This document shows, one piece after another, positions 1 through 64,000 of a stretch of 64,000 nt of DNA. A program made the translations under genes and the position numbers. The stretch's first letter is position 1. Every line of letters starts with the position of its first letter. The notes under the pieces were generated by a model. The model saw nothing but the letters and a program-made list of their open reading frames with translations. It ran no database searches and was not told the DNA's origin. The DNA comes from an uncultured Bacteroidales bacterium. GTDB taxonomy: Bacteria; Bacteroidota; Bacteroidia; Bacteroidales; P3. The DNA lies in assembly GCA_947167075.1 (NCBI GenBank), contig CAMVGR010000003.1, positions 1 to 64,000 on the forward strand, written 5' to 3'.

Positions 1-197
1 AGGCTCTGCCCGCCAACATGCCCAGCGAGGTGCTCCTCGACATCACCAACCTCGACGTGAACCAGCGCATCCGTGTGCAGGACATCGCCACCGACAACTA
101 CTGCATCCTCAATCCGAAGAGCAGCGAGGTGGTCAATGTGCTCAGCACCCGTGCCAGCGCCACTTCGGACGATGGCGAAGAGGCCGCTGCCGAGTAA
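1..197 (+). CDS. rplY: 50S ribosomal protein L25/Ctc, C-terminal part (truncated by window start)
   Basis: Open frame ALPANMPSEVLLDITNLDVNQRIRVQDI...EEAAAE* typical of the L25/CTC C-terminal domain. Confidence 0.72.
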   Translation, partial: ALPANMPSEVLLDITNLDVNQRIRVQDIATDNYCILNPKSSEVVNVLSTRASATSDDGEEAAAE

Positions 198-221
198 GTA
201 CGCTTATTAACAGTAAAAAAG

Positions 222-254
222 CAGGCGATTCATTTGAGTCGCCTGTTTTTTTTT
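222..254 (+). terminator. Rho-independent terminator
   Basis: CAGGCGA-N10-TCGCCTG followed by T9; A-run on the other side suggests bidirectional use. Confidence 0.8.
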
Positions 255-265
255 ATCTAATTTGC

Positions 266-1441
266 CTATTCCTCTTTGTAATTTACACACTCCCAGTCGA
301 CGGGCGTGAAGTCGCTGGTGTCGTCCTTGTAGTCCGGGTCGGGCATGTACCACCAGAGGCCCTCGAAGTATTGGCGCAGGCGGCGGTCGCGGAACACGTG
401 GCCGCGGTGGGCGTAGGGCAGGTTGCGCATCACTCGCTGGCGGAAGGCCGCGTCGGCGGGCACCCACTGCATACCATCGTAGGGGCCCCAGTCGATTCGC
501 ACGGAGCGGTCGTAGGTGCCGCCCGCGATGCATTGCTTGCCAACGTAGCATCCATCGACTCCCACGGCGCGGATGGTCAGTTCTCCAGTGGGGCGGAAGT
601 CGGTGGCGTGGAGGGTGATGGCGCCGTTGCGGAGGCTCACCTCGGCGCATGGGTCGCCGTAGCAGGTGGCACGGCGCGTCTTGCCCATGCCTTCGCTGAC
701 AGCAAAGGGGGCGCCGGCAAACGAGCTGTCGAAGACGTAGAAGTGCTTGGCCGTGCTGTCGACACGGATGGTGAGCGTGAAGTCTCCAATTTTGCCCCCG
801 GCCCAGCGGGCGGCGGGCGTCAGCTTGTAGTCGACAATGAACGGGCTGCCCACATTGGTCGACATGCGGTAGACATACGTGTGATGCACGTGGTTGAGCC
901 CCGGCTGGAAGTCGGCGTCGAAGTAGTAGACGTAGGCGAAACGGATGCCGGCATCGTAATCTATTGGGTCGCTGTAGTCGGACTTCGGGTCGGCGTTGGC
1001 GGTGTCGTAGAGCCAGTTGTTGTCCCACATATAGTAGCGCTTCAGGTCTTTGATTTTTGTCAGCGGCAGCGTGTCGGCCACGCACACGGCGTTGCAGTAC
1101 TCCAGCTGCCGGCCGTTCATCTCGACGGTGAAGAGGCTGATGCTGGGGTGGCGCCCGTCGGGGTGGAGCTTGTAGTCATAGTTGTACGGCGGGTCGGCTT
1201 CGAAGCCCATTGTGAGGCGTTTGGCACCGCCCGGGTTCCAGAATTCGTACTGCACATCCACGCGGGCCATTCCGTTGTCCATTAGGCTGATGGTTAGCAC
1301 CTCACGTTTCACGCTGATGTCCGTCTCTTGCAAGGGGACGAGCTGGTTGCCACGGGTGTAGTAGGTGCCGTCGTTGGCCGCGGTGGAGAGGGTTAGCACT
1401 ACGCAAAACACGGCTAATAGATATGTTCTCAGAGTCTTCAT
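266..1441 (-). CDS. Secreted protein with C-terminal YARHG-like domain
   Basis: Signal peptide; C-terminus RNLPYAHRGHVFRDRRLRQYFEGLWWY resembles YARHG motif. Confidence 0.65.
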   Translation of the reverse strand: MKTLRTYLLAVFCVVLTLSTAANDGTYYTRGNQLVPLQETDISVKREVLTISLMDNGMARVDVQYEFWNPGGAKRLTMGFEADPPYNYDYKLHPDGRHPSISLFTVEMNGRQLEYCNAVCVADTLPLTKIKDLKRYYMWDNNWLYDTANADPKSDYSDPIDYDAGIRFAYVYYFDADFQPGLNHVHHTYVYRMSTNVGSPFIVDYKLTPAARWAGGKIGDFTLTIRVDSTAKHFYVFDSSFAGAPFAVSEGMGKTRRATCYGDPCAEVSLRNGAITLHATDFRPTGELTIRAVGVDGCYVGKQCIAGGTYDRSVRIDWGPYDGMQWVPADAAFRQRVMRNLPYAHRGHVFRDRRLRQYFEGLWWYMPDPDYKDDTSDFTPVDWECVNYKEE

Positions 1442-1542
1442 GCTATGTTTATGTAAACAAATGACACTGCAAAGATATATAATAAAAACGTATCTTGCAA
1501 CGTCATCAAGAAAAAATGTGTTGCGGGCGACTTTTATAACGG

Positions 1543-1647
1543 CGAATTACTCTAATTACTCGAAGCTACGCAGGTTAATTCATGTCGAATTACTCGAAAC
1601 TATGCAGGTCAATTCGTGACGAATTACTCGAAGCTACACTGCAGGCA
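1543..1647. repeat. ~34-bp tandem repeat, about 3 units (CGAATTACTCGAARCTAYGCAGGTYAATTCRTGA)
   Basis: Three imperfect adjacent units, no spacers. Confidence 0.8.
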
Positions 1648-1655
1648 AAAATATA

Positions 1656-1692
1656 TAAGATTTACAAGATTTCGCGAGCGGAGCGAGCAGGA
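1656..1692. repeat. Dispersed intergenic element, copy 1 (AAGATTTACAAGATTTCGCGAGC...GAGCAGGA)
   Basis: Same motif at 15382-15421 and 49978-50023. Confidence 0.65.
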
Positions 1693-1785
1693 TACAAGCA
1701 CACCATCCTAGTCATTCGCCGTAAAAAAAAAACGTGATGCTGACACTCTATCTGAAATCGTCTCCGACAAGGCATAAACAGAAGA

Positions 1786-1805
1786 GGCCATCGTAATTGA
1801 TGGCC
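1786..1805 (-). terminator. Hairpin terminator downstream of tRNA-Ser
   Basis: GGCCATC-N6-GATGGCC followed by pyrimidine-rich tract on minus strand. Confidence 0.6.
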
Positions 1806-1817
1806 TTTATTCCTTGC

Positions 1818-1903
1818 GGAGAGACAGGGATTCGAACCCTGGGACCAGCAAGCTGGTCAACGGTTTTCGAGACCGCCCCGATCGACCACTCCGGCATCTC
1901 TCC
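1818..1903 (-). tRNA. tRNA-Ser(CGA)
   Basis: Minus strand GGAGAGATGCCGGAGTGGTCGATCGGGGCGGTCTCGAAAACCG...GGTTCGAATCCCTGTCTCTCC; acceptor, anticodon and T arms plus long variable arm; anticodon loop CTCGAAA. Confidence 0.93.
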
Positions 1904-1906
1904 GAA

Positions 1907-1935
1907 TTGAAAATTGAAAGTTGAAAATTGAAAAA
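1907..1935. repeat. 7-bp tandem array (TTGAAAA x4)
   Basis: Direct reading. Confidence 0.85.
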
Positions 1936-1966
1936 CTTCAACACTTCCAATGCTCAAAAGCGGGTG

Positions 1967-2008
1967 CAAAAGTACTAACTTTTTGCGATATGGCCAAATT
2001 TATTTTTC
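1967..2008 (-). promoter_or_regulatory. Promoter for tRNA-Ser with extended upstream box
   Basis: Minus strand AAATAAATTTGGCCATATCGCAAAAAGTTAGTACTTTTGCA; -7 TACTTTTG. Confidence 0.6.
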
Positions 2009-2830
2009 ATTTGCCGTAGTGTCAGTGGGTTGGGTGGGGTTGTGGGAGATCTCGTAGCGTTGGTTGTCGGCAGCAATGAGGGTGTTTGGGAACTCTTGCT
2101 GTGCTTGTTGTAGTAGTAGGTCGGGCTCGCGGAAGCGTGCGCTGATGTGGGTGAGCAACAGCTGACGTGCCCCCGCTAGGCGAGCTAGGCGGCCTGCCTG
2201 CCCCGCGGTGAGGTGCATGCGTTCGGTGGCCAATGGTTCGAACTCGTTGCTGAAGGTGCATTCGAGGCACAGCAGGTCGACGCCTTCGATGTGTGGCAGG
2301 ATACGTTCGTCGTAGGCCGTGTCGCAACAGTAGGCGTAGACGAGAGGGGTGTGATTGCCACGGGGACGTTCGGTGATGCGGAAGCCATAGTCGGGCACCG
2401 AATGGTAGATGGGAAAGGCATCGATGGTGCAACGAGAAGTTTCCAGCACCCGCTGTTCGCCATGGTCGAAGTCCATCTCGTGCCATTCTATGGGAAAAGC
2501 GATATGGTTGCCTGTGAGTTCGAAGATGGTCTCTATCACCTGCCGTGCCCCTTTGGGTGCAGCGATGGCTACCGTCTCGGTGCGCCCGCACAGATGCATG
2601 GTGCTAAGCAACCCGGGCAGGCCGAAGAAGTGGTCGCCATGGAGGTGTGAGATGACGATGGTGGAGATCGACTGCAACTTGAGGTGGTTGTAGCGGATGC
2701 GGTCCTGGGTGGCTTCAGCACAGTCGATCAGGAGCTTGAAGCCCCCGATGTTGAGCACTTGGGCCGAGCAGCGCCGTGCACCAATGGGCAGGGCGGCTCC
2801 GGAGCCGAGGATGGTGACGAACATGTTCAA
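2000..2830 (-). CDS. rnz: Ribonuclease Z
   Basis: MFVTILGSGAALPI...SHLHGDHFFGLPGLL metallo-beta-lactamase/RNase Z motifs. Confidence 0.93.
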   Translation of the reverse strand: MNMFVTILGSGAALPIGARRCSAQVLNIGGFKLLIDCAEATQDRIRYNHLKLQSISTIVISHLHGDHFFGLPGLLSTMHLCGRTETVAIAAPKGARQVIETIFELTGNHIAFPIEWHEMDFDHGEQRVLETSRCTIDAFPIYHSVPDYGFRITERPRGNHTPLVYAYCCDTAYDERILPHIEGVDLLCLECTFSNEFEPLATERMHLTAGQAGRLARLAGARQLLLTHISARFREPDLLLQQAQQEFPNTLIAADNQRYEISHNPTQPTDTTANEK

Positions 2831-2854
2831 TGCTTTTGGTTTACAGTTTACGGT

Positions 2855-4483
2855 TTATGGTTTATCGACTTGGGGAGTGCTTTTGTTGATGCTCAGCGAG
2901 GATAACCATAGCAGGGCAAAGGTGATGAGGCCGTTGAGGAGGAGCAGTTCGAAACCGAAGTGGTAGCCAAACCACTGGTAGGAGTTGAGCTTGAGGAGGT
3001 AGCAGAGCACCGGCGAGAGAATGGCGATGAAGGGCACCCAACGGTCGCGGGCGCGGCGCCGTGTGAAGAGGCCGAAGGCGTAGAGGCCTAGCAGGGGGCC
3101 GTAGGTGAAGCCAGCCACGTCGAACAGGGTGTCGATGAGCGACTGACGGTGGAAAGGCCGGAAGGCAATGATAACCAACAGGTAGAGCAGTGCGAAGGCC
3201 ACATGGACCAGGCGGCGGATTTTTAATTGAGAATTGAGAGTTGAGAATTGAGAATTGGAAATTGAGAATTGAGAATTATTCCGGACCTGTTTTTTACTTT
3301 CCACTCGCTGATTTCCACTCTCCACTTGCTGCTTTTCACTTTCCGCTTGCTGCTTTCCACTTTCCACTCGCTGCTCTTCGGTTTCCTTTCGACCGAAGCC
3401 AAGGAAGTCGTAGCAGAAGGTGGTGGTGAGGGCGGTGAGGGTACCGTCGGCACTGGAGTAGCCTGCGGCGACCATGCCGAGTACGAAGCAGACGGCGGTG
3501 AATCCGCTCAGCGAGAAGGCGATGGATGGGAATATCTTGTCGGGCACCACTGCTCCACCATCGCCCAGCGGCAGGGGGAAGCCGGTGTGGTCGGCATAGA
3601 CCAGCAGGGCCGAACCCAGGCAGAGGAAGAGTATGTTGACCACGATGAAGAGCATCGACGAGGTCATCACGTTCTTCTGTGCATCGCGCAAGCTTTTGCA
3701 GGTGAGGTTCTTCTGCATCATATCCTGGTCGAGGCCGGTCATGGTGATGGTGATGAACATGCCGCTGACAATCTGTTTCCAATAGTATTTTGGGGCCGAT
3801 GGGTCGGTCTCCCACATGCGCGTGTATCCTTTCTCGTCCGACACCCGCATCAGGTCGGCGAGGTTCATGTCGAGTGCGGAGAGAATGGCCACCACGGTGG
3901 CTGCCGCTGCCAGCAGGAGGAAGGTGGTCTGCAGCATGTCGGTCCACACCACCGTCTTGATGCCACCTCGGAAGGTGTAGAGCAGGATGATAGCGATGAA
4001 CACCACCGCCGGCACCCAGAAGGGGATGCCCCAAGCGCGGAAGACGAACTCGTAGAGCACAAACACCACCAGATACATCCTCAATGCCGATCCCAGCAGC
4101 CGGCTAAGGATAAAGAAGAGGGCACCCGTCTTCTCGCTGAAGGGGCCAAAGCGCTGCATGAGGTAGGTGTAGATGGAGGTGAGGTTGAGTCGATAGTAGA
4201 GTGGTAGCAACACCAGTGCTATCACGGCGTAGCCCAACACATAGCCGAACACCAGCGGCATGTAGGTCCACCCCCCGTTGTACACACCGCCTGGCACCGA
4301 CATAAAGGTGACCCCGCTCAGCGAGGCTCCTATCATGCCGTAGGCTACCACAGGCCATGGCGAGCGACGACCGGCCCGAAAAAAAGCCTCGTTGCCCTTT
4401 GCTCCTCGTCGCCCAGTGAGCCACATCACACCGAAAAGCAGTGCGGTGTAGAGTGCAAAACATATTAGGATAGTCAGTTCCAT
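2855..4483 (-). CDS. Sodium:solute symporter (SSS family) with repeat-derived insertion
   Basis: SSS-like multi-TM protein; start placed at MELTILICFALYT because a promoter (TGCAAAGATA on plus) lies inside the longer ORF. Confidence 0.85.
   Translation of the reverse strand: MELTILICFALYTALLFGVMWLTGRRGAKGNEAFFRAGRRSPWPVVAYGMIGASLSGVTFMSVPGGVYNGGWTYMPLVFGYVLGYAVIALVLLPLYYRLNLTSIYTYLMQRFGPFSEKTGALFFILSRLLGSALRMYLVVFVLYEFVFRAWGIPFWVPAVVFIAIILLYTFRGGIKTVVWTDMLQTTFLLLAAAATVVAILSALDMNLADLMRVSDEKGYTRMWETDPSAPKYYWKQIVSGMFITITMTGLDQDMMQKNLTCKSLRDAQKNVMTSSMLFIVVNILFLCLGSALLVYADHTGFPLPLGDGGAVVPDKIFPSIAFSLSGFTAVCFVLGMVAAGYSSADGTLTALTTTFCYDFLGFGRKETEEQRVESGKQQAESEKQQVESGNQRVESKKQVRNNSQFSISNSQFSTLNSQLKIRRLVHVAFALLYLLVIIAFRPFHRQSLIDTLFDVAGFTYGPLLGLYAFGLFTRRRARDRWVPFIAILSPVLCYLLKLNSYQWFGYHFGFELLLLNGLITFALLWLSSLSINKSTPQVDKP
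3224..3385. repeat. 7-bp/21-bp tandem repeats inside the symporter ORF
   Basis: (TTGAGAA)n followed by 21-bp units such as CTTTCCACTTTCCACTCGCTG. Confidence 0.9.
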
Positions 4484-4606
4484 CAGTCTCTCTTGTGTTT
4501 TGAAAAATGCAAAGATACATAAAAAAAACAACATGGCGACCAATAGACAAAAAAAGGTACCGTGAAAATGGAATAATAAATGCCTAAAAAACAATAAGAT
4601 CAACCT

Positions 4607-4661
4607 GCTTTCACCGTACTTCATCCGTACATGCACCGTACATGCACCGTAGATGCACCGT
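4607..4661. repeat. 11-bp tandem array, ACGGTGCATGT family (copy 1, minus orientation)
   Basis: GCTTTCACCGT ACTTCATCCGT ACATGCACCGT ACATGCACCGT AGATGCACCGT. Confidence 0.88.
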
Positions 4662-4779
4662 GATTTTACGTTCGATTCACTTCGATTCTACGCCCTCTGT
4701 GCTGTGGAAAAAAGCAGCTAAAAGAGAGTAGAGAGGGCGAACGGCAGATAAACAACCAGTCCGATTCAAAAAAAAATGC

Positions 4780-4787
4780 TATCTTTG
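4780..4787 (+). promoter_or_regulatory. Bacteroidetes -7 element upstream of frdC
   Basis: TATCTTTGC, ~110 bp upstream of frdC. Confidence 0.55.
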
Positions 4788-4899
4788 CAAAATGTAAGGC
4801 ATCCGGAATAAACGCTATATTGTACTGAAAGATAGGTGGATGCAGCTAAAGATAAATAATATATACTAGTTAAAAAACAGAAAAATAAACAATAATAAT

Positions 4900-5859
4900 A
4901 TGGATTTACCCAAGATTCACTCCATTACTAAAAAGATTTTAGTGGCCTTGCTGGGCGGATTTCTTCTGCTATTCGTGTTGTTTCACGCTTCGGCCAACCT
5001 GCTTATTCTGCGCCACGACGAGGGCGCCTGGTATTCGGCATTCTGCCATTTTATGGGTACCAACTGGATTGTCAAGGTGTTTGAAATCGTGCTGCTAGGT
5101 TTTATCCTGCTGCATGTGTTGTTCACCCTCTGGCTAGTGCTGACCAACCGTCTGGCCCGACCAGTTCGCTACAGGCAGCCGCAACGCTCGAAAACCCACA
5201 GCACATCCAAGTTGATGGCTCTGTCGGGCATCCTCATCTTCGTGTGCCTAATTATGCACTTCACCGACTTCTACTTTGTGAAGGTAGGTTGGGTGAAAGG
5301 AGAATACATGGTGAAGACGGAGAAACTGCAGGATCCGGAGACCATGAGTCTGCTGCAAATGGCCCAGCAGTGGGGCATGACCCCCGAGGAATTGGTCGAC
5401 GAGCTGGAGCAAGAGTCGGCTATGTATACCGAAGAAAACGGCGATGCAGCCGAGACAAAGGCTTATATCGACGGCCTCCGTTCGAAACTGAGCGTGGTGA
5501 AAATCATGCAGCGTGCCTCGCAAGAAGGGATCATTACGCAGAATGGGCAATGGATACGCCACCTGACCTACGACGAGCGCCAGACCCTGCGCCAGGCACT
5601 GCCCGAAAGCGATCCGGAGCCGGACTTCTACTACATGGCCCGTGCCAAGTTTAAGAATCTCTACCTAGTGGTAATGTACCTGCTCTTCTTCGCGTTGCTG
5701 TTGGTCCACATGCTTCATGCTTTCCCCTCGGCCTTCCAGACATTAGGACTGAGCAACTATAAGTACGCTCCCGCCATCGAGGTGATAGGCAAGATATATG
5801 CATGGCTGGTCACGCTGATGTTCACAGCCACGGTGGTGCTGGTGTACCTCGGTGTATAA
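4900..5859 (+). CDS. frdC: Succinate dehydrogenase/fumarate reductase cytochrome b subunit
   Basis: Multi-TM protein immediately upstream of frdA/frdB. Confidence 0.88.
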   Translation: MDLPKIHSITKKILVALLGGFLLLFVLFHASANLLILRHDEGAWYSAFCHFMGTNWIVKVFEIVLLGFILLHVLFTLWLVLTNRLARPVRYRQPQRSKTHSTSKLMALSGILIFVCLIMHFTDFYFVKVGWVKGEYMVKTEKLQDPETMSLLQMAQQWGMTPEELVDELEQESAMYTEENGDAAETKAYIDGLRSKLSVVKIMQRASQEGIITQNGQWIRHLTYDERQTLRQALPESDPEPDFYYMARAKFKNLYLVVMYLLFFALLLVHMLHAFPSAFQTLGLSNYKYAPAIEVIGKIYAWLVTLMFTATVVLVYLGV

Positions 5860-5892
5860 CCATATATAATAGGAACTATAAAACAAGACGAC

Positions 5893-7851
5893 ATGAAACT
5901 CGACTCCAAGATACCCGAAGGGCCCCTCAGCGAGAAGTGGACCCGCTATAAATCCAGCCAAAAACTGGTGAACCCTGCCAACAAGCGCAAGCTAGACATC
6001 ATTGTGGTGGGCACCGGATTGGCTGGTGCATCGGCAGCCGCGTCGCTGGGCGCATTGGGATTCCATGTGGACATCTTCTGCATCCAGGATTCGCCTCGCC
6101 GCGCACATAGTATTGCCGCCCAGGGCGGTATCAATGCTGCTAAGAACTATCAGAACGACGGCGACAGTGTGGAACGTCTGTTCAAAGACACCATCAAGGG
6201 TGGCGACTACCGTGCCCGCGAAGCCAACGTGTATCGACTGGCCGAAGTGAGCGGCAACATCATAGACCAGTGTGTGGCCCAAGGTGTGCCTTTCGCACGC
6301 GACTACAGTGGACTGCTCGACAACCGGTCGTTCGGTGGAGCACAGGTGTCTAGAACATTCTACGCCCGTGGACAGACGGGTCAGCAACTGCTATTGGGTG
6401 CCTATGGTGCCCTGAGCCGCGAGATAGCCCGTGGCACCGTCACCCTGCATGAACGTTGCGAGATGATGGACCTAGTGGTGATCGACGGACGGGCCCGTGG
6501 CATCATAGTTCGCAACCTGGTCAGCGGTGAGCTGGAGCGCTATGCAGCCCATGCAGTGGTGCTCTGTTCGGGTGGCTATGGCAATGTTTACTATCTGTCT
6601 ACCAATGCCATGAACAGCAATGGCTCGGCAGCATGGGTGTGCCATCGCAGGGGTGCTGCTTTCGCCAACCCATGCTATGTACAGATCCATCCCACCTGCA
6701 TCCCCGTGCATGGCGACTATCAGTCGAAACTCACCTTGATGAGCGAAAGCCTTCGCAACGATGGTCGCATCTGGGTGCCTAAAAAGAAAGAGGACTCGGA
6801 GGCCATCCGCCGTGGCGAAAAAGGTCCGAACGATATTGCCGAAGAGGATCGCGACTACTATCTCGAGCGCCGCTATCCTGCCTTTGGCAACCTGGTGCCA
6901 CGCGATGTGGCCAGCCGTGCCGCCAAGGAGCGCTGCGACGCTGGCTACGGGGTGGGTAGCACCGGTCTGGCTGTGTATCTCGATTTTGCCGATGCCATCC
7001 GTCGCCTAGGACGCGACGTGGTGGAGCAGAAATACGGCAACTTGTTCCAGATGTACCAGAAAATCACCGACCAAGACCCCTATCAAGTGCCCATGATGAT
7101 CTATCCTGCCATCCACTACACGATGGGTGGCCTGTGGGTGGACTATGAGTTGCAGACCACTATCCCCGGACTCTTCGCTGCCGGCGAAGCCAACTTTAGC
7201 GACCACGGTGCCAACCGTCTCGGTGCATCGGCACTGATGCAGGGCCTGGCCGACGGCTACTTCGTCTTGCCATACACTCTGCAGAACTACCTGGCCGACC
7301 AGATATACGTCGGAAAGATCAAGCCGGAAGGCCCCGAATTCGACGAGGCAGAGGCCTCCGTGCGTGCCCGACTCGACAGTCTTATCGCTATTGGCCGTAA
7401 CAGTCAGGATCCCCATTCGAACCACAGCGTGGACCACTACCACAAAGCGTTGGGCAAAGTCATGTGGGAATACTGCGGCATGGCACGAAGCAAGGAGAGC
7501 CTAGGCATAGCCGAGAAGAAGGTGGCAGAACTGGAAGAAGATTTCTATCAGCATGTGTATATCCCCGGCAAGCCTCTGGAGATGAATCCCGAACTGGAGA
7601 AGGCCTACCGCTTGGCAGACTATTTCGAACTGGCACGCCTCATTATCGCCGATGCCACCCAAAGGGAGGAGAGTTGTGGTGGTCACTTCCGTGTGGAACA
7701 CCAGACCGAGGATGGCGAGACCCTGCGCGACGACCAGAACTTCATGTTCGTGGCAGCCTGGGAATATCAAGGCCACGACAAGCCGGAGCTGATGCACAAG
7801 GAGGAACTCAACTATGAGTATATCCAGATTGTTAAACGTAATTACAAGTAA
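5893..7851 (+). CDS. frdA: Fumarate reductase/succinate dehydrogenase flavoprotein subunit
   Basis: [50 protein letters not shown]. Confidence 0.96.
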
Positions 7852-7854
7852 GCC

Positions 7855-8613
7855 ATGCACTTTACACTTCATATATGGCGTCAGGAAAATGCCCGCGCCA
7901 AAGGCCATTTCGAGACCTACGAAATAGACAACATCAGCGACGAGTGCTCTTTCTTGGAGATGCTCGACCAACTGAACGAGAAACTGATCAACGACCACAT
8001 CGCCCATCCGGTATGCTTCGACAACGACTGCCGTGAGGGTATCTGCGGCATGTGCGGCCTGTATATCAATGGTCGTCCACACGGCAACGACGACGGAGTG
8101 ACCACCTGCCAACTCCACATGCGCCACTTCCACGACGGCGACGAGATATGGATAGAGCCCTGGCGTGCCAAAGCCTTCCCTGTCATTAAAGACCTGGTGG
8201 TAGACCGTACGGCCTTCGACAAGATCATCCAGGCGGGTGGCTATATCAGCGCCACCACCGGTGGTGTGCCCGATGCCAACAATATCCTTGTTCCTAAACA
8301 CAAGGCTGATCAGGCGATGGATGCTGCGGCCTGCATCGGTTGTGGTGCCTGCGTAGCGGCATGCAAGAATGCCTCGGCCATGCTCTTTGTGGGTGCTAAG
8401 GTGAGCCATCTGGCCCTGCTGCCACAGGGTAGGCCCGAAGCTGCCGACCGTGTGCATAAGATGGTCTGTAAGATGGACGAACTGGGATTCGGCTCCTGCA
8501 CCAACACCTACGCATGCGAGGCCGAATGCCCCAAGCAGATCAAGCGCCAGAACATCGCCCGCCTCAATAGGCAGTGGATCGGTCAGCTATTCGGCCGCGA
8601 CCGCAACAACTAA
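7855..8613 (+). CDS. frdB: Succinate dehydrogenase/fumarate reductase iron-sulfur subunit
   Basis: [20 protein letters not shown] and [13 protein letters not shown] Fe-S motifs. Confidence 0.96.
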
Positions 8614-8623
8614 GAGACAACAG

Positions 8624-8651
8624 AGAAGGGTGCCCATTCAGGCACCCTTCT
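8624..8651 (+). terminator. Hairpin after frdB
   Basis: AGAAGGGTGCC-CATTCA-GGCACCCTTCT. Confidence 0.7.
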
Positions 8652-8679
8652 ACAATGAATGTGGTTTTGTTGGCAGTTA

Positions 8680-9936
8680 TTACATACTGCCCACTATGAC
8701 TTTCCGTGTTTGGTTGTTGTCAAATTTTACCAGATATACACCTTGTTGAAGAGGCTTGGATAGAGTTCCATTTCGAATGACATCCACAAGTCGACCCATC
8801 ATGTCGTAAATATTGACATTTCCATCCACAAAGCAATTAATACTGATGCATCCGTTTGTTGTGTTTATTATTGTTTCTGGCATTGTTGTCCTTTCAATAC
8901 CCACTGGGTCGGGATTATCTGGTTCTTCGTTTGAGCAGTCTTCAATGATGTTCCAAAAGTGTGCCCACAAATAAGTTGTTTCATAAACGTTCAATTTATT
9001 GCAAGGAACAACCAATATCGTTGAATCTGGATTCATTCCTACAAGTCCGTCTATTGAGTATAGATGGGAACTAGATCCGCCATGGTTATTAACATCATCC
9101 ACTACATAAACAATATTTTCTTCATTTTTTAATACTAACGTATCAAGATTGCAACCAATAAAAGCCGAATTCCAAAACCATTCCACTGTGTTACCCAAAA
9201 CTACTGTCTTTAAGTTGTAACAATTAGCAAAAGCTCTTTGGTCAATATAGGTGGCGTCTTCAAAAAGAGTAGTACTGAAAAGGCCAAAATATTTTAGATT
9301 TGTGCAATTTTCAAAACAATTGCTTTTAATTCCTCCCTCATAAATAATTACAGAGTCCAACATAGAACAACCATAGAAGGCATTGTAGCGCAAATGTACA
9401 TTATGTAAAATAATATTCCCCGAAAGATTAGTGCAACCCTTAAAGCAGCTTTCTTCAATTCGGGTAATAGAATTTGGAATGTTTACTGAGACCAAATTTG
9501 AACAATTGTAGAAACAATATTGAGGTAGTATTGAAATAGAATTGGGAATATCAATACTAGTAAGTCCGCTATGGGAGAAACATCTATTGCCTATCATCGT
9601 AACTGTACTGGGAATATTAATTGATGCTAGGTTCGAACATCCATAAAAACATTCCTCCTCAATCTCGACAATGGTATTTGGAATGATCACTTCTGATATT
9701 GTAGTATTGTTTTTAAAACAATGTGAGCCTACCTTTGTTACTGTATAGTTTCTATTATTATAGGTTACCATACTAGGTATAGTCACACTATTTTGGTGAC
9801 CTAGGTATGATTTTAAACAAGCTTCAGTTGCAGCTGGATATGAAATGTAATATTCCATACTATCTACAATAAACGTTTCTGCATAGACGTTTTCAACAGC
9901 GAGCAAGACTGCAAGAATGATACTAAACTTTTTCAT
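8680..9936 (-). CDS. BspA-like leucine-rich repeat protein with T9SS-type C-terminal sorting domain
   Basis: Repeated IPNSI...I..YCFYNCSNLVSVNIP units; C-term NIYDMMGRLVDVI...GVYLVKFDNNQTRKVIV. Confidence 0.85.
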   Translation of the reverse strand: MKKFSIILAVLLAVENVYAETFIVDSMEYYISYPAATEACLKSYLGHQNSVTIPSMVTYNNRNYTVTKVGSHCFKNNTTISEVIIPNTIVEIEEECFYGCSNLASINIPSTVTMIGNRCFSHSGLTSIDIPNSISILPQYCFYNCSNLVSVNIPNSITRIEESCFKGCTNLSGNIILHNVHLRYNAFYGCSMLDSVIIYEGGIKSNCFENCTNLKYFGLFSTTLFEDATYIDQRAFANCYNLKTVVLGNTVEWFWNSAFIGCNLDTLVLKNEENIVYVVDDVNNHGGSSSHLYSIDGLVGMNPDSTILVVPCNKLNVYETTYLWAHFWNIIEDCSNEEPDNPDPVGIERTTMPETIINTTNGCISINCFVDGNVNIYDMMGRLVDVIRNGTLSKPLQQGVYLVKFDNNQTRKVIVGSM

Positions 9937-9942
9937 AATATA

Positions 9943-10188
9943 CTAATCATTGATTGTTATTTCTTTTATGTTTCCAACCCCTATTTTTGTTCCGATGGAA
10001 ATCCCTGTCCAAGGTATTTCCTCGTATGGTCTTATCGGAACCATTGTGGCAGCAGCGTGGTCAACACCTGTGATTACGCCCTCAATAACCTTGTCATCGT
10101 TCAAAACAACAGTTGCCGAATGGCCTTGCCATTCCATGACTTCCGCGGTACTTAAACCTAATATTTGATGTTCTGTGTATTTTTTCAT
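9943..10188 (-). CDS. Hypothetical protein (81 aa)
   Basis: ORF ending 1 bp before the next CDS; operon-like spacing. Confidence 0.6.
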   Translation of the reverse strand: MKKYTEHQILGLSTAEVMEWQGHSATVVLNDDKVIEGVITGVDHAAATMVPIRPYEEIPWTGISIGTKIGVGNIKEITIND

Positions 10189-10189
10189 T

Positions 10190-10471
10190 TTATTCTAATG
10201 TGGATACGATACTTTTCAAGATGGCCATTATCTCACCATGCTTTTCTTCAGAAACATCAGTCTTCTTATCAATAAATGTTTCGTATTGTTCTGGATAGAT
10301 ACTATTTTTATAGACATATCCCTGAACTTCTTCAAGCCACTTTATATATCTTATTTCATCTTCATAGTCAAGCCCCATAAACAGAGGAGGATTAATGGTG
10401 TTATCATATCTTGGGTGCACCATGTTGGAGAGAGTCTCTCCTTCTCTTATTAATTCCAATCCCGTTTTCAT
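10190..10471 (-). CDS. Hypothetical protein (93 aa)
   Basis: ORF with upstream TATTTTTGC promoter on minus strand. Confidence 0.6.
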   Translation of the reverse strand: MKTGLELIREGETLSNMVHPRYDNTINPPLFMGLDYEDEIRYIKWLEEVQGYVYKNSIYPEQYETFIDKKTDVSEEKHGEIMAILKSIVSTLE

Positions 10472-10529
10472 TTTTTGCTATTGTATTTGTTTTCCCGATT
10501 GCAAAAATACAAATATCGCATCAAAAGGG

Positions 10530-10567
10530 ATGTTGCAGATGTTGCTACGTGGCAACATCTGCTACAT
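10530..10567. promoter_or_regulatory. Long palindrome, candidate operator or terminator
   Basis: ATGTTGCAGATGTTGC-TACGTG-GCAACATCTGCTACAT, 15/16 paired. Confidence 0.65.
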
Positions 10568-10771
10568 GTTTAAATAGTTGGAATAGTATGCAAAAAAGTC
10601 AGTGTCAAGTACTCTGCTTACACGGTATAGAATCTGTGTATCAATGGATGGCTTATTAAAGAGGCGCTGGACGGTGCTGCGATCAACGCTTAATTGGTCA
10701 GCAAGCCACTGGTTTGTGCGGCTTTGGCGGTGAAGTTCGTCGTGGATGATGTGGCCTATGTGAATCTGCAT
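10562..10771 (-). CDS. Small helix-turn-helix transcriptional regulator
   Basis: NQWLADQLSVDRSTVQRLFNKPSIDTQILYRVSRVL reads as an XRE-like HTH. Confidence 0.65.
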   Translation of the reverse strand: MQIHIGHIIHDELHRQSRTNQWLADQLSVDRSTVQRLFNKPSIDTQILYRVSRVLDTDFFAYYSNYLNM

Positions 10772-10826
10772 AGAGGTTGCTATTTGTGCGCGGTGCTACC
10801 AATTCCTCTTTCCCCTACGACCAATT

Positions 10827-10972
10827 AAAAAAAGGAGGCGAGCAAATCTCGTCTCCACACTGCGGTCGTAGGATTACCTTAGAGGAAAGATGGAAAAGCT
10901 CGCCATACTAGCGAGCATTTGCCAGTCTCTATTCCTCTAAGTCCTCATGAAGTGTCCTACGTTTCAGTGTGG
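10827..10972 (-). ncRNA. Candidate structured RNA (rod-like hairpin plus intrinsic terminator)
   Basis: Nested pairs CCACACTG/CAGTGTGG, CGTAGGA/TCCTACG, CTTAGAGGAA/TTCCTCTAAG, GCTCGC/GCGAGC; then minus-strand GGAGACGAG-CTCGCCTCC hairpin followed by T7. Confidence 0.5.
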
Positions 10973-11237
10973 TCGGAACAAATAGCAAACGCTTGGTTAA
11001 TAAAATATGTTCTTACTTTGTATGTTCTTTGTTTAAGTCATATTCTTCATTTCAAATTTAGTTGCAAAATTACAACATTTTTCCCATTCTACAAAAAAAT
11101 ATTTGTGGGGATAAAATTTATTCCTATCTTTACAACAAAAATAAGATGATATTATGACTACAATACTAACTCTTTTCGACCTGCGTATGAACTGATGCAG
11201 CAAATAGACTCCTGGTGATACAACGAATCCGTGCCGA

Positions 11238-11378
11238 ATGGATGAGTTGGGATTCGGCTCCTGCACCAACACCTACGCATGCGAGGCCGAATGCCCCAAG
11301 CAGATCAAGCGCCAGAACATCGCCCGCCTGAACCGAGAGTGGATAGGCCAGGCCTTCGGTCGCGACCGCCGCAACTAA
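11238..11378 (+). pseudogene. 3'-terminal fragment of frdB
   Basis: [46 protein letters not shown]; ~80 nt identical to frdB 3' end with mostly synonymous differences on both sides. Confidence 0.9.
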
Positions 11379-11407
11379 GCTTATCTGGAAGCATAATAAA
11401 GATAGAT

Positions 11408-11428
11408 GGCCACTCCATTGGGGTGGCC
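11408..11428 (+). terminator. Hairpin terminator
   Basis: GGCCACTCC-ATT-GGGGTGGCC then TTCTGTCTT. Confidence 0.6.
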
Positions 11429-11451
11429 TTCTGTCTTCGTTGTACCTATGA

Positions 11452-12291
11452 CTATAGGCTCCGTAGCCACTTGATCTCGTCGGCCCAACGCATGGGGTCG
11501 GGGGTCTCGAGGATGATGGGCATGTCGTCGAAGCGCGAATCGTGCATAAGGCGGGCGAAGAAGTCGCGCCCCATCATGCCGAGGCCTAGGCTTTCGTGGC
11601 GGTCCACATGGCTACCGGCACCCTTCTTGCTGTCGTTGAGGTGCACGGCTCGGAGGTACTTGAAGCCTACCACACGCTCAAACTCGTCGAAGCAGAACTG
11701 GTAGCCCATTTCGGTCGAGAGGTCGTAGCCGGCGGCCAGCGTGTGGCAGGTGTCGATGCAGACACCCACTCTAGACTTGTCGTCCACCCCCTCGATGATA
11801 CGGGCTATATGTTCGAACTTCCAGCCGAGGTTGGTGCCCTGCCCGGCGGTGTTCTCTATCACTGCCGTCACGCCCTCGGTCTTGCTGAGGGCTAGGTTCA
11901 CTTCGCGGGCTATCTGGTCGAGGCACTCTTCCTCGCTGATGCGGTTCAGGTGGCTACCTGGGTGGAAGTTGAGCATCGTCAGCCCCAGCTGCTGCGCTCT
12001 GTACATCTCGTCGAGGAAGGCAGCGCGACTCTTCTGCAGTGTTTCCTCGTCGGGCGAACCTAGATTGATGAGGTAGCTGTCGTGCGGAAGCACCATCTCG
12101 GGCCGGAAGCCACGGTCCACCAGCAATGCCCGAAAGCCGTCTATCTCCAGCTGCGGCAGCGGTTTGCTGACCCATGAGCGCTGGTTGCGGGTGAAGAGTG
12201 CAAAAGCATTGGCACCGATGGCCTCTGCATTAAGTATGGCGTTGCCTACGCCTCCCGATGCGCTCACATGTGCGCCGATGTATTTTGTCAT
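11452..12291 (-). CDS. nfo: Deoxyribonuclease IV (endonuclease IV)
   Basis: [14 protein letters not shown]...[14 protein letters not shown]...[17 protein letters not shown]. Confidence 0.95.
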
Positions 12292-14426
12292 GATGTATAT
12301 GGTTTGTTATTTGAATAATCGTGTACTATGGCCAGTATTTCGTCGCCGTATCGTTCCACGGTCTTCTCGCCTACGCCCATCTGCCGCTTCAGTTCGGCGA
12401 CGGTGAGGGGACGGTTGGTGACGATGGCTTGAAGGGCTTTCTGCTGCAGGACGACGTAGACGGGTACGCCGAGGTCGGAGGCTTTCTCCTTGCGCCAATT
12501 GCGCAGTGCGATGCCAAGGTCGTTGTCGATGCTCTCGTTGCCGCTCTGTTTTGCAGCGATGCTCTTTTTCTTGGAGCGGTTTTCGTGGTGTCCCACTATG
12601 AAGTCTGTTTTGGCTTTCTGCATGGTCTGCACCGTATAGCCCTTCTCGGCTACTGCTTTCATGCAGGCTATCTTCATGCCCAGCGCATCGGCAAACGATG
12701 TGCCGGCTTCGTTCACACTGTGGTGTATCTGCTTGTTGTCGATTTCGACGGAGAGTAGTGGAACCACCTTGGCTGCAATAGAGGACAGCTGCTGTGCGTA
12801 GTAGTGTGCCCCTTGCTGCGCTCGCTGGGCTTGTGCCGAGGAGTCGAGGTTCATCAGCTGCACCTTGAACTTCTCGCTCACCCCCTGCAGGTTCAGCAGT
12901 GAGGTGTTTTGTGAGTCGAGGGTGGCTAGCTCCGTGGGGTAGATGTTCTTCAGTCTGGCATATGCTTCGTGCAGGCGGTCGGCAAGGTAGACGAGGTCGT
13001 CCATGCCGAATAGCTCCATCAGTTTTGCTATGTGGTACTCCTGCTCGTAGGCTGACACCGAGGCGGTAGCCTGCTCGAAGGAGGGACACAAGCTGACAAA
13101 TTGCGACACCGAGCTGTCGCTGAACGCGACGCCGGCACCGAGTGGGGTGGTGAGCGTCAGTCCTTCGAGGGTGCGGCAACGGCTCAATGCCACATACACC
13201 TGCCCGAAGGCAAAGGCATCGGCAGCATCGATTCTGACGCGGTCGAAGGTAAGCCCCTGTGCCTTGTGGATGGTCACCGCCCAGGCCGCCTGCAGCGGAT
13301 ATTGGCTGTAGGTGCCCTCCACCTCCTGTTCTATCTCGTTGGTCTCCTCGTTGAGTGAATAGTGCATACTCTCCCACACCTCGCGACCGGCGAAGATGGT
13401 GTTGCCGTCGTCGCTTGCCACCATCACCTGCGTGCGACCGTCGTCCTCGTGAAATCCGGTCACGGTGCCTAGCAGACCGTTGTAGTAGCGATGAGCACCC
13501 GACGTGTCGTTCTTGACGAACATCACCCGCTCGCCCACCTTCAGCGTCAAAATCCGGTCGCAGGGAAGTGCTTTTTCAGGATAGTTGCCTGTCAGCCTTG
13601 CCTCGAACACACGCTCCTCGCCCGTCAGTGCCTCCATCCGTTGCCGGTTGATGGCATCGGCCTGTCGGTTGTGGGTGGTGAGGGTGATGGCCGTGGGCTG
13701 AGGGTCGGAGGCATGCCCCGAGGAGCTACCCGTGGCCCGCACTCCGCTGTCTACCCTCGCATTGAGCAGGGCCAGGGTAGCGTTGTCGATATGGTTGTCG
13801 CGCACACGATTCAGCAGTTCGACGAAGGCGGGATCCTGCTGGCGATAGATGGTGGTGAGCTCGATGGTGACATAGGACATGCGGTGCAACGCTTTGCTGG
13901 CGAAGAAGTAAGGGGTGGGGTAGACGCGCTCCATGAAGGGACGCTCCTGTTCGGTCACCACGGGCGAAAGCTGGTGCACGTCGCCAATCATCAGCAGTTG
14001 CACCCCTCCAAATGGCTGGGTGCTATGGCGATAGCGACGCATCGTCATGTCGATGGCATCCAACAGGTCGGCCCGCACCATCGAGATCTCGTCGATGATG
14101 AGCAACTCCAACGTGCGGATGATATTAATCTTGGTCTTGTTGAGCGATTTGCGCCGTTCCGGAAGTTGATACTCCGTCACCAACTCCTTCACCTCGGGCA
14201 GGTAAGGTTCGAAGGGCAACTGGAAGAAACTGTGGATGGTGACACCGCCAGCATTGATGGCTGCTACGCCGGTCGGGGCTACCACGGCATGCCGCTTCGG
14301 GCAGTGTGCCGCCACCTCGCGGAGGAACGTCGTCTTGCCAGTACCTGCCTTGCCGGTGAGGAATACCGACACCCCCGTCTGCTCTATATACCTCCGAGCC
14401 AGCTCAATCTGTGGGTTTGTCTCCAT
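12288..14426 (-). CDS. Pif1/RecD-like helicase with C-terminal HRDC-like region
   Basis: [16 protein letters not shown] Walker [36 protein letters not shown]; 4-bp overlap with nfo. Confidence 0.9.
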
Positions 14427-14624
14427 GTCGCGTTGTATTAGTCTCTTTCAGTTTAGGCTGCAAAAATACACCTTTTTGTTCAATCGGCAAAACATTTTTT
14501 CGTACTTTCCATTCATGACATATCCGATTCTTTGGCTCATCCCCTTTATCTATTACCCTTTTTCCTCTATTTATCATTTAGCCAACTCATACTTTTTCAT
14601 TTGTCATGTCTTACTTTTTTAAGA

Positions 14625-14672
14625 GATGAGTAATTGATGAGTAGGAGAAGAGTAAGAGATGAGTAAGACATG
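14625..14672. repeat. 11-bp tandem array, GATGAGTAAGA family, bounded by an 11-bp inverted repeat
   Basis: GATGAGTAATT GATGAGTAGGA GAAGAGTAAGA GATGAGTAAGA; CATGTCTTACT (14605-14615) vs AGTAAGACATG (14662-14672). Confidence 0.85.
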
Positions 14673-14794
14673 GTCTATTCATACAGCTGACAATCAAGCA
14701 TATTCGGAGGCGACATTTTGGCCCTTTTTGGCCCTTTTTTCAAAAATCGAACTCCACTATTTAGCCATTTGTCTGCGCCCGATTCTGGAGGCCA

Positions 14795-14842
14795 ACCAAA
14801 AATAATTTTGGCCAATCCGAAAAATGTGTGTAATTTTGCACC
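14795..14842 (+). promoter_or_regulatory. Promoter with extended upstream box
   Basis: AAAAATAATTTTGGCCAATCCGAAAAATGTGTGTAATTTTGCA. Confidence 0.5.
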
Positions 14843-15072
14843 GTCATTGCCAAGAGAAATGGCAACGACGGTAGAAGAACTCAATTGCCTTACAAATCAC
14901 CACCTTGAAGATAATTCGAGCCTATCTACAATTTTGAGACTTTTGTGCTTTCTATAGGTACAAGTTGTCCATAGTTGTAGATGGTTGTGGTGAACCAGTA
15001 AGGCAGATGGAAAGGCTTGTACCTTTATTATTTAACGGCAATAATGCACAAAACTTACAAATACACCACAAA

Positions 15073-15201
15073 ATGCACAAAACATTTATTATTAGTATTG
15101 CAGTAGTTAGTACTATGGTACTGGTAGGCTGCACGAGCACAAGACTAGTAACATCCCGTAAGACATTTGACAGTATGGTTGAGGAAGATTTTCGGACGTA
15201 A
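15073..15201 (+). CDS. Small putative lipoprotein (42 aa)
   Basis: MHKTFIISIAVVSTMVLVGCTSTR signal peptide with lipobox LVGC. Confidence 0.45.
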   Translation: MHKTFIISIAVVSTMVLVGCTSTRLVTSRKTFDSMVEEDFRT

Positions 15202-15250
15202 ATGATCATTCGTGGGCGTGAGCCCACGGAACGTGACGGTAAAAGTATTT

Positions 15251-15302
15251 CGAGCCCCGAAAGGGTGGCACTTTGGTTGAGGTGTCGCCCCTTCGGGGCT
15301 CG
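15251..15302. repeat. REP-like palindromic element
   Basis: CGAGCCCCGAAAGGGTGGCAC...GTGTCGCCCCTTCGGGGCTCG, 21-bp imperfect inverted repeat, followed by further small hairpins to ~15370. Confidence 0.6.
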
Positions 15303-15381
15303 GTTTTGTAGGGAATATGCCTACCGTAGGTTTAATACCCGAGTATAAAGACGGTCGCCCTTATAGGGCTAATTACATCAT

Positions 15382-15421
15382 CTACAAGATTTACAAGATC
15401 TCGCTTGCGCAGCGAGCAGGA
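15382..15421. repeat. Dispersed intergenic element, copy 2
   Basis: CTACAAGATTTACAAGATCTCGCTTGCGCAGCGAGCAGGATA. Confidence 0.65.
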
Positions 15422-15424
15422 TAC

Positions 15425-16189
15425 TTACGCTTTCAGCAGGAAGTTCAAATCGTCCTTTAGGCCATATTCCTTGGTGTTCTCCATCTTGGTCTTGAAGACC
15501 TTGCACTCCTTTTTGCCCTGCGGATTGGGCTTGCCGATGAGAGAGAGCTTGCCGTCTTCGAGCAGCAGGGCCGTGGCCTCGCGGATGGCGGCGACGGTGG
15601 CTTTGGGGTTCACCATGATGTACTCCTTCAGACGGTCGTCGCGTGTCTCACCGCCGTGCTTGGGGTCGAAGAAGTCGGTGTAGTGCGGGTTGATTTGGAA
15701 CGGCACCAGGCCCATGCAGTCGAACGAGGCGGGCATGACAATAGGCATGTCGTTGGTGGTGCAGAGGGTGGGACCGGCCACATTGCTACCGGCGCTCCAG
15801 CCCATGTAGGGCATGCCGTCGAAGGCACGTTGGCGGATGGCCTGCATCAGGCCCGTGCGCTGCAACTCGCGTACGAGGTGGAAGGTGTTGCCACCACCCA
15901 CAGCCACGCAGTCGGTGTCGTACACAGCATTGACGGGCAGTGCCTTGTGGTGCACAGAGGTGAGCCGCACGCCGAACTCTTTGTACACGGCTGCCACCTT
16001 TTGCTCGTAGGCGTCGTAGCTCTTGGTGAGGCCGTTGGGTGCCAGGCTCACGCCGGCATAGGGCACGAAGAGCACTTTCTTCACATTGTGCCGACGGCAG
16101 AAGTCGGCAATCATATCCTTGCACCAGCCGAGGTAAGCCTCGCCGCGCATGGTGCTGTTGCTAATCAGGAGAAGGTTTCTTTTATCCAT
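15425..16189 (-). CDS. pepE: Dipeptidase E (peptidase S51)
   Basis: MDKRNLLLISNSTMRGEAYLGW...AVGGGNTFHLVRELQ...YMGWSAGSNVAGPTLCTTNDMPIV; ORF extends to 16285 but this start is more likely. Confidence 0.85.
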   Translation of the reverse strand: MDKRNLLLISNSTMRGEAYLGWCKDMIADFCRRHNVKKVLFVPYAGVSLAPNGLTKSYDAYEQKVAAVYKEFGVRLTSVHHKALPVNAVYDTDCVAVGGGNTFHLVRELQRTGLMQAIRQRAFDGMPYMGWSAGSNVAGPTLCTTNDMPIVMPASFDCMGLVPFQINPHYTDFFDPKHGGETRDDRLKEYIMVNPKATVAAIREATALLLEDGKLSLIGKPNPQGKKECKVFKTKMENTKEYGLKDDLNFLLKA

Positions 16190-16284
16190 AAATTGTATTT
16201 TGGTCGGTATTATCTCGGTGGCTTCCACCTGGGTGGTTGGCTCCTCGTTGTGGTCTTCGATGCTTTTAACCTCTTTGAGGGCCA

Positions 16285-18261
<1,977 letters not shown>

Positions 18262-18349
18262 CTATATTTAAAAATGCAAAGATACTATTTTTTCTCCGAA
18301 TGGCAGAGGAAAAGAGGACAATGTTATTAACAATTATTCAACACCCACG

Positions 18350-19159
18350 TCACCATAGGCTCAGCTGCGATGGGTCGGCTCTTGCAGGGGCGGATGCAGG
18401 TGCCGCATCGAGTGTGTCGGGCAGAGGCTGGTCGGCATCGGAGATAGAGGTGGAGTCCATGCTGGCTGCGGTTGTGCTAATGGGCTGTTCGGGTGTTATA
18501 ATATCGTCAGATGCAGTCTGTTGCAGGATGATATGACCTATATATAAGGTCTCCGACATCATCCCCTCGCGGTTGCACACCATGCCGTAGAGGTGCACCT
18601 CGCAGTGGTCGAAATGGGAGGGCAGTAGCACCGCCAGCCGCTTGTCGCGGCGGTGGACCGGTGCCGACAGGAATCCTTGTCCCTGTGCGGGGCAGTAGGC
18701 GTAGAGGTAGACATAGTCGTAGGGCGAAGCCGAAGTGAGCCCCTGTGGATTCTTTTCGAAGCTCACAGTCAGTCTGTTGCCCTCGTCGATCGAGGGAGTG
18801 CCGAATGCCACCGGTGCTGTCGGTCCGGCACTGAGGCGGAGCGAGGCATAGTCGACCGTGAACACCTTGTCTACCAAGCTGAAAGCGTGCTGATTGATGC
18901 TGACAAAGGTGTTGTGGGTCGTCATGTTGGCTTCGTCGGCTAGCGAGCGGAGCCCCAGGTTGATGGCGTCGGCCATGTGTGAGGCGGTACGCACCTCTTC
19001 GCGAAACATCTCGCGATGCTCCATCTGCTTGGTTGTGCGTGGATTGTACACCTCGCCTGGCAGCGAACGCACACACCATACCCCTTTCCACCGATAGCCT
19101 ACGGCAGGCCCCAGCCGACCGCTGAAGCCTCCTAGATAACTGTTAGTTTGTTTTGCCAT
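18350..19159 (-). CDS. DUF6266-like protein, paralog A
   Basis: MAKQTNSYLGGFSGRLGPAVGYRWKGVWCVRS; similar to 28123-28929. Confidence 0.7.
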   Translation of the reverse strand: MAKQTNSYLGGFSGRLGPAVGYRWKGVWCVRSLPGEVYNPRTTKQMEHREMFREEVRTASHMADAINLGLRSLADEANMTTHNTFVSINQHAFSLVDKVFTVDYASLRLSAGPTAPVAFGTPSIDEGNRLTVSFEKNPQGLTSASPYDYVYLYAYCPAQGQGFLSAPVHRRDKRLAVLLPSHFDHCEVHLYGMVCNREGMMSETLYIGHIILQQTASDDIITPEQPISTTAASMDSTSISDADQPLPDTLDAAPASAPARADPSQLSLW

Positions 19160-19508
19160 ATCGTCAGTTTTACTTTTGCTTATTTTTTTACCATAACGTT
19201 ACTTTCGATATATTATTGCTTTCTTTTCTAAAAGATAATAAATCGAATGTATAGGGAATAGAAAGAGATAGGTAAGAGGTAGTGCGGCTAAGTGGCACAT
19301 TATTATTCTGTTGCAAAACCGGTTTTGGACCGTTTTTGAACTGCTTTTTCAAAAAAATATCTGTTCTTTGCCATTAGGCACTGTGGAGCCGGAATGTTGG
19401 AAAGATTGGGACGATATTTTTAAAGTTATATTTCGCTAATAGACAAATATTTGTGTTTTTTATTAATGGTTCATTTATGGTGAAAAGTGTTTTATTGATT
19501 TTTTTTTG

Positions 19509-19516
19509 TATCTTTG
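19509..19516 (+). promoter_or_regulatory. Bacteroidetes -7 element
   Basis: TATCTTTGCA 12 bp upstream of the ATG. Confidence 0.6.
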
Positions 19517-19527
19517 CAGGCTGAAGA

Positions 19528-20451
19528 ATGCGTAAAATAGTTGTTATAATATTCACAATGTGTTTTTTCTGTACCGTAATGGCACAGGAATTCCGTTGTT
19601 CGGTGCAGGTGAACTACCAGAAGTTGCTCACCACACAGCAGGCGTATGGCTCGGAGAACGACAAGAAGGTGTTTGAGAGCATGAAGCAAGCCATAGAGGA
19701 TTTTGTCAATGGGCGTCGTTGGACGGGGCTGCAGTTCGAGCCGCAGGAGAAGATAGACATGTCGCTGTCGCTGATACTGAACACCCGCTCGTCGGCCACC
19801 GAGTTTGGCGGACAGGTGCAGCTGCAACTGCGTCGTCCGGTGTTCGGTTCGACCTACACCACGGGCCTGTTCAACTATATGGAGCCGGGCGAGTTCAAAT
19901 TCGTCTACAACGAGAGCCAGTCGCTCGACTTCGACCCCAACAACTACTACAGCAACCTTACCTCGATGATAGGCTTCTACTGCTATATCTTCTTGGGAAT
20001 GTATTTCGACAGTTTCTCGCCCAATGGAGGAGAGCCTTTCTACCAGCTGGCGCAGCAGGTGCAGCAGAGTGCCGAGGGGAGTGGAGCCATAGGATGGACC
20101 AGCTCTGCCGACTATAAGTCGCGCTACTGGTTTATGGAGAACCACATCAACAGTGCCTACGAGACCCTCCATTCGGCCTACTATAAGTACCACCGTCTGG
20201 GGCTGGATATGATGACCCGCGACCAGGCCAAGGCCCGCAAAGCCATCATCGAGGCCTTGGATGATGTGAAGACCGCCGCTGCCCGCAAGCCCAATGTGCT
20301 GTCGGGCAGCCAGTTTGCCGAGACCAAGGTGCAGGAGCTCATGGCCATCTTCGGCCCTGCACCGGCCGAGGAGAAGCAGCAGGTGTTCGACCTGATGAAG
20401 GCGATAAGCCCCATCAATGCCATCAAGATGAAAGAGTTCAACACAAAATAA
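19528..20451 (+). CDS. DUF4835-like secreted protein
   Basis: Signal peptide MRKIVVIIFTMCFFCTVMAQEFRCSVQVNYQK; family assigned from memory. Confidence 0.65.
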   Translation: MRKIVVIIFTMCFFCTVMAQEFRCSVQVNYQKLLTTQQAYGSENDKKVFESMKQAIEDFVNGRRWTGLQFEPQEKIDMSLSLILNTRSSATEFGGQVQLQLRRPVFGSTYTTGLFNYMEPGEFKFVYNESQSLDFDPNNYYSNLTSMIGFYCYIFLGMYFDSFSPNGGEPFYQLAQQVQQSAEGSGAIGWTSSADYKSRYWFMENHINSAYETLHSAYYKYHRLGLDMMTRDQAKARKAIIEALDDVKTAAARKPNVLSGSQFAETKVQELMAIFGPAPAEEKQQVFDLMKAISPINAIKMKEFNTK

Positions 20452-20524
20452 GGGAACGATGGAGGTGGCACCTATACTAACCAGAACTTTTCGGAAGAGA
20501 TAATCAACTAAAAATAATAATATT

Positions 20525-21841
20525 ATGACCCAAATACCTATACAGAAAGAAACGATAGACCGCATTGCTGCGGCCAACAAAATTAAGAATCCAGGCAAGG
20601 CCAGTATCCGCGAGATGCGCAAGATGATCCAGGATGTGGAGAAAGAGACCGGCATTCGCTTTGTGAAGATGGAGATGGGTATCCCCGGATTGCCCGCACC
20701 CAAGGTGGGTGTAGAGGCCCAGATAGAGGCCCTGCGCAACGGCGTGGCCAGCATCTATCCCGAAATATACGGCACCGCCGACTTCAAGCAGGAGGCCGCC
20801 CGCTTTGTGAAGAATTTCCTCGACATCGATGTCACGCCCGACTGCTGCGTGCCTACCGTGGGCTCGATGCAGGCCGGCTTTGCCAGCTTCCTCACACTGA
20901 CCCGCTACGATGCCAAGAAGACCAAGGTGCTCTTCATCGACCCTGGTTTTCCGGTGCAGAAACAGCAGTGCCGTGTGCTGGGCATCCCGATGAAGACTTT
21001 CGATGTGTACGAATATCGTGGCGATAAGCTGCGCGACAAGTTGGAAGAGGAACTGAAAGACGGCGATGTGGCCTGCCTCATCTATAGCAGCCCGAATAAC
21101 CCCGCTTGGTTCTGCTTCACCGAGCATGAGCTGCAGATCATCGGCGAGATGGCCAATAAGTATGGTGTGGTGGTGCTCGAGGACGATGCCTACTTCCTGA
21201 TGGATTTCCGCAAGGACTACTCTGTGCCTGGCAAGGCTCCGTTCCAGCCCACCGTGGCCAAGTATACCGACCGCTATGTGCTTATGATCAGTGGCAGTAA
21301 GAGCTTCAGCTATGCTGGCGAGCGTATTGCCATGATGATTTGCAGCCCGAAGCTGTTCAATATGGAATGCCCCGACCTGGCTCGCTACTACAGTCAGACG
21401 CAGCTCGGTCGTGCCCTTATCTTCGGCACCCTCTATTGCCTCAGCTCCGGCACAGCCCACAGTGTGCAGTATGCCATGGCAGCCATGCTGAAGGGCGCCA
21501 ACGACGGCACCTTCAACTTTGTGAAAGACATTAAGGAATATGGCGAGAAGGCCAATGTGATGAAGAAACTATTCACCGACAATGGCTTCTACATCGTCTA
21601 CGACAAGGATATGGGCGAGGACATCGGCGACGGCTTCTACTTCACCTTCTGCTATCCGGGCTTCGAAGGGGTAGACCTTCTGAACGAACTTATCCGCTAT
21701 GGTGTCAGTGCCATCGCTCTCGACATCACGGGTAGCCATAAGCAGGGAATCCGTGCATGTGTGGCCCTGGTGCAGCGCGACCAGTTCCCCGACCTCAAGG
21801 TGCGCCTAGAGCAATTCCACAAAGACCACCCTGTGAAGTGA
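20525..21841 (+). CDS. PLP-dependent aminotransferase class I/II
   Basis: IYSSPNNPAWFCFTEHEL...VVLEDDAYF...ISGSKSFSYAGERI. Confidence 0.88.
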   Translation: MTQIPIQKETIDRIAAANKIKNPGKASIREMRKMIQDVEKETGIRFVKMEMGIPGLPAPKVGVEAQIEALRNGVASIYPEIYGTADFKQEAARFVKNFLDIDVTPDCCVPTVGSMQAGFASFLTLTRYDAKKTKVLFIDPGFPVQKQQCRVLGIPMKTFDVYEYRGDKLRDKLEEELKDGDVACLIYSSPNNPAWFCFTEHELQIIGEMANKYGVVVLEDDAYFLMDFRKDYSVPGKAPFQPTVAKYTDRYVLMISGSKSFSYAGERIAMMICSPKLFNMECPDLARYYSQTQLGRALIFGTLYCLSSGTAHSVQYAMAAMLKGANDGTFNFVKDIKEYGEKANVMKKLFTDNGFYIVYDKDMGEDIGDGFYFTFCYPGFEGVDLLNELIRYGVSAIALDITGSHKQGIRACVALVQRDQFPDLKVRLEQFHKDHPVK

Positions 21842-21848
21842 GTCTGAC

Positions 21849-21900
21849 GATAAAAAAAGAATGGCTGACACTTGATTGCGTCAGCCATTCTTTTTTTTAT
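21849..21900. terminator. Bidirectional terminator
   Basis: AAAAAAAGAATGGCTGAC...GTCAGCCATTCTTTTTTTT between convergent genes. Confidence 0.9.
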
Positions 21901-21910
21901 TACCAAACGG

Positions 21911-22489
21911 TTATTTCTTCTTAATGTTTTTGTACTCTTCGTTCAAGCCCTCGACAATCTCGTTGGTGATGTCCATAGCGGGATTGATATACAGTGTGGC
22001 GGCTTTGGTGATGATGATGTCGAATTGTTGGTTGGCCGCGTTGTATTCGCGAACATAGGCCATAATTGCGTTCATTACCTTCACAGTCTCGCTGCTTTGT
22101 TTGTCGGCTATCTTGGTCATCAGCTCCTGTTCGAGCGTCTGCATCTTTTCGGCACGCTGCTTCAGTTCGGCCTCTTTGCTTTGCTGCTGGGTGAGGGTCA
22201 TGGTGGAGCCGGTTTGCAGATAGTTGTTGTAATCCTTTTGGAAGGCATCCACCTGCTGCTGACCGTAGCGGCGCTGCTGTTCGCCATATTCGCGGATTTC
22301 TTTTTCCATGTCGATGGCGTATTGGTATTTGGCCAGCAGTGTGTCGGTGTCGATATAGGCTATCTTTAGGCCTCCTTCTGCTACGACCGGTGTGGTTGCT
22401 TCGGGATTCTGTTTGTTGTTTGCATTGTTGCAGGCCGCCAAGCCAAGGGTGAAGATGGCGGCGAGTAGGAGTGTGGTGTGTTTTTTCAT
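21911..22489 (-). CDS. OmpH/Skp family outer membrane chaperone-like lipoprotein
   Basis: Signal peptide with LAAC lipobox; IAYIDTDTLLAKYQYA; coiled-coil. Confidence 0.8.
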   Translation of the reverse strand: MKKHTTLLLAAIFTLGLAACNNANNKQNPEATTPVVAEGGLKIAYIDTDTLLAKYQYAIDMEKEIREYGEQQRRYGQQQVDAFQKDYNNYLQTGSTMTLTQQQSKEAELKQRAEKMQTLEQELMTKIADKQSSETVKVMNAIMAYVREYNAANQQFDIIITKAATLYINPAMDITNEIVEGLNEEYKNIKKK

Positions 22490-22509
22490 TATTCTATTGT
22501 ATTATTATT

Positions 22510-24039
22510 TCAATTCTCGATTTCCCCTATGGTGTCGATGGCACGTTGCACGCGGCGGATGGTCTCTTCCTTGCCGAGCATCATTACCAGTGTGAGCATG
22601 TCGGGGCCAACGGTCTTGCCTACCACAGCCAAACGTAGCGAGTTCATCACAGAGCCCATATTGAGCTGATTGCCTTTGATGTAGTCCTCCAGTAGGGCTT
22701 GATGAATGGCATCGTAGTCGAATGGTACGGTGTTCAGTATCTCTATCACTTTGGTCATGTGGGTCGTCATGCCGGCCTTCCAACGTTTTTTCACGGCTGC
22801 AGGGTCGTATTCGGTGGGGGCTTGGAAGAAGTAGCAGCAAGTGTCCCACAACTCGCATGGGAAGGTGATGCGTTCTTTCATCAGTGCAGCCACCTTCACG
22901 GCAAAGGTGTGGTCGGGTTTATAACTGTGCTCTTCGGCTTGTTTCCCGAGCATGATGGCCACCTGTTCGTCACTGAGTTGCTGGAAGTATTCGTGCTGGA
23001 ACCATTTGGCTTTGTCTAGGTTGAACTTGGCTCCGTTCTTGCTGATATGCTCTATGTTGAATAGCTTTATCAGTTCGTCCATGCTCATGATTTCTTGTTC
23101 GGTGCCTGGGTTCCATCCCATCAGTGCCAGCATGTTGACTACGGCCTGTGGCAGGTAGCCTTGCTCGCGGTAGCCACTCGACACCTCCCCGCTTTTGGGG
23201 TCGTGCCACTCGAGTGGGAACACGGGGAATCCAAGTCGGTCGCCGTCACGTTTGCTGAGTTTGCCGTTGCCCTCGGGCTTCAACAGAAGGGGGAGGTGTG
23301 CGAACTGGGGCATGGTGTCTTCCCATCCGAAGGCCTTGTACAGCATCACATGCAGTGGTGCCGATGGGAGCCATTCCTCGCCACGTATGACGTGTGATAT
23401 TTGCATCAGGTGGTCGTCTACGATATTGGCCAGGTGATAGGTGGGCATGCCGTCGCTCTTGAACAGTACTTTGTCGTCCAGTAGGCGGCTGTTCATGGTG
23501 ACATCGCCACGTATCAAGTCGTGTACGGTGATGTCTATGTTTTCGGGAAATTTGAATCGTACTACGTAGGGGTCGCCGGAGTCGAGGCGGTGTTTTACCT
23601 CTTCCTCTGGCATTGAAAGACTGTTGCACATGCCCATTCGGGTGGTGCAGTCGTATTGGAATGTCTTTTTCTGCGACTCGTACTCTTTTCGTTTGGCATC
23701 GAGTTCCTCCGGACGGTCGAAGGCATAGTAGGCCCATCCGTCGGTCAACAGTTGGTCAGCATACTGGCGGTAGAGTGCTTTGCGGTCGCTTTGGCGATAG
23801 GGGCCAAAGGGTCCACCGAGGTGTACTCCCTCGTCGAATTGTATGCCAAGCCAGTCGAGGGCTTCAATGATATATTGTTCAGCACCGGGCACAAATCGTG
23901 TCTGGTCGGTGTCTTCTATTCGTAGGATCATCTTCCCGCCCTGTTGACGGGCAAAGAGATAGTTGTAGAGGGCGGTACGTACACCGCCGATGTGGAGGGG
24001 TCCCGTGGGAGACGGGGCAAATCTTACTCTTATTTGCAT
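22510..24039 (-). CDS. gltX: Glutamate--tRNA ligase
   Basis: [43 protein letters not shown]. Confidence 0.96.
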
Positions 24040-24059
24040 TAGTGTGTGTGTAATGTATG

Positions 24060-24824
24060 TTATTTTGCAAGGCTCCCCAATTTGTAGGAGACTCCGAACA
24101 TGACGGAGTGGTTGTTGCCATTGGGGATTTTGATATTGACATCTTCGGCGATGGCTCCAGTCTGCTGATCGAGCAGACGGATGATGTCTTCGCCTTCAGA
24201 AGTGGCCATGAAGCCATGGTCCATGAAGAGGGTGAAGGTGAATGGCCCGCGTTCGTAGCTGATACCGAGTATGGCACCAATGTCCAGACGGTTGATATGG
24301 TTGAACAGTTTACGGTCGTCGGGGCTGCCATTGAAATTCACGTCGTAGTTATCGTGGTAGGTGCTCATGCCCGGGCTCACCTTTCGGTCTGAGTATTTGC
24401 CGAATACTCCGTAGTTGATGGTGGGTCCCACGAAGACACCTACGATATGGCCGGCTTCGCGGATAGGCAGTTCAAGATGTACGCCTGCCAGTATAGGCAG
24501 CTGCACATACCATGTATGGTAGTAGCCTGTGCGGATGCTGAGGGTGTTCTCGTTTTCGAATATCTCCTCAAAGGAAGCACCGCGACGCACCAGGTTCAGC
24601 CCAGTCTGCAAATAGAATATCTCTGCTAGAACGGTAGGATTGTTCTGCAGGGTGAAGTTGATGTATCCTCCTGCGTTGAATCCAAATAGTGGTGCTTTGG
24701 TGGCCAGGTCGTCTTCGATGGTGGCTACGCCGGCAGCCAACTTGACACCGTAGTCGCTGAATTGGGCGTGTGCGTTTCCGCACAATACGAGGGCCAATAC
24801 GATAATGAGGCTTATACGTTTCAT
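24060..24824 (-). CDS. PorT-like outer membrane beta-barrel protein
   Basis: Signal peptide, [12 protein letters not shown]-like start, alternating beta pattern. Confidence 0.6.
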
Positions 24825-24831
24825 AATTGAT

Positions 24832-27144
24832 TTATAGTTTTCTAAGAATAAAATCGGTCATCAATTGATATAGGTTGAGGCGTGTGTTGCCTGTGGCATC
24901 GTAGATAGAGTGGTTTTTGTTGGGATATATCATAAACTCGAAGTGCTTGCCAGCCTCTTCCAGCTTTTCTACCATCTCGGCACTGTTCTGAAAGTGTACG
25001 TTGTCGTCGCCGGTGCCATGGATGAGAAGGTAGTTGCCTTGCAGTTGGTCGGCGAAGTTAAGTGGCGAGTTCTCGTCGTATCCCTTGGCGTTGTCTTTCG
25101 GCAGACCCAGATAACGCTCTGTGTAGATGTTGTCGTAGTAGCGCCAGTTCATGACCGGTGCCACGGCGATGGCGGCTTTGAACACATCGTTGCCTTTCAG
25201 CAGCGACAGAGTGCTTAGGTAACCACCAAAGCTCCAACCCCATATTCCAATGCGGTCGGCATCCACCCATGTCTGCCGTCCCAGCCAGCGTGCCGCTTCG
25301 ATGGCATCTTCGCATTCCATGCGACCCATGTCGCCGTAGGTCTGTTTTTTGAACTGTACGCCACGGCCACCAGTGCCGCGTCCATCAAAGCAGAACACCA
25401 CATAGCCCTTCTCGGCCAGCATGTGGTACCAGTAGTAGTCCGAGTAGCCATAGCTGTCGGTCACCTGCTGGTTGCCAGGACCGCCATAGACGTAGATCAG
25501 CACGGGGTATTTCTTGGTGCCGAGTGATGCATCTCGGGTGTTGAGCTCCGATGGGGCTATCATGTAGTAGTTCAGTTCGGTGCCGTTGGCTGTGGTGAAT
25601 GAGCCAAACTGCTTGCGAAGGGTGCCGTAGTCGGCCATTTTCTTGTTGAGCGCAGCGTTGTCTTGCAGCACTTTAACCGTTTTTCCCTGTGAATCGTGCA
25701 GGGTATAAATGGGGGCGGTGTTGGCATTGCTGTAGGTGCAGATATAGTATTTGCATCCTTCGCTGAAAGCAGCACTGTAGGTGCCTAAGATGTAAGGGCT
25801 CTTAGTATTTCTTACTTCAGCAGACGCATGTATGGGCAGGTTCCCGTTGTCCTTCCAAGTATAGTCGAGGCAAGTGGTCTTTATTTTCTTGCCACTATAG
25901 TCGACCACGAAGAGGCTCTTCTCGATGGCACCGTGCTCACGACTGGTGTAGTAGATGCGCTGATGTTCGTCGTCGATGGCACACACCTCGCACACCTCCC
26001 AATCGCCATGGGTCAGTTGCTTCAGTTCTCTGCCCATCACATCGTAGAGGTACAGGTGGCGGAAGCCGTCCTTCTCGCTGGTGATGATGAACTGTTGCTC
26101 TTGTCCGCTCAGTTTCTTGCCTTTAGGCTGTTTGGGCATGATGAAATGCCACGTGTCGGGCACCTCCACATAGGTGTCGCTATTCTCCTCGTACATGGGC
26201 ATCACCTCCAGCTCGTTGGCATCGATGAGTAGCAGCTCCATCTGGTTCTGCAGTCGATTCATCCGCATCACAGAGAGCAGGTTGGGGTCTTTGGTCCATT
26301 GGAAACGAGGTAGATACTGGTCGCGTTCGCTATGTAGGAAGGGGCGTTTCAGCTGCTTGTTCTCGAGGGTATAGATGAATATCTCCACCATCGAGTTGTC
26401 CTCGCCGGCTTTGGGATATTTGTAGCGATAGTCCTCGGGATAAAGCGCTCCCCACATCTGCATGTTGTATTCTTTCACATTCCGCTCCTCGAAGCGGTAG
26501 AAGGCGATGCGCTTGCTGTCCGGACTCCATTCAAAGCCCTTGGTGATGGCAAATTCCTCTTCGTACACCCAGTCGGTGGTGCCATAAATCACCTGGTTGG
26601 GCCGTCCGTCGCGGGTGATGGGGTACTCGTCGAGGGTGGCTAGGTCGATCCAGTAGAGGTTGTTCTCGCGCACAAAGGCCGCCTTTGTACCGTCGGGGCT
26701 CAAGGTGGTCAGCCGCTGTTTACCGCTGCCACTCAGCTTGGTGAAGGTGCCTTCTTGGATGTCGTAGAGCCAGTAGTCGCTCACCCCGCTATGGCGGTAG
26801 ATGGGCTCGAAGCCGCTGCTGAGCAGTATCTTCTGCTCGTCGTCGCTCATCACAAAACTCTCCATCGGGGGGAGCGGCTTGACTTTCGGACCCATGGTGG
26901 GCGAGGCAAAGAGACAGATGTCTTCCACCTTCTCGCCGGTCAGGTAGCTGTATTTCGCAATGCCTGTTCGCGACATGACGAGGTAGTGCTCGCCGTCGGC
27001 CATCGACCGCACACTTCCGATGCCCTGCGGGGCGAATGTCCGCTTGGTCCAGATGTCTTCCAACGTGATATTCTGACTTTGTACCGCTGCACCGCCACCA
27101 GATAGGACTACTGCAAACGTCACATACATAAGTAGTTTCTTCAT
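24832..27144 (-). CDS. S9 family peptidase (dipeptidyl peptidase IV)
   Basis: GIWGWSFGGYLS catalytic Ser, HGTGDDNVHFQNS; start at MKKLLMYVTF downstream of TATATTTGCA. Confidence 0.92.
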   Translation of the reverse strand: MKKLLMYVTFAVVLSGGGAAVQSQNITLEDIWTKRTFAPQGIGSVRSMADGEHYLVMSRTGIAKYSYLTGEKVEDICLFASPTMGPKVKPLPPMESFVMSDDEQKILLSSGFEPIYRHSGVSDYWLYDIQEGTFTKLSGSGKQRLTTLSPDGTKAAFVRENNLYWIDLATLDEYPITRDGRPNQVIYGTTDWVYEEEFAITKGFEWSPDSKRIAFYRFEERNVKEYNMQMWGALYPEDYRYKYPKAGEDNSMVEIFIYTLENKQLKRPFLHSERDQYLPRFQWTKDPNLLSVMRMNRLQNQMELLLIDANELEVMPMYEENSDTYVEVPDTWHFIMPKQPKGKKLSGQEQQFIITSEKDGFRHLYLYDVMGRELKQLTHGDWEVCEVCAIDDEHQRIYYTSREHGAIEKSLFVVDYSGKKIKTTCLDYTWKDNGNLPIHASAEVRNTKSPYILGTYSAAFSEGCKYYICTYSNANTAPIYTLHDSQGKTVKVLQDNAALNKKMADYGTLRKQFGSFTTANGTELNYYMIAPSELNTRDASLGTKKYPVLIYVYGGPGNQQVTDSYGYSDYYWYHMLAEKGYVVFCFDGRGTGGRGVQFKKQTYGDMGRMECEDAIEAARWLGRQTWVDADRIGIWGWSFGGYLSTLSLLKGNDVFKAAIAVAPVMNWRYYDNIYTERYLGLPKDNAKGYDENSPLNFADQLQGNYLLIHGTGDDNVHFQNSAEMVEKLEEAGKHFEFMIYPNKNHSIYDATGNTRLNLYQLMTDFILRKL

Positions 27145-27248
27145 TAGTATATCCAAATATATGTTTTTATAATAAAATGCAAATATACATCTTTTTTTTT
27201 GAAACAATGGCAAGTGTTCAAAAAAAAACTCGCATCTGCAGTCTTTTC

Positions 27249-28079
27249 TCAGCTTTGCACCGCGTCTTGTACCACCAGTCCGGCCAAGGTGAAACCCATG
27301 ATGGCAGTGATATGGGCCATTGTGCCGTTGATCTGGGCTTTGCTGCTGTTCCAGTCATGGCTGGCTAGGTCGGCACGTCCGGGAGTGTGCAGACTGCTGT
27401 CGTCTAGTAGTTTGTCTGTTCCAAAGCCGTCGTTGGCTCCTAGGTTGGGGAGCACTTCGGGGCTCCAAACACATTTGAATTTGTGTCCAGGAAAACGTTT
27501 CTGCCGCCGCATCCGGCGACGAAGTGCCGCTGCCAATGGACAACCGTCTACTTCCCAGAACTCGCTGACCCTCACCTGCGTGGGGTCCATCTTCAGTGCC
27601 GCCCCCATCGAACTGAAGAGGGTAGGCCGGCGGTGGCCATCGATAGCCGTGGCCAACTTCTTGTCGCTTGCCTGCACGATCAGCTCCATCTTGTTGGTCA
27701 GGCTGTCGATAGCATCTATCACATAATCATATTCTTGCAGCCGAAAGAGAGGTGCTGTCGCAGCCGAATAGATTTCCTGCACTGCCTGCACGTCGCTCCC
27801 TGGGGAAATCTGTAGCAGTCGCTCGCGCAGCGCCTCCACCTTCACCTGTCCCACGGTGAGACTGGTGGCCATGGCCTGTCGGTTTACGTTGGATGTGCTC
27901 ACACGGTCGCTGTCCACCACGGTCAGATGTCCTATCCCACTGCGTATCAGACTCTCGGCACACCATGACCCTACGCCGCCCACGCCGAACACAATCACGC
28001 GTGTCTGTGCCAGCCGCTCCATGGCCGCTGCCCCCACCAGCAAGGCGGTGCGGTCGAAAATAGGACTGCATTCTCTCAT
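27249..28079 (-). CDS. tcdA: tRNA threonylcarbamoyladenosine dehydratase (ThiF family)
   Basis: FDRTALLVGAAAMERL...VIVFGVGGVGSWCAESLIRSGIG...DAIDSLTNK. Confidence 0.9.
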   Translation of the reverse strand: MRECSPIFDRTALLVGAAAMERLAQTRVIVFGVGGVGSWCAESLIRSGIGHLTVVDSDRVSTSNVNRQAMATSLTVGQVKVEALRERLLQISPGSDVQAVQEIYSAATAPLFRLQEYDYVIDAIDSLTNKMELIVQASDKKLATAIDGHRRPTLFSSMGAALKMDPTQVRVSEFWEVDGCPLAAALRRRMRRQKRFPGHKFKCVWSPEVLPNLGANDGFGTDKLLDDSSLHTPGRADLASHDWNSSKAQINGTMAHITAIMGFTLAGLVVQDAVQS

Positions 28080-28122
28080 TGTCTTGTTGTTTTCTCTCCT
28101 TAACGCTACCGAATGCACTTTA

Positions 28123-28929
28123 TTATGTGGTAGCACTATTTGCATTCGGCCCTCGTCGATAGCCCTCGTCGGGTGGGGTGGCTTCGTTGCTTTTCGCAGG
28201 CGATTCATTGATGTTGCTTTCCGATTCGGAACTCCCCTTGTGCTCCAATGCCGACAAGCCAATGGCTGCTGCATCGTCCACTCCCTGTGTGGGTTCCATT
28301 GCCAGGCAGCCGCCATAGGTTGTCTCCGACCACTCGCCGCGTTCGTTCTTCACCATCAGGTAGAGGTGCACTTCTTGGCCTGCGAAGCTGTCGGGAAGAC
28401 TGACGCTGAGTTGTTTGCTGCGACGGTACACAGGTGCGGCCAGGAAGCCTTCGCCCGACGAAGGGGCGTAGACATACAGATACACACTGTCGTACTGGCT
28501 GCAACTGAGCCGCAGAGGGTTCTTCTCGAAGCTGATGTTCAGCACGTTGCCATCATCCACCGTCACTCCGGCGGTCTCCACCGGTGCCACCGGTCCGGTG
28601 CTGAGCGACAGACGACTGTAGTCCACCTCCAACGCACCGTCTTTCAGCGAGAAACAGTGTTGGTTCAGACTGACAAACAGGTTGAAGGGGGTCATGTGTG
28701 CTTCGCGGGCTGTCTCGCGAAGGCCGTTTATCACCGCCCAACGCAGTCGTGCTGCCAGTTGCACCTCGGCCTTGAACATGTTGCGATGCTCTATCTGCTT
28801 CGCTGTGCGTGGGTTATGCACATGCTGTGGACGTGAACGCATGCACCAAACACCATTCCACATATAGCCGACGGCAGGCCCCAGCGTCCCGCTGAATCCA
28901 CCAAGATAACTGCCGTATTGTTTCGCCAT
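28123..28929 (-). CDS. DUF6266-like protein, paralog B
   Basis: MAKQYGSYLGGFSGTLGPAVGYMWNGVWCMRS, homologous to 18350-19159. Confidence 0.7.
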   Translation of the reverse strand: MAKQYGSYLGGFSGTLGPAVGYMWNGVWCMRSRPQHVHNPRTAKQIEHRNMFKAEVQLAARLRWAVINGLRETAREAHMTPFNLFVSLNQHCFSLKDGALEVDYSRLSLSTGPVAPVETAGVTVDDGNVLNISFEKNPLRLSCSQYDSVYLYVYAPSSGEGFLAAPVYRRSKQLSVSLPDSFAGQEVHLYLMVKNERGEWSETTYGGCLAMEPTQGVDDAAAIGLSALEHKGSSESESNINESPAKSNEATPPDEGYRRGPNANSATT

Positions 28930-29014
28930 GATGATATATTTTATATTTGTTTTCTAATAATGATAACATACTTTTCGACTATTTATTGCTTACTCGAATA
29001 ATATTTAATAAATG

Positions 29015-29052
29015 GATGATAAAAGGAAGAGTAGGGGATGAGTAAGAGATGG
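29015..29052. repeat. 11-bp tandem array, GATGAGTAAGA family (copy 2)
   Basis: GATGATAAAAG GAAGAGTAGGG GATGAGTAAGA GATGG. Confidence 0.8.
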
Positions 29053-29327
29053 TATCATGGATGACTGGATTACTGTCGGTTACGGTGGGGACTTTTTTCT
29101 ATTCGTTAGCCATTTGGCTACGTTGTGCATGCGGGGCGAGGGTGGGGGAGCGATGGATGACACATCCCCAAGATCGGTGGCCGGCAGAAGTCGAATCCAA
29201 AATCTCGACGCTGAGCGTATTTCTTCTCCATCTAGGACTCCACACTGCACCACGGCTACAAACGTCTGTCTGGAGCGATTTTCTACGTTTTACTTTTGTA
29301 AACACCAGACGGTGCATCTGATGTATA

Positions 29328-29685
29328 TACAGATGTAAATAGTGTTGTAATCTGTAATATTGTGTAATATTTACAGATGTATCATGTAAATATTGTTAAA
29401 TCAATTCACAGTTGGCTGTTATATAATATATAATAATTAATACTCAGTGTTTTATACCTGTCTTTTCAACTATAGAATGAACCTGTTAGCGGTGCTTAAG
29501 TATAATGTATGCAATATGATAATAATACTTATAACTATAAGAAATATAGGTATATAGTAAGTTTTATTAATGCAATAATCTAATTTTCTAATATGTTTAC
29601 AAATGTAATTTTGTAAAATAATTTTGTTGGTTCTGAAAATTGTTGTATTTTTGTAAATCGATAATTATACATTTTACATCTGTAA
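29328..29685. promoter_or_regulatory. Cluster of TTTACA-NN-TGTAA operator-like sites
   Basis: TACAGATGTA 29328, TTTACAGATGTA 29370, TTTACAAATGTAA 29596, TTTACATCTGTAA 29673, all upstream of the HTH gene. Confidence 0.6.
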
Positions 29686-29689
29686 GAAT

Positions 29690-30232
29690 ATGATAAACAG
29701 GATAAATCTGATTTTACAGGCAAAAAATATCACTGCAAAACAGTTTGCAGAAGAGATTGGCATACAGCCTTCCGGTATGTCGCACATTTTGGGTGGCCGC
29801 AACAATCCCAGTCTCGATTTTGTGAACAAGGTGCTTCGTCGCTATCCAGAGATAGATGCCAACTGGCTGCTGCTAGGTCGCGGTCAGATGTATGGCGGAA
29901 TGGCGTCTGTTGGTAGCCGAATGGAAGAAGATGAGCATCATGTAGATAAATCGGAGCCGACACTCTTCAGCGAAGGACCGTCGGACACGGTGATGGTGGC
30001 AGAGCCTCGCCATGAGCCGATGACCCAACAGGAGGCCATCGACGAGGAAGAGAGGCAGAATCGTATCGCCACTGCCCCGCCGGAACCCATCTATGCCCCT
30101 TCCTACATCGCCTCGGCCCCTACAGAAGAGTCGGATAAGAATACAGATCGTGCGGAGACATCGGAGCATCGGCTGGCGCGTTTGCTGTTCGTATATTCCG
30201 ACCATACATTCGAGGAGTATCGTCCCCGATAG
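29690..30232 (+). CDS. XRE-like HTH transcriptional regulator
   Basis: MINRINLILQAKNITAKQFAEEIGIQPSGMSHILGGRNNPSLDFVNKVLRRYP. Confidence 0.82.
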   Translation: MINRINLILQAKNITAKQFAEEIGIQPSGMSHILGGRNNPSLDFVNKVLRRYPEIDANWLLLGRGQMYGGMASVGSRMEEDEHHVDKSEPTLFSEGPSDTVMVAEPRHEPMTQQEAIDEEERQNRIATAPPEPIYAPSYIASAPTEESDKNTDRAETSEHRLARLLFVYSDHTFEEYRPR

Positions 30233-30265
30233 TCGCTGTAGGCGACACATTATGTTGGCGGGGGG

Positions 30266-30312
30266 CGAAAATAAATTTCGCCATATCGGTTTTTATTTGT
30301 ATCTTTGTACGT
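30266..30312 (+). promoter_or_regulatory. Promoter with extended upstream box
   Basis: AAATAAATTTCGCCATATCGGTTTTTATTTGTATCTTTGTA. Confidence 0.6.
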
Positions 30313-30372
30313 TTCATTTCCCGCAAGAAACGTTAAAAACAATTAATAATCAAAAAAATAACAACATCTATT

Positions 30373-31446
30373 ATGCAGAAAAAAGGCAACAAGTACGGTA
30401 CACACCGCGTCATCGAGCCGAAGGGTGTGCTTCCCCAGCCCGCCAACAAGCTTGACAACAACATGGACGAAATCTACGACAATGAGATCCTCATCGACGT
30501 CCAAACCCTGAACATCGACTCCGCTAGCTTCACGGACATCCACAACTATGCCAAGCAGCAGGCCGGCGAAGGTGCCAGTCAGGAGAAGATCATGGAAGAG
30601 GTGAAGAAGGAGATGCTCCTCAACGTCGAGCTTCAAGGCAAGCATCGCAACCGTCGCACCGGTTCGGGTGGTATGCTACTCGGCAAGGTGGAGAAGATCG
30701 GCGACGCCCTGAAGGGCAAGATCGACCTCAAGGAGGGCGACCGCATCGCCACCCTCGTCAGCCTCTCGCTCACCCCACTGCGCATCGACGAGATTCTCGA
30801 AATCCGTCCCGACGTGGACCAGGTGGACATCAAGGGTAAGGCCATCCTCTTCGAGAGTGGTATCTATGCCAAGATCCCGACCGATATGCCCGAGAAACTC
30901 GCCCTGAGTGCCCTCGACGTGGCCGGTGCTCCCGCCCAGACCGCCAAGCTGTGTCAGTATGGCCAGACCGTCGTCATCCTCGGTGCCGGCGGCAAGAGCG
31001 GCATGCTCTGTGCCTACGAAGCCAAGAAGCGTGTCGGTGTCACCGGTAAGGTGATCGGCATCGCCAACAGCCCCAAGAGCACCCAGCGCATCAAGGATCT
31101 CGGCTTCTGCGACATCGTGGAGTCCGCCGCCGGCATGACCCCTGTGCAGGTATACGAACTCATTGAGCGTCTGACGGATGGCAAGATGGCCGACGTCACC
31201 ATCAACTGTGTCAATGTGCCCGACCAGGAGATGACCGCCGTACTCTGCACCAAGGACGACGGCATTGTCTACTTCTTCTCGATGGCCACCAGCTTCACCA
31301 AGGCCAGCCTCGGTGCCGAGGGTATTGGTGCCGATGTGAACATGATCATGGGCAACGGCTACACCAAAGGTCACGCCGAGTTCACCCTCCAAGAGCTCCG
31401 CGAGTGCCCGAAGCTTCGCAAGATCTTCGAGGAACTGTATGCCTAA
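30373..31446 (+). CDS. kdd: L-erythro-3,5-diaminohexanoate dehydrogenase
   Basis: Characteristic Kdd N-terminus THRVIEPKGVLPQ and GAGGKSGMLCAYEAKK. Confidence 0.88.
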   Translation: MQKKGNKYGTHRVIEPKGVLPQPANKLDNNMDEIYDNEILIDVQTLNIDSASFTDIHNYAKQQAGEGASQEKIMEEVKKEMLLNVELQGKHRNRRTGSGGMLLGKVEKIGDALKGKIDLKEGDRIATLVSLSLTPLRIDEILEIRPDVDQVDIKGKAILFESGIYAKIPTDMPEKLALSALDVAGAPAQTAKLCQYGQTVVILGAGGKSGMLCAYEAKKRVGVTGKVIGIANSPKSTQRIKDLGFCDIVESAAGMTPVQVYELIERLTDGKMADVTINCVNVPDQEMTAVLCTKDDGIVYFFSMATSFTKASLGAEGIGADVNMIMGNGYTKGHAEFTLQELRECPKLRKIFEELYA

Positions 31447-31476
31447 TTGTGCCGGATACAGTATGACATAATAAAT

Positions 31477-31503
31477 AGTGGCCCCGCCGATGGCGGGGCC
31501 ACT
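31477..31503 (+). terminator. Strong GC hairpin
   Basis: AGTGGCCCCGCC-GAT-GGCGGGGCCACT, no long T-run. Confidence 0.6.
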
Positions 31504-31736
31504 ACTGTATCTGTCTGTTAGCTTTAGAAGCGATAGGTGAGTCGGAGCGTCAGTCCGACAGCAATGCCGAACTCCCATTGGTTGTCGATTTCTAGGCTGT
31601 AGCAAGCCGATTTGCTGTTTGTTTTTACGCTGCAAAAATACAACTTTTTTTGAGGAAAATCCCTAATGGTCAGTATATTTTCCTCTTGATGTCTTTGGCA
31701 AAGTAAAGTTATTTCTGCTAAGTGGATGTTTTTTTG

Positions 31737-31744
31737 TATCTTTG
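31737..31744 (+). promoter_or_regulatory. -7 element upstream of kamA
   Basis: TTTTTTTGTATCTTTGCA. Confidence 0.55.
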
Positions 31745-31824
31745 CATCGTGAAGTGTGTGAACAGGAGTGTTCGTTTGCATGTGCTATAATATTGATATA
31801 AAAAGGAATAAATATAATAAATAT

Positions 31825-33072
31825 ATGAAAGTTAACCGCAGAAAAGAATTGTTCCCCAACGTCACAGACGAGCAGTGGAACGACTGGAAATGGCAGGTGA
31901 AGAACCGCATCGAGACCTACGAAGAACTGAGCAAGTATTTCACCTTCGAGCCCGACGAAGCTGAAGGTATCAAGAAGGCCCTGGCCAAGTTCCGCATGGC
32001 CATCACGCCCTATTATCTGAGTCTTATCGACCCAAACGACCCCTTTGACCCTATTCGTCGTCAGGCCATCCCACAGGGTGCCGAGTGCAACATTGCCCCA
32101 GCCGACCTCAACGACCCGTTGCATGAGGACGAGGACTCGCCAGCCCCTGGTCTGACCCACCGCTACCCAGACCGTGTGCTTTTCCTCATCACCGACATGT
32201 GCTCCATGTACTGTCGCCACTGCACACGCCGTCGCTTTGCTGGCCAGAAGGACGACGAGAGCCCCAGCGAGCGCATCGAGAAGTGTTTGGCCTATATCGA
32301 GAAGACCCCCGAGGTGCGCGATGTGCTGCTCAGCGGTGGAGATGCCCTGATGGTCAGCGACAAGAAGCTCGAATATATCATCCAGCGCCTACGTGCCATC
32401 CCGCATGTGGAGATAGTACGCATCGGTAGCCGCACCCCCGTGGTCTGTCCGCAGCGCATCACCCCCGAGCTGTGCGAGATGCTGAAGAAGTATCATCCCA
32501 TCTGGCTCAATACCCACTTCAACCACCCCAACGAGTTCACCCCCGAGGCGGAGCAGGCCCTCGCCCGTCTAGCCAACGCCGGCATCCCTCTGGGCAACCA
32601 GACTGTGCTGCTGCGTGGCGTGAACGACTGCGTGCATGTGATGAAGAAACTGATGCACGAGCTGGTGCGCAACCGCGTACGTCCGTACTATATCTACCAG
32701 TGCGACCTCTCGATGGGGTTGGAGCATTTCCGCACTCCCGTCAGCAAAGGTATCGAGATCATCGAGAACCTACGCGGCCATACGAGTGGCTATGCTGTGC
32801 CCACCTTCGTGGTCGACGCCCCGGGTGGTGGTGGAAAGACCCCTGTGATGCCCCAGTATGTCATCTCGCAGAGTCCCGACAAGGTGATTCTGCGCAACTT
32901 CGAAGGCGTTATCACCACCTATACCGAACCGCGCGAGTATCACGAAGAATGCCATTGCGAGGCTTGCGAAGCCAAACGTCGTGTGGACGAAGGTGTCGCC
33001 TCACTGCTCGAGAGCGACCGTATGTCGCTCGAACCCAAGCATCTGATGCGTCACGAACGTAACAAGAAATAG
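31825..33072 (+). CDS. kamA: Lysine 2,3-aminomutase
   Basis: CSMYCRHCTRRRFAG radical SAM motif, LLSGGDALMVSD, DAPGGGGKTPVMPQY. Confidence 0.95.
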   Translation: MKVNRRKELFPNVTDEQWNDWKWQVKNRIETYEELSKYFTFEPDEAEGIKKALAKFRMAITPYYLSLIDPNDPFDPIRRQAIPQGAECNIAPADLNDPLHEDEDSPAPGLTHRYPDRVLFLITDMCSMYCRHCTRRRFAGQKDDESPSERIEKCLAYIEKTPEVRDVLLSGGDALMVSDKKLEYIIQRLRAIPHVEIVRIGSRTPVVCPQRITPELCEMLKKYHPIWLNTHFNHPNEFTPEAEQALARLANAGIPLGNQTVLLRGVNDCVHVMKKLMHELVRNRVRPYYIYQCDLSMGLEHFRTPVSKGIEIIENLRGHTSGYAVPTFVVDAPGGGGKTPVMPQYVISQSPDKVILRNFEGVITTYTEPREYHEECHCEACEAKRRVDEGVASLLESDRMSLEPKHLMRHERNKK

Positions 33073-33079
33073 GTCTATA

Positions 33080-34132
33080 ATGATTATCAAAGGATTGAAA
33101 AGGAAGGCAATGATGCTGACTTGTTTCGGCATTGCTTTCCTTTTCCCCTTTTTTGTGCATGCCCAGGTGAGTGGCATGAGCACGCTGACGGCCCTCGACC
33201 TCAGTCCTTTTGCCCGCACGTCTGCCATAGGGTTCGACTATCTGTCGCTCTATTGCGACGACCCGACAGTGGGATTCGACAATCCCTCGATGCTCAACAG
33301 TAGCATGTCGGGTGCAGCAGTGCTCAGTTTTGTACCCATGTTTGCTGGCAGCAACATGGGGGCTATTGGCTATATTCATCAGTCGAAACACATCGGAACA
33401 TTCTCCTTTGGATTCAATTTCATGAACTATGGGCGCTTTCAGGCCTACGACGAAGAGGACACCCCCCAGGGGCAGTTTGGTGCCGGCGACTACAGTCTGA
33501 CGGTGGGGTGGGGTATGTGGCTCGATTCCAACTTCAGTATTGGTGCTCGTTTCAAACCCGTTCTCTCGCAATACGAAAGCTACACTGCCTTTGCCGTGGC
33601 GTTCGATGTTGCGGCTAGCTACACTAGCGACTCTCGTTCGTTTGCTGCCACCCTGATGATGAGGAATATAGGTGCACAGATAGTCACCTTCGACCAGTCG
33701 ACCGAAAGCCTTCCTTTCGAGTTGAGTGCTGAGGTGTCGTACAAACTCAAGCGTGCACCATTCCGCCTTTTCTTTGCTGCCACCAACCTGCAGCAGTGGA
33801 ATCTCCGCTATGAGGATCCGCTGCACCCCAGCACCCATGTCGACCCCTTCAGTGGCGAGGTGACCCGACCGAGCTGGATAGCTTCCACCGCCGACAATCT
33901 GCTTCGGCATGCACAGGTCGGCATCGAGATTGCCGTGGGACGCTCTCTCTTTGCCCGTGTAGGCTACAGCTATCGGCAGAGTGCCGAGATGCAGGGGTTC
34001 GATGTGCTCAACCTCAGCGGATTCAGTTTCGGCCTTGGATTCCGCACTCGCCGCTTCGAACTGGGATTTGCCCGCCGCAACTACCATGTTTCGCAGGCTC
34101 CCAATTACTTTACCTTCATATATCGATTCTGA
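33080..34132 (+). CDS. porQ: Type IX secretion system protein PorQ
   Basis: GMSTLTALDLSPFARTSAIGFDYLSLYCDDPTVGFDNPS; PorQ-like barrel. Confidence 0.82.
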   Translation: MIIKGLKRKAMMLTCFGIAFLFPFFVHAQVSGMSTLTALDLSPFARTSAIGFDYLSLYCDDPTVGFDNPSMLNSSMSGAAVLSFVPMFAGSNMGAIGYIHQSKHIGTFSFGFNFMNYGRFQAYDEEDTPQGQFGAGDYSLTVGWGMWLDSNFSIGARFKPVLSQYESYTAFAVAFDVAASYTSDSRSFAATLMMRNIGAQIVTFDQSTESLPFELSAEVSYKLKRAPFRLFFAATNLQQWNLRYEDPLHPSTHVDPFSGEVTRPSWIASTADNLLRHAQVGIEIAVGRSLFARVGYSYRQSAEMQGFDVLNLSGFSFGLGFRTRRFELGFARRNYHVSQAPNYFTFIYRF

Positions 34133-35118
34133 TGAATCTGCAGTTTGTCGTTTCCAACCAGACCAATCCTTTCCTCAACATCGCTGTGGAAAACCACCTG
34201 CTCGCATGCAAAAATGAGCAAACCATCACACTCTATCTCTGGCGAAACCACCGCACGGTGGTGATCGGGCAAAACCAAAACCCCTACAGCGAGGTGAATA
34301 TGGATGCCCTGACCGCCGATGGAGGCCACTTGATGCGTCGCCGTACGGGTGGCGGAGCAGTATATCACGACAGTGGCAACCTCAACTTCAGTTTCATCGT
34401 CCCCAAAGCCCTGTACGATCAGCCACGCCAGTTCGAGGTGTTGCAACGTGCGGTGAGGCATTTCGGTCTGCATACCGAGGTGAGTGGCCGCAACGATGTG
34501 TTGGTAGAGGTGCCTACCAACGAGCCCGACGGCGAGCGACAGATGCGTAAGTTCAGCGGCAATGCCTTCAGCAAGGGCCACTACAACAACCTCCACCACG
34601 GCACCATCCTGATACACACCAATATGGACGACCTGCAGCGCTACCTACGTCCTAAGCCGGCCAAGCTGCGCAAACATGGTGTCGAATCGGTGCAGAGCAG
34701 AGTGGCCAACCTAGGCGACCTCTGTTCCGACATCACTGCCGAGAGCATTCAGCAGCCACTGCACGAAGCCTTTGAACAGGTCTACGGAGCCTCGTCCACG
34801 GTGCTGGACTTCGACGTTCTGGCTTCGCATCCCGATGTGGTCAAGCTTCGCGACGAGTTCGCCTCCGACCGCTGGCGGCTTGGCAACTGGAGCGACTTCC
34901 GTTTCCAGCGTTCGGCACAGTACGAATGGGGTGGGGTGGAGATAGCCCTCGGCATAGAGGGGAACACCATTCGCACGGTACAGATTGCCTCCGATGCACT
35001 GGATATGCAGGCCATCGACGAGGCCAAGCACCTGCTGACGGGTGCCGACATCATGACGATGCCCGTTTCCGACAACGCCATCGTGACCGACATTCTGTCG
35101 CTCGTCTACAAGGCGTAG
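34132..35118 (+). CDS. lplA: Lipoate--protein ligase
   Basis: GQNQNPYSEVN...RRRTGGGAVYHDSGNLNFSF. Confidence 0.9.
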   Translation: MNLQFVVSNQTNPFLNIAVENHLLACKNEQTITLYLWRNHRTVVIGQNQNPYSEVNMDALTADGGHLMRRRTGGGAVYHDSGNLNFSFIVPKALYDQPRQFEVLQRAVRHFGLHTEVSGRNDVLVEVPTNEPDGERQMRKFSGNAFSKGHYNNLHHGTILIHTNMDDLQRYLRPKPAKLRKHGVESVQSRVANLGDLCSDITAESIQQPLHEAFEQVYGASSTVLDFDVLASHPDVVKLRDEFASDRWRLGNWSDFRFQRSAQYEWGGVEIALGIEGNTIRTVQIASDALDMQAIDEAKHLLTGADIMTMPVSDNAIVTDILSLVYKA

Positions 35119-35159
35119 CCCTTTGGGATATGCTTGCTCGACGGCTCTGTGGAATGACA

Positions 35160-36077
35160 TTATAACGATTTGATTATCTGCACTAAAGCTTCGTTGTATT
35201 GCTGTAAGGTACGGCTCTTGACGATGGCCTTATACTGTCTGTGGTCGAGCCATGATGCCATGTATTCCCAGAATGTTTGCAGGTGCATCAAGGTCTGTTT
35301 TTCGCCGCAGTAGGTTGCCACAGCGTGGCGGTAGACTCTTTCGTGCATCCCCTTCACCACACTTCCTGGACTATTCTCGCTTAGCATCCATGGCCTAGCT
35401 AGCAGCCCTCGCCCCAGCATGAAGCCTTTCAATAAGGGGTAGCGTGCTTGCATCGCCTCCATCTCTTCCATTGTGTGCAGGTCGCCATTGTAAACCACAG
35501 GATGACTGCATACTGACATCAGACTTTCGAATGCCTGCATGTCGGGTACGCCTCGATATTGCTGTATACCCAGTCGAGGGTGGATGGTGATGTGCAGCAG
35601 TGCGATGCTATTGAGTATGGGCATTAGAGCCCTTGCCTCGTCTGGCGAGTGGAACCCCAGTCGCATCTTGACCGAGAAGACCACCTCGGGCCGATGCTTC
35701 ATTTCGCAGGCGATGGCCTCTACGCGGTCGGGGTGTGCCAATAGTCCGCTTCCTCTTCCGCTCCGGACCTGCATAGGGAAGGGACACCCCATGTTGAGGT
35801 CGATTCGATTCCATCCCTGGGCTTGCAGGGCATCGCATAGCCTGGCAAATTCGTCGGCATTAGCTGCAATCACTTGTGGCACAGTGGGAACACCGCTATT
35901 AGCCTCGGCACTAGTGTCGGCCATGTCGTGTCGCCGTGGTGCTCCTTTCTCCATCCGGACAAAAGGCGTATAGTATTCGTCCACGCCTCCGGCACATTGG
36001 CAATGGGCCTGACGATAGACATGGTCTGTGTACCCCTGTATCGGGGCAAAGGATATATATTTCAGTGCGTTGTGCAT
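35160..36077 (-). CDS. tRNA-dihydrouridine synthase family protein
   Basis: IDLNMGCPFPMQVRSGRGSGLL...KMRLG...YNGDLHT. Confidence 0.88.
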   Translation of the reverse strand: MHNALKYISFAPIQGYTDHVYRQAHCQCAGGVDEYYTPFVRMEKGAPRRHDMADTSAEANSGVPTVPQVIAANADEFARLCDALQAQGWNRIDLNMGCPFPMQVRSGRGSGLLAHPDRVEAIACEMKHRPEVVFSVKMRLGFHSPDEARALMPILNSIALLHITIHPRLGIQQYRGVPDMQAFESLMSVCSHPVVYNGDLHTMEEMEAMQARYPLLKGFMLGRGLLARPWMLSENSPGSVVKGMHERVYRHAVATYCGEKQTLMHLQTFWEYMASWLDHRQYKAIVKSRTLQQYNEALVQIIKSL

Positions 36078-36226
36078 GATTGTATCACCCTAGGATGCCA
36101 GTGCAAAAGTACAATTTTTTTCCCAAAGTGCAATAGAATGCGGTCTCGTTCGTTCAATTCAATGTAACAAGTGCAAACTATCGATGCCGATGGTACGTAC
36201 ATGCTCCGACTCGAGAGGGTGATTTC

Positions 36227-36285
36227 ACGGTTCATCTACGGTGCATGTACGGTGCATGTACGGTTGAAGTACGGTGTTGGTACCA
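36227..36285. repeat. 11-bp tandem array, ACGGTGCATGT family (copy 2)
   Basis: ACGGTTCATCT ACGGTGCATGT ACGGTGCATGT ACGGTTGAAGT ACGGTGTTGGT. Confidence 0.9.
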
Positions 36286-36360
36286 TAAGAGGCTGGTCTC
36301 ATTATAGATAGGTGCTGTTACATTGGGTTTTTGTTATTAACAGTTAAAACAGAACATAGT

Positions 36361-36813
36361 ATGCTGGAAATTGGCACAAAGGCTCCTTGGTTCGAAGGTG
36401 TGGACGAAAATGGCAACAAAGTGACACTGGGCGATTTCGCCGGTCGCCGACTGGTACTGTATTTCTATCCCAAGGATAGCACCCCCGGCTGTACCTCAGA
36501 GGCGTGCAGTCTGCGCGACAATTACGAACGATTCATCGCACAGGGATACAGTGTGTTGGGGGTCAGTCGCGACAGTGCCGAAAGTCATCACCGCTTCATC
36601 GCGAAATATCAACTGCCGTTCCATCTAGTAGCCGACACCGACCTCGCCATCCTTAAGGCTTACGAGGCGTGGGGCGAAAAGACAAGTTTCGGCAAGGTGA
36701 GCGAAGGCACCCTTCGCACCACCTACGTCATCGACGAGCAGGGCTTCATCATCGATGCCATTGGCAAGGTGAACACCAAGGAGCATGCCAGTCAGATATT
36801 GGGCAACAAGTAG
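36361..36813 (+). CDS. bcp: Thioredoxin-dependent peroxiredoxin (Bcp family)
   Basis: LVLYFYPKDSTPGCTSEACSLRDNY. Confidence 0.92.
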   Translation: MLEIGTKAPWFEGVDENGNKVTLGDFAGRRLVLYFYPKDSTPGCTSEACSLRDNYERFIAQGYSVLGVSRDSAESHHRFIAKYQLPFHLVADTDLAILKAYEAWGEKTSFGKVSEGTLRTTYVIDEQGFIIDAIGKVNTKEHASQILGNK

Positions 36814-36854
36814 TTGTACATCATCAGTATGGTCAATATATAAACATCATTCCT

Positions 36855-37313
36855 ATGAACAGATATATGCAGACAGCCATCGACGAAGCCCGTCGTGGCA
36901 TCGAAGCACACGATGGAGGCCCATTTGGTACGGTGGTGGTGAAGGATGGGATAATAGTAGGACGTGGCCACAATCGGGTGCTGGCGCACCACGACCCCAC
37001 GGCACATGGCGAGATAGAGGCCATCCGCGACGCTTGTCAACGACTGATGACCCACGACTTGACAGGTTGCGAACTCTACACTACCGGCGAGCCGTGCCAC
37101 ATGTGCCTCTGTGCATGCATGTGGGCGAATATCAGCAGGGTATACTATGGATGCACGATCAAGGACAATGCCATGATAGGTTTTCGCGACGAGAAGTTCA
37201 ACGAGATATTCTCTGGACGCGATGAGTTGGGCGACTACCTGGTGCAGACAGACCGCGATAGCTGTTTGGAGCTCTTCCGCTACTATCAATCCATGCAGCA
37301 CGAGAGCTACTAA
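36855..37313 (+). CDS. Nucleoside (guanine) deaminase
   Basis: PTAHGEIEAIRDA...TTGEPCHMCLCACMW zinc deaminase motifs. Confidence 0.9.
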   Translation: MNRYMQTAIDEARRGIEAHDGGPFGTVVVKDGIIVGRGHNRVLAHHDPTAHGEIEAIRDACQRLMTHDLTGCELYTTGEPCHMCLCACMWANISRVYYGCTIKDNAMIGFRDEKFNEIFSGRDELGDYLVQTDRDSCLELFRYYQSMQHESY

Positions 37314-37351
37314 TGTCCGTCATCCTATACAATTGGAATAACCGTAGCATT

Positions 37352-38371
37352 ATGAAGAAACCGTTGCTATCGATAACGAACCTATGGTTAGCCTTTATTC
37401 TGTGTGCCATGGGTGTTGCACTGGCATCATGCCATGGAAGGTCGATTCGCGAGGCTGTGCCTGCCGAGCCCGACTATGCCGACTCGTCGATGTGGTACGT
37501 TGAGGATCGTTTGTCCGACGTAGACCTTTTCTACATCACCTCCACCGAGACGGGCGACTACACGCTGAACGGGGTTGCAATGCACCATGCCGATGTCACC
37601 CTCGACAGCATCCGCGCCCTGCTGCTAGGCGAGATGCAGGGCATAGACCACATGTATGGCGAGGGTTTTAACTTCTTTTCGCCCTACTACCGGCAGTGCA
37701 CGCTCGAGACATACACCAGCGACTCGCTGCTGGCCGCGCGGCCAACGCTGGCCATGGGTGATGTGCGTCGCGCATTTGATTACTACCTTGAACACCTCAA
37801 CGAGGGGCGCCCCTTTGTGTTGATGGGCTTCAGCCAGGGTGCGCAGGCTGTTGTGGAGCTGTTGCGCACACTGAGCGACGAGGCCTACAGTCGCATGGTA
37901 GCCGCCTATGTCATCGGTTGGAAGGTGACCGACGATGACCTCGCCGCCGCCGGTGGCCATATCCGTGCCGCACAAGACAGTGCCGACCTCGGCACCACCG
38001 TCTGCTTCAACAGCGTCCGCTCGCCCGAATGCGCCATCTCCACCATCAGCCACGGCAACCGCCTGGCCATCAACCCCGTCAATTGGCGCACCGACTTCAC
38101 GCCGGCCACTCTGGTGTACAAAGGCGATACGCTGACGGTCTGTCTCGACACAGCCTCGCTGCTGCTTTGTGTCGATGGGTACACACGCGACGACTACATG
38201 CTCCCCCTCATCGGACGCGACGGCAACTACCACCGCCTCGACATCACCCTCTATCACCAAAGTCTCCACCGCAACATGGCTCTCCGAGCCTCGCGGTGGA
38301 CGGTCGGAACATCAGCGAACATATCAAAAGGGACGTGCTTGGAAACAAGCGCGCTACCTATGGAAAACTAA
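37352..38371 (+). CDS. DUF3089-like lipoprotein with an aberrant C-terminus
   Basis: Lipobox LASC; FVLMGFSQGAQAVVELL; last ~25 codons overlap out-of-frame DUF1016 remnant sequence. Confidence 0.72.
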   Translation: MKKPLLSITNLWLAFILCAMGVALASCHGRSIREAVPAEPDYADSSMWYVEDRLSDVDLFYITSTETGDYTLNGVAMHHADVTLDSIRALLLGEMQGIDHMYGEGFNFFSPYYRQCTLETYTSDSLLAARPTLAMGDVRRAFDYYLEHLNEGRPFVLMGFSQGAQAVVELLRTLSDEAYSRMVAAYVIGWKVTDDDLAAAGGHIRAAQDSADLGTTVCFNSVRSPECAISTISHGNRLAINPVNWRTDFTPATLVYKGDTLTVCLDTASLLLCVDGYTRDDYMLPLIGRDGNYHRLDITLYHQSLHRNMALRASRWTVGTSANISKGTCLETSALPMEN

Positions 38372-38623
38372 TTGTCGCGCCACATGCGCGACAATTGACG
38401 TGGTCTCACTTCCTGCTGGTTGTGCACATTAAGGAACCGCTGACACGTGAATTCTATCTGACTATGGCAGCTGTCGAGCAGTGGAACAAGCGCACCCATG
38501 AAGCCAAGACCGTGTATGACACAATATATGACTGAGCTGTCATCCAAAGAGCTTCTGCAACGCCAGTCACACAAAAGGCATGAGGCCGCCCGCCAACATT
38601 GGGATGGCTACACGGAGGTCTGA
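38308..38623 (+). pseudogene. DUF1016/YhcG remnant (i) with internal deletion
   Basis: SEHIKRDVLGNKRATYGKLIVAP..RQLTWSH...REFYLTMAA...SSKELLQRQSHKRHEAARQHW*; module between the two palindromes missing. Confidence 0.82.
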
Positions 38624-38660
38624 TTCTACAATAAGTTTTTTTTGATTCAAATATAATTCG

Positions 38661-38668
38661 TATCTTTG
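38661..38668 (+). promoter_or_regulatory. Promoter shared with 49018-49025
   Basis: TTTGATTCAAATATAATTCGTATCTTTGCA. Confidence 0.65.
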
Positions 38669-38697
38669 CAAACAAAAAAACAGCTAACAACCATCTA

Positions 38698-39130
38698 ATG
38701 GCAGACAGCATAACTATACAGAATAACAACATTATGCCGTTGGTTGACGACTTGCGGCAGATAATCAATCAGACACGCAACCGCGTGGCCGTCAATGTCA
38801 ATGCAGAACTCACCCTGATGTATTGGCATATCGGCGAACGCATCAATCGAGAAGTGCTTGGGAACGAGCGCGCTGAATACGGGAAACAGATTGTTGCGCA
38901 GGTGGCGCGACAATTGCAAGAAGAATTTGGAGCAAAGGGATTCGACGAGAAAAGCATTCGTCGTATGATGCAATTTGCATCCTTGTTTCCTGAATTTCAA
39001 ATTGTCGCGACAATTACAATGGTCTCATTTTGTAGAGGTTATTCCTTTAAAAGACGACCTTCAACGGGAATTCTACCTGACGTTGGCAGCCTCCGAAAGA
39101 TGGTCTATTCGTCACCCTGCGCAATGAGCC
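38698..39130 (+). pseudogene. DUF1016/YhcG remnant (ii), frameshifted and truncated
   Basis: VDDLRQIINQTRNRVAVNVNAELTLMYWHIGERINREVLGNERAEYGK identical in part to 47925-48980; frame lost at palindrome 39001-39015. Confidence 0.87.
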
Positions 39131-39272
39131 CTTCCCGGACACCTACTTCACATTCCCCGTGCGGCAGCTGTAAAGCACAAGCCACGCCAACCCGTGCAGC
39201 GGTAGGGAATCGGCCCGTCCGCTGCACATTGTGTTTTTCGCCCCTGTGGCAGACCTCGACACACACAGCAAT

Positions 39273-40373
39273 ATGGAAAGAAACCGCAAAATCATACAGG
39301 TGAGCACCGTGGGAATAGTGGCCAACGTGCTGCTCGCTGCCTTCAAGGCTGCAGTGGGATTCATGTCAGGCGCCATCGCCATAGTGATGGATGGAGTGAA
39401 CAACCTGAGCGACGCCCTCTCGTCGGTGATCACCATCGTGGGCACCAAGCTTTCCGCCAAGCCGGCCGACCGTGAGCACCCGTTCGGACACGGACGCGCG
39501 GAGTACCTGACAGCCATCGTCATCGCCCTCATTGTCACCGCAGCCGGAGTCACATCGATGGTAGAGTCGATCCAGAAGCTCGTCAGCCGCACCACCCCCA
39601 CCTACTCCACCGTCACGCTGGTGGTGGTCGTAGTGGCCATAGCGGCGAAGCTGGTGCTGGGACATTACGTGAGACGAGAGGGCAGAAAACTGAAAAGCGA
39701 TGCCCTGGCGGCCAGCGGTGCGGATGCCCTTTTCGACGCCATCGTCACACTATCCACCCTTGTGTCGGCGGGCATCACGATGCTGTGGGGGTTGAACCTC
39801 GACGGCATCATCGGCACGCTGATTTCGCTGGTCATCATAAAGGCCGGTGTAGAAATGCTGGCCTCGCCCGTCGGCGAGCTGCTGGGCAGCCGCATCTCGC
39901 CTGAATTCGTCGCCTCGCTGAAAGAGAAAGCGCTGACGTTCGAGGACGTGAACGGGGTGTACGACATTATCGTGAACAACTACGGCCCCAACGTGCTTAT
40001 CGGATCGATGCACATCAGCGTCCCGGAGAACATGACAGCCAGGAAGATACATCTGCTCACGCGCTCGCTGTCGACCACACTCTACAAGGAGTTCGGAGTC
40101 ATTATGACCATCGGCATCTATGCCCTCTACACCGGCGACACTCCCATGGCGCACCTGCAGGACGATGTGCTCCGAACGGCCTCCAGCCAGCCGGGCGTGC
40201 TGCAGACACACGCGTTCTATTACTATGAAGACCAGAATCTGATCACTATCGATGTGGTGCCCGACGAAAGCGTGCATGACGACCAGGCCTTCTCCGACAC
40301 CATCGTCGAACTGCTCACCCGAAGCTTCCCGGACTATCGGTTCAGCATCGTGGTGGACCACAACTACAGCTGA
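39273..40373 (+). CDS. Cation diffusion facilitator family transporter
   Basis: MDGVNNLSDALSSVITIVGTKLSAKPADREHPFGHGRAEYL. Confidence 0.92.
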   Translation: MERNRKIIQVSTVGIVANVLLAAFKAAVGFMSGAIAIVMDGVNNLSDALSSVITIVGTKLSAKPADREHPFGHGRAEYLTAIVIALIVTAAGVTSMVESIQKLVSRTTPTYSTVTLVVVVVAIAAKLVLGHYVRREGRKLKSDALAASGADALFDAIVTLSTLVSAGITMLWGLNLDGIIGTLISLVIIKAGVEMLASPVGELLGSRISPEFVASLKEKALTFEDVNGVYDIIVNNYGPNVLIGSMHISVPENMTARKIHLLTRSLSTTLYKEFGVIMTIGIYALYTGDTPMAHLQDDVLRTASSQPGVLQTHAFYYYEDQNLITIDVVPDESVHDDQAFSDTIVELLTRSFPDYRFSIVVDHNYS

Positions 40374-40380
40374 ACAAGCC

Positions 40381-41115
40381 TCACTTCAGGCAATCGAGAT
40401 AGCGGGCAATGGTCTGCCCGATTCCCAAATAAAGGGCGTCGGAAATGAGGGCATGGCCGATGCTCACTTCATCGAGCCACGGTATCTGCTGGTGGAACCA
40501 GGACAGGTTCTCCAGCGAAAGGTCGTGCCCTGCGTTGAGACCCAGGCCGCAGTCGCGTGCCACCCGCGCGGCCTCGACAAACGGAGCCACCGCAGCTTCG
40601 CGTCCGGCAGAATACTCACGTGCATAACTCTCCGTGTCCAGCTCCACACGGTCGGTGACTGTCCGCGCAGCCATCTCGATCATCTTCGGGTTGGCGTCGA
40701 TAAAGATGCTCACACGGATGCCGCAGGCCTTGAACTCCTTGACCACATCGCACAGATAGTCCTGGTTCTTGACGGTATCCCATCCGGCGTTGGAGGTCAG
40801 CACCCCCTCGGCGTCGGGCACCAGCGTCACCTGCGCGGGCTTGATTTCCTTCACAAGGTCGATGAAACCGTAGGGTCGACTCTTAGACACTCCCTTGGGA
40901 TTACCCTCGATATTGTATTCCACACCTATCAGCGGCCCTATAGCCAGCGCGTCGGCATAGCGGATGTGGCGCTCGTCGGGACGGGGATGCACCGTGATGC
41001 CCTGTGCGCCGAAGCGCTCGCAGTCCTGTGCGAACTTTAAGACGTCGGGGGTGTTGCCGCCACGTGCATTACGGATGGTCGCTACCTTGTTGATATTGAC
41101 ACTCAGTTTTGTCAT
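40381..41115 (-). CDS. pdxJ: Pyridoxine 5'-phosphate synthase
   Basis: [26 protein letters not shown]...[12 protein letters not shown]...[12 protein letters not shown]. Confidence 0.95.
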
Positions 41116-41398
41116 ACTTGCTCTTTTCTTGCTTTATAGAATGGAAAATCGTGTGCAAAAATACAAAGTTTTTTTTATCCGACAGAACAAGTGCACTATA
41201 TTTAACATTTACCGGCCCGCACGTATGCCCGGAGAAGGGATTTTGGGCACAGGACATGAATGGGGCTGCATGCGGAACAGGCCTCTCACGGTCAGTACAG
41301 AAGCGGCATTTGAAGCCTTCGCAATGGCAAATCCACAAGTTTTTTAGTTGCAGAAAACATTTTTTGTGTAACTTTGCACCCGACAAACAAATAACGAC

Positions 41399-41860
41399 AT
41401 GAAGAAGATTATTCTTGCAGCAGTGATGGTTTTGGGCATGATATGCCCTGTGGCAGCACAGCAGATGCTGAACATGAAAGGCGACAATATTGTAGGTACC
41501 TACAAGGGTAAACAAGGCGATGATGTCTTCAAAGCCCGCATCACCCGCTTGGCCGACGGCACCTACCAGGGACAGATCATCTGGATGGAACACGACCGAG
41601 ACACCAACGGCCAGAAGATTCTCGACAAGAAGAATCCCGACAAGAGCCTTCGGACGCAACCGGCCGACCGCATCATAGTGTTCTCCGGTCTAAAATACGA
41701 CAAGGCCAACCATCACTGGGGAGACACCAAGATCTACGATCCCCAACGTGGCCTACGCGCCAAGATGACAGCCGACTTTGCACCAGACGGGCGCCTGCGC
41801 ATCAAAGGATCCCTTCTCGGAATCAGCGAGACGGTCTACTGGGTCAGGGTCGGCGACTGA
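41399..41860 (+). CDS. DUF2147-like secreted protein
   Basis: Signal peptide, IVGTYKGKQGDDVFKARITRLADGTYQGQIIWM. Confidence 0.8.
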   Translation: MKKIILAAVMVLGMICPVAAQQMLNMKGDNIVGTYKGKQGDDVFKARITRLADGTYQGQIIWMEHDRDTNGQKILDKKNPDKSLRTQPADRIIVFSGLKYDKANHHWGDTKIYDPQRGLRAKMTADFAPDGRLRIKGSLLGISETVYWVRVGD

Positions 41861-41877
41861 AGGACCCGGTCGCGCAA

Positions 41878-43230
41878 TCAGAACTGTTTGCTCTGCAAGT
41901 CGGCCAAACGGCGACGTGCCATGATATAGGAGGTGCGCCGGTCGGTGATGGCGTTTTGGGCCTGGAGCAGCAAAGCGTGGGCTTGAAGCACCTCGGACAG
42001 GGTGCACACACCGGCAGTGTAGTTCAGGTTGGCAATCCTGTAATTCTCGGCAGCGATATCGAGCGCGGACGAATCGGAGCGGATAAGCATATAGGCATCC
42101 ACCATATCGCTGTACGCTTTCTCCTCTTCAATCGACATCATTCCATTCAGATGCTCCTGCTTGATGGCCGTCTCATGGATGCGGATGTCATGCTGGCGCA
42201 AGCGGTATGCTGTTTCCCACCAGGCGCTGATGGGGACGGACAGCGACAACAGCACGACAGCGTTGGCCGAAGGGTCCTGCTTAATCACGTTACCATAAAA
42301 GGCCGACCCGATGAGGGTGAGCTGCGGCAGGGTCTCGCCGAGGGTCATGCGCTTGTTGAGCCGCTCGGCTTCCAACGCGAGTGACAGCAGACGCACCTCG
42401 GGCCGCAGGCTGTCGCCGGTGGTGGCGAAGGTGTACCGCAGCGGGGGCAACTCCATCATCTCCGAAGCGACAAAGGCAAGGCTGTCGCTATAAGCAATGC
42501 CTATCTGCGAGCAGAGCAGCCTCTTCGAGAGACGTATTCCACTGGTCAGCTGCTGTCGTTGAGCGACAATCTCGTTACGTTTCAGCTGCACCTGAAGGGC
42601 ATCGGACTTGGTGACGAGACCGTTGGCAAGCGCCGACTGCACCGTGCGGTCGAGCGAGTCGATGAGATCCAATGCGGCAGATACCGTGGTTTCTTTCTCC
42701 TGCAGACCTACAACCAAATAGAATGTCGACTCGACCGATTCCAGAATATCACGTATCTGGACCTTGGCCTGCAATTCGGCTGCCTCGATTCCGATGTCGG
42801 CCAGGCGGTTGCCTGTCACGATACGGCCGCCGGCGAATAACGGCTGCGCCACCATTGCCATGGCACTGCCGCCTCGCTTCATGAGCGACACCTCGTTACG
42901 CACATCGCTTCCCGCCTCAGCCACCAGTTCGTAGAGTGCCTGAAGGATCTCGCGCATATCGTTGGACTGCACATCATTGATACCAAACCTGATGAGAGGA
43001 TCGGCCGCATAGTATCCCAAGGCACTGACACGCATTTGCGGGAAGTATTTGGTAAAGACCTGTTTCTTTACCTCGCGGGCACGCTCTATTTCCAGCAAGG
43101 AAGTGCGTATGTCGGCATTGTTGCGCTGCGCCATGGCAAGACAGCTGTCGAGGGTTAAGGTTTGAGCGTAGGCCCTCGGCAAGAAGGCTGTCAAAAGCAC
43201 GAAAGCTATGATATATATCACTCTTTTCAT
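41878..43230 (-). CDS. TolC-family outer membrane efflux protein
   Basis: LTLDSCLAMAQRNNADIRTSLLEIERAREVK; operon with RND genes. Confidence 0.9.
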   Translation of the reverse strand: MKRVIYIIAFVLLTAFLPRAYAQTLTLDSCLAMAQRNNADIRTSLLEIERAREVKKQVFTKYFPQMRVSALGYYAADPLIRFGINDVQSNDMREILQALYELVAEAGSDVRNEVSLMKRGGSAMAMVAQPLFAGGRIVTGNRLADIGIEAAELQAKVQIRDILESVESTFYLVVGLQEKETTVSAALDLIDSLDRTVQSALANGLVTKSDALQVQLKRNEIVAQRQQLTSGIRLSKRLLCSQIGIAYSDSLAFVASEMMELPPLRYTFATTGDSLRPEVRLLSLALEAERLNKRMTLGETLPQLTLIGSAFYGNVIKQDPSANAVVLLSLSVPISAWWETAYRLRQHDIRIHETAIKQEHLNGMMSIEEEKAYSDMVDAYMLIRSDSSALDIAAENYRIANLNYTAGVCTLSEVLQAHALLLQAQNAITDRRTSYIMARRRLADLQSKQF

Positions 43231-43253
43231 CTGAAGAACGCTTTAAGATTCAG

Positions 43254-46200
43254 TTATTCATGTATACGGTCCTTTAGTGGACGGAAGTTCTGGCGTTTCT
43301 TGTTTTCGAAAGCGACACAATAGGCCACCGGCAGGATAGTGACCACAAACGGGAGGGTGAGGAGTGTGCCAAAGCAAATGACAACGCCCATAGGCATCCA
43401 CAGCATGGTACCGGCCAGAATCATTGGCACGACCCCCAAGGCGGTGGTCGCCGAGGTTAGGAATATGGGCCTCATGCGGCGAATACCTGCTGTGAAGGCG
43501 GCATCGCGGACGGACATCAGCTCCTTATTGCGCAACTCTGCCACATAATCATACATGATGATTGAATTACGCACAATGATACCTACCAGTGAGATGATTC
43601 CAAGCGTAGCCGTTACTGAGAAATCAAGGCCAAACAACCACAGTCCGAGGATGGCGCCGAAGACGCACAATACAGACATGGAGATAGAGAGGAGCGAGAT
43701 GCCCAGTTTTCCGTAGTGGATGATCAGGACCAAGAACATGACTCCTATTGCCGCCAACACAGAGAGCATCAGGTCTGGCATCAGTGTCCTGGAGACAGCA
43801 TAGGTGCCCCCCTGCTCAATAGTCACGTCCTCGGGGAGATCCATTTTGTCCAGTTCCTTCATTATCTTACGGAACTCACGCATCTGCCCTGCACCGGCCA
43901 TCACGTCTGCCGACACGGTAACCGTCCTAATGCCATTACGGTGAGGCAGGTTATTATGGTGGAAATGAGGCTTGATATCGGCCACCAAACGCAACGGCAC
44001 CCAAGCACCCGGCTGTGCGCCCGGCACGAGCATATCCCCTAACGAGGCGTAGTCAATCTGGTGCTTGTCTTTCGAGTATATTGCGATCGGAATGCTGTAA
44101 TCGCCCTCCCACAAGGAGGTAAGGTTCGTGCCAGACAGGGCTCCGCTAAGGAACACCGAAAGGGTAGACTGAGAGATGCCCAGCCTATTGGCTATATCGG
44201 TCTTGAGCACCACATCCACCATGGCCTGCGTCTCGTCATAGTCGGAATGGACATAGAACAAGTTGGGGGTTTGCTTCATGATGCGCAGCAGCGAGTCGCG
44301 CACCGGCTCTATCTTGGCATATGAATCTGCCTGAATATAGAACTCAATGGGCGATGCTGCAGGCTGGTAATCCATCTGCTTGAACCTGATCTGCGCCTGC
44401 GGGAAGTAGTTTTCGTAGCGTTGAGCATATTCGGCGATAAGCTCCTTGGTTGCCTTGTCGCTGGTAGTATTCACTATGAACTGTGCATAGTTATCCGACG
44501 GCAATTGAGGAGCATACGTAATATGGAATCGCGGCGACGACATACCCACAAAAGAGGTGATACTCTTCACACGCGGGTCCTTAAGCATTATCGCCGTCAG
44601 CGAATCAGCCACCTGCTCTGTCTCATCGACAGAAGAACCCGCCGACAGATGCAACTCCACCGCAAAACTATCGCGCTCGGCCTTAGGCAATATCTGAATA
44701 TTCAGTTGCGAGAAGAGGAATATACCAAACAGTAAAAAGATAGCACCATTAAGCAGTGTAAGTTTCTTATGGCGGAAGCAGAAAGTTAGCAACCGCTCAT
44801 AGCCCCGTTGCAGCCAGCCGAAGAAACCCTCTTGTACCTTCTCAAAGGCATTGGGAGCCTTCCCCGCATTTCTTCCAATCAAGCGAGACGAGAGGAACGG
44901 AATCACCTGAACAGAATAGAGGAAACTGCATGCCAGGGCGATGAGGATGGTCCAGGGGAACAACTTGATGAAGTCGCCCATCATGCCGCCTTTCATGATA
45001 GAAAGCGTCGGGAAGAACATCGCTGCAATCGAAATCGTGGCGAAAAGCATCGACCCTGCCAGTTTCGTGGTCGAAACGACAGCTGAATACCATCGCGAAT
45101 GGCCCACCCGCAACAAGTCAGAATACCCGTCTATGACTACCACCGAATCGTCAACCACCATTCCCAATACAGCAATCAGGGCTGCCAGGGTGACTGTATT
45201 GAGCTCGAATCCAAGGAAATACATGATACCTAACGTGGCTGCAATACAGATTGGGACCGATGTGGAGCTCACCAATGCTGTGCGCAGCGGGAAAAGCAGT
45301 AGCATCACAATGATGACCACCAGCACTGCCTCGAGCAGATCTTTGAGGAACGACTGAACCGAACGGTCCACTATCTTGGGCTGGTCGGTGACACGGTGGA
45401 TATGAATGTCGGGGGTGAGGGTTTTCTCATACTCCCTAATGATTTTCTCCACCCGTTTACCGAAGTCCACCACATTGTTCCCCGTACGCATCTCTATCGA
45501 AAGCATGACACACCTGCTGCCGAACGATGAGGAATCACTGTATTTTATATGCGGCTTCAGTTCTTCGTACTGCGATTCGACGGTAGCCACATCGCGTAAA
45601 CGTAGTGTCTGACCCGTCGCGGGGTCGGAGAACACGATCAACTCATTTAGGTCGTAAATATTCCCGAATGGAATTGAGACATGCACTATGGCACTTCCCT
45701 CATCGTTACTCACCTTTCCCGATACTGTCCGGAACCCATGGGCAGCCAACTCGGCCGACACTATCGAAGGCGAGATGGCATACTGCGTCAGCTTCATGGG
45801 GTCCATATAGACGGCTATTTCTTCCTTCTGCGTACCCACCACGCTGATCTTTCCCATCTCCTTGATACTGCGCAACCGTGTAGAGAGTTGCTTGGCTACA
45901 GCTTCCAACTCACGCGGCGAACGCTCGGCACTCTCTATAGCCAGCAGCAACGACGAGGAATTTCCAAAGTCATCCATCACTGCCGTGGCAGCAACCCCTT
46001 GGGGCAAGTCTGTAAGACGGAAAAGCGACAGACCCTCACGTATCCGCGACCATGTAATCTTGGTATCCGTATCCGTAGGCACCAACGTCACAAACACATA
46101 TAGCATCCCGTTCTGGCTATAGGAATAGGTCTTGGTCTTGTCCACATCGGTAAATGTAAAGAGGTACTCTTCGACAGGTCCTGCCACCTGTTCTTCAATC

Positions 46201-46385
46201 TCCTCGGCCGATGCACCCGGATACACTACCGCCACCACACCCTGCTTCAGCGACATTGCCGGGAACTCGTTCTTGTTCAGGTGAGGCAACGCATATGTCC
46301 CCAACAAGATAATCACAACGAGGGTGAAAGCGAGGATGGGAAAACTCCGCATCGTACCCTCAATCAGATTGCTTCTGCGTGCCAT
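43254..46385 (-). CDS. Efflux RND transporter permease (AcrB/HAE1-like)
   Basis: 1043 aa, two-repeat RND architecture, VVYPGASAEEIEEQVAGPVEEYLFTF. Confidence 0.95.
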   Translation of the reverse strand: MARRSNLIEGTMRSFPILAFTLVVIILLGTYALPHLNKNEFPAMSLKQGVVAVVYPGASAEEIEEQVAGPVEEYLFTFTDVDKTKTYSYSQNGMLYVFVTLVPTDTDTKITWSRIREGLSLFRLTDLPQGVAATAVMDDFGNSSSLLLAIESAERSPRELEAVAKQLSTRLRSIKEMGKISVVGTQKEEIAVYMDPMKLTQYAISPSIVSAELAAHGFRTVSGKVSNDEGSAIVHVSIPFGNIYDLNELIVFSDPATGQTLRLRDVATVESQYEELKPHIKYSDSSSFGSRCVMLSIEMRTGNNVVDFGKRVEKIIREYEKTLTPDIHIHRVTDQPKIVDRSVQSFLKDLLEAVLVVIIVMLLLFPLRTALVSSTSVPICIAATLGIMYFLGFELNTVTLAALIAVLGMVVDDSVVVIDGYSDLLRVGHSRWYSAVVSTTKLAGSMLFATISIAAMFFPTLSIMKGGMMGDFIKLFPWTILIALACSFLYSVQVIPFLSSRLIGRNAGKAPNAFEKVQEGFFGWLQRGYERLLTFCFRHKKLTLLNGAIFLLFGIFLFSQLNIQILPKAERDSFAVELHLSAGSSVDETEQVADSLTAIMLKDPRVKSITSFVGMSSPRFHITYAPQLPSDNYAQFIVNTTSDKATKELIAEYAQRYENYFPQAQIRFKQMDYQPAASPIEFYIQADSYAKIEPVRDSLLRIMKQTPNLFYVHSDYDETQAMVDVVLKTDIANRLGISQSTLSVFLSGALSGTNLTSLWEGDYSIPIAIYSKDKHQIDYASLGDMLVPGAQPGAWVPLRLVADIKPHFHHNNLPHRNGIRTVTVSADVMAGAGQMREFRKIMKELDKMDLPEDVTIEQGGTYAVSRTLMPDLMLSVLAAIGVMFLVLIIHYGKLGISLLSISMSVLCVFGAILGLWLFGLDFSVTATLGIISLVGIIVRNSIIMYDYVAELRNKELMSVRDAAFTAGIRRMRPIFLTSATTALGVVPMILAGTMLWMPMGVVICFGTLLTLPFVVTILPVAYCVAFENKKRQNFRPLKDRIHE

Positions 46386-46389
46386 ATCA

Positions 46390-47433
46390 CTAACGGATTG
46401 TTTTCACTGGTGCACCGGTGTAGAGTTTCTGCCGGCCTTCCGCCACCACCGTATCACCAGCAGAAAGGCCCGATTTCACATATACTCCATTGTAGTAGAA
46501 ATCGCCCACTTCTATGCGGCGCTGCTCCGAACGGCCATTCTTCACAACCCACACTATCGTACCATCAGGCATGGTCTGAATGCAGTCTACAGGGATAGCC
46601 ATACCATCGGATTCACCCAGTGTGGTCTGCACTTTAGTCACCATATCGGGCAACAGCCCCTTGCAATCGCCCCCAATCACCGAGGCATGCACCCTGTAGG
46701 TATGGCCCATCGGATTTGCTGTCATTCCTTTGTCTGCCACACGCAGGCTCAACTGCCGATCGCCCAATGCCGGCACAATGGCTGTAGCTTTGTCACCCAC
46801 AGATATCAGCGCAATCTCCTGCTCTGGAACCGAGAAGTTTACTCGCATCTGACCCATGTCTAACACATGGCAGAACGACTCGCCAGGCTTCATCTCCTCG
46901 CCAATGTGGTGGTCCACACACGACACCACGCCTGAGAAAGGAGCCTTGATAACACAATCTTCCATATGCTTTCGCGAACTCAACTCGGCTTGGCGTGCTT
47001 TCTCCAGGTCGGTCTCCATCTCTATCCACCTCACATCGCTGATACCACCCTCTTTGTGCACAGCCTCCAAGCGACGATAGGCATCTTCTGCCTGACGCAG
47101 GGAAGCCAGCGAAGCATCATGCAGGCTTCTGGCCGTCGTGGCATCGATTTCGGCTATCACCTGGCCGGCCGTCACCCGATGCCCGTTGCGGGCGGCTATC
47201 TTGGTCAGCACCCCACCCATCGGGAAAGAGAGTGACACCTCACGCTCCGACCCAATGGATCCCACATAGTTGCGTTCTGCTGACATCCCGACATTCCCCA
47301 CCACCACATAACCGATGGGTATCGTGTCGCTCCAACCTGTCTGCTTCTGCTTCTTTCCTGAGCATGCCGACAGCAGCAGAATTACAAGCAGTATACCAGA
47401 GATTGATCTAGTTAACGAGTTGATTCTTTGCAT
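46390..47433 (-). CDS. Efflux RND transporter periplasmic adaptor
   Basis: Lipobox LSAC; GVLTKIAARNGHRVTAGQVIAEID; hairpin and barrel-sandwich pattern. Confidence 0.92.
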   Translation of the reverse strand: MQRINSLTRSISGILLVILLLSACSGKKQKQTGWSDTIPIGYVVVGNVGMSAERNYVGSIGSEREVSLSFPMGGVLTKIAARNGHRVTAGQVIAEIDATTARSLHDASLASLRQAEDAYRRLEAVHKEGGISDVRWIEMETDLEKARQAELSSRKHMEDCVIKAPFSGVVSCVDHHIGEEMKPGESFCHVLDMGQMRVNFSVPEQEIALISVGDKATAIVPALGDRQLSLRVADKGMTANPMGHTYRVHASVIGGDCKGLLPDMVTKVQTTLGESDGMAIPVDCIQTMPDGTIVWVVKNGRSEQRRIEVGDFYYNGVYVKSGLSAGDTVVAEGRQKLYTGAPVKTIR

Positions 47434-47547
47434 AAATATTTCAATTTAAAATCTTTATTTGATAGTGTCTTACTTGTCGAATTGTCCCATGCCGAAGCAG
47501 GCAGGCTTCAAGCATAAGCCCTTGCTGCCCATGGCAGACCTTTGTCC

Positions 47548-47619
47548 ATCAGGCATCTTTTCACCCCGCGTATTGCGGATGGTGGCCACCTTGTTGATAT
47601 TGACACTCAGCTTTGTCAT
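47548..47619 (-). pseudogene. 5' fragment of pdxJ
   Basis: [24 protein letters not shown], homologous to the first ~24 codons of 40381-41115, with its own TAATTTTGCA promoter. Confidence 0.85.
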
Positions 47620-47713
47620 TGTTGTATCGGTATTAAATTCGGCTGCAAAATTACGAAGAATGTACGGAATGGCAAAATAAATTACAAAACCATTCCCCAT
47701 ACGACCGCTTAGC

Positions 47714-47757
47714 TTTTACTCCCCTTTTACTCAAACTCTAATCAAACTTTACCTCGG
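47714..47757. repeat. 11-bp period array, GAGTAA family (minus orientation)
   Basis: TTTTACTCCCC TTTTACTCAAA CTCTAATCAAA CTTTACCTCGG. Confidence 0.6.
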
Positions 47758-47819
47758 TCTATGTCTCCCCTATGCCTCCAATGCCACACCTCCATCGTTC
47801 ACCCAGCCATGCCCGCCTC

Positions 47820-47865
47820 CAAAATAAATTTGGCCATATCAGAAAATTGTCGTAATTTTGCAAAA
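47820..47865 (+). promoter_or_regulatory. Promoter with extended upstream box
   Basis: AAAATAAATTTGGCCATATCAGAAAATTGTCGTAATTTTGCA. Confidence 0.6.
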
Positions 47866-47924
47866 CAGAAAAATAAAGTCGAAGATACCCTCGCATAATC
47901 CAGCCTCACAATATCAGACACCTC

Positions 47925-48980
47925 ATGAACGACAACATAACCATACACAACAACAGACTTACGCCTCTGGTTGACGACCTGCGGAAGATAATCAACCAGA
48001 CGCGCAACCGCGTTGCCGTCAATGTCAATGCCGAACTCACCCTGATGTATTGGCATATCGGTGAGCGTATCAACCGTGAAGTGCTTGGCAATGAGCGCGC
48101 AGAATACGGGAAACGGATTGTGTCGGCAGTGTCGACACAATTGCAGTTGGAATTTGGCAGTAAGGGATTTGAGCCACGTAGCATTTGGCGGATGATGCAA
48201 TTCGCACAAGAGTTCCCTGAGTTGAAAATTGTGTCGGCAGTGTCGACACAATTGACGTGGTCGCATATAACAGAGATTTTACCCTTAAAAGACGACCTCC
48301 AGCGGGAATTCTACCTGACGTTGGCAGCCTCCGAAAAATGGTCAGTTCGCCAGCTGCGCAAGGAGATTGACGGTATGCTCTACGAGCGTACTGCCATTGC
48401 GACGAAACCAGACGAACTGATCAAACAGGAGCTGTCGGAACTGCGGGACAACAATGTCCTCACCCCGGACCTTGTCTTCAAGAGCCCCTATTTCTTGGAG
48501 TTTACAGGACTGAAGGGGATGTATAGCGAAAAGAGTCTTGAGGACAGTCTTGTGGCGCATCTGGAGCAGTTTATACTGGAGTTGGGCAATGGCTTCACTT
48601 TCGTCGAGCGACAGAAGCGGATGATTATCGACGGCGAGGACTTCTATCTCGACCTGCTTTTCTACCATCGCAGGTTGCACCGTCTGATAGCCATCGATTT
48701 GAAACTCGGTAAATTCAAGGCACAGTACAAAGGACAAATGGAGTTGTATCTGCGCTGGCTCGAAGCCCACGAGATGGAGGCTGGCGAGGAGCAGCCCCTC
48801 GGGTTGTTGCTATGCACCGAAGGTGGCGACGAGCAGATAGAGTTGCTGCAACTCGACAAATCCGGCATCAAAGTGGCGCAATATATGACCGAACTCCCCT
48901 CCAAAGAACTGCTGCAACGCCAGCTACACAAAGGCCTTGAAGCCGCCCGCCAGCGCTGGGAGAATTATCAGGAGAATTGA
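47925..48980 (+). CDS. DUF1016/YhcG PDDEXK nuclease domain protein (intact copy iii)
   Basis: DUF1016_N-type N-terminus plus FVERQKRMIIDGEDFYLDLLFYHRRLHRLIAIDLKLGKFKAQYKGQMELYLRWL nuclease core. Confidence 0.92.
   Translation: MNDNITIHNNRLTPLVDDLRKIINQTRNRVAVNVNAELTLMYWHIGERINREVLGNERAEYGKRIVSAVSTQLQLEFGSKGFEPRSIWRMMQFAQEFPELKIVSAVSTQLTWSHITEILPLKDDLQREFYLTLAASEKWSVRQLRKEIDGMLYERTAIATKPDELIKQELSELRDNNVLTPDLVFKSPYFLEFTGLKGMYSEKSLEDSLVAHLEQFILELGNGFTFVERQKRMIIDGEDFYLDLLFYHRRLHRLIAIDLKLGKFKAQYKGQMELYLRWLEAHEMEAGEEQPLGLLLCTEGGDEQIELLQLDKSGIKVAQYMTELPSKELLQRQLHKGLEAARQRWENYQEN
48117..48143. repeat. Intragenic 27-nt palindrome, copy 1
   Basis: ATTGTGTCG-GCAGTGT-CGACACAAT-TG. Confidence 0.95.
48228..48254. 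repeat. Intragenic 27-nt palindrome, copy 2 (identical to copy 1)
   Basis: ATTGTGTCGGCAGTGTCGACACAATTG, 111 bp downstream of copy 1. Confidence 0.95.
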
Positions 48981-49017
48981 TTCAACAATAAGATTTGTTT
49001 GATTCAAATATTATCCG

Positions 49018-49025
49018 TATCTTTG
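49018..49025 (+). promoter_or_regulatory. Promoter of the methylase leader transcript
   Basis: TTTGATTCAAATATTATCCGTATCTTTGCA. Confidence 0.65.
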
Positions 49026-49113
49026 CAGTCGAAATAATAACTAAAAAATAACATATAGAAACAGAAAAAATAGAAGATAAATAACATATTATAAAGCGTT
49101 TTCGCTCTAACTT

Positions 49114-49251
49114 GCCATCTTAAAGTTCCACAGTTAAGACCAGTCAATGTAAAGCGGTAAACGCCTGCGAGAATATCGTGGGCTTTACTTATTGGCTGGG
49201 CAGGTCGTGGAACACCTAAGATGGCATAAGCAAAGTTCCACGATTTTCTTT
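49114..49251 (+). promoter_or_regulatory. Structured leader with alternative hairpins upstream of the methylase gene
   Basis: 49114-49131 pairs with 49207-49225; 49140-49155 pairs with 49182-49199; competing TCGTGGAAC 49205-49213 / GTTCCACGA 49235-49243 followed by TTTTCTTT. Confidence 0.55.
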
Positions 49252-49896
49252 ATGCCCAGCAACGAAAACACAAAACAGATTAAGAGCCGCCAGAGGGTGG
49301 CAGACCACGGCGAAGTGTTCACTAATCCGCGCGAGGTGAATGCTATGCTCGACTTGGTGCGCGACGAGTCGTTCCGGCTCGACAGCCGCTTCCTTGAGCC
49401 TGCCTGCGGCGACGGGAATTTCCTTATCGAGATTCTGCGTCGCAAACTTTCACTACTTTCTTCTGTAAAGTCTTCGACGGAATGGGAATTCCAAATTCTT
49501 ATCGCCGTAGGGTCGTGCTATGGGATTGAGCTGTTGGAGGACAATGCGGAGGACTGCCGGGAGAGGCTGTTTGGGGAGGTGGTGGGTCGAATGGGTCGAA
49601 TGGGCGATTTGGGCGACTATGGGAAGAGCTTACGCTATATGCTGCGGAAGAATATCGTCTGCGGAGATGCGCTCACCTATCGTACTGCCGACGGCAAACC
49701 TATCACTTTCTGTGAATGGACTCCCATTGCGGGGAGCATGCAGTTCTCGCGGCGCGATTTCCAGTTTGACTTCATTGTCAACCAGACGCATCAGTATTCA
49801 CTCTTCGACGAGCAGGGCGAGGCGCAGAATTTCGACGAGCCTGTGCGGTCGTATCCTCCGCTGCATTACACTCAAATCTATAGATATGGCGATTAA
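49252..49896 (+). CDS. N6 adenine-specific DNA methylase-like protein (motif I present, NPPY absent)
   Basis: VFTNPREVNAMLDL...FLEPACGDGNFLIEI; expected NPPY region reads FIVNQTHQYSLFDEQG. Confidence 0.72.
   Translation: MPSNENTKQIKSRQRVADHGEVFTNPREVNAMLDLVRDESFRLDSRFLEPACGDGNFLIEILRRKLSLLSSVKSSTEWEFQILIAVGSCYGIELLEDNAEDCRERLFGEVVGRMGRMGDLGDYGKSLRYMLRKNIVCGDALTYRTADGKPITFCEWTPIAGSMQFSRRDFQFDFIVNQTHQYSLFDEQGEAQNFDEPVRSYPPLHYTQIYRYGD
49588..49632. repeat. 9-bp tandem repeat inside the methylase ORF
   Basis: GGGTCGAAT GGGTCGAAT GGGCGATTT GGGCGACTAT encoding RMGRMGDLGDYG. Confidence 0.75.
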
Positions 49897-49977
49897 TCAA
49901 TACTCTTTGCCCTGCGGGCAGAAATCTAGTAAATCTTGTAAATTAATGCGCTTCGCGTAACCGCCGCAGGCGGAACA

Positions 49978-50023
49978 AATCTGCGAGATTTACAAGATTT
50001 CGTGAGCACGTAGTACGAGCAGG
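49978..50023. repeat. Dispersed intergenic element, copy 3
   Basis: AAATCTGCGAGATTTACAAGATTTCGTGAGC...GAGCAGGA; inverted partner AAATCTTGTAAAT just upstream. Confidence 0.6.
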
Positions 50024-50044
50024 AGAAAATAAAGATATACTGAT

Positions 50045-51580
50045 ATGAAAGAACGATATGCACCGGACATACTCAACTGCTTGGCCAATCTGAGTAGTGA
50101 CGAGGTCTTCACCTCGCCGGAGTTGGCTAATAGGATGCTTGACCTATTGCCGCAGGAGTTGTTCCATAGTCTGAAGACTCGCTTTCTCGATCCCTGTGCG
50201 AAGAGTGGCGTCTTCCTGCGCGAGATTGCCAAGCGACTGCTGGCTGGGTTGGAAGCGGAGATTCCCGACCTACAAAAGCGCATTGACCACATTATGACCC
50301 AACAGGTCTTCGGCATCGCCTGCACCGACCTTACCGCCGAGATGAGCCGACGGACACTCTACTGCTCCAAGCTTGCCAACGGCGAGTACAGCGTCACCAC
50401 CGCCTTCCGCGACCAGCAAGGCAACCTGCTGTACGACCGCTGCCAGCACACTTGGAACGCGCAAGGCCGCTGCGAGTACTGCGGTGCCAGCAAAGGCGAG
50501 TACCTCCGCACCGACAGCCGCGAGACGTATGCCTATCCCTTTATCCATAAATCAATCAAAGAAATATTCCATAAAGATATGCAATTCGACGTAATCATAG
50601 GTAACCCACCGTACCAATTGAGTGATGGAGGACACGGAGCTAGTGCAATTCCTATTTATCAGCATTTTGTAGAAAAAGCAAAAAAATTGAATCCAAGATA
50701 CTTGAGTATGATTATCCCTGCGCGATGGTACTCTGGTGGACGTGGTCTAGATAGTTTTCGAGAGGCCATGTTAAACGACCATAGAATACGTGTGCTATAT
50801 GATTACTTTAATTCGGAAGAGTGTTTTCCTGGTGTTGACTTATCGGGTGGAATATGCTATTTTCTTTGGGACAGAGAGAACGTCGGTTTATGTAAAGTTT
50901 CGTCAGTTTTTAATGGCCAAACAACAACACTTGAACGGCCTCTCCTAGAAAAAAACGCAGCTTCATTCATTAGATTCAATCAAGCAATTACTATTGTCTC
51001 AAAAGTGAGTGAGAAACATGAAGAATCTTTTATGAATATAGTTAGTTCTAACGATCCATTTGGATATGATGTTCGTGAGGAAAACTCATATACACGTATA
51101 AAACCAAACATTAAAGAAGAAAAATTTGCTAATGCTTTAAAGATACATTATTGGGGGAAGCAAGGCAAAAGCATGGGGTATATTGAGAAAAAAACAGTAA
51201 GAAAAGGGCACGAAATGATTGAGAAAAAGAAACTCTTTATTTCACGTTCATATGGTGAAAGAGGGGAATTTCCGTATCTCGTGATAGGAAAACCTTTTAA
51301 AGGAGAGAGCGGAACTGTTTGCACTGAAACATACGTTGTTGTGGGAACATACGATGATGACAAAACAATGGATAACGTTATCTCCTATATGACTACAAAG
51401 ATGTTTCGATTTTTAGTCATGTTAAAGAAAAACACTCAAAGTGCTACAAAAAGTGTTTATCAATTTGTTCCCCTTCAGGACTTCTCCCACCCATGGACGG
51501 ACGAGATGCTGTATAAGAAATACGGCCTGACGCAGGACGAGATTGCCTTTATCGAAAGTATGATACGACCAATGGAATAG
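50045..51580 (+). CDS. Eco57I-type restriction-modification DNA methylase
   Basis: FLDPCAKSGVFLREIAKRL...FDVIIGNPPYQLSDGGHGASAIPIYQHFVEKA...ICYFLWDR. Confidence 0.9.
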   Translation: MKERYAPDILNCLANLSSDEVFTSPELANRMLDLLPQELFHSLKTRFLDPCAKSGVFLREIAKRLLAGLEAEIPDLQKRIDHIMTQQVFGIACTDLTAEMSRRTLYCSKLANGEYSVTTAFRDQQGNLLYDRCQHTWNAQGRCEYCGASKGEYLRTDSRETYAYPFIHKSIKEIFHKDMQFDVIIGNPPYQLSDGGHGASAIPIYQHFVEKAKKLNPRYLSMIIPARWYSGGRGLDSFREAMLNDHRIRVLYDYFNSEECFPGVDLSGGICYFLWDRENVGLCKVSSVFNGQTTTLERPLLEKNAASFIRFNQAITIVSKVSEKHEESFMNIVSSNDPFGYDVREENSYTRIKPNIKEEKFANALKIHYWGKQGKSMGYIEKKTVRKGHEMIEKKKLFISRSYGERGEFPYLVIGKPFKGESGTVCTETYVVVGTYDDDKTMDNVISYMTTKMFRFLVMLKKNTQSATKSVYQFVPLQDFSHPWTDEMLYKKYGLTQDEIAFIESMIRPME

Positions 51581-51836
51581 GCCAACACCGCCGAGAGGTC
51601 ACCGAAGGATCGTAGAACCCACATAGCTGCCTGACCGCAGGGAATGGCCTGTGTGGTAAGACCTGCGAGCACCACTAAATAGATTAACTATAGCGAGTCA
51701 ACTTGATGAGCAAACCCACGCCGAGGGGAATGACTCGGCAAAAAGCAACAACAGAGCGCTCTTTGAAATAAAAAATGTAATGGTGAGGCAATAAAAAGGG
51801 AACTGACGACGTTATAATGACAAAAAGGAGTTTATT

Positions 51837-52046
51837 ATGACCGAGTTGACATTGAGAATTACTGACGAAAGCCTTCTGCCAAGCTTCCGCAGACTGGTGA
51901 GAAGTATCGATGGCATCGAAATCGTACCTACCAAACGTAAGCGCAAGAGTGGTATTGAACAAGCACTTGAAGACGAAGCTGCCGGACGGGTGACCGAGTG
52001 GAAAAGTGCTGATGAAATGTTCAAAACATTAATGGCTGAGGCATAA
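51837..52046 (+). CDS. Type II toxin-antitoxin antitoxin (RelB-like)
   Basis: 69-aa ORF with stop overlapping the start of a YafQ-like toxin. Confidence 0.7.
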   Translation: MTELTLRITDESLLPSFRRLVRSIDGIEIVPTKRKRKSGIEQALEDEAAGRVTEWKSADEMFKTLMAEA

Positions 52047-52321
52047 TGTACAGTGTACAAACTACAAAGAACTACGAGCGCGCTTTCAAAAGGTGCGTCC
52101 GTCGTGGGTTGCCTATGGATAAGTTGGACAAGGTTGTTAAATTGCTTGAAGCCACGGGCACACTTCCACAAAAGTACCGTCCTCATAAGCTGTCAGGCTT
52201 TGTCGGTAACAACGTTTGGGAATGCCATATCCAACCCGATTGGCTTCTCGTATGGAGGCAGTATGACGACGAACTGGTATTGCTAATGCTCGATACGGGC
52301 ACACACGCCGACCTTTTCTAA
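52046..52321 (+). CDS. YafQ/RelE-family mRNA interferase toxin
   Basis: KNYERAFKRCVRRGLPMDKLDKVVKLL...PHKLSG...WECHIQPDWLLVWRQYDDELVLLMLDTGTHADLF. Confidence 0.92.
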   Translation: MYSVQTTKNYERAFKRCVRRGLPMDKLDKVVKLLEATGTLPQKYRPHKLSGFVGNNVWECHIQPDWLLVWRQYDDELVLLMLDTGTHADLF

Positions 52322-52387
52322 TCCATTACATTTTTATTTCTGCATAAGGGCGTCTGTTTGAAATGATAACGGACAAACTGATATATT

Positions 52388-54922
52388 ATGCAGACCAACG
52401 AACAGATACTACCCACTATGCGGCGTGCGGTGCCGCAGATTTATATGTATGATGACACGTCGTTTCCCGGATGGATCAAGATCGGGCAGACGACGCGGGC
52501 CGACGTGCGGCAGCGCATCGACGAGCAGCACCCCATTACCGAGCCGCACAAGACCTACCACCTGCTGTGGCACGACAACGCCTTCTATGCCGACGGCAGC
52601 GGCGAGAGTTTCAGTGACCACGACCTGCACGAGGTGCTGCGCCGCATGGGCAAGGAGCTGATAGGCGAGTGGTGCCGCTGCTCGCTGCGCGAAGCCAAGG
52701 CCGCCTACGTGGCGGTGCGCCATCGCGACACCCATATCGAGACGGTACGCGACCTCGACCACAAGATGCGTCCCGAGCAGGAGAAGGCGGTGAACGACAC
52801 GGCGGAATACTTTGCGCAGATGGACCGCGAGGAACCCAACCGCCCCAGCCACTACCTATGGAACGCCAAGATGCGCTTCGGCAAAACTATTTCTACTTAC
52901 CAGTTGGCCCGCAGAATGGGCGCCAAGCGGATATTGGTGCTCACCTTCAAGCCCGCCGTCGAGGACTCGTGGCGCGACGACCTGCTGCGCCACCGCGACT
53001 TCGAAGGATGGCGGTACTACAGCAGCCGTGAGGCGGATGCCACTAACGCATTGACGCACTCCCACAATAACACATCCCCGCTCGTTGTCTTCGGCTCGTT
53101 TCAGGACTACCTCGGCCGCGACAAGTACGGCAACATCAAGCCCAAGAATGAGTGGGTGCACACCATCAACTGGGACCTCATTGTGCTCGACGAATATCAC
53201 TTCGGCGCCTGGAACGACCACGCCAAGAGTCTGCTCGACCTCGGCGACAGCGAGGCCAGGAACCGCCAGACGGAAGAGGACGAGGTGATGCGCGAGAGTG
53301 GCATCGACGTGGAGAGCGGCCGCGCATGGGACGACGAGGACATACCCATCACCGGCTGTCACTTCCTCTACCTCAGTGGCACACCCTTCCGTGCCCTCGC
53401 CACGGGCGAATTCATGGAGAACCAGATATTCAACTGGACCTATCAGGACGAGCAGAAGCGCAAAGAGGCCGTCGGAGGCCCCTATCTGGAGATGCCGACA
53501 ATGGTGATGATGACCTATCAGATGCCGCAGGACCTCGGCGCGATGATAGAACAGTGGGATATGGACGGCTTCGACCTGAATGAGTTCTTCCGAGCGGAGC
53601 CAGCCAAGGGTAAGGAAGTGGCCACATTCGTACACGAGAAGGCTGTGCAGAAATGGCTCGACATCATCCGCGGCAAGACACCCATCTATGGCGACAGCAG
53701 CTCGCCCCTCAACGAGCACCCTCCGCTGCCATTCGAAGACACGCGCCTGCTCGACCTCTGCGCCCACACGATGTGGTTCCTGCCCAACGTGGCCTCGTGC
53801 GACGCAATGGAGGCCCTGCTGCGCCGTCCGGCCAACGGATTCTACCAGACTTACCAGATCATCAACTGCAGCGGTACGAAGGCCGGCATCGGCATTGACG
53901 CCCTCGGGCCTGTGCGCGAAGCTATGGGCGACAACCCGCTGACGACGCGCACCATCACCCTCACTTGCGGCAAGCTGACCACCGGCGTCACCCTGCGGCC
54001 GCTGGGCGGACTGCTGATGCTGCGCAACTGCAAGAGCCCGGAGACCTACTTCCAGACGGCTTTCCGCGTGCAGAGCCCGTGGACGACGACCGACAAGGAC
54101 GACCCGACGAAGAAAACCATCTTGAAGCCCACCTGCTATGTCTTTGACTTCGCCCCCAACCGCGCCCTGCGCGAGGTGGTGACCTACGCCAACCAGCTGG
54201 ACATAGACAGCAACCGTCGCATCACCGACAAGGTAAACGAATTCATCAATTTCCTGCCCATCCTACAGTTCGACGGAAGCTCGATGAAACGGGTGAATGC
54301 CACTGAAATACTTGACTTTGTGGACAACGGAACCAGCGGAACGCTGCTGGCGCGCCGATGGAACAGCGCCCAGCTGGTCAATGTGGACAACGCCACCCTG
54401 CAGCGTGTGCTCGACAGCCCCGAGGCGATGGCCACCATTATGAAAATCGAAGGCTTCCGCGCACTGGGCAGCGACATCATCGAGAACATCGTCAACCGTG
54501 CGGAGCGGATCAAGAAACTGAAGCGCGAGGCTGGCGACGACCCCAAGAAGAAAAAGGAACTGACTGCCGAGGAGAAGGAGTACCGCAGCAAGCGGCGCGA
54601 GGTGCAGGAAAAACTGATGAAATTCGCTACGCGCATCCCCATCTTTATGTACCTCACCGACTACCGCGAGGAGAGCCTCGAAGATGTCATCCGCAAGCTG
54701 GAGCCAAGTCTCTTTGAACGCGTCACAGGCCTCACCATCGACGACTTCGACCTGCTGCTTCGCATCGGCGTCTTCAACCGCGCCCAGATGAACGACGCCA
54801 TCCTGAAATTCCGCCGATACGAGGACGCCTCGCTGGCCTATACGGGAGTGAACCGCCATGCAGACGAAACGAGAATCGGTCTGATGGATAGTTCGATTCC
54901 TATTGAGGCATTGTTGGGATGA
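52388..54922 (+). CDS. GIY-YIG (T5orf172-like) nuclease - DEAD/DEAH helicase fusion, restriction-like
   Basis: QIYMYDDTSFPGWIKIGQTTRADVRQRIDEQHP; MRPEQEKAVNDT...NAKMRFGKTIST...LIVLDEYHFGAW...LYLSGTPFRAL. Confidence 0.87.
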   Translation: MQTNEQILPTMRRAVPQIYMYDDTSFPGWIKIGQTTRADVRQRIDEQHPITEPHKTYHLLWHDNAFYADGSGESFSDHDLHEVLRRMGKELIGEWCRCSLREAKAAYVAVRHRDTHIETVRDLDHKMRPEQEKAVNDTAEYFAQMDREEPNRPSHYLWNAKMRFGKTISTYQLARRMGAKRILVLTFKPAVEDSWRDDLLRHRDFEGWRYYSSREADATNALTHSHNNTSPLVVFGSFQDYLGRDKYGNIKPKNEWVHTINWDLIVLDEYHFGAWNDHAKSLLDLGDSEARNRQTEEDEVMRESGIDVESGRAWDDEDIPITGCHFLYLSGTPFRALATGEFMENQIFNWTYQDEQKRKEAVGGPYLEMPTMVMMTYQMPQDLGAMIEQWDMDGFDLNEFFRAEPAKGKEVATFVHEKAVQKWLDIIRGKTPIYGDSSSPLNEHPPLPFEDTRLLDLCAHTMWFLPNVASCDAMEALLRRPANGFYQTYQIINCSGTKAGIGIDALGPVREAMGDNPLTTRTITLTCGKLTTGVTLRPLGGLLMLRNCKSPETYFQTAFRVQSPWTTTDKDDPTKKTILKPTCYVFDFAPNRALREVVTYANQLDIDSNRRITDKVNEFINFLPILQFDGSSMKRVNATEILDFVDNGTSGTLLARRWNSAQLVNVDNATLQRVLDSPEAMATIMKIEGFRALGSDIIENIVNRAERIKKLKREAGDDPKKKKELTAEEKEYRSKRREVQEKLMKFATRIPIFMYLTDYREESLEDVIRKLEPSLFERVTGLTIDDFDLLLRIGVFNRAQMNDAILKFRRYEDASLAYTGVNRHADETRIGLMDSSIPIEALLG

Positions 54923-54991
54923 TTGATGACGAAATATAGATTGTGTTTATGTGTTGATATTTTGATATGTTGATACGTTGACATTTTAGGG

Positions 54992-55058
54992 ATATGCTTT
55001 CTATATGTTTTTGTATATGCTTTCCATATGCTTTCCATATGCTTTGTATATGCTTTGT
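54992..55058. repeat. 11-bp tandem array (ATATGCTTTCC/GT x~6)
   Basis: Direct reading, one 12-bp unit. Confidence 0.88.
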
Positions 55059-55213
55059 ATAGTGTGGGGATATGGTAAGTATATGGTAGACGTAAGGTGG
55101 GTAACCCATACCGGTAACGTAGAAAGAAGTCTTGACGAACAAGATTGCCGGTATCGGCAAAAAATGTATCTTTACAATGTGTTTTTTAATAAAAGTCTTG
55201 CCGATAAAATACT

Positions 55214-55245
55214 AAAAGAGGGCACCCGAATGGGTGCCCTCTTTT
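55214..55245. terminator. Bidirectional terminator
   Basis: AAAAGAGGGCACCC-GAAT-GGGTGCCCTCTTTT. Confidence 0.92.
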
Positions 55246-55264
55246 CTGTTAAGTCGACAATGAC

Positions 55265-55741
55265 TTATTTGTACTCGGCGATGATGCCGGGGACCTTGTC
55301 GGGGGTGAGGCGGCCGTAGACCTTCTCGCCGATCATGGCCACGGGGGCCAGACCGCAAGCACCCACGCAACGGAGGGTGTTGAGGCTGAACTTGCCGTCG
55401 GGGGTGCATTTGCCCACCTGGACGTTCAGCTCACGCTGGAAGGCATCCAGCACCTTCTCGGCGCCGCGCACGTAGCAAGCCGTGCCGAGGCAGACATCGA
55501 TGGGGTGCTCGCCCTTGGGCTCCATGGTGAAGAAGCTGTAGAAGGAGACGATGCCGTAGACCTTGGCCACAGGCATGTTCAGCTCGTGGGCCACGACTTC
55601 CTGCACCTCGGCGGGCAGGTAGCCGAATTTGCCCTGCACCTGGTGCAGCACGTTGATGACCTCGCCGCTATTGTTACCAAAGCTCTTGCAGATGTCTTTG
55701 ATAATGTTTATTTTCTCTTCGGAAATCTTAACGTTTGCCAT
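55265..55741 (-). CDS. hndA: NADH-dependent hydrogenase NuoE-like subunit
   Basis: GEVINVLHQVQGKFGYLPAEVQEVVA...CLGTACYVRGAEKVLDAF...CVGACGLAPV. Confidence 0.92.
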   Translation of the reverse strand: MANVKISEEKINIIKDICKSFGNNSGEVINVLHQVQGKFGYLPAEVQEVVAHELNMPVAKVYGIVSFYSFFTMEPKGEHPIDVCLGTACYVRGAEKVLDAFQRELNVQVGKCTPDGKFSLNTLRCVGACGLAPVAMIGEKVYGRLTPDKVPGIIAEYK

Positions 55742-55756
55742 TGTTGTTTTTATTAG

Positions 55757-55801
55757 GTCAGACGGGTCGGACTAGTCAGACTAGTCCGACTTGTCTGACG
55801 G
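55757..55801. repeat. 9-bp tandem array GTCNGACNN x5
   Basis: GTCAGACGG GTCGGACTA GTCAGACTA GTCCGACTT GTCTGACGG. Confidence 0.95.
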
Positions 55802-55807
55802 GTTACT

Positions 55808-57601
55808 TTATTTCGTTACTTCCAATTTGTCGCTCTTGTCGAAGTAGTGGGTGTGGAGCTGCTCGTGGCTGAGGTGGCCGCAGGGTTCACCGTAGTACTC
55901 CTTGTAGATGGCGATGATGTCGGGGTTCTCGTGGCTCTTGCGGATGGGCTTGCCAGCGTCCTCGCGGTAGATGGCGTCCATGCGCTTCTTGATGATGTCG
56001 CTCTTGCCGTGGTGGTAGGGCTGGCCGGCGCCGCCGATGCAGCCGCCGGGGCAGGCCATGACCTCGATGAAGTGGTAGCCGTTGGGGTTGCCGTCGCGGA
56101 CCTCTTCCATGAGCTTACGTGCATTCGAGAGACCGTAGCAGATGGCGATCTTCACGGGCAGGCCGTCGAAGTCGATGGTGGCCTCGCGGACGCTGTCGCC
56201 GAAGATGCCGCGGCACTCCTCGAAGTCGATCTTCGGGAGGGTCTTGCCGGTATGCACCTCGTAAGCGGTACGGAGGGCAGCCTCCATCACGCCGCCAGTG
56301 GCACCGAAGATGACGGCGGCACCAGTCGACTGGCCGAGAGGATTGTCGAAGTCCTCTTCGGGCAGGCTGTTGAGGTCGATGTTGCTCTGCTTGAGCATGT
56401 GGGCCAGCTCACGGGTGGTGAGGCTGAAGTTGACATCCTGGTCGGTGCCGTTGCCGAGCTCCGGACGGGCGCACTCGCTCTTCTTGGCCAGGCAGGGCAT
56501 GATGGACACGCAGACGACGTCCTCGCGCTTCACGCCGATCTTCGGGGCGAAGTAGTTCTTGGTGACGGCGCCGAACATGCCCTGGGGCGACTTGGCGGTC
56601 GAGGGATGGCCGAGCAGGTCGGGGAAGTTCTTCTCGTAGAAGGTGACCCAGGCGGGGCAGCAGCTGGTGAACATAGGCATCTTGACATCCTTGTCGCCAG
56701 CGAGGAGCTTCTTCACGCGGCCGAGGAGCTCGGTGCCTTCCTCCATGATGGTGAGGTCGGCGCTCCAGTCGGTGTCGAAGACATAGTCGAAGCCGAGACG
56801 GCGCAGGGCAGCGGCCATCTTGCCGGTGACGATGGTGCCGGGCTCCATGCCGAACTCTTCGCCGAGGGCGACGCGGACGGCGGGAGCGGTCTGCACGACG
56901 ACCTTCTTGGTGGGGTCGGCGAGGGCCTTACGCACGTCGTTGATGTTGTCGACGAGGGTGAGGGCACCCACGGGGCACACCTGGACGCACTGGCCGCAGT
57001 TGACGCACGAGCTGTCGCCGAGCTTCTGCTCGAAGGCGGGAGCCACCACCGAGGGGAAGCCGCGGTTGACGCCGCTCAGGGCGCCCACGCTCTGGAACTT
57101 GTTGCACATCTCCTCGCAGCGGCGGCAGTAGACGCACTTGTCCATGTCGCGGTATACGCTGAGGGTGGTGTCTTTCTCATAGTGGCTCTGCTCGCCCTTG
57201 AAGGGGATCTCGCGGATGCCCATACGGACGGCGAGGCTCTGCAGTTCGCAGTCGCCGCTCTTCTCGCACTGGAGGCAGTCGTTCGGGTGGTCGCTGAGGA
57301 TCAGCTCGAGGACGGTCTTGCGGGCGTTGAGGGCGCGGGGCGAGGCGGTGAGCACCTCCATGCCTTCCACGCAGTCGGTGGCGCAGGCGGGAGCCAGGTT
57401 GCGGCGGGGCTTGCCGTTGAAGTCCTTGGTCACCTCGACCATGCAGACGCGGCATCCGCCAGGTTTATTCTCAAATTTCATTCCGTCGAGCTCGAAGTAG
57501 CAGAGCGTCGGGATGTCGATACCGGCCATGCGGGCAGCTTTCAGGATAGTGGTGCCTTCGGGGACCTGGATCGCTTTATTATCTATAGTTACGTTAATCA
57601 T
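55808..57601 (-). CDS. hndD: NADH-dependent [FeFe] hydrogenase catalytic subunit
   Basis: MFTSCCPAWVTFYE, SIMPCLAKKSE, MACPGGCIGGAGQP H-cluster motifs. Confidence 0.96.
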   Translation of the reverse strand: MINVTIDNKAIQVPEGTTILKAARMAGIDIPTLCYFELDGMKFENKPGGCRVCMVEVTKDFNGKPRRNLAPACATDCVEGMEVLTASPRALNARKTVLELILSDHPNDCLQCEKSGDCELQSLAVRMGIREIPFKGEQSHYEKDTTLSVYRDMDKCVYCRRCEEMCNKFQSVGALSGVNRGFPSVVAPAFEQKLGDSSCVNCGQCVQVCPVGALTLVDNINDVRKALADPTKKVVVQTAPAVRVALGEEFGMEPGTIVTGKMAAALRRLGFDYVFDTDWSADLTIMEEGTELLGRVKKLLAGDKDVKMPMFTSCCPAWVTFYEKNFPDLLGHPSTAKSPQGMFGAVTKNYFAPKIGVKREDVVCVSIMPCLAKKSECARPELGNGTDQDVNFSLTTRELAHMLKQSNIDLNSLPEEDFDNPLGQSTGAAVIFGATGGVMEAALRTAYEVHTGKTLPKIDFEECRGIFGDSVREATIDFDGLPVKIAICYGLSNARKLMEEVRDGNPNGYHFIEVMACPGGCIGGAGQPYHHGKSDIIKKRMDAIYREDAGKPIRKSHENPDIIAIYKEYYGEPCGHLSHEQLHTHYFDKSDKLEVTK

Positions 57602-57614
57602 TTCTTTCTTTAAT

Positions 57615-57659
57615 TTCTAGTGATTCTAGATTTTCTAGATTTTCTAGACTTTCTAGATT
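57615..57659. repeat. 9-bp tandem array TTCTAGATT x5
   Basis: TTCTAG spaced exactly 9 bp at 57615, 57624, 57633, 57642, 57651. Confidence 0.95.
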
Positions 57660-57667
57660 GTACTATT

Positions 57668-59482
57668 TTATTTAATCGAGATGGCACCAAACTTACAGTT
57701 CTGGTAGCAGGCACCGCACTTGACGCACTTGTCCTGACCGATGACCATCGAAGCCAGCTTGTGGCCGGGAGCGATGTAGTCGGTGCGGGTGATGGTCTCG
57801 GCGGGGCAGTTCTTGGCGCACTTGCCGCAACCGATGCACTTCTCGGGATCGATGACATACTGCATGAGTTTCTTGCAGACGCCGGCGCGGCACTTCTTGT
57901 CCACGACGTGCTCCACGTACTCATCCCAGAAGTTGTCGAGGGTGGAGAGGACGGGGTTCGGCGAGGTCTGGCCGAGGCCGCAGAGGGCGCTGTCCTTGAT
58001 GACGGCGGCCAGGTTGCGCAGGGCGTAGAGGTCGTCCATGGTGCCACGTCCGTCGGTGATCTTCTCGAGCAGCTCGCAGAGGCGCTTGTTACCGATGCGG
58101 CAGGGGCTGCACTTACCGCAGCTCTCCTCGCAGGTGAACTCCAGATAGAACTTGGCGATAGCAGGCATGCAAGAGGTCTCGTCCATGACGACCATACCGC
58201 CGGAGCCCATCATCGAGCCAGCAGCCACGAGGCTGTCGTAGTCGATCTCGGTGTCGAGGTGTTTGGCAGTGAGGCAGCCGCCGGAGGGACCACCGGTCTG
58301 CACGGCCTTGAACTCGCGGCCATCCTTGATGCCGCCACCGATCTCGTAGATAATCTCACGAAGGGTGATGCCCATCGGGACCTCGATCAGACCCACGTTG
58401 TTGATCTGGCCGGCGAGGGCGAACACCTTGGTTCCGGGCGACTTCTCGGTACCGATGGTGCGGAACCAGTCGGCGCCCTTGGTGATGATGACGGGGATGT
58501 TGGCCAGGGTCTCGACGTTGTTCACGTTCGAGGGCTTGTCCATATAGCCGCGCACAGCGGGGAATGGGGGCTTCAGGGTGGGCTCGCCGCGCTTGCCTTC
58601 CATGGAGTGGATAAGGGCGGTCTCTTCGCCGCAGACGAAAGCACCGGCACCGTAGCGGAGCTCGATGTCGAAGTTGAAGCCAGTGCCGAGGATGTCCTCA
58701 CCGAGGAGGCCATACTCGCGGGCCTGGCTGATGGCGATCTTCAGACGGTCGATGGCCAGAGGATACTCGGCACGGATGTACACAAGACCCTTGCTGGCAC
58801 CGATGGCGTAGCCACCGATGGCCATGGCCTCGACGATGCTGTTGGGGTCACCCTCGAGGATGGAACGATCCATGAAAGCACCGGGGTCGCCCTCGTCGGC
58901 GTTGCAGATGATGTACTTCTGGTCGGCCTGGTTCTTGGCGCAGAGGCCCCACTTGACGCCGGTGGGGAAGCCGGCGCCGCCACGGCCGCGGAGGCCGGAC
59001 TTGGTGATCTCGTCGATAACCTGCTGCGGGGTCATCTCGGTCAAGCACTTGGCCAGAGCCTCGTAACCGCCACGGGAGATGCTCTCCTCGATGTTCTCGG
59101 GATCCACAAAGCCGCAGTTGCGCAGGGCGATACGGATCTGCTTGCGGTAGAAGTCCATGTGCTTCGAGTCGCTGACGTGCTCCTTGTTCTCGGGGTTGGT
59201 GTAGAGCAGCTCGGGAACCTTACGACCCTTGATGATGTGCTCGTTGACGATGCGCTCCACGTCCTCGGGCTTCACCTGGGTGTAGAAGGTGTTGTCGGGC
59301 ATGATCTTCACGATGGGGCCCTTCTCGCAGAAGCCGAAGCAGCCGGTCTTGATGACCTGCACATCGTCGGCCAGGCCTTTCTCGGCGAGAATCTTATGGA
59401 AATTGTCGATGATCTGGAGGCTGTTGCTGGACTTACATCCGGTACCGCCGCAGATCAGGATATGCATTTTGTATTTTGCCAT
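57668..59482 (-). CDS. hndC: NADH-dependent hydrogenase NuoF-like subunit
   Basis: GLRGRGGAGFPTGVKW, CNADEGDPGAFMDR, ESCGKCSPCRIG. Confidence 0.95.
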   Translation of the reverse strand: MAKYKMHILICGGTGCKSSNSLQIIDNFHKILAEKGLADDVQVIKTGCFGFCEKGPIVKIMPDNTFYTQVKPEDVERIVNEHIIKGRKVPELLYTNPENKEHVSDSKHMDFYRKQIRIALRNCGFVDPENIEESISRGGYEALAKCLTEMTPQQVIDEITKSGLRGRGGAGFPTGVKWGLCAKNQADQKYIICNADEGDPGAFMDRSILEGDPNSIVEAMAIGGYAIGASKGLVYIRAEYPLAIDRLKIAISQAREYGLLGEDILGTGFNFDIELRYGAGAFVCGEETALIHSMEGKRGEPTLKPPFPAVRGYMDKPSNVNNVETLANIPVIITKGADWFRTIGTEKSPGTKVFALAGQINNVGLIEVPMGITLREIIYEIGGGIKDGREFKAVQTGGPSGGCLTAKHLDTEIDYDSLVAAGSMMGSGGMVVMDETSCMPAIAKFYLEFTCEESCGKCSPCRIGNKRLCELLEKITDGRGTMDDLYALRNLAAVIKDSALCGLGQTSPNPVLSTLDNFWDEYVEHVVDKKCRAGVCKKLMQYVIDPEKCIGCGKCAKNCPAETITRTDYIAPGHKLASMVIGQDKCVKCGACYQNCKFGAISIK

Positions 59483-59499
59483 GTTTTATTGTCTTTTGT

Positions 59500-59538
59500 T
59501 ATAGGACCTATAGGACGTATAGGGCTTATATGACCTAT
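59500..59538. repeat. 9-bp tandem array TATAGGACC x4
   Basis: TATAGGACC TATAGGACG TATAGGGCT TATATGACC TAT. Confidence 0.93.
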
Positions 59539-59541
59539 GCT

Positions 59542-59937
59542 TTATTTGTCAATCGTTTCGTAGTTCACGGGGATGATACCCTCTACCAATTCGCCGTTTT
59601 GGACGTATTTGGTCAGGATTTCGTCGGCACGGTTGTTATCGACGTGGCCGAAGACGATAGGGTCTTTGCCGGGGATACGCACCTCGAGGGTGGGTTCGGC
59701 GTGGCAGTAGCCCATGCATCCGGTCTGCGTGAAGACAGCGGGGATGTGCAGTTCGTCGGCCTTCTGCATCATGTGTTCCATTACTTGCTTGGCTCCTGCT
59801 GCAATTCCGCATGTGGCCATAGCAACTTTGATCTGCACAAGGCTCTCTGGGTGTTCAGCCTTCTCTCGAACGTCGAGATTCGACTGGAGTTTCTCGCGCA
59901 TGGCCTTCAAGTCGGCCAAAGATTTAACTTTTGTCAT
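59542..59937 (-). CDS. hndB: (2Fe-2S) ferredoxin domain hydrogenase subunit
   Basis: VKIAMATCGIAAGAK-like thioredoxin-like Fe-S fold (IKVAMATCGIAAGAKQV...TGCMGYCHAEP). Confidence 0.88.
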   Translation of the reverse strand: MTKVKSLADLKAMREKLQSNLDVREKAEHPESLVQIKVAMATCGIAAGAKQVMEHMMQKADELHIPAVFTQTGCMGYCHAEPTLEVRIPGKDPIVFGHVDNNRADEILTKYVQNGELVEGIIPVNYETIDK

Positions 59938-60250
59938 AGTAGACTAAGGTTTTTAGGATTAATATTAATATTTACTTTATTGTATATCAAAAAATTATCT
60001 ACGCATTGAATGCTATTTAACCCTTGCAAATATACAAAAAAAAATCAAGTTGCAATAAATTTTTTCATCTTTTTTCACCATTTTTGGTGAATTTCTGAAT
60101 GTATGTTGATGATTATGAGAAATGGTTACCTATCAACTCGTTGACAATCGGTTGTTTTCATCCATCTACAACCGCCTTTTCGCCCATCCATCCCGTCCTT
60201 GTATGCGGACTATCTTCGACGTATTTTCACCGTGGATATGCGAGGATGGT

Positions 60251-60299
60251 ACGGTGCATGTACGGTGCATGTACGGATGAAGTACGGTGTTGATACCAC
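60251..60299. repeat. 11-bp tandem array, ACGGTGCATGT family (copy 3)
   Basis: ACGGTGCATGT ACGGTGCATGT ACGGATGAAGT ACGGTGTTGAT. Confidence 0.9.
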
Positions 60300-60332
60300 A
60301 TTGACGTGTGGCTGAGGAGGATAGGAGAGGGG

Positions 60333-61337
60333 CTATCGGATGCCTTGGGCATTCAGAGCACGATGGAAGGCTGCTGCATTCCTGTTGTGCTCGGCCAAGG
60401 TGGTTGCAAATCGGTGGGTGCCATCCATTTTCTCGCTGGCGCAGAAGTAGAGGTAGTTGGTCTCCGGTGCATCGATTACGGCTTCGATCGACGACTTCGA
60501 CGGCAGGCAGATGGGGGCGGGGGGCAGACCGGTGTGGAGGTATGTATTGAACGGACTGTCGGCGGAAAGGTGTCGGTTGAGAATGCGTCGCAGTCCGAAA
60601 TCGCCCACCGCATATTTCACCGTTGGGTCTGCCTGCAGGGGGATACCCCGCCTCAAACGGTTCCAGTACACACTGGCTATGAGTGGCTTTTCTGGGTTGT
60701 AGTTGGTCTCTTCCTCGACGATGGAGGCGATGATGATGGATGCCAACCGTATGTCGAACGTTGTGTCGTGCGGTGTCTGCAGGTTGAGGCAAAACTCGCC
60801 ATTGGTCACCGCCTTCCCTTCCCAATATTTTTCATACTCGTTGCACATGCGTTGCATGAATTGTTGAGGCGTGATGGTCCAGTAGACTTCGTAGGTGTCG
60901 GGCAGTATGAGGTGGAAACTGTCGAGAACAATATTGAAGTCGTTGTGCATCAACTTGCTGTCGAGGTATTGGTTTAATTGTTCTGGTAGGCGGAACTTGC
61001 CGATAGTGAGTCGGAGCGGATCCTGCTGACCACGATAGAGTTTCTGCACCAGATGTACGACACTAGTACCACTCTGCACTACGTAGCTTCCTGCACGGAT
61101 ATTCTTGTCGAGACCACGTCCGCGGCTGACGATGTCGAATACCATCATACTCTTCAATATATTGTTGGAAGACAATGTGTCGCACAAGCCCTTGTAGGAG
61201 GTGCCTTCGGGTATAAAGACACGTACAGCTTGGGCATTTGTGGTGCGATTGTGCAGCAATGTATAGGCGGCTCCCAATGCTAGTAGGATGAGTGCCGCTA
61301 TAATAACTAGAAGGATAGGTAAGGTTTTCTTTTTCAT
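60333..61337 (-). CDS. mltG: Endolytic transglycosylase MltG
   Basis: N-terminal TM; ASIIIASIVEEETNYNPEKPLIASVYWNRLRRGIPLQADPTVKYA. Confidence 0.94.
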   Translation of the reverse strand: MKKKTLPILLVIIAALILLALGAAYTLLHNRTTNAQAVRVFIPEGTSYKGLCDTLSSNNILKSMMVFDIVSRGRGLDKNIRAGSYVVQSGTSVVHLVQKLYRGQQDPLRLTIGKFRLPEQLNQYLDSKLMHNDFNIVLDSFHLILPDTYEVYWTITPQQFMQRMCNEYEKYWEGKAVTNGEFCLNLQTPHDTTFDIRLASIIIASIVEEETNYNPEKPLIASVYWNRLRRGIPLQADPTVKYAVGDFGLRRILNRHLSADSPFNTYLHTGLPPAPICLPSKSSIEAVIDAPETNYLYFCASEKMDGTHRFATTLAEHNRNAAAFHRALNAQGIR

Positions 61338-61711
61338 GACTTGAGGATTAGTTGCATACGGACAGTGTCTACATATTCTTGGTCGACCATGACCCATTCG
61401 CGAAAACGACCACATTCTGTATAGCCTGCCTTTTGGAAAAGGTGTAAGGATATGGTGTTGGAGGTGATGATGTCGGCATATAGTTGATGCAGAGAGTTTT
61501 GGTACATTTCTTCGAGCGATCGCAACATGGCCAAGGCATACCCTCGGCCACGGTGTTCGGAGGCGACCATAATGCCTACGGCAGCACGTCGATTGATGGG
61601 GTCGTAGTTGTACAAATCCACACACCCGTAGGGGAGGGCATAGAGTCGCAGGCTACCACTAGACAGGGAGGTGCCTTGTTCGGCTGCCAGCACTAGCTTA
61701 TTTTGCTCCAT
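61334..61711 (-). CDS. GNAT family N-acetyltransferase
   Basis: GIMVASEHRGRGYALAMLRSL...NTISLHLFQKAGYTECGRFREWV. Confidence 0.85.
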   Translation of the reverse strand: MEQNKLVLAAEQGTSLSSGSLRLYALPYGCVDLYNYDPINRRAAVGIMVASEHRGRGYALAMLRSLEEMYQNSLHQLYADIITSNTISLHLFQKAGYTECGRFREWVMVDQEYVDTVRMQLILKS

Positions 61712-63768
61712 AGGAATTTGTTTTTCGATTGTTCTAGATGCCGTTGCAGAATTGGGTAGTTGCTTAGTGAGGGGTCGCTGTCGAGCAGGCGGCGCACACT
61801 GTCGCGGGTGGCCCCGACGAGGGGTTCGTCGTCGACGATGGATGCTATTTTGAGTTCGAGCATACCGCTTTGTTGCAGTCCCTGCATATCGCCGGGACCA
61901 CGCAGTTTTAGGTCGGCCTCTGCTATCTTGAATCCGTCGGTGGTACTGCACATGGTGCGGATACGTTCGCGACTGGTCGAACTCAGTTGGTCTTTAGTCA
62001 TCAGAATGCAGTAGCTCTGTTTGCCGCCTCGTCCGACGCGCCCGCGCAGCTGGTGTAGTTGTGACAGACCGAAGCGTTCGGCATTCTCGATCACCATGAC
62101 GGTGGCGTTGGGCACGTCCACGCCCACCTCGATCACTGTGGTGGCCACCATGATGTGGGTCTTGCCCTCCTTGAAGCGCTGCATCTCGCTGGCCTTCTCT
62201 TCGGCGGTAAGCTGACCATGCACCATCGATGTCTGGTATTGAGGTCGAGGAAAGTAGCTCTGAATCATCTCTAGTCCATCCTCGAGGTCTTTTAGGTCCA
62301 TCTTCTCGCTTTCGTGGATGAGAGGGTAGACGAAATAGACCTGCCGTCCGGCGTCGATCTCCTGTTTCAGAAAATGGAACACCAGCGGACGTCCAGGTTC
62401 GGTACGGTGCACAGTTTTGACTGGTTGTCGGCCTGGGGGGAGCTCATCGATAATCGAGCAGTCGAGGTCGCCGTATATTGTCATAGCTAGCGTACGTGGT
62501 ATGGGGGTGGCTGTCATGACCAAGATATGAGGATGGCCCTTAGCCCATAGCTTGGCACGCTGTTCCACTCCGAATCGATGCTGCTCGTCGATGACCACTA
62601 GCCCCAGGCGTTGAAACACTACATCGTCTTCGAGAAGGGCATGGGTACCGATCAGCAGGTGGGTCTCTCCATTGGCGATTCGCTGTTTGATTTTCTTTTT
62701 CTCAGAAGCCTTTACGCTGCCTATCAGTAGTTCTACTTTGACAGGCAATCCGTCGAGCATGCGGCAAAAAGTCTGGTAGTGTTGAGTGGCCAGTATCTCT
62801 GTAGGAGCCATCAGACATGCCTGGTAGCCATTGTCGGGAGCAAGAAGCATACTCATCAATGCCACCAGTGTTTTGCCACTGCCTACATCACCCTGCAAAA
62901 GGCGGTTCATCTGTCGCCCAGAGCGCATGTCTTCCCTGATTTCGCGGATCACTCTCTTTTGAGCACCGGTGAGGGGGAACGGGATTTTCTCTTTGTAGAA
63001 ACGGTTGAAACAGTCGCCCACCGACCTAAAGACGTATCCGGCAGCGGCTTGATTGCGATAGAGATGCGAATACTGATGGTCGAGTTGTAAGAAAAAGAGT
63101 TCTTCAAATTTGAGCCGCAGACGAGCCGATTCCAGTTGTTGTTGGCTTTGAGGATAGTGTATGGCAATCATGGCTTGGTGGTGCGACAGCAGATGGAATT
63201 GGTCCACCACATCTGGAGGGAGGTTTTCGTCGAGGGGTGTTATACAGCCGCAGAGAGTCTCTGTGAGACGTGCCATGGCACGTGTGCCGAGCCCTACTCG
63301 TTTCATCTTTTCGGTCGTGTTGTAGACCGGTAGGTATTTCAGTTCTATATCGGCAGAATTGGCCACTTCCAGTTCGGGGTGTGTTATTTGCCAAGTACCG
63401 TTGTAGAATGACGGCTTTCCCATGATGGTGTACTTTACCCCTGGCTTAAGTTTTTCGCGTACCCATTTGGTGCCTTGAAACCATACCAGTTGTAGCACAC
63501 CGGTGTTGTCGCTGAAGTCCACGGTCAGTCGTTCGCGAAAGCGGCCAGTGCTGATCACACTCATATTGCTCACCGTGCCCTGCAGTGCCACATAGCCACT
63601 TTCTTCAGAGAGCGTGTTGATGGTGGTCATCGAAGATCGGTCGATATGCCGGAAAGGGAAATGCTGCAAAAGATCGGCGGCGGTATGTATATCGAGTTCC
63701 GCTGCTAAAACTTTAGCCCTAGATGGACCCACTCCTTTGAGATAGACTATGTCGTCAGAGGGTTGCAT
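61693..63768 (-). CDS. recG: ATP-dependent DNA helicase RecG
   Basis: LLQGDVGSGKTLVALMSML, VIDEQHRFGVEQRAKLW, GRVGRGGKQSYCIL. Confidence 0.96.
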   Translation of the reverse strand: MQPSDDIVYLKGVGPSRAKVLAAELDIHTAADLLQHFPFRHIDRSSMTTINTLSEESGYVALQGTVSNMSVISTGRFRERLTVDFSDNTGVLQLVWFQGTKWVREKLKPGVKYTIMGKPSFYNGTWQITHPELEVANSADIELKYLPVYNTTEKMKRVGLGTRAMARLTETLCGCITPLDENLPPDVVDQFHLLSHHQAMIAIHYPQSQQQLESARLRLKFEELFFLQLDHQYSHLYRNQAAAGYVFRSVGDCFNRFYKEKIPFPLTGAQKRVIREIREDMRSGRQMNRLLQGDVGSGKTLVALMSMLLAPDNGYQACLMAPTEILATQHYQTFCRMLDGLPVKVELLIGSVKASEKKKIKQRIANGETHLLIGTHALLEDDVVFQRLGLVVIDEQHRFGVEQRAKLWAKGHPHILVMTATPIPRTLAMTIYGDLDCSIIDELPPGRQPVKTVHRTEPGRPLVFHFLKQEIDAGRQVYFVYPLIHESEKMDLKDLEDGLEMIQSYFPRPQYQTSMVHGQLTAEEKASEMQRFKEGKTHIMVATTVIEVGVDVPNATVMVIENAERFGLSQLHQLRGRVGRGGKQSYCILMTKDQLSSTSRERIRTMCSTTDGFKIAEADLKLRGPGDMQGLQQSGMLELKIASIVDDEPLVGATRDSVRRLLDSDPSLSNYPILQRHLEQSKNKFLWSKIS

Positions 63769-64000
63769 GAGACAATCGTTCTCGTTCCAGCGTACTGCTG
63801 ATTGCCACATGATCTGCGTCTGCCATCACCAGTAGGGTTTCGATAGTGGGGTCTTGAGCTCGATTCACACTAGCTACAAGTTGTTCGTATTCGAAATCAG
63901 CAGCAGTTCTAATACCTCGCACGATGCATTGTGCCCCAATCTGATGACAGAAATCGACAGTCATCCCGCTGTAGGATACGATGGAAATATTGGAAATATC
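63755..64000 (-). CDS. coaD: Pantetheine-phosphate adenylyltransferase, C-terminal part (truncated by window end)
   Basis: GMTVDFCHQIGAQCIVRGIRTAADFEYEQLVASVNR. Confidence 0.88.
   Translation of the reverse strand, partial: DISNISIVSYSGMTVDFCHQIGAQCIVRGIRTAADFEYEQLVASVNRAQDPTIETLLVMADADHVAISSTLERERLSHATL

Follow-up and report, generated by a model that had tools for sequence, protein, structure and literature searches.

Intragenic operators, of which lac O2 in lacZ is an example, occur within a target gene and share a single conserved sequence. The REP/BIME elements that go with RAYT are extragenic palindromes sharing a consensus, and their enzyme is a Y1 transposase. Rickettsia palindromic elements (RPEs) are selfish inserts that sit in frame, again with a shared sequence, in many unrelated genes, and in the case of homing endonucleases the insertion of the gene destroys the target present in the empty allele. 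In ParB/Noc proteins, specificity was assigned to residues 173, 179, 184 and 201, the first of these going with base 1 and the last with base 6 (Jalal et al. 2020, PMC7383237). YhcG was described in 2005 as a predicted PD-(D/E)XK nuclease with a helical N domain of no assigned kind (PMC1189080). The locus considered here belongs to this last family and lies in a 64,000-nucleotide stretch of DNA from an uncultured Bacteroidales bacterium, the whole of which is called the window below.

The window gene, its palindromes and its remnants

The window holds an intact DUF1016/YhcG gene of 351 codons (47925..48980, on the + strand, as are its features, its remnants and its neighbour given below). Pfam recognized DUF1016_N (E 2.6e-46) and YhcG_C (E 5.3e-44) in the product, which places it in PF17761 and PF06250. 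The YhcG_C PD-(D/E)XK nuclease domain (residues 184-334, 48474..48926) was matched by Foldseek to Cas4, MGME1 and RecE nucleases, all of them weakly. PADLOC assigned the gene to PDC-S02 (E 2.5e-124), as it did E. coli YhcG, a PDC class denoting only a phage-defence candidate; in the literature searched, no bench reports of anti-phage activity were found for this nuclease family. Genes of the family are listed among phage-defence candidates and adjoin R-M genes, and the context in the window includes a neighbouring Eco57I-type DNA methyltransferase gene (50045..51580; Pfam Eco57I E 8.3e-35, PADLOC MTase_II).

A preliminary description of this DNA had reported an identical 27-nt pair in the intact gene, in frame and 111 bp apart, and the pair is indeed present, ATTGTGTCGGCAGTGTCGACACAATTG occupying 48117-48143 and 48228-48254. 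It occurs exactly twice in the window, such a pair was obtained by chance in 0 of 100 shuffles, and no further copy was found in the rest of the 2.27-Mb genome with up to 3 mismatches allowed. The element is a quasi-palindrome, and its proper length is 25 nt instead of 27, with 12-bp arms around a 1-nt centre; in both window copies 11 of the 12 arm pairs are Watson-Crick, the sole mismatch being G10-T16. Site 1 (48117..48141, residues 65-73) is a place that is palindromic mainly in Bacteroidales-type genes, and site 2 (48228..48252, residues 102-110) is the place conserved throughout the family. Elsewhere in the window, outside any DUF1016 gene, a perfect and a near-perfect palindrome overlap at 55766-55799 (GTCGGACTAGTCAGACTAGTCCGAC and GTCAGACTAGTCCGACTTGTCTGAC).

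Two DUF1016 fragments were recognized by reading the sequence, remnant (i) at 38300..38622 and remnant (ii) at 38698..39125, with elements at 38371 and at 38890 and 39001, respectively, as had been claimed. In remnant (ii) the first palindrome (38890-38914) keeps 9 of 12 pairs; the second copy is reduced to 39001-39015 by the loss of 11 nt within the palindrome, and the frame is shifted. Remnant (i) has one palindrome (38371-38395), around which GNKRATYGKL, the upstream flank of copy 1, is fused to TWSHF, the downstream flank of copy 2. This junction is therefore a natural product of a 111-bp deletion. Of the in-frame deletion switch proposed earlier, the deletion stands, but nothing observed speaks for a reversible switch, the sole product seen being a pseudogene.

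A palindrome and a residue-base code in the DUF1016/YhcG family

The palindrome was found in DUF1016 genes throughout the Bacteroidota and in most of the homologues sampled from other phyla. Its general form over 25 nt is A-ATT, a 7-nt variable arm, CAnTG, the complementary arm and AAT-T; A-ATT and CA-n-TG are conserved as sequence, and positions 4-10 are free to vary, with compensation. Nearly all of 80 close homologues from rumen and gut Bacteroidales are palindromic at both sites, with varied and compensated arms. A further 92 DUF1016 genes of the phylum are more distant, and site 2 (IVxxLSxQL-SWSH) is palindromic in them in unchanged codon phase; its arms have no common sequence (for example ATTGTGCACACAGTGTGTGCACAAT, TTTGGTCAACAGCCTGTTGACCAAA and ATTCTCTTCCCGACGGGAAGAGAAT) and show three to four pair types at most positions. 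At least 8 of the 12 pairs are formed at this site in 89 of the 92 genes, versus 4% of control positions. Homologues with a palindrome of varying perfection were observed in Cyanobacteria, Actinobacteria, Beta-, Gamma- and Alphaproteobacteria and, on plasmids, in Campylobacterota, with codon phase and place constant across phyla. Wolbachia phage WO gp17 and some other homologues have little palindrome, and a search of viral contigs added little.

Paralogues of one genome differ in their arms, and many genes hold two different palindromes (e.g. L012 and L014). A census of the near loci counted 90 palindromes in 97 kb of DUF1016 ORFs against 13 in 473 kb elsewhere. A dispersed repeat family in the genome of the window was considered and rejected, palindromes of this type being confined there to the DUF1016 loci. 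An RPE-like structural insertion was also rejected: gene length is unchanged at site 2 in most members, so that the palindrome is not simply an insert, although arrays are present in some members.

Several further occurrences were recorded. G504 and G532, genomes from a single genus of the phylum, have 15 and 13 DUF1016 matches, many of which are fragments, and the palindromes differ. In other Bacteroidales, DUF1016-like pieces of ~60-90 nt, or barely longer than the palindrome itself, lie outside intact DUF1016 genes and have a central, largely intact palindrome (L125:1501, L132:313, L135:1501 and L130:1501); these may have arisen by gene decay or may be mobile mini-copies. A palindrome encoding IVTPLVTQL is found in a non-DUF1016 ORF on the reverse strand (L087:1501-1525), Cas3 HD-like by sequence reading. 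One DUF1016 gene has a near-match to its own site in the leader just upstream, in a promoter-operator-like position (L202:386-410).

In the phase kept by the palindrome, wobble bases face second codon bases. Complementary wobble bases numbered 573 of 690 in the distant genes, compared with 248.8 expected from the codon usage of each gene (z=28.5); the register was taken for each gene as the best of nine, which inflates pairing, and since z=10 is reached in this way even at site 1 of the distant genes, which is mostly unpaired, the bar is z=10 and not zero. The complementary fraction was 0.895 in register, 0.15-0.31 when slid by 1-4 bases and 0.392 (sd 0.016) when columns were shuffled between genes. 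The complementarity is under constraint at the DNA level. Codon constraint, which had been raised as a possible refutation, fails to explain the palindrome, the wobble-base control ruling out codon or protein constraint alone as its cause.

Moreover, a residue-base code exists between the palindrome and the protein. Mutual information was computed between arm bases and every protein column in 172 genes (effective number 63.5), with weights for relatedness and a check of the links on disjoint pairs. Among all columns outside the palindrome-coded residues, the top links were 141-base 10, 85-base 6, 113-base 10, 89-base 8 and 116-base 9. At residue 85, R goes with G6 (73/75), K with C (35/36), Q with C (11/11) and S mostly with T (18/26), and base 6 differs in 34 of the 36 closest disjoint pairs that differ by R, K or S at this residue. 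R at residue 89 goes with C8 (99/103) and Y, N, L or Q with A8; R at residue 116 goes with C9 (30/32) and L with A9; at residue 141, K (40/40) and R (23/26) go with C10 and V or I mostly with A10. Site 1 follows residue 85 less strictly (R-G 26/43, K-C 24/26, S-T 6/6).

The code was right for 54 of 66 bases in 14 genes kept out of training, almost all of them from other phyla and among them one viral contig, E. coli and Salmonella; the majority base gave 40 and shuffled protein-site pairings 32.0 (sd 4.0, maximum 47 in 5000). Six held-out paralogues gave 17/24 (p=0.047), base 6 being correct in all six. In Methylomonas the canonical site is weak, and another palindrome of the same gene fits all five positions. 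For the window gene, R85, R89 and V141 predict G6, C8 and A10, which are the bases of the right half-site. The R85-G6 link persists with the wobble G of Val, Ala, Leu, Trp and Thr codons, and R116 pairs with the wobble C of Asp, His and Asn codons. The links thus stay with the nucleotide when the amino acid or the synonymous wobble base changes, and this speaks against a protein-protein cause alone.

The copies within a gene had been said to be more alike than those of different genes, and this was borne out in 63 distinct genes: arm identity is 0.723 within and 0.611 between genes, and identical 7-nt arms at sites 1 and 2 occur in 30% versus 4.9% (p<0.0005). Gene conversion or slippage was not upheld as the main cause of the match, the arms tracking particular residues whose codons lie outside the palindrome; the match would also be explained by a single protein that reads the two copies. 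Shared protein specificity is at least as good an explanation of the agreement as gene conversion.

The encoded protein as predicted reader of the palindrome

The covariation points to a protein that reads its palindrome. Very probably, the protein encoded by a gene binds DNA at that gene's own palindrome, with autoregulation as the likeliest use. The N-terminal DUF1016 domain would bind as a homodimer, each 12-bp half taking one subunit; we infer both the physical binding and the homodimer from sequence. In the proposed scheme, residue 85 would read pair 6, residue 89 pair 8, residue 116 pair 9 and residue 141, with 113, pair 10. The AlphaFold2 model of the N domain is helical and confident (pLDDT 87, pTM 0.81), with helices at 84-96, 100-107 (coded by the palindrome), 112-118 and 124-137, and at 141-149 in the full-length model; code-linked residues sit at or near helix starts. 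Covariation and these models together suggest three contact elements. The first is helix 84-96 (48174..48212), with R85 (48177-48179) as predicted reader of pair 6-20 and R89 (48189-48191) of pair 8-18. The second is helix 112-118 (48258..48278), which overlaps a stretch weakly matched by Pfam HTH_ParB and in which residues 113 (48261-48263) and 116 (48270-48272) are linked by covariation to bases 10 and 9. The third is the start of helix 141-149 (48345..48371), where V141 (48345-48347) would read pair 10-16.

With the site inside the gene, specificity and site would travel together in horizontal transfer and recombination, and the arms would differ between genes because the specificities differ. 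Site 1 and the palindrome arrays would be extra copies of the site. What the binding does is the least certain part of this explanation. Autoregulation is the simplest and likeliest use, to which we give slightly less than an even chance: the PD-(D/E)XK protein would dock on its own gene, as on an intragenic operator, and limit its own expression. The rarity of a copy of the site at the promoter (L202) counts against the binding explanation, as do the looser fit of site 1 to the code, the misfit of E. coli palindromes 2 and 3, the sub-significant ParB/Noc similarity and the homologues with little palindrome. A wider idea can be put forward tentatively, namely a self-addressed family in which the coding sequence of each nuclease gene would hold a private, co-evolving palindrome as an identity tag; the nuclease would thereby find, control, exclude or excise copies of its own gene or island, occupied and empty loci both being marked.

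In E. coli, yhcG is present in 4434 of 5426 genomes. The number of palindromes varies with the allele: K-12 (where they lie 39 nt apart), O104 and PN43 have three, O157, the yhcG of which is without 78 bp (two units), has one, and a further allele has two with other arms. In both allele types, palindrome 1 agrees with residue 85 of the protein that the allele encodes (K-C6 and R-G6) and the others misfit, palindromes 2 and 3 being at odds with K85; the mismatch of palindrome 3 is identical in K-12, O104, B and PN43. Copies of the K-12 palindrome ATTCGCCAGACAGTGTCTGGCGAAT are found in yhcG and at 3360632, and the gltF-yhcG block of this strain is flanked by palindromes at 3360632 and 3368970 (NC_000913.3; L289:2633 and L233:6971). 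BCE049 and 2020C08-115 lack the block but retain a single palindrome, which lies between gltD and nanQ (L286:2501-2528 and L287:2501-2528). The flanking and empty-site palindromes could reflect insertion, excision or simple deletion between direct repeats. The yhcG genes of O104:H4 and E. coli B are interrupted precisely where palindrome 3 ends (L239:5001-5880 and L240:5001-5880), and the DNA beyond the break is unrelated and holds a short ORF with a transposase annotation.

The main alternative use, which we consider unlikely, is that the nuclease targets sibling copies or empty sites. The palindrome in other DNA (empty sites, rivals or alleles) would be its target, and the element would home, excise itself or exclude relatives; the binding claim is shared with the best explanation, and only the purpose of binding differs. 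The palindrome-flanked block of K-12, the single palindrome kept by the two block-less strains and the position of the breaks in O104:H4 and B speak for such targeting, as do the palindrome-centred fragments in intergenic DNA, the palindrome in a Cas3-like ORF, the phage-defence listing and the R-M genes alongside. However, ordinary direct-repeat recombination also explains the flanking repeats, few extragenic copies were found elsewhere, and cleavage of its own site would mean cleavage of its own gene.

Much less probable is a mutational trap, in which template switching (quasi-palindrome correction) keeps perfecting a near-palindrome and leaves complementary arms without function. It would cover the sequence-free complementarity, the absent G-U preference, the palindromes surviving in fragments and the tandem copies. 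However, it does not predict that the arm bases depend on residues 85, 89, 116 and 141, the codons of which lie outside the palindrome; mismatches persist across E. coli strains, as in palindrome 3, and codon phase and place are constant throughout the phyla.

An mRNA hairpin, with the palindrome working as a transcript stem-loop in stability, pausing or translational control, has a still smaller chance. Compensatory changes in coding-strand complementarity are a classical RNA sign, and the innermost pair 12-14 is less conserved, in the manner of a loop. Yet RNA helices accept G-U pairs, and among arm mismatches G-T is as frequent as A-C (21 vs 24 in distant genes, p=0.77; 14 vs 19 in near genes), which argues for a DNA signal. 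Rfam covariance models gave no match up to E=1, and the hairpin, which also leaves the residue-base code without explanation, was rejected on these two grounds. Least probable of all is covariation within the protein only, with palindrome-encoded residues packing on 85, 89, 116 and 141 and the base links secondary: these residues do co-vary, and I(residue; amino acid given base) exceeds the null (z 1.7-6.6), but the links track synonymous wobble bases (R116 with Asp, His and Asn; R85 with five amino acids), wobble pairing across the palindrome is far above codon usage, and a pure protein contact needs no palindrome.

Comparison with described systems

If the palindrome is the binding site of the protein from the same gene, a concrete DNA target could be read from the gene alone for each member of a widespread uncharacterised nuclease family that is a listed phage-defence candidate and occurs in E. 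coli K-12. A natural data set on specificity change would then be available, in which hundreds of protein-site pairs obey simple residue-base rules. Should the self-addressed reading be true as well, thousands of such pairs would form a natural library from which a DNA-recognition code is readable.

As DUF1016 proteins would, ParB on parS and Noc on NBS use a helical DNA-binding domain, read a palindrome as a dimer and change specificity through few residues. In a Foldseek search with the N domain, the first 12 matches were ParB or Noc chains, with E of at least 0.12, below significance; the best match by TM-score was Noc on its site (7ol9, TM 0.51 over 121 columns, rmsd 3.7). Pfam HTH_ParB (PF17762) was the second match of the domain (E 0.092, 13.3 bits against a cut-off of 22.6), and PDB sequence searches gave no relative. 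Judging from the model, the N-terminal DUF1016 domain is probably a ParB/Noc-like helix-turn-helix module. Arg-to-G reading at an outer position is common to ParB (R173-G1, PMC7383237) and, as predicted, DUF1016 (R85-G6), and specificity residues are 28 apart in ParB/Noc (173/201, PMC7383237) and in DUF1016 (85/113); by analogy, we infer that 85/113 may be equivalent to 173/201. On the other side, the sequence similarity is marginal, the site is odd-centred and of another sequence, and the protein is a PD-(D/E)XK nuclease and not of ParB layout, Pfam seeing no separate N-terminal CTP-binding domain in the window protein. In addition, the DUF1016 site lies within its own coding sequence in nearly every member sampled, and its predicted specificity changes between one gene and the next; parS, by contrast, is the same throughout the bacteria.

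Intragenic operators are similar in that the site of a regulatory protein lies within coding sequence, but the DUF1016 site is in the gene of its presumed binder and co-evolves with the specificity residues. As in REP/BIME-RAYT, the palindromes are tied to the gene of a DNA-processing enzyme and have occasional extragenic copies. The family nevertheless falls outside that class: its sites are coding and without common arm sequence, the arms being private to each gene, and its enzyme is a PD-(D/E)XK-type nuclease, not a Y1 transposase. With RPEs it shares in-frame palindromes in protein-coding genes, yet the DUF1016 site occupies homologous positions within a single family and has unrelated arm sequences. 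As a homing target would be, a palindrome is present at the empty E. coli locus, but yhcG carries the palindrome too, so that it is not destroyed in the occupied one.

Palindromes in DUF1016 or yhcG are not reported in the literature searched, many journals lying outside that search, nor does that literature describe the principle of a coding sequence that embeds, and co-evolves with, the binding site of its own protein. We know of no family in which the cognate site is part of the coding sequence and co-evolves with the protein. The parts, namely a putative ParB-like reading head, a PD-(D/E)XK nuclease and an intragenic operator, are of known kinds, and it is the self-carried co-evolving site that is, to our knowledge, new.
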